Of a stretch of 15,289 nucleotides of DNA, positions 1 to 15,289 are shown one piece after another. The DNA is from Gammaproteobacteria bacterium (GTDB lineage: Bacteria > Pseudomonadota > Gammaproteobacteria > UBA11654), in the NCBI GenBank assembly GCA_018672815.1, contig JABHDX010000065.1, forward strand, positions 1 to 15,289, given 5' to 3'. The notes under the pieces are model-generated. The model was not told the origin of the DNA. It made no database searches and worked only from the letters and a program-made list of their open reading frames with translations. How positions within the stretch are numbered: position 1 is the first letter of the stretch; every line of letters begins with the position of its first letter. The position numbers were made by a program, and so were the translations under genes.

Positions 1-993
1 AGCAACATCCTTAACAAAAGAAAAGCTCTCTTTTATTTTTGTACAAACACCCTTAGAAAGACCATAAATAGTTAGGTACCCTAAGTTATTATGTTCCTTG
101 GCTCTCCCTGCCATGACATTATAAAACATTGCATCTTTTCTCTTCATAATGGAAGTCACTTCACACATTGGAGCAACTTCAGTGCCATACTGGTTTCCAA
201 ATTCACCGAGAGTATTTTCCACCATATTATGCAAATCAACTTTTGCCTCAATTACTATTTCAGAATCTATAGGTATCGGTAAACCGCTGTTTGGACTGAG
301 TATTGTTTCAATACCTTTTCCAATCATTCCACCAGCAACCTCTAGTTCTGAAATATCATCTGGACATTTAGAAGCTGCCGCCATAAGAAGAGGTGGAGGT
401 GCACCAATAACCATAGCTACTGACATTTCTTTGTTGTTTTCTCGATGCCAATCATAGCTTTTTCTAAGATCACTCAGGCCACTAGCATTAATCAGAAGAT
501 GATTTCTATCAACAATCATACAACGATAGAACCCTACATTCATAACGCCATTTGGTTTTTTAAAAATACCTACAGCAGAAGTAATGAATGGCCCCGAATC
601 TAACTCAAAAAAAGTAGCTACTGGAAAATCCTTTAAATTAATAGCATCATCAAAAAATTTCTCTTCTGAAATAGGCCCTTTATCAAGAACAATATTTTCT
701 ATTGGGTGTGCAATGCCGCTTAAAACCCTTCCTCCTGCTTCATCAAAAGTATATTTTTCAGAAGCATCAGCATTAAAGATTAAGCCATATCGATCCATGG
801 TCGTAAAAATACCGCCAACTGATGGGTGCTTCGAACCTTTTACATTTTCAAAAATAAAAGCTTTACCCTCTTCTTCCAATTGTTTCATTAAAGCAGGCAT
901 TTCAAATTTAGGATCTACTTCCTTAGATATTCGGATTAAGTCTCCTTTTTGGTCCAAAAGATCAAGCACTTCTCTAAAATTTCTGTTTGTCAT
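1..993 (-). CDS. UbiD-family prenylated-FMN decarboxylase (3' end cut by window)
   Basis: My reverse-strand translation gives 331 codons open to the window edge, starting at the ATG complementary to 991-993. The protein begins MTNRNFREVLDLLDQKGDLI and has UbiD-family marks: an N-terminal segment ending in AFIFENVKG (about 45-53), the NVGFYR motif at 152-157 that in UbiD enzymes lies at the prFMN/metal site, GAPP at 197-200, and the segment SEIVIEAKVD followed by GEFGNQYG (about 244-270), matching the acidic active-site strand and the usual EGPFGE-G-YG loop. Family members run about 450-500 residues, so roughly the last third is missing. The family reversibly decarboxylates aromatic or unsaturated acids and needs prFMN made by UbiX, which is not visible here. 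The flanking oxidative genes suggest a catabolic decarboxylase rather than the ubiquinone-pathway UbiD, but substrate and subfamily are unknown. It is divergent from frmA. Confidence 0.88.
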   Translation of the reverse strand, partial: MTNRNFREVLDLLDQKGDLIRISKEVDPKFEMPALMKQLEEEGKAFIFENVKGSKHPSVGGIFTTMDRYGLIFNADASEKYTFDEAGGRVLSGIAHPIENIVLDKGPISEEKFFDDAINLKDFPVATFFELDSGPFITSAVGIFKKPNGVMNVGFYRCMIVDRNHLLINASGLSDLRKSYDWHRENNKEMSVAMVIGAPPPLLMAAASKCPDDISELEVAGGMIGKGIETILSPNSGLPIPIDSEIVIEAKVDLHNMVENTLGEFGNQYGTEVAPMCEVTSIMKRKDAMFYNVMAGRAKEHNNLGYLTIYGLSKGVCTKIKESFSFVKDVA

Positions 994-1088
994 TTTTATC
1001 TCATTTTATGATTTTCCTAGCTTACAATACGGTTAATAAATTAGCTAATAGCTTATCTTTTAGTTTATTAAAAATGTATCTATGAAAA

Positions 1089-1117
1089 TTGTTTATCTAT
1101 TGATAATCTAGTGATAC
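1089..1117 (+). promoter_or_regulatory. Candidate sigma-70 promoter of frmA
   Basis: TTGTTT (1089-1094) and TGATAC (1112-1117) are separated by 17 bp. A transcript would start near 1124, followed by the AAAGGA ribosome site at 1131-1136, six bases before the ATG at 1143. The -10 is imperfect. A short dyad, TTATC-TATT-GATAA (1093-1106), lies inside the spacer, and a 10-bp palindrome ATTAGCTAAT sits at 1040-1049. Either could be an operator, but both are AT-rich and short. The 149-bp divergent spacer (994-1142) must also hold the promoter of the ubiD-like gene, which I could not place. Confidence 0.35.
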
Positions 1118-1142
1118 AGAAGAATAAGATAAAGGATTTATT

Positions 1143-2249
1143 ATGAAAACAAAAGCAGCATTAGCTCTAAAAGCTGGTGAAGATTTAGTTATAGAGGAAG
1201 TTGACTTAGAGGGTCCTCGTGAAGGAGAAGTTTTAATTGAGATTATGGCTACAGGCATTTGTCATACCGATGCATTTACTCTGTCAGGAGATGACCCTGA
1301 AGGTATATTTCCAGCTATATTAGGACATGAAGGCGCTGGGATAGTTAGAGAGATCGGAAAAGGTGTTAATAGTGTTAAAGTAGGTGATCATGTTATCCCT
1401 CTTTACACACCTGAATGCAGAGAATGTAATTTTTGCATCAATCCAAAAACAAACCTATGTCAATCAATTAGAGAAACACAAGGACAAGGACTGATGCCAG
1501 ATGGCACTTCTAGATTTAAATTACAAGGTGAAAGCATTTACCATTACATGGGCTGCTCAACATTTTCTAATTTTACAGTGTTGCCTGAAATAGCAGTTGC
1601 TAAAATTCGTGAAGATGCCCCTTTTGAAAAAGTTTGTTACATCGGTTGTGGCGTAACTACAGGTATAGGTGCAGTTGTATTTGATGCCAAAGTCGAGGCG
1701 GGATCTAACGTTGTTGTTTTTGGATTAGGAGGAATTGGTTTAAATGTAATTCAAGGTGCACAAATGGTGGGCGCAAACAAGATTATTGGGATTGATATCA
1801 ATGAAGATAAAACAAATCTTGCAACAAAATTTGGAATGACAGACTTTATTAATCCAAATAATGTTGATGATGTAGTAGAAGCAATAATTGATCTAACTAA
1901 CGGCGGTGCTGATTATACTTTCGAATGTATAGGCAATGTGAACACCATGAGACAAGCTCTTGAATCCTGTCATAAAGGATGGGGAGAATCAATAATAATC
2001 GGTGTAGCCGGAGCAGGACAAGAAATTTCAACTAGACCATTTCAGTTAGTAACAGGAAGAGTATGGAGAGGATCAGCTTTTGGTGGAGCCAGAGGAAGGA
2101 GTGATGTTCCAACAATAGTTGATTGGTATATGCAAGGAAAGATCAATATTGATGATTTGATTACACATACAATGCCTTTAGATGAAATTAATAATGCGTT
2201 TCACTTAATGCATGAAGGTAAATCAATACGATCTGTCGTTTTATATTAA
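1143..2249 (+). CDS. frmA: S-(hydroxymethyl)glutathione dehydrogenase / class III alcohol dehydrogenase
   Basis: A complete 368-residue zinc alcohol dehydrogenase that oxidises S-hydroxymethylglutathione, the spontaneous adduct of formaldehyde and glutathione, to S-formylglutathione with NAD; it may also act in S-nitrosoglutathione reduction. Visible residues are the catalytic zinc ligands C40, H62-E63 and C169, the structural zinc cysteines C92, C95, C98 and C106, the nucleotide loop GLGGIG at 194-199, and D218 at the end of the next strand, as in NAD-specific members. R110 in the segment [11 protein letters not shown] matches the arginine that marks glutathione-dependent class III enzymes, and the stretch LMPDGTSRF is also class III. 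AAAGGA lies six bases upstream of the ATG. No frmR or frmB is next to it. The neighbourhood of a Rieske oxygenase and a UbiD protein suggests removal of formaldehyde made by oxidative demethylation; that link is inference. Confidence 0.95.
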
Positions 2250-2260
2250 TAATATGTTCT

Positions 2261-2290
2261 TATATATATAACTGATATATATAGTTTTTT
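2261..2290 (+). terminator. Weak intrinsic-terminator-like hairpin after frmA
   Basis: Twelve bases after the frmA stop, nine-base arms 2261-2269 and 2275-2283 can pair around the five-base loop AACTG, followed directly by G and a run of six T. The geometry fits a terminator read on the plus strand, but the stem is entirely A/T and so would be weak. On the minus strand no T-run follows, so it does not look like a terminator for the integrase-like gene. Confidence 0.35.
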
Positions 2291-2307
2291 ATTTATTTTA
2301 TATTACT

Positions 2308-2324
2308 TTATATACATAGCATAC
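2308..2324. repeat. Left copy of a 17-bp imperfect direct repeat flanking the integrase-like gene
   Basis: The segment TTATATACATAGCATAC matches TCATATATATAGCATAC at 3607-3623 at 15 of 17 positions, with the last nine bases identical and in the same orientation. The two copies enclose almost exactly the integrase-like reading frame: this one ends six bases beyond its stop and the other covers its start. It could be a recombination or arm-binding site, but the surrounding DNA is so AT-rich that chance is not excluded. Confidence 0.35.
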
Positions 2325-2329
2325 GTAGA

Positions 2330-3610
2330 TTACGTGTTTTTACTTATAAAGTATCTTAAGGGTTCATCAATGCCAGGGAGGTTCATTGGTGAATGCCTTT
2401 CTAATCTTTTATGTACTGCATCTAAGGATCTTGAAAGCTCTATAGTGCTAATATTATAATTAGAAAGACTATTAAAAGATGAAGTCTTATTATTTAATCC
2501 AAGTAAGTAATAATAGTGGTGAGTAGGTATTGATGACTCATTAATGATTTTAGTAAATGTTTTCCTGATTGCTTCAGGATATACAACCCAATCAAGATCT
2601 ACTGAGTATTTAATAAGTGATTTTCTAATATTTGAAAGTGGTTTTCTTGGTTCATTAGGATTATAAAAAATAAAATCACCTTTATTCCGAAGTAAACTTT
2701 TACTTCTGAGTAATAACATCTTTTTTAAAATATCCTCAACATGATTATTAATTGGAAATAGCTGATTGAAATTCTTTTTTTTGATATTAATAAATTTCAT
2801 ATCTCTCACTTGGCTCCATTTCATTTTCAAAACATCATTTTTCTTCATACCAGTAATTAACATCATATATATTGCATACCTAGTAATTGCATGAACATTA
2901 TTAACATTTAAAGGATCCCATAGTTGATAAATGAATTTAGGTAACTCCTGTTTCAAATCCATTTGAATATTATTTTTCTTATTGCTGTACTTCAGCTGTA
3001 TGCGATTGACTAAATTAATAGGATTAGAATGAAAGTCTATAAGATTTTTAGTTACAGCAAATGAAAAAATACTTGCTAGCAAACTCATTGCACTATTAGC
3101 AGAAGAGGGGGTGTTAGATTTAGACTCATACCATTCATTGATAAAATTATGAGTAATAGACATGATATTTAGTTTGTGAAATGCTCTTAACTTATTTCCT
3201 AATAGATAATTTTTACAATGGTTAAAATACAGTTCTGAGTATTCTTTATTATTCTTTTTTTCAGTTAAGAATTGAATTGCAATGTCTCTGAATATTAAAG
3301 AGTCAGTAAATTGTATAGTTTTTGTTTTTTTTATCAGGTTTGGATCTAAACCTTTGGATAATATTTTTAGTGTTTGAAAATGCTTATCAATGGCCTCTGA
3401 AATACTGAGCTTGACAGTTGTTCCATGGGTGATTGTTCTTGGATTTCCACCAAAACGTATTCTTCCATATGTAATATATGAAATTCTTCCCTTTGGGTTT
3501 ACTTTTAACCTAAAGCCAGGATATTTACTAAAAGTAATAAAATAAGGACTATCTTTTAAAACAATTGTATCTAAAAATTCATTATCTAGTACATCTGAGG
3601 TAATATTCAT
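2330..3610 (-). CDS. Integrase-like protein of the tyrosine recombinase family with altered catalytic residues
   Basis: From the ATG at 3610 the product has 426 residues; a GTG at 3625 would add five (MYAIY). No ribosome site decides between them, and the GTG lies inside a flanking repeat, so I prefer the ATG. Positions below count from the GTG. The layout is that of a P4-type integrase: an arm-binding-like N-terminus (about 17-95, FITFSKYPGFRLKV), a helical core-binding domain (about 108-200) and a C-terminal catalytic-like domain (about 225-431). TGMKKNDVLKMKW at 258-270 matches the first arginine box but has K261 instead of Arg. YPEAIRKTF (349-357) matches HxxR but has E351 for His and keeps R354. 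LLGLNN (374-379) has L377 where LGH is expected. Y390 is a possible nucleophile. The frame is intact and low in GC with many A-runs. It may be inactive, divergent, or a retained DNA-binding relic. Confidence 0.8.
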   Translation of the reverse strand: MNITSDVLDNEFLDTIVLKDSPYFITFSKYPGFRLKVNPKGRISYITYGRIRFGGNPRTITHGTTVKLSISEAIDKHFQTLKILSKGLDPNLIKKTKTIQFTDSLIFRDIAIQFLTEKKNNKEYSELYFNHCKNYLLGNKLRAFHKLNIMSITHNFINEWYESKSNTPSSANSAMSLLASIFSFAVTKNLIDFHSNPINLVNRIQLKYSNKKNNIQMDLKQELPKFIYQLWDPLNVNNVHAITRYAIYMMLITGMKKNDVLKMKWSQVRDMKFINIKKKNFNQLFPINNHVEDILKKMLLLRSKSLLRNKGDFIFYNPNEPRKPLSNIRKSLIKYSVDLDWVVYPEAIRKTFTKIINESSIPTHHYYYLLGLNNKTSSFNSLSNYNISTIELSRSLDAVHKRLERHSPMNLPGIDEPLRYFISKNT

Positions 3611-3623
3611 ATATATAGCATAC
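3607..3623. repeat. Right copy of the 17-bp imperfect direct repeat
   Basis: TCATATATATAGCATAC pairs with the left copy at 2308-2324 (15 of 17 identical, 1299 bp apart). Read on the minus strand it overlaps the possible GTG start and first codons of the integrase-like gene. A shorter related string, TATAGCATA, recurs at 4546-4554 in the promoter region of the Rieske gene. Confidence 0.35.
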
Positions 3624-3625
3624 AC

Positions 3626-3713
3626 TATATTACATATATAATATCTATATTTTATTATCTATATGATATTTATATATATTTATTATATATTATTATTATT
3701 GATAAAATATGTT
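3626..3713. other. Extremely AT-rich spacer upstream of the integrase-like gene
   Basis: Only 6 of these 88 bases are G or C by direct count. The stretch is made of TAT, ATT and TATATA runs. It lies between the start of the integrase-like gene and the stop of the SDR gene, so it should hold the promoter of the integrase-like gene, but the many TATAAT-like hexamers prevent any single assignment. Such DNA is easily melted and a typical target of xenogeneic silencers. I see no gene in it. Confidence 0.6.
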
Positions 3714-4469
3714 CTATAAGAAAACATCGCCGCCATTAGGGCTTAAACATTGTCCAACAAAATGATTTGCAGCGTCAGAAGCCAGAAATACATAAGAGGG
3801 TACTATATCACTCACATTTGCAAGTTCCCCTTTAGGTATATCTGATTTAATTTCATTTAATATTTCTATTGGCACATCTGCTAACATCCTAGTTTCTGTA
3901 GCTCCTGGCGCAACACAGTTTGCACGTATATTCTTAGAACCAATTTCTAATGAGAGAGATCTAGTAAATGAAAGTATTGCTCCCTTAGCAGCAGTATAAT
4001 GTGAGAATCCAGCACTTCCTTTGTAGGCCAGTTGTGATGCTGTATTTATTATCTTTCCATAATTCTTCTTATACATAATTTTTAGTACTTCTCTGGTACA
4101 CAAGAATGTTCCTTTTAGATGTATAGAGATAAGTTCGTCCCACATACTAGATGTCATCTCATGAACTGGAGCACTAGTTGCTATACCTGCATTGTTAACT
4201 AATATGTCAATGGTTCCATGAATGCTATTAATTTCATTAATCATAGATATAACTTCATCCTCGCTTGAAACATTCGCCTGAATAATCTGAGATTGGGGTG
4301 ATAAATGGATGACTTTATTGAGTGTATTTTGAGCGTTCTGAAGCTCTGACTCATCTGGGTAATTAATGATTACTGTGGCTCCTTCAGTTGCAAACGCTTC
4401 TGCAACTCCAGCCCCAATTCCAGAAGATGATCCTGTTATTATTGCAATTCTATTTTCTAATACTGACAT
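3714..4469 (-). CDS. SDR-family NAD(P)-dependent dehydrogenase/reductase (FabG-like)
   Basis: A complete classical short-chain dehydrogenase of 251 residues. The Rossmann motif TGSSSGIG is at 12-19, NNAG at 92-95, the catalytic serine S145, and the Y158-TAA-K162 pair in the YxxxK motif. The asparagine of the usual catalytic tetrad (in VNLxG) is replaced by histidine H117 in IHLKGTF, a substitution I recall from other SDR branches. PGATETRM near 188-195 is the usual PG region after the active site. The family interconverts alcohols and ketones, often 3-oxoacyl or ring-diol substrates, but sequence alone does not give the substrate. FabG itself is usually encoded with fatty-acid genes, which are absent here, so a catabolic role with the divergent Rieske gene is more likely. 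The gene ends next to the AT-rich spacer. No clear ribosome site is present. Confidence 0.88.
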   Translation of the reverse strand: MSVLENRIAIITGSSSGIGAGVAEAFATEGATVIINYPDESELQNAQNTLNKVIHLSPQSQIIQANVSSEDEVISMINEINSIHGTIDILVNNAGIATSAPVHEMTSSMWDELISIHLKGTFLCTREVLKIMYKKNYGKIINTASQLAYKGSAGFSHYTAAKGAILSFTRSLSLEIGSKNIRANCVAPGATETRMLADVPIEILNEIKSDIPKGELANVSDIVPSYVFLASDAANHFVGQCLSPNGGDVFL

Positions 4470-4575
4470 ATGATTAATTATTTATTTTTGCAAGCTTATT
4501 GTTCGTATTCTAGTTTTAATACTCATGATTATTAACTACCATGAATATAGCATATGAAAATAGTTATTTTAATTT

Positions 4576-5604
4576 ATGAACAATAATATGAGAACCAAAA
4601 CAATTAAAGCCTCTTACTATCATGATGAAGGTTTCTTTAATAAAGAAGTAGAAACTATTTTCAAAAAAGAATGGCAATGGGTGGGGAGGTCTGAATCATT
4701 AAAAAAACCTGGTGACTTTATTGCGACTAAGATAGTAGATTACCCAATTATTCTTATCAAAAATAAATCAAACAAAACCTTAGGATTTCATAATGTTTGC
4801 AGACATCGTGCGTCAAAAGTTATTCTTCAATCTGAAGGAAATTGTAAAAAAATTATATGTCCATATCATGGATGGAACTACGACCTAGATGGCAAACTCT
4901 CAAACCCTTCTAACTTTTTTGGATCGGCTGATTTTAATCATAAGAATCATTCACTTTTTCCAATTAGTGTTGAAGAAAAATATGGTTTAATTTTTGCTAA
5001 TCTAGATTCTAAATCTCTAGCACTCAATGAATGGTTGGGTATTTTTTCAAAAACTATTAACCAACATTATAATGATGATCTTATTTTTCATAATGAACTA
5101 TCTTTTGACGTTCATGCAAATTGGAAAACATATGTTGATAATTATCAAGAGGGCTATCACATACCATCAATTCACCCTCAATTAAACCGAGATGTAATCT
5201 GGGAAGAGTACTCTATTGAAAATAATGGAAGCTCCAGTGTTCATTCAGTACCAGAGAGAGCTAACAGTAAACAACCCGGCAGTTTTGGTTGGACATTTCC
5301 GAATTTTATTTTCAATGTATATGGTAGGGGGATTGTCTTTCAAAGAATTGAGCCAATTAAACCAAAATGGTGTAGAGTGGTTTATAATTTATTTAGACCG
5401 CTAGATGTGTCATCTGATGATTTTGAATCCAATGAAGGGAAATATCAATTAGAGGTAAGTCTAGAAGATCAGAATTTAATTCCGGACATTCAACAAAATT
5501 TACAATCAGGAATATATAACACTGGTCCTTTAAGCATGAAGTATGAAGCGAGTGTAGCTTTTTTTCATGATTTGTTAATAAAAAAAATAAGCAAAGGAGT
5601 TTAA
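4576..5604 (+). CDS. Rieske non-haem iron oxygenase, alpha subunit
   Basis: A complete 342-residue terminal oxygenase. The Rieske [2Fe-2S] ligands are C75, H77, C95 and H98 in NVCRHR and CPYHGW. The catalytic domain carries ANWKTYVDNYQEGYHIPSIHP at about 181-201, giving the inter-subunit bridging aspartate D188 and the iron ligands H195 and H200; D298 in LEDQNLIPDIQ is the likely third ligand. The protein inserts oxygen into aromatic rings, or demethylates or hydroxylates amines, using electrons from a separate reductase. The NVCRHRAS and DNYxEGYH style recalls the COG4638 branch that includes choline, betaine and carnitine oxygenases as well as ring hydroxylases, so the substrate is open. 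No beta subunit, ferredoxin or reductase gene is nearby. A second ATG at 4588 (residue 5) is an alternative start; neither has a visible ribosome site. It overlaps none of its neighbours and leads the operon with the NmrA-like gene. Confidence 0.92.
   Translation: MNNNMRTKTIKASYYHDEGFFNKEVETIFKKEWQWVGRSESLKKPGDFIATKIVDYPIILIKNKSNKTLGFHNVCRHRASKVILQSEGNCKKIICPYHGWNYDLDGKLSNPSNFFGSADFNHKNHSLFPISVEEKYGLIFANLDSKSLALNEWLGIFSKTINQHYNDDLIFHNELSFDVHANWKTYVDNYQEGYHIPSIHPQLNRDVIWEEYSIENNGSSSVHSVPERANSKQPGSFGWTFPNFIFNVYGRGIVFQRIEPIKPKWCRVVYNLFRPLDVSSDDFESNEGKYQLEVSLEDQNLIPDIQQNLQSGIYNTGPLSMKYEASVAFFHDLLIKKISKGV
5593..5599 (+). promoter_or_regulatory. Strong ribosome binding site inside the end of the Rieske gene
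   Basis: AAAGGAG lies in the last codons of the Rieske gene, six bases before the ATG of the NmrA-like gene. The stop TAA (5602-5604) and that ATG (5606) are separated by one base, so the two genes are probably translationally coupled. It is one of the clearest Shine-Dalgarno sites in the window; most neighbouring genes lack one. Confidence 0.8.
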
Positions 5605-5605
5605 A

Positions 5606-6463
5606 ATGATTTTACTAACAGGTGCTACTGGTAAAACAGGATCTGCAACAGCAATAGAATTATCCAATCTAAATGTGCCCTTTAGAGCACTTATAAGAAG
5701 CGAAGAAAAGCGTGCTCAAATAGAAGCTTTGGGAGGAGAAGTTATTATTGGTTCAGCTGAAGATAGAGAGACTATTGACCAAGCTATGATTGGTGTTGAA
5801 AAACTACTGATTATTCTACCCAATTGTGAAAATCAACTAGAAATGGAAACACAATTAGTGGATTCAGCAAAAATAGAAGGTGTTCAACACATTGTATATA
5901 TGTCTTCTGTAGAAGCTGATGAAGAATGCTCTAGCCCAATACCTAAATTGCATTGGGACACTGAGGTCTATATAAAAAATTCTGGTATGCATTGGACCAT
6001 GATTAAGCCTAATTTTTATATGCAGAATTTTATTGGCTCATCTAAAACTATTGTTGAACAAAATAAATTCTTTCTTCCTATGAGTGAAGGAAAAACAGGA
6101 ATGATTGATACTCGAGATGTAGGGAAGGTTATTGCTAAAGTTCTTTCAGAAGAAGGCCATGAAGGTCAGAGTTATCAAATAACTGGTCCAGAAATTTTAT
6201 CATTTTATGATGTTGCTGAAAAATTTAGCTCTGTTTTAAAACGAGAAGTTTTATATATTGATATGCCTATAGATGCATATAAAAATATCTTATCCCAATT
6301 CCTAACTAATCAATGGCATTTGGACTCAGTCATCGATCTCTTTGGTGGAATTGCGGAAGGTGGAATTGAATATAAAACAGATACATTTGAAGATCTTATT
6401 GGAACCCCTCCTAGATCATTAGAGGACTTTATTGAAGAACATAGATCTCTCTATACTGCATAA
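5606..6463 (+). CDS. NmrA-like atypical SDR, NAD(P)-binding protein
   Basis: A complete 285-residue protein of the atypical SDR (NmrA/YtfG) type. It opens MILLTGATGKTG with the nucleotide-binding GATGKTG at 6-12, follows with ALIRSEEKRAQIEALGGEVIIGSAED (the conserved arginine after strand two suggests NADP preference), and has the VQHIVYMSSVEAD stretch near 92-104 and MIKPNFYMQNF near 132-142. No YxxxK catalytic pair is evident, as usual in this group, whose members range from redox sensors to quinone or nitroalkane-type reductases. One base separates it from the Rieske gene and it has a strong ribosome site, so it almost certainly serves the same pathway. It could be a reductase acting on the oxygenase product or a redox-sensing partner; nothing seen marks it as the electron donor, since no FAD or iron-sulphur motif is present. 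It ends 14 bp from the convergent permease gene. Confidence 0.85.
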   Translation: MILLTGATGKTGSATAIELSNLNVPFRALIRSEEKRAQIEALGGEVIIGSAEDRETIDQAMIGVEKLLIILPNCENQLEMETQLVDSAKIEGVQHIVYMSSVEADEECSSPIPKLHWDTEVYIKNSGMHWTMIKPNFYMQNFIGSSKTIVEQNKFFLPMSEGKTGMIDTRDVGKVIAKVLSEEGHEGQSYQITGPEILSFYDVAEKFSSVLKREVLYIDMPIDAYKNILSQFLTNQWHLDSVIDLFGGIAEGGIEYKTDTFEDLIGTPPRSLEDFIEEHRSLYTA

Positions 6464-6477
6464 ATCATCTGTTTTTT

Positions 6478-7755
6478 CTAGTCCTGCTCTTGCCATCCCT
6501 TCCTTACAATAATGAATGAAAATAGTATTGAAGGGATGCCCATAAAGGCAGCCAACAAAAAGAAATTAGACCAACCATAATTATCAACAAGTTGGCCTGA
6601 AAAACCGCTCAGTATAATCCCTAATAAAAACATGATTGATGTAAACAAGGCATATTGTGATGCAGCATAATTTCTATTTGTAAGGCTAGAAAGAAACGCT
6701 ATAAAGATAGATCCAGAAAATCCTAGAGCAAAATTATCAGCACTAATAGTAAGAATTAAAATCTGTATATTGGGACCCATACTCTCGAGTAATAAAAAAA
6801 ATAAGTTGGTAAATGCCAATAAAATACTGCTTATAATTAAGGGCTTGGGTATACCATATCGGACGACCGAAAGCCCTCCAATAAATGTTCCTAAAACAGT
6901 CACTGCAAAACCAAATACCTTTGTAATAGTTGCAATTTCGCTCAAATCAAAACCTATATCAATATAAAAAGGATTCGCAACAACATTAACCAATAAATCA
7001 CTCATACGATACACCCCAATAAATATAATCAACATCAAGGACCAACTGCCATTCCTTCGAAAAAACTCCATGAATGGCTCTACAATAGACTTCCTAAATG
7101 AATATCCCTCTTTATCTAATGATTTTTTTTTGAAAGGCTCAGGGATTAACAACACTGTTATTATGCCAACTATCATCAAAGGCGCTAAAGCTTGATAAGC
7201 AATTTTCCATGAATAATAATCAGCTAAATATAAAGCTCCTGCAGCAGAAAATAAATACGAAATTCTATACCCCAATTGATAACTAGCACCCATAGCGCCT
7301 TGATATTTATTACTTATAATTTCAACCCGATAAGCATCAATAGCAATGTCTTGACTAGCTGACGCAATTGCTATTCCTACGCTTATAATTGCCAAAAGGC
7401 CAAGCTCAGTTTGAGGATCTATATTAGGAATGAAAAGCAAACCAACAAAAATCATAGTTTGTGTCACAATTATCCATGACCTTCTTTGTCCCATAACTTG
7501 TGATAAGTATTTAATAGACACATTATCAAGTAAGGGAGCCCATAAAAATTTAATTGCATAAATAATACCCACCCATGCAAACATGGTAAGGTCGGTCATA
7601 CTAATCTTAACTGAAGCCAACCAAGCAGAAAGACTGGCAAACAGTAATGGGTGAGGCAACCCTGCAGAAAATCCTAAAAAAATCATCCGAATGACTTCTG
7701 GCCTCAAATAGACCTTTAGACCTAACCGTTGCAATTCTTGATTACTAGAATTCAT
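6478..7755 (-). CDS. ampG: AmpG-type MFS permease (muropeptide transporter family)
   Basis: A complete inner-membrane protein of 425 residues with about a dozen hydrophobic segments. The first helix reads MIFLGFSAGLPHPLLFASL and is followed by SAWLAS and AIKFLWAPLLD, matching the GFSSGLP...AWL...ALKFLWAPLLD signature of AmpG. AmpG proteins import 1,6-anhydro-muropeptides (GlcNAc-anhMurNAc peptides) into the cytoplasm for peptidoglycan recycling and influence AmpC induction. E. coli AmpG is about 490 residues; this shorter form lacks the C-terminal extra segments. Other MFS carriers share the fold, and the residues PHP in place of PLA in the signature leave some doubt on substrate. The start at 7755 overlaps the 3' end of the exonuclease III gene by 11 bp on the same strand, so the two are co-transcribed. 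Confidence 0.82.
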   Translation of the reverse strand: MNSSNQELQRLGLKVYLRPEVIRMIFLGFSAGLPHPLLFASLSAWLASVKISMTDLTMFAWVGIIYAIKFLWAPLLDNVSIKYLSQVMGQRRSWIIVTQTMIFVGLLFIPNIDPQTELGLLAIISVGIAIASASQDIAIDAYRVEIISNKYQGAMGASYQLGYRISYLFSAAGALYLADYYSWKIAYQALAPLMIVGIITVLLIPEPFKKKSLDKEGYSFRKSIVEPFMEFFRRNGSWSLMLIIFIGVYRMSDLLVNVVANPFYIDIGFDLSEIATITKVFGFAVTVLGTFIGGLSVVRYGIPKPLIISSILLAFTNLFFLLLESMGPNIQILILTISADNFALGFSGSIFIAFLSSLTNRNYAASQYALFTSIMFLLGIILSGFSGQLVDNYGWSNFFLLAAFMGIPSILFSFIIVRKGWQEQD

Positions 7756-8518
7756 AATCGTACTGATTAACTAAGGGAGCATGATCGGAGAACCTTTGAT
7801 CTTTATAAACATAAGAATCCAGAATACTTCGTTCAAAATGACTTGTTAGAATCTGATAATCAATACGCCACCCAACATTATTTTGATAGGCTTTACCTCT
7901 ATTAGACCACCAAGTATATTCATGATCATTTTGATTGACTGTACGAAAACTATCAATACAAGACAAATCATCAAAAATAAAATCTAGCCAGGCTCGCTCT
8001 TTAGGCAAGCAACCAGAATTCTTCTGGTTGGCTTTCCAGTTTTTTATATCTATTTCTTTATGAACAATATTGATATCACCACAAAATATATAAGGCCTTT
8101 TACTATTGATTTTTTTCTTTAGTAAATCGCTAAATTCATCCAAAAATTGATATTTCAGATCTTGTCTTATTGTGCCCGTGGTACCAGAGGGAAAATAAAC
8201 AGAAGCAATATTAAAGTTATCAAAACTGCATTCAATATACCTCCCTTCACGGTCAAATTCTTTTGAACCTAATCCTTCTATGATTTTATTGGGTTTCTTT
8301 TTTGAAAATATTGCAACACCACTATAGCCTTTTTTCTCTGCGGTATGATGAAAGCACTGGTATGCCTCGGGCCAAAAAATAGTGTCCTGAATATCCCCCA
8401 ACTGTGCTCTCACCTCTTGTAGGCAAATTAAGTCAGGATCTTCTTTCTTAAACCAATCAAATAGGCCTTTTTTTGCAGAGGCTCTTATGCCATTAACATT
8501 CAAAGTGATAATCTTCAT
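7745..8518 (-). CDS. xthA: Exodeoxyribonuclease III (AP endonuclease), Crc-like branch
   Basis: A complete 257-residue member of the exonuclease III/APE1 family, which cuts DNA 5' of abasic sites and degrades 3' ends in base-excision repair. All catalytic positions are intact: N7, E35 in CLQE, Y108, D148 and N150 in FCGDIN, D220 in WRIDY, and D245-H246 in SDHAP. The body closely resembles Pseudomonas Crc as I remember it: IKNWKANQ, ERAWLDFIF, YTWWS, NVGWRIDYQILT and RFSDHAPLVNQYDYEF all have direct Crc counterparts. Crc lies next to pyrE in Pseudomonas, as this gene does, but Crc has lost these catalytic residues. It is therefore best called a true nuclease of the lineage from which Crc arose. 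The gene is divergent from pyrE across 57 bp and continues into ampG. Confidence 0.93.
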   Translation of the reverse strand: MKIITLNVNGIRASAKKGLFDWFKKEDPDLICLQEVRAQLGDIQDTIFWPEAYQCFHHTAEKKGYSGVAIFSKKKPNKIIEGLGSKEFDREGRYIECSFDNFNIASVYFPSGTTGTIRQDLKYQFLDEFSDLLKKKINSKRPYIFCGDINIVHKEIDIKNWKANQKNSGCLPKERAWLDFIFDDLSCIDSFRTVNQNDHEYTWWSNRGKAYQNNVGWRIDYQILTSHFERSILDSYVYKDQRFSDHAPLVNQYDYEF

Positions 8519-8575
8519 AACTAAAAATATCTATGTAGTGGTAAACTATTTATACACTATTTAAGTTTATATCGA

Positions 8576-9226
8576 ATGGAAAACTACAAACAAGAATTTA
8601 TTAAATTTTCACTGAATCAAGGTGTGCTTAAGTTTGGTGAATTTGAACTGAAGTCAGGAAGAATAAGTCCTTATTTTTTTAATATGGGTCTCTTTAACAC
8701 AGGAAGCACTATTGCAAAACTTGGGGATTTTTATGCCCAAGCATTGGTAAACAAAGAAAAAAACTTTGATTTATTATTTGGTCCTGCCTATAAAGGAATT
8801 CCAATTGTGACATCTCTAGCTAGCTCTTTGTCGAAAAACCATAACATAAATAAACCTTTCACATTTAATAGAAAAGAAACAAAAGATCATGGAGAAAAAG
8901 GTCAGCTTGTTGGGGCTCCAATTGAAGGAAAAGTACTGATTGTTGATGATGTGATTACAGCAGGAACTGCTATACATGAAGCCAGTAATTTGATTTCAGA
9001 ACTTAATGGCGAAGTGGTAGGAATATTGATTTCACTAGACAGACAAGAAAAAGGCCAAGGAGAGCTATCAGCTGTAGAGGAAGTATCGCAAACGCTTAAT
9101 GTCCCCGTTATATCAATCGTGACATTGAATGATATTATTGAATACATTATTGATGATGGTGGAGAACTTAATAAGTTTTTAGATCAAATTCGTAATTATC
9201 GAGAGCAGTATGGAATTAATGCTTAG
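8576..9226 (+). CDS. pyrE: Orotate phosphoribosyltransferase
   Basis: A complete 216-residue enzyme that joins orotate to PRPP to give orotidine 5'-phosphate in pyrimidine synthesis. The PRPP-binding motif [13 protein letters not shown] is at 120-132. [10 protein letters not shown] at about 68-77 and the mobile loop [13 protein letters not shown] at 97-109 are both typical of PyrE, as is the early [11 protein letters not shown]. Length matches the family (about 213). No Shine-Dalgarno sequence precedes the ATG, and the 57-bp spacer to xthA (8519-8575) is too AT-rich to place a promoter confidently. The stop TAG at 9224-9226 overlaps the stop of the convergent dut gene. In E. coli slmA lies between pyrE and dut; it is missing here. 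Confidence 0.97.
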
Positions 9227-9681
9227 GATTTTCCAGTATGGCCAAAACCTCCATCGCCTCTCTCCGATTCATCAAACTCTTCAACCACTCTAAACTGAAC
9301 TTGTTCGACAGGAATGAAAATCATTTGAGCTAATCGTAAACCCGGCTCTATAAGTATTGTTTCTTTGCCACGGTTCCAACATGAAATATAAACCTGGCCT
9401 TGGTAATCTGAATCAATTAATCCAACAAGATTCCCCAGAACCAATCCTTTTTTATGTCCTAGCCCAGATCGTGGTAATAAAACAGCCGCAAGACTGGGGT
9501 CATTAATATGAATTGCTATTCCACTGGGTATTAGTTCTGTCATACCTGGTTTTAGCTCAATACTCTTGTCAATACATGCCTGCAAGTCGATTCCAGCTGA
9601 TCCAGCTGTTTGATATTCAGGTAAATTAAATTCTTTACTGATCCTAGAATCAAGAACTTTTAAGTCGATAGTTTTTTTCAT
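9223..9681 (-). CDS. dut: Deoxyuridine 5'-triphosphate nucleotidohydrolase (dUTPase)
   Basis: A complete 152-residue trimeric dUTPase that hydrolyses dUTP to dUMP and pyrophosphate, supplying thymidylate synthesis and keeping uracil out of DNA. All five motifs are present in order: AGSAGIDL (26-33), PRSGL (70-74), [13 protein letters not shown] with catalytic D90 (83-95), RLAQ (116-119) and the C-terminal lid [10 protein letters not shown] (141-150). The length equals the E. coli enzyme. Its stop TAA (complement of 9223-9225) overlaps the TAG of convergent pyrE. The usual E. coli partner coaBC is not upstream; instead the start faces the rpmB promoter across 137 bp. No clear ribosome site is visible. 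Confidence 0.97.
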
Positions 9682-9750
9682 AGGTATTATTTTAATATTT
9701 TTATCTTAATCTCTCTAGAAACATATAAACAATCTTTTTTTCAACAGGGG

Positions 9751-9779
9751 TTGCTATGTTAACCTTCTCTTGGTATAAA
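9751..9779 (+). promoter_or_regulatory. Extended -10 sigma-70 promoter of the rpmB-rpmG-mutM operon
   Basis: TTGCTA (9751-9756) and TATAAA (9774-9779) are separated by exactly 17 bp, and TGG immediately before the -10 gives the extended TGn element. Transcription would begin near 9786, about 33 bases before the L28 start codon. This is the best sigma-70 promoter I see in the window, as expected for ribosomal proteins. It also shows that the in-frame ATG at 9756, which lies within the -35/spacer region, cannot be the translation start. Confidence 0.75.
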
Positions 9780-9818
9780 ACCTGTCCTAGAATCAAATTT
9801 TTCATGGAAGCAAGAGAA

Positions 9819-10055
9819 ATGTCTAAAGTATGTCAAGTCACAGGCAAGAAAACATCAAGCGGTAACAACGTTTCGCATGCGAATAATAGGACTAGGAGAA
9901 AGTTTTTTCCAAACCTACATACGCATCGTATTTGGGTTGAGAGTCAAAATAAATTTGTAAAATTACGAATAACAAAAAAAGGACTTAGAACCATAGATAA
10001 ATTAGGTATTGATCATGTACTCTCAAACCTAAAAGAATTTGGGGAGAAAGGATAA
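9819..10055 (+). CDS. rpmB: 50S ribosomal protein L28
   Basis: The product has 78 residues, the same length as E. coli L28, and begins [20 protein letters not shown], followed by [17 protein letters not shown] and [13 protein letters not shown], all family hallmarks. L28 is a late-binding protein of the large ribosomal subunit. I chose ATG 9819 because the protein then aligns end to end with the family and because a longer in-frame start at 9756 falls inside the promoter. GGAAG lies about 8-12 bases before the ATG. The stop TAA shares its last base with the ATG of rpmG, giving the coupling sequence TAATG. The radC gene often found just upstream in gammaproteobacteria is absent. Confidence 0.97.
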
Positions 10056-10210
10056 TGCGCGAAAAAATAAAACTCGTCTCATCAGCAAAGACAGGTCATT
10101 ACTATACAACGACCAAAAATAAGAAAGAACATCCTGATAAAATGGAAACTAAAAAATTTGATCCAACTATTAGAAAGCATGTTCTTTATAAAGAATCTAA
10201 GATCAAATAA
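10055..10210 (+). CDS. rpmG: 50S ribosomal protein L33
   Basis: A 51-residue protein starting [20 protein letters not shown] and ending [11 protein letters not shown], matching the core of E. coli L33 (VSSAGTGHFYTTTKNKR, KKFDPxxRxHVxYKExKIK). It lacks the CxxC zinc-ribbon pairs, so it is the zinc-independent form. E. coli L33 has four more N-terminal residues (MAKG before IREK); here the start is trimmed so that its ATG overlaps the rpmB stop by one base. GGGGAGAAAGG, ending just before the ATG, can serve as ribosome site. The gene is followed by mutM after 36 bases with no terminator. Confidence 0.96.
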
Positions 10211-10246
10211 TTCAACTCTCTTCAAATTATAGGCATAATTATCAAT

Positions 10247-11068
10247 ATGCCAGAACTGCCTGAAGTTGAAGTAACTAAAAGAGCTTTAGAGCCTCATATA
10301 GTAGACGAAATAATCAAGAAAATAATTATTAGGAATCATCGTCTCAGGTGGCCCATTAATTACTACTTATTAAAAAAACTAGAAAATAAAAAAGTTATCT
10401 CTCTGTCTAGAAGAGGAAAGTATATATTTATCAATAGTGAGTCAGGTACTGCCATGATTCATTTAGGTATGTCGGGTAGTTTAGGTGTCTTGGATCGAAA
10501 CAGTGCTCCAGAAAAACACGACCATTTTGATATTCAGTTGCAAAATCAAAAAATAATTAGATTCAATGATCCTAGAAGGTTTGGCTGCTTTGAATGGGCA
10601 GGTAAAACACCAGAAAACCATAGATTAATCTCACATTTAGGTCTGGAACCTTTAGAGCAAGAATTTACTGGAAGTTATTTATATCAAATTAGCCGTAACA
10701 GACAAACTTCCATTAAATCCTTTATTATGAATGCCTCTATTGTTGTGGGTGTAGGAAATATTTATGCCAATGAATCACTGTTCATCAGCGGTATTAGCCC
10801 CAAAAGAATGGCAAAAAATATTTCTAAAAATAGATACATTGTTTTATCTCAATCAATAAAAAAAGTCTTACAAAACTCCATCAAGCAGGGTGGGACTTCC
10901 CTACGAGATTTCTCCTTTACCTATCAAGAAAAAAAGGTTGGCTACTTTAAGCAAAGTTTGTTTGTATATGATAGAGAAAACAAACAATGTAAACACTGCG
11001 ATGGAACCATTAAAAGAATCATTCAATTAGGTAGAAGCACTTTCTATTGTGTTCAATGTCAGCATTAA
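10247..11068 (+). CDS. mutM: Formamidopyrimidine-DNA glycosylase (Fpg/MutM)
   Basis: A complete 273-residue bifunctional glycosylase/AP lyase that removes 8-oxoguanine and formamidopyrimidines from DNA. The mature N-terminus PELPEVE supplies the catalytic proline P2 and E3. K58 in RRGKYIF matches the conserved lysine of the family. HLGMSGSL (about 72-79) is the intercalation-loop region, and NASIVVGVGNIYANES holds the asparagine helix-two-turn-helix signature. The C-terminal zinc finger has C248, C251, C268 and C271, with the DNA-contacting R263 between them. Length is close to the E. coli protein (269). It is the third gene of the rpmB-rpmG-mutM operon, a common gammaproteobacterial order. 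It ends four bases from the convergent ggt gene, with no terminator between them. Confidence 0.97.
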   Translation: MPELPEVEVTKRALEPHIVDEIIKKIIIRNHRLRWPINYYLLKKLENKKVISLSRRGKYIFINSESGTAMIHLGMSGSLGVLDRNSAPEKHDHFDIQLQNQKIIRFNDPRRFGCFEWAGKTPENHRLISHLGLEPLEQEFTGSYLYQISRNRQTSIKSFIMNASIVVGVGNIYANESLFISGISPKRMAKNISKNRYIVLSQSIKKVLQNSIKQGGTSLRDFSFTYQEKKVGYFKQSLFVYDRENKQCKHCDGTIKRIIQLGRSTFYCVQCQH

Positions 11069-11072
11069 AGCA

Positions 11073-12770
11073 CTAGTAAAAATCTATTTCTGAATTACCA
11101 ATTAATGCTCTTGGGTCCGATGATGCTTTTACTGAGCCATCAGATTTTTTATACGTGACAACCTGCATATTTCCATAATCACCAATTTCTTTCAAAGAAT
11201 GGCCCTTAGATAAAAGACTATTAATAACTTCCTGACTGAAAGCATCTTTCTCATGATGAATTTCATCTGGTAAATACTGATGATGGAATCTTTTTCCAGA
11301 TGTCATTTGGTTGGCATCAGCTCCCTCCGTCCATGAAATTAAAGACAACAACACCATCGTAATAATTTTTGAGCCTCCAGGTGTCCCTAGAATAGCAAGA
11401 TCATCATTGGATTCAATAAAAGTAGGGCTCATACTTGAAAGCATTCTTTTGTTTGGCTCTATCGAATTAGCTTCACCATGGACCAAGCCATATCTATTGG
11501 GAGCAAAAGCTTTAGCAGAAAAATCATCCATTTCATTGTTTAAAATAAATCCTGCAGATGGAAGCATATAACCTGAACCAAACCAGGTATTAATTGTTTG
11601 GGTGGTAGCCACTCGGTTACCATCTTTGTCTAAAATAGAAAAATGAGTTGTCTCAGTACCTTTTTCTTTAGAATCTTTTCCATCATTTTCTCCCATCTGT
11701 TTGCTCGGCGTAGCTCGATCTAAGTTGATAGAAGAAGAATGCTTAATTGCATTATTGTGACTAATGAGTTTTAAAGTTGGAACTTCTACAAAATCAGGGT
11801 CGCCTAGAAATTCTGATCGATCCTTATAGGCTCTTCTCATTGCCTCCGTGATCAAATGAACAAATGCATCTGTATTCATATCTCTATAATTATATTCTGA
11901 GATAATATTTAAGATTGTTGCAATTGTGGTTCCTCCTGATGAAGGAGGCGGAGCTAGAGTTAACTGATAGTCAGAAAACTGCACCTTAAGAGGTTTTCTT
12001 TCCACAATCGAATAATTTGCAAAATCATCTGTGGTCCATATAGATCCATTCTTGTTGGATTCTTCAACCATAGTACGAGTGAATTGACTCTTATAAAAAC
12101 CATCATGTCCTTGCCTAGCAATGACTCTCAATGTAGTGGCGAGCTCGGGTTGCTTTATCAATGTTCCAACCTTAGGGGTTTCACCATCAATAGTAAAAGT
12201 CTCTAAAAATTTTGGTGACATTACATCTATTGCAATAGCAACCTTCAAGGCTGTATTGAATCTCTCATAAACAGAAAATCCATTCTCTGCTAATGAAATA
12301 GCGGGAGCTAAGACTTGATCAAGTGGCAATACTCCATATTTCTCTGAAACATGTGTTAAGCCTGCAGCTAAACCTGGTATGCCAGCTGCTAATGCACCAT
12401 CAAGGGACACTCTAGGCACGACGTTGCTATTTTCGTCTAGATACATATCTGAATCAGATTTTCCGGGTGCCTTCTCTCTAGCATCAACAAAAACCTCAAA
12501 ACTATCAGATGCTCGATGCAGAAGGAAAAAGGCTCCTCCACCAATACCAGAGCTATAAGGCTCTACCACTGATAAAGCAGCGCTGACTGCAACAGCTGCA
12601 TCAAAAGCATTGCCTCCTTGGCTTAAAATATCATAGCCAGCTTGAGTTGCTAGAGGATGTGCTGATGCAATTGCTGGATGAACCGGTGCGATACTGTCAG
12701 CAGAAGCGGTCCAAGAAATAACATGAGATAAAATGATGAAATATTTGAGGTGATTAATGATTCTAAACAT
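11073..12770 (-). CDS. ggt: Gamma-glutamyltranspeptidase precursor
   Basis: A complete 565-residue periplasmic enzyme with an N-terminal signal peptide (hydrophobic stretch about 9-19, TASADS near the likely cleavage site). The protein self-cleaves before T374 in ETTHFSIL, the new N-terminal nucleophile of the small subunit. Other conserved points are R98 in DAREKAP, GGNAFDAAVA (52-61), SGIGGGAF (74-81), D415-D416 in NNEMDDFSAK, SSMSPT (445-450) and the TPGGSK oxyanion loop (463-468). It hydrolyses or transfers the gamma-glutamyl group of glutathione and related peptides, freeing cysteinylglycine for reuse. It starts four bases after the coaD stop, so it is the last gene of an rsmD-coaD-ggt block. 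In E. coli coaD is the neighbour of mutM; here ggt sits between them. No Shine-Dalgarno sequence is apparent. Confidence 0.96.
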   Translation of the reverse strand: MFRIINHLKYFIILSHVISWTASADSIAPVHPAIASAHPLATQAGYDILSQGGNAFDAAVAVSAALSVVEPYSSGIGGGAFFLLHRASDSFEVFVDAREKAPGKSDSDMYLDENSNVVPRVSLDGALAAGIPGLAAGLTHVSEKYGVLPLDQVLAPAISLAENGFSVYERFNTALKVAIAIDVMSPKFLETFTIDGETPKVGTLIKQPELATTLRVIARQGHDGFYKSQFTRTMVEESNKNGSIWTTDDFANYSIVERKPLKVQFSDYQLTLAPPPSSGGTTIATILNIISEYNYRDMNTDAFVHLITEAMRRAYKDRSEFLGDPDFVEVPTLKLISHNNAIKHSSSINLDRATPSKQMGENDGKDSKEKGTETTHFSILDKDGNRVATTQTINTWFGSGYMLPSAGFILNNEMDDFSAKAFAPNRYGLVHGEANSIEPNKRMLSSMSPTFIESNDDLAILGTPGGSKIITMVLLSLISWTEGADANQMTSGKRFHHQYLPDEIHHEKDAFSQEVINSLLSKGHSLKEIGDYGNMQVVTYKKSDGSVKASSDPRALIGNSEIDFY

Positions 12771-12774
12771 CTAA

Positions 12775-13251
12775 TTATTTGCCATATTTTTTATTTAATG
12801 CGTTCTGAACGATGGGGTGAACAAAACCAGTAATGTCTCCCCCTTCTTGCGCGATCTGCCTGATCAAGGAGGAAGATATAAAGGCATTTTGATCGCCGCT
12901 ACTTAGAAATATAGTTTCAATATCATCTGCCAATCTTTTATTCATGCTTGCAAGCTCAAACTCATACTGACCATCAGCAGGCGATCTTAAGCCACGAACA
13001 ATAACATGTGCATCTGATTGTTTAGCAAAATCGATTGTTAGCCCGCTGTACTTTTGTACCTCAATGTTGCTAAAAGCATTTAAAACTTCATTCACCATGT
13101 TCAATCTTTCATCAATATCAAATAGTGGACTTTTTTCTGGACTAGAAGCAACTGCAACCAATAAAGTCTCGAAGAGTGTTGAGGCCCTTCTGATAATTTC
13201 AAAATGACCATTGGTAATTGGATCAAAAGTACCCGGATACACTGCGATCAT
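12775..13251 (-). CDS. coaD: Phosphopantetheine adenylyltransferase
   Basis: A complete 158-residue nucleotidyltransferase of the PPAT family, which makes dephospho-CoA from 4'-phosphopantetheine and ATP, the penultimate step of coenzyme A synthesis. The start MIAVYPGTFDPITNGH carries the TNGH nucleotide motif (13-16), RGLR is at 86-89, FELASMNKRL at about 98-107, and ISSSLIRQIA at 125-134 is the second nucleotide-binding motif. Length matches E. coli (159). AAAAGGAGAG (complement of 13256-13265) gives a good ribosome site, with six bases between the GGAG core and the ATG. It lies 19 bp after rsmD and four bp before ggt, in one transcription unit. Confidence 0.97.
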   Translation of the reverse strand: MIAVYPGTFDPITNGHFEIIRRASTLFETLLVAVASSPEKSPLFDIDERLNMVNEVLNAFSNIEVQKYSGLTIDFAKQSDAHVIVRGLRSPADGQYEFELASMNKRLADDIETIFLSSGDQNAFISSSLIRQIAQEGGDITGFVHPIVQNALNKKYGK

Positions 13252-13270
13252 TTTTCTCTCCTTTTAATAA

Positions 13271-13831
13271 CTAATTACAACAAAGTAGATAATAATATAC
13301 CTTTCCAGCTTTTGATTTTCTATATATGTTCCATAAAGGTTCAACTACCTTTAAGTCTAAAGGAACATTTGATTCATAGAACACATAGCCTTTTTTTACG
13401 ATCCAATTATTTATGATAATCAAACTTAAGATTTCATTAATTGCATAACTCCCATAAGGCGGATCTAAAAAAATAATATCAAATCTAGCTTCTTTATTTT
13501 TCTGCTTAAGAAACTGAATTGCATCCACTTGCTTATTTTTATAATTATCGATTTGAAACTTAGCCAGCTGTTGGTCTAGTGCCATGCTAGCTTTTTTAGA
13601 TCTCTCAATAAATATAACTTCTTCTGAGTCTCTAGATAATGCCTCGAGACCTAAAATACCTGACCCTGCAAATAAATCTAGTACTCTCTTATTGGCAATC
13701 CGTGCATGCAACCAATTAAACAATGTGACCCGAACCCTGTCAGTCGTTGGCTTGATCCCTTCTTCGGCTATCCTGATTTTGCTATTTTTAAGTGATCCAC
13801 CTATGATTCTAATTGTTTTAGACTTATTCAT
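13271..13831 (-). CDS. rsmD: 16S rRNA (guanine(966)-N(2))-methyltransferase
   Basis: A complete 186-residue SAM-dependent methyltransferase that modifies G966 of 16S rRNA during 30S assembly. Family marks in order are RIIGGSLK (8-15), the PTTDRVRVTLFNWL motif (28-41), the SAM-binding DLFAGSG (52-58), the acidic E76 after the next strand, and the catalytic DPPY (123-126). Length is near that of E. coli RsmD (198). It is divergent from rpoH. In E. coli and many relatives ftsY, ftsE and ftsX lie between these two genes; here only 163 bp separate them. Confidence 0.96.
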   Translation of the reverse strand: MNKSKTIRIIGGSLKNSKIRIAEEGIKPTTDRVRVTLFNWLHARIANKRVLDLFAGSGILGLEALSRDSEEVIFIERSKKASMALDQQLAKFQIDNYKNKQVDAIQFLKQKNKEARFDIIFLDPPYGSYAINEILSLIIINNWIVKKGYVFYESNVPLDLKVVEPLWNIYRKSKAGKVYYYLLCCN

Positions 13832-13839
13832 ACCATTCT

Positions 13840-13868
13840 ATTATATAGCGCATTTTTATACTAAATAA
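13840..13868 (-). promoter_or_regulatory. Candidate promoter of the rsmD-coaD-ggt unit
   Basis: Read on the minus strand, TATAAT is the complement of 13840-13845 and a poor -35, TTATTT, is the complement of 13863-13868, 17 bp away. The -10 is perfect but its leftmost base is only nine bases before the rsmD ATG, so the mRNA would have an almost absent leader. The -35 is weak and the region is AT-rich, so this is tentative. Confidence 0.3.
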
Positions 13869-13919
13869 CTTAATATTTTTGATTCTTCTATAATTCATAA
13901 ATTATTGATTTATAGAATG

Positions 13920-13939
13920 TTTTATCATTTTTTATCATT
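13920..13939 (+). repeat. Exact 10-bp tandem repeat before the rpoH operator
   Basis: TTTTATCATT occurs twice back to back (13920-13929 and 13930-13939), ending four bases before the CIRCE element. Each unit contains TATCAT, a possible -10. The second (13933-13938) pairs with a weak -35, TTATAG (13910-13915), at 17 bp and would start transcripts near 13945, at the edge of CIRCE. The period is about one helical turn. Confidence 0.6.
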
Positions 13940-13943
13940 ATTT

Positions 13944-13970
13944 TTAGCACTCTAGGTACAAGAGTGCTAA
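13944..13970. promoter_or_regulatory. CIRCE operator (HrcA binding site) upstream of rpoH
   Basis: The sequence is TTAGCACTC, nine spacer bases (13953-13961), then GAGTGCTAA. This is the textbook CIRCE consensus with both nine-base arms perfect and the canonical spacer length. CIRCE is bound by HrcA, a heat-shock repressor whose folding is assisted by GroEL. The element ends 24 bases before the rpoH ATG, so binding would block transcription or initiation of rpoH. The arms could also fold in the mRNA leader, but no T-run follows, so it is not a terminator. hrcA itself is not in the window. The divergent rsmD start is 113 bp away and is less likely to be a target. Confidence 0.93.
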
Positions 13971-13994
13971 AATTATCTTGTATTTTAAGAAATT

Positions 13995-14852
13995 ATGACT
14001 ACAGAACTAACATTAAAAAATGAACTGATGCTAGCAGGCCCAATGGGAAGCCTGGAAGCTTATATTGGTATTGTTAACCAAGCTCCTCTCCTCTCAAGAG
14101 ATGAAGAAAGAGAACTCGCTTATCGATATCAACATCATAATGATCTGGATGCTGCGAGAAAACTTATCATGTCACAACTCCGTTTTGTAGTACATATTGC
14201 TAGAAGCTACAATGGTTATGGTTTATCCCTTGCTGATCTTATACAAGAAGGCAATATTGGACTCATGAAAGCTGTGAAAAAATTTGATGCTGATCGTGGT
14301 GTCAGATTGGTTACTTATGCTGTTCATTGGATAAGAGCAGAAATTCATGAGTTTATTTTTAGCAATTGGAAACTAGTTAAGGTTGCTACTACCAAAGCAC
14401 AAAGAAAATTATTCTTTAATTTGAGAAAATCAAAAAAGAACTTGGGGTGGTTAACACAACAAGAAACAGAATCTATAGCGAGAGATCTTGGTGTAAAGCC
14501 CAAAGAGGTATCCACTATGGAACAAAGGTTCGCCTCTAAAGATATGGCTTTTGATGGTAAAGATACTGAAGATGATTTTGTCTCGCCATCAGGTTTCCTG
14601 CCTGCACCTGATTCTGATCCTGCTGAAACGATTGAAAGCTACAACTGGCTTGAACAAAATACAGAACTGCTAGCTCAAGCTATGGAAAAACTAGATATAA
14701 GAAGCAAAGAAATTCTCACTGCTCGATGGTTGAGCGATGATAAACTAACGCTAAAAGCATTGGCTAAAAAATATAACATCTCCTTAGAAAGAGTAAGGCA
14801 GATAGAAGAGAATGCGATTATAAAGCTTCGTGAATCCTTCACCCAAGCTTAA
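13995..14852 (+). CDS. rpoH: RNA polymerase sigma-32 (heat-shock) factor
   Basis: A complete 285-residue sigma-70 family protein that directs RNA polymerase to heat-shock promoters. Region 2 is clear: FVVHIAR (64-70), the DLIQEGNIGLMKAVKKFD core-binding stretch (81-98) and GVRLVTYAVHWIRAEIHEF (102-120). The RpoH box QRKLFFNLR, found only in sigma-32 proteins, is at 136-144 and helps separate RpoH from RpoD and RpoS. Region 4.2 has the helix-turn-helix LTLKALAKKYNISLERVRQIEENAIIKL (251-278). Length matches E. coli (284). AAGAA before the ATG is a weak ribosome site. A perfect CIRCE operator lies 24 bp upstream, so expression is probably HrcA-repressed. The 3' end overlaps trmB. Confidence 0.98.
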   Translation: MTTELTLKNELMLAGPMGSLEAYIGIVNQAPLLSRDEERELAYRYQHHNDLDAARKLIMSQLRFVVHIARSYNGYGLSLADLIQEGNIGLMKAVKKFDADRGVRLVTYAVHWIRAEIHEFIFSNWKLVKVATTKAQRKLFFNLRKSKKNLGWLTQQETESIARDLGVKPKEVSTMEQRFASKDMAFDGKDTEDDFVSPSGFLPAPDSDPAETIESYNWLEQNTELLAQAMEKLDIRSKEILTARWLSDDKLTLKALAKKYNISLERVRQIEENAIIKLRESFTQA

Positions 14853-15289
14853 TCATAAAAGAGAAATCACAAGCTACGTCCGAAGAGCTGGAAGAATAAC
14901 CTCTGGGCAAAAAAATGCTTGGGAAAAATATTGGCGATTATTTGGAATTAAAAATACAAAAGACATTTTTAATGCAGATGATATTTTTAATAATTCCAAT
15001 AAAAAACTAATAATTGAAATTGGTTTTGGCAATGGAGAAATCTTAATTGATAACGCTCTACGATACCCAGGTAGTAATTTCATAGGTATTGAAGTTTATG
15101 AATCAGGAATTGGACAATGCTTAATCAATCTATCAGATAAAAGATTAACCAATGTAAAATTAATTAATGAAGATGCAAAGAAAGTTTTAAACAATAATCT
15201 CAATGATCAAATAATTGATCAAATTAATATCTTTTTTCCTGACCCTTGGCCAAAAAAAAGGCATCATAAAAGGAGATTGATTGATAAGA
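14830..15289 (+). CDS. trmB: tRNA (guanine(46)-N(7))-methyltransferase (3' end cut by window)
   Basis: An open frame of 153 codons runs to the window end. The protein contains TSYVRRAGRITSGQ (14-27), like the RSFVRRxGRLTKGQ N-terminus of TrmB, the SAM motif EIGFGNGE (63-70), FIGIEVYESGIG (84-95) and the signature FPDPWPKKRHHKRR (136-149). TrmB adds the 7-methyl group to G46 in the tRNA variable loop. Family members have about 210-240 residues, so roughly a third is missing. The only ATG, GTG or TTG between the upstream in-frame stop (14821) and the conserved region is GTG at 14830, so the gene overlaps rpoH by 23 bases and is probably translated from the rpoH mRNA. That would put a tRNA modification gene under heat-shock/HrcA control. 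Confidence 0.93.
   Translation, partial: MNPSPKLNHKREITSYVRRAGRITSGQKNAWEKYWRLFGIKNTKDIFNADDIFNNSNKKLIIEIGFGNGEILIDNALRYPGSNFIGIEVYESGIGQCLINLSDKRLTNVKLINEDAKKVLNNNLNDQIIDQINIFFPDPWPKKRHHKRRLIDK

Follow-up and report, generated by a model that had tools for sequence, protein, structure and literature searches.

The rpoH locus and its CIRCE dyad

The window, meaning the whole stretch of 15,289 nucleotides analysed from a contig of a Gammaproteobacteria bacterium, carries rpoH, the gene of the heat-shock sigma factor sigma32, and rsmD as its divergent neighbour. The two genes are separated by an intergenic region of 163 bp, and the following elements are found in it and on its flanks.

13271 to 13831, minus strand: rsmD, divergent neighbour of rpoH, above the cut-off of TIGR00095
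13903 to 13914, plus strand: TATTGATnTATA block upstream of the operator, conserved in the family and unexplained
13944 to 13952 and 13962 to 13970, plus strand: arms of the CIRCE dyad (predicted HrcA operator), with 0 mismatches and perfect in 10/10 family rpoH genes
13944 to 13973, plus strand: candidate sigma70-type promoter inside the dyad, made of TTAGCA (13944-13949), 18 bp and TAAAAT (13968-13973), with TG at 13965-13966
13995 to 14852, plus strand: rpoH, sigma-32, 285 aa, above the cut-off of TIGR02392

The rpoH reading frame scores 378.2 bits against the RpoH equivalog model TIGR02392 (cut-off 323.1). Its ATG at 13995 is separated by 24 bp from the dyad, which occupies the promoter or leader region of this heat-shock gene. 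The dyad, TTAGCACTC-TAGGTACAA-GAGTGCTAA at 13944-13970, has the form of the CIRCE inverted repeat TTAGCACTC-N9-GAGTGCTAA, the consensus used here as given in PMC545781, and shows 0 mismatches to it. The original prediction of a perfect CIRCE 24 bp ahead of rpoH is confirmed by this match and by the score of the gene. At up to three mismatches, no other CIRCE was found in the window, and shuffled versions of the window (n = 200) contain on average 0.01 sites at the same tolerance. A chance match was rejected on the basis of this low expectation and of the conservation of the dyad in the family, where the spacers have diverged.

The TATTGATnTATA block is identical at nine of its 12 positions in all 11 family sequences, and at two more in 10 of the 11. 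In E. coli MG1655, ftsYEX stands between rsmD and rpoH, whereas it is not found there in the window. Farther away, at 2330-3625 on the minus strand, the window encodes a tyrosine-recombinase-type integrase (PF00589, 36.9 bits) among neighbours that are otherwise metabolic and housekeeping genes.

Conservation of the dyad and presence of hrcA

The nearest relative is a MAG of the uncultured Gammaproteobacteria bacterium FRAM_RAS_EGC1617_bin4 (locus L001, genome G001, about 1.4 Mb), to which positions 3997-15275 of the window align as one block with 85% DNA identity over 11.3 kb. This genome contains groESL as well as hrcA, followed by grpE and then by a dnaK-like open reading frame. Its HrcA matches the equivalog model at 316 bits (cut-off 197), and its GroEL also exceeds the equivalog cut-off. 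A scan of G001 for further HrcA targets, as proposed with the original prediction, identifies two CIRCE sites only when three mismatches are tolerated; the site at rpoH is perfect, and that at groES has one mismatch. Since none precedes hrcA (L081) at this tolerance, HrcA of G001 seems not to repress its own gene.

Absence of hrcA, or loss of the dyad in close relatives, had been held to speak against the prediction, and the family of G001 (11 genomes) displays neither pattern. Indeed, rpoH was found in 10 of these genomes and is preceded by a perfect CIRCE in all 10, with invariant arms and diverged spacers, and hrcA is present not only in the closest relative but in 10 of the 11 genomes overall. 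The exception is G081, which gave no hrcA match and yet carries a perfect rpoH CIRCE. Judging from these relatives, the organism of the window probably also possesses hrcA.

The wider distribution was determined from an RpoH-alignment scan of genome contigs, of which the best 80 of 528 loci were analysed. CIRCE lies within 400 bp of rpoH at 51 of these best 80 loci (37 perfect, 13 with one mismatch, one with two), and the other 29 are at least six mismatches away from it. Of the genomes behind the 80 loci, 42 in a set of 50 and 10 in the remaining 30 gave an hrcA match. When both features are crossed over the best 80 of 528 loci, 49 have both and 26 neither, the five discordant cases being L006 and L041, with CIRCE and without an hrcA match, and L032, L042, and L064, with hrcA and without an rpoH CIRCE. 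The association gives a Fisher p of 1.6e-15, a figure that ignores kinship and is inflated by it. Mapped onto the RpoH tree, the two traits undergo five changes apiece, two of those of CIRCE being forced by supported branches. Significance is out of reach of a paired sign test of the two on this tree, which offers too few independent changes for a kinship-corrected test of co-occurrence.

The comparison of related rpoH upstream regions that had been called for was also carried out in the order that includes a Woeseiaceae MAG (L023), where rpoH was found in 57 of 59 genomes. CIRCE is present in 52 of these 57 upstream regions, namely in 5/5 of the family, in L023, in 24/25 of L248-L272 and in 22/26 of L273-L298. 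The five members without it (L253, L276, L277, L280, and L281) lay outside the hrcA searches. Placing rpoH under HrcA, as originally predicted, thus stands as the best reading given CIRCE and hrcA in the relatives, but it is not specific to one lineage, considering the sites at 51 of the best 80 of 528 loci. One of the loci with both hrcA and an rpoH CIRCE, L034, comes from a record named Klebsiella pneumoniae MAG. This label is probably wrong, because the RpoH of this locus shares only 55% identity with that of the window.

Promoter-like elements overlapping the operator

When the rpoH regions are aligned on the operator, a conserved GGAACT appears just upstream of it. GGAAC or TGAAC starts at -16 (27 sites) or -17 (14 sites) in 41 of the 50 non-family rpoH sites, and nine of the 50 are without the box at these positions. 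No such box was found at -16/-17 in 11 hrcA sites, nor was the word found at -15 to -17 in 42 groES sites (drawn from 41 genomes, G001 among them), its 13 occurrences at groES all being elsewhere. Outside the family, 45 CIRCE-bearing loci of the order, from clades partly shared with the 50-site set, were compared, and all but three have an NGAAC box that starts between -15 and -17 (42/45); L251, with a perfect CIRCE and GGAACT, comes in addition to this count.

The box is read here as the -35 element of what we take to be the sigmaE consensus, a GGAACT-type hexamer followed after 17 bp by a TCnnA -10 element, with a motif spacing calibrated on E. coli rpoH. Seventeen bases past the hexamer stand a T and a C that are the final two bases of the CIRCE left arm, and spacer position 3 is mostly A, which completes TCnnA. 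A pattern with an unconstrained spacer retrieved 28 further genomes, and 27 of them have this A, compared with five of the 42 groES sites. Both the letters and the spacing of a sigmaE-type promoter are therefore found in non-family relatives. Judged by these motifs, most relatives examined have an operator merged with a sigmaE-type promoter, the left arm being part of the -10 element. Of 369 genomes sampled from the class, 117 contain the composite, versus 0 for a reversed-pattern control, and all 30 composite loci opened (in 30 of the 117 genomes) are rpoH. Among the 29 CIRCE-less rpoH loci, eight carry a sigmaE-type promoter with the same gap (antisense strand, 0; shuffle mean, 0.18).

An RpoE above the equivalog cut-off was identified in 29/29 non-family genomes searched. 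The sigmaE-type motif was also sought ahead of rpoE itself, where autoregulation would have given a separate indication of sigmaE specificity. The outcome was mostly negative, with the motif in only two of the 20 regions, each time with an identical gap (antisense, 1/20), so that the reading of this motif by RpoE in these genomes is a prediction.

The family of the window differs on both counts. None of its 11 genomes has an RpoE above the equivalog cut-off, and in G001 the RpoE search gave as its best match an ECF sigma factor that, apart from the general ECF model, does not reach the cut-off of any named family shown. No sigmaE box stands 16-17 bp before the operator in any of the 11 family sites, including that of the window, where the corresponding letters are TTTTTTA. 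The family keeps the operator, an AT-rich triplet ending in T29 and the upstream TATTGATnTATA block. The losses of RpoE and of the sigmaE box agree with each other and may represent one event.

A second promoter-like element is associated with the right arm. A plain promoter scan of this stretch of the window gives four sigma70-type matches versus 1.3 expected, which is weak alone. The T at operator position 29 (window 13973) is nevertheless shared by 46/50 non-family and 11/11 family rpoH sites, and it is found in 28/28 further genomes versus 2/42 groES sites. The AAT that follows the right arm is specific to rpoH sites and, with the arm, typically reads TGCTAAAAT, a candidate extended sigma70-type -10 element of which the window has a version too.

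Out of 117 opened CIRCE site rows, in which some sites are repeated and second sites represent part of the matches for some genomes, 115 precede rpoH, groES or hrcA. The exceptions, L114 and L193, are both two-mismatch sites; the first, in an Ursidibacter genome (G069) without an hrcA match and away from these three genes, is probably due to chance. At groES, CTTGA starts at -28 in 32 of the 42 sites and a conserved C-T-A block is found immediately ahead of the operator, whereas a strict sigma32-promoter expression matches 17/42. These elements fit a sigma32-type promoter, the consensus of which is CTTGAAA-CCCCAT (PMC545781). In the family, the groES sites read CTTGAA...CCyTAT in 9/9 loci. The second CIRCE sites of the family, 10 in number (L083, L160, L162-L168, and G090:C4:9916-9942), all carry the same single mismatch, with the right arm GACTGCTAA, and the nine that were opened all precede groES. 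HrcA may thus be tighter on rpoH than on groESL in this family. Nothing convincing as a sigma32 promoter was found before hrcA in the family.

The original prediction had envisaged a two-layer cascade in which HrcA and GroEL control RpoH, which in turn controls the chaperones. However, groESL has a CIRCE and a sigma32-type promoter of its own, so that HrcA would act on it directly and, if RpoH activates groESL, also via rpoH. Such wiring resembles a feed-forward loop more than a simple cascade.

Predicted control of rpoH by HrcA and its alternatives

The dyad is probably, at roughly 80%, a working HrcA operator that represses rpoH transcription, HrcA acting together with GroEL to directly occlude the rpoH promoters. 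The operator itself, its conservation, the presence of hrcA and groESL in relatives, and the overlap with promoter-like elements support this at the sequence level. In the unstressed cell, HrcA assisted by GroEL would occupy the dyad and block RNA polymerase. Misfolded proteins would then engage GroEL, HrcA would be released, and rpoH and groESL would be transcribed, after which RpoH would activate groESL, from its sigma32-type promoter, along with other chaperone genes until newly made GroEL restores HrcA activity. In most relatives examined, the blocked elements would be a sigmaE-type promoter, with its -10 taken from the left arm, and a sigma70-type extended -10 on the right arm. Because the operator overlaps both, rpoH of these relatives should need a sigma factor as well as the release of HrcA. 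In the family of the window, which is without a recognised RpoE and sigmaE box, the only targets left to HrcA at rpoH would be the sigma70-type promoter and any promoter farther upstream.

In E. coli, the RpoH level is set mainly after transcription, by mRNA structure, chaperone binding, and FtsH. This physiology leaves room for a dyad that binds HrcA and hardly alters an RpoH level set mainly after transcription, and L032, L042, and L064, which have hrcA and no rpoH site, would suit such a minor fine-tuner. It is nonetheless unlikely, as the rpoH CIRCE is perfect in 10/10 family genes, whereas the second sites, of which nine were opened and all are groES, have one fixed mismatch in 10/10. The rpoH site is accordingly under no weaker constraint than the second sites. 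More serious difficulties arise if the dyad is taken as an RNA hairpin of the rpoH leader, acting in stability, as a thermometer or as an attenuator, instead of a DNA operator. As RNA it folds strongly (z -3.3), and a terminator-like match was reported at the dyad. However, among 190 distinct sites, none of the 72 changed arm pairs is compensated (strands collapsed, the split between G-U and broken pairs being unused). Base identity is kept, as for a protein operator. Moreover, transcripts from the proposed promoters would start within or past the dyad and would lack the hairpin, and the sites track hrcA, all of which makes a leader hairpin improbable. A terminator at the dyad was rejected, as the relatives aligned on the operator show no general T-run after it.

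It could also be supposed that the organism of the window has lost hrcA and that its dyad is a decaying relic, for which G081, with a site and no hrcA match, offers a parallel. This is highly improbable given that all 18 arm positions are intact, compared with a diverged spacer and flanks, and that the nearest relative has hrcA.

A working HrcA operator thus being the preferred reading, its counterparts in known systems can be compared. A CIRCE ahead of rpoH was predicted in 2004 for Geobacter sulfurreducens (Genome Biol., Table 8; PMC545781), at position -51 and, as in the window, perfectly matching the consensus, with further CIRCE sites at groESL and at hrcA-grpE-dnaK-dnaJ. It is a deltaproteobacterial prediction in which the rpoH site belongs to one among several genomes studied, whereas the site described here is recurrent in Gammaproteobacteria and fused to a promoter. 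The available text of PMC545781 mentions no overlap of that rpoH CIRCE with sigmaE or sigma70 elements. The HrcA-GroEL feedback assumed for the rpoH dyad would be that of Campylobacter jejuni, in which HrcA binding is stimulated by GroE and HrcA pulls down GroEL (PMC8533110). The E. coli rpoH gene is listed as a known RpoE target in PMC5493296. In strain MG1655, TGAACT-N17-TCTGA stands upstream of it with the same gap as the composite but, unlike in the composite, no CIRCE lies within 300 bp (best, seven mismatches), and a control search for HrcA gave no match in E. coli.

An overlap of CIRCE with a sigmaE promoter at rpoH was not found described in the literature searched, a scope that left subscription journals mostly aside. 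An earlier study of the same regulators in this class may already list rpoH sites. The overlap is absent from the available portions of PMC545781, PMC2725144, PMC3224663, PMC11764788, PMC3989490, PMC8533110, PMC5493296, and PMC4577112. The apparent novelty lies in the geometry, in which an established operator shares bases with established promoter types, the bare link between CIRCE and rpoH being already in print for G. sulfurreducens.

Textbook accounts generally present HrcA repression and the sigma32 cascade as two parallel strategies and, on the basis of E. coli, describe the control of rpoH as mainly post-transcriptional. If the operator works, about one-third of the sampled genomes of the class (117/369) couple the gene of the sigma factor to GroEL occupancy, through bases shared with an envelope-stress promoter, which makes a two-input gate. 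It is conceivable, at somewhat less than even odds, that the fused sigmaE promoter and HrcA operator constitute the ancestral rpoH switch of Gammaproteobacteria, the HrcA-less E. coli type having kept the bare sigmaE promoter and the streamlined family of the window, after losing RpoE, having retained the operator by itself. If so, envelope stress and chaperonin occupancy would be read by the same bases of one 27-bp dyad, and the E. coli heat-shock paradigm would be derived, representing one half of a more ancient switch with two inputs. Families in which one input has been lost provide a natural experiment for such a gate.

In one branch of the family that does not include the window (L137-L141), a hairpin of the form CTCGAAA-loop-TTTTCG(A/G)G stands directly before the rpoH start codon and may act as an RNA thermometer or as a hairpin at the ribosome site.
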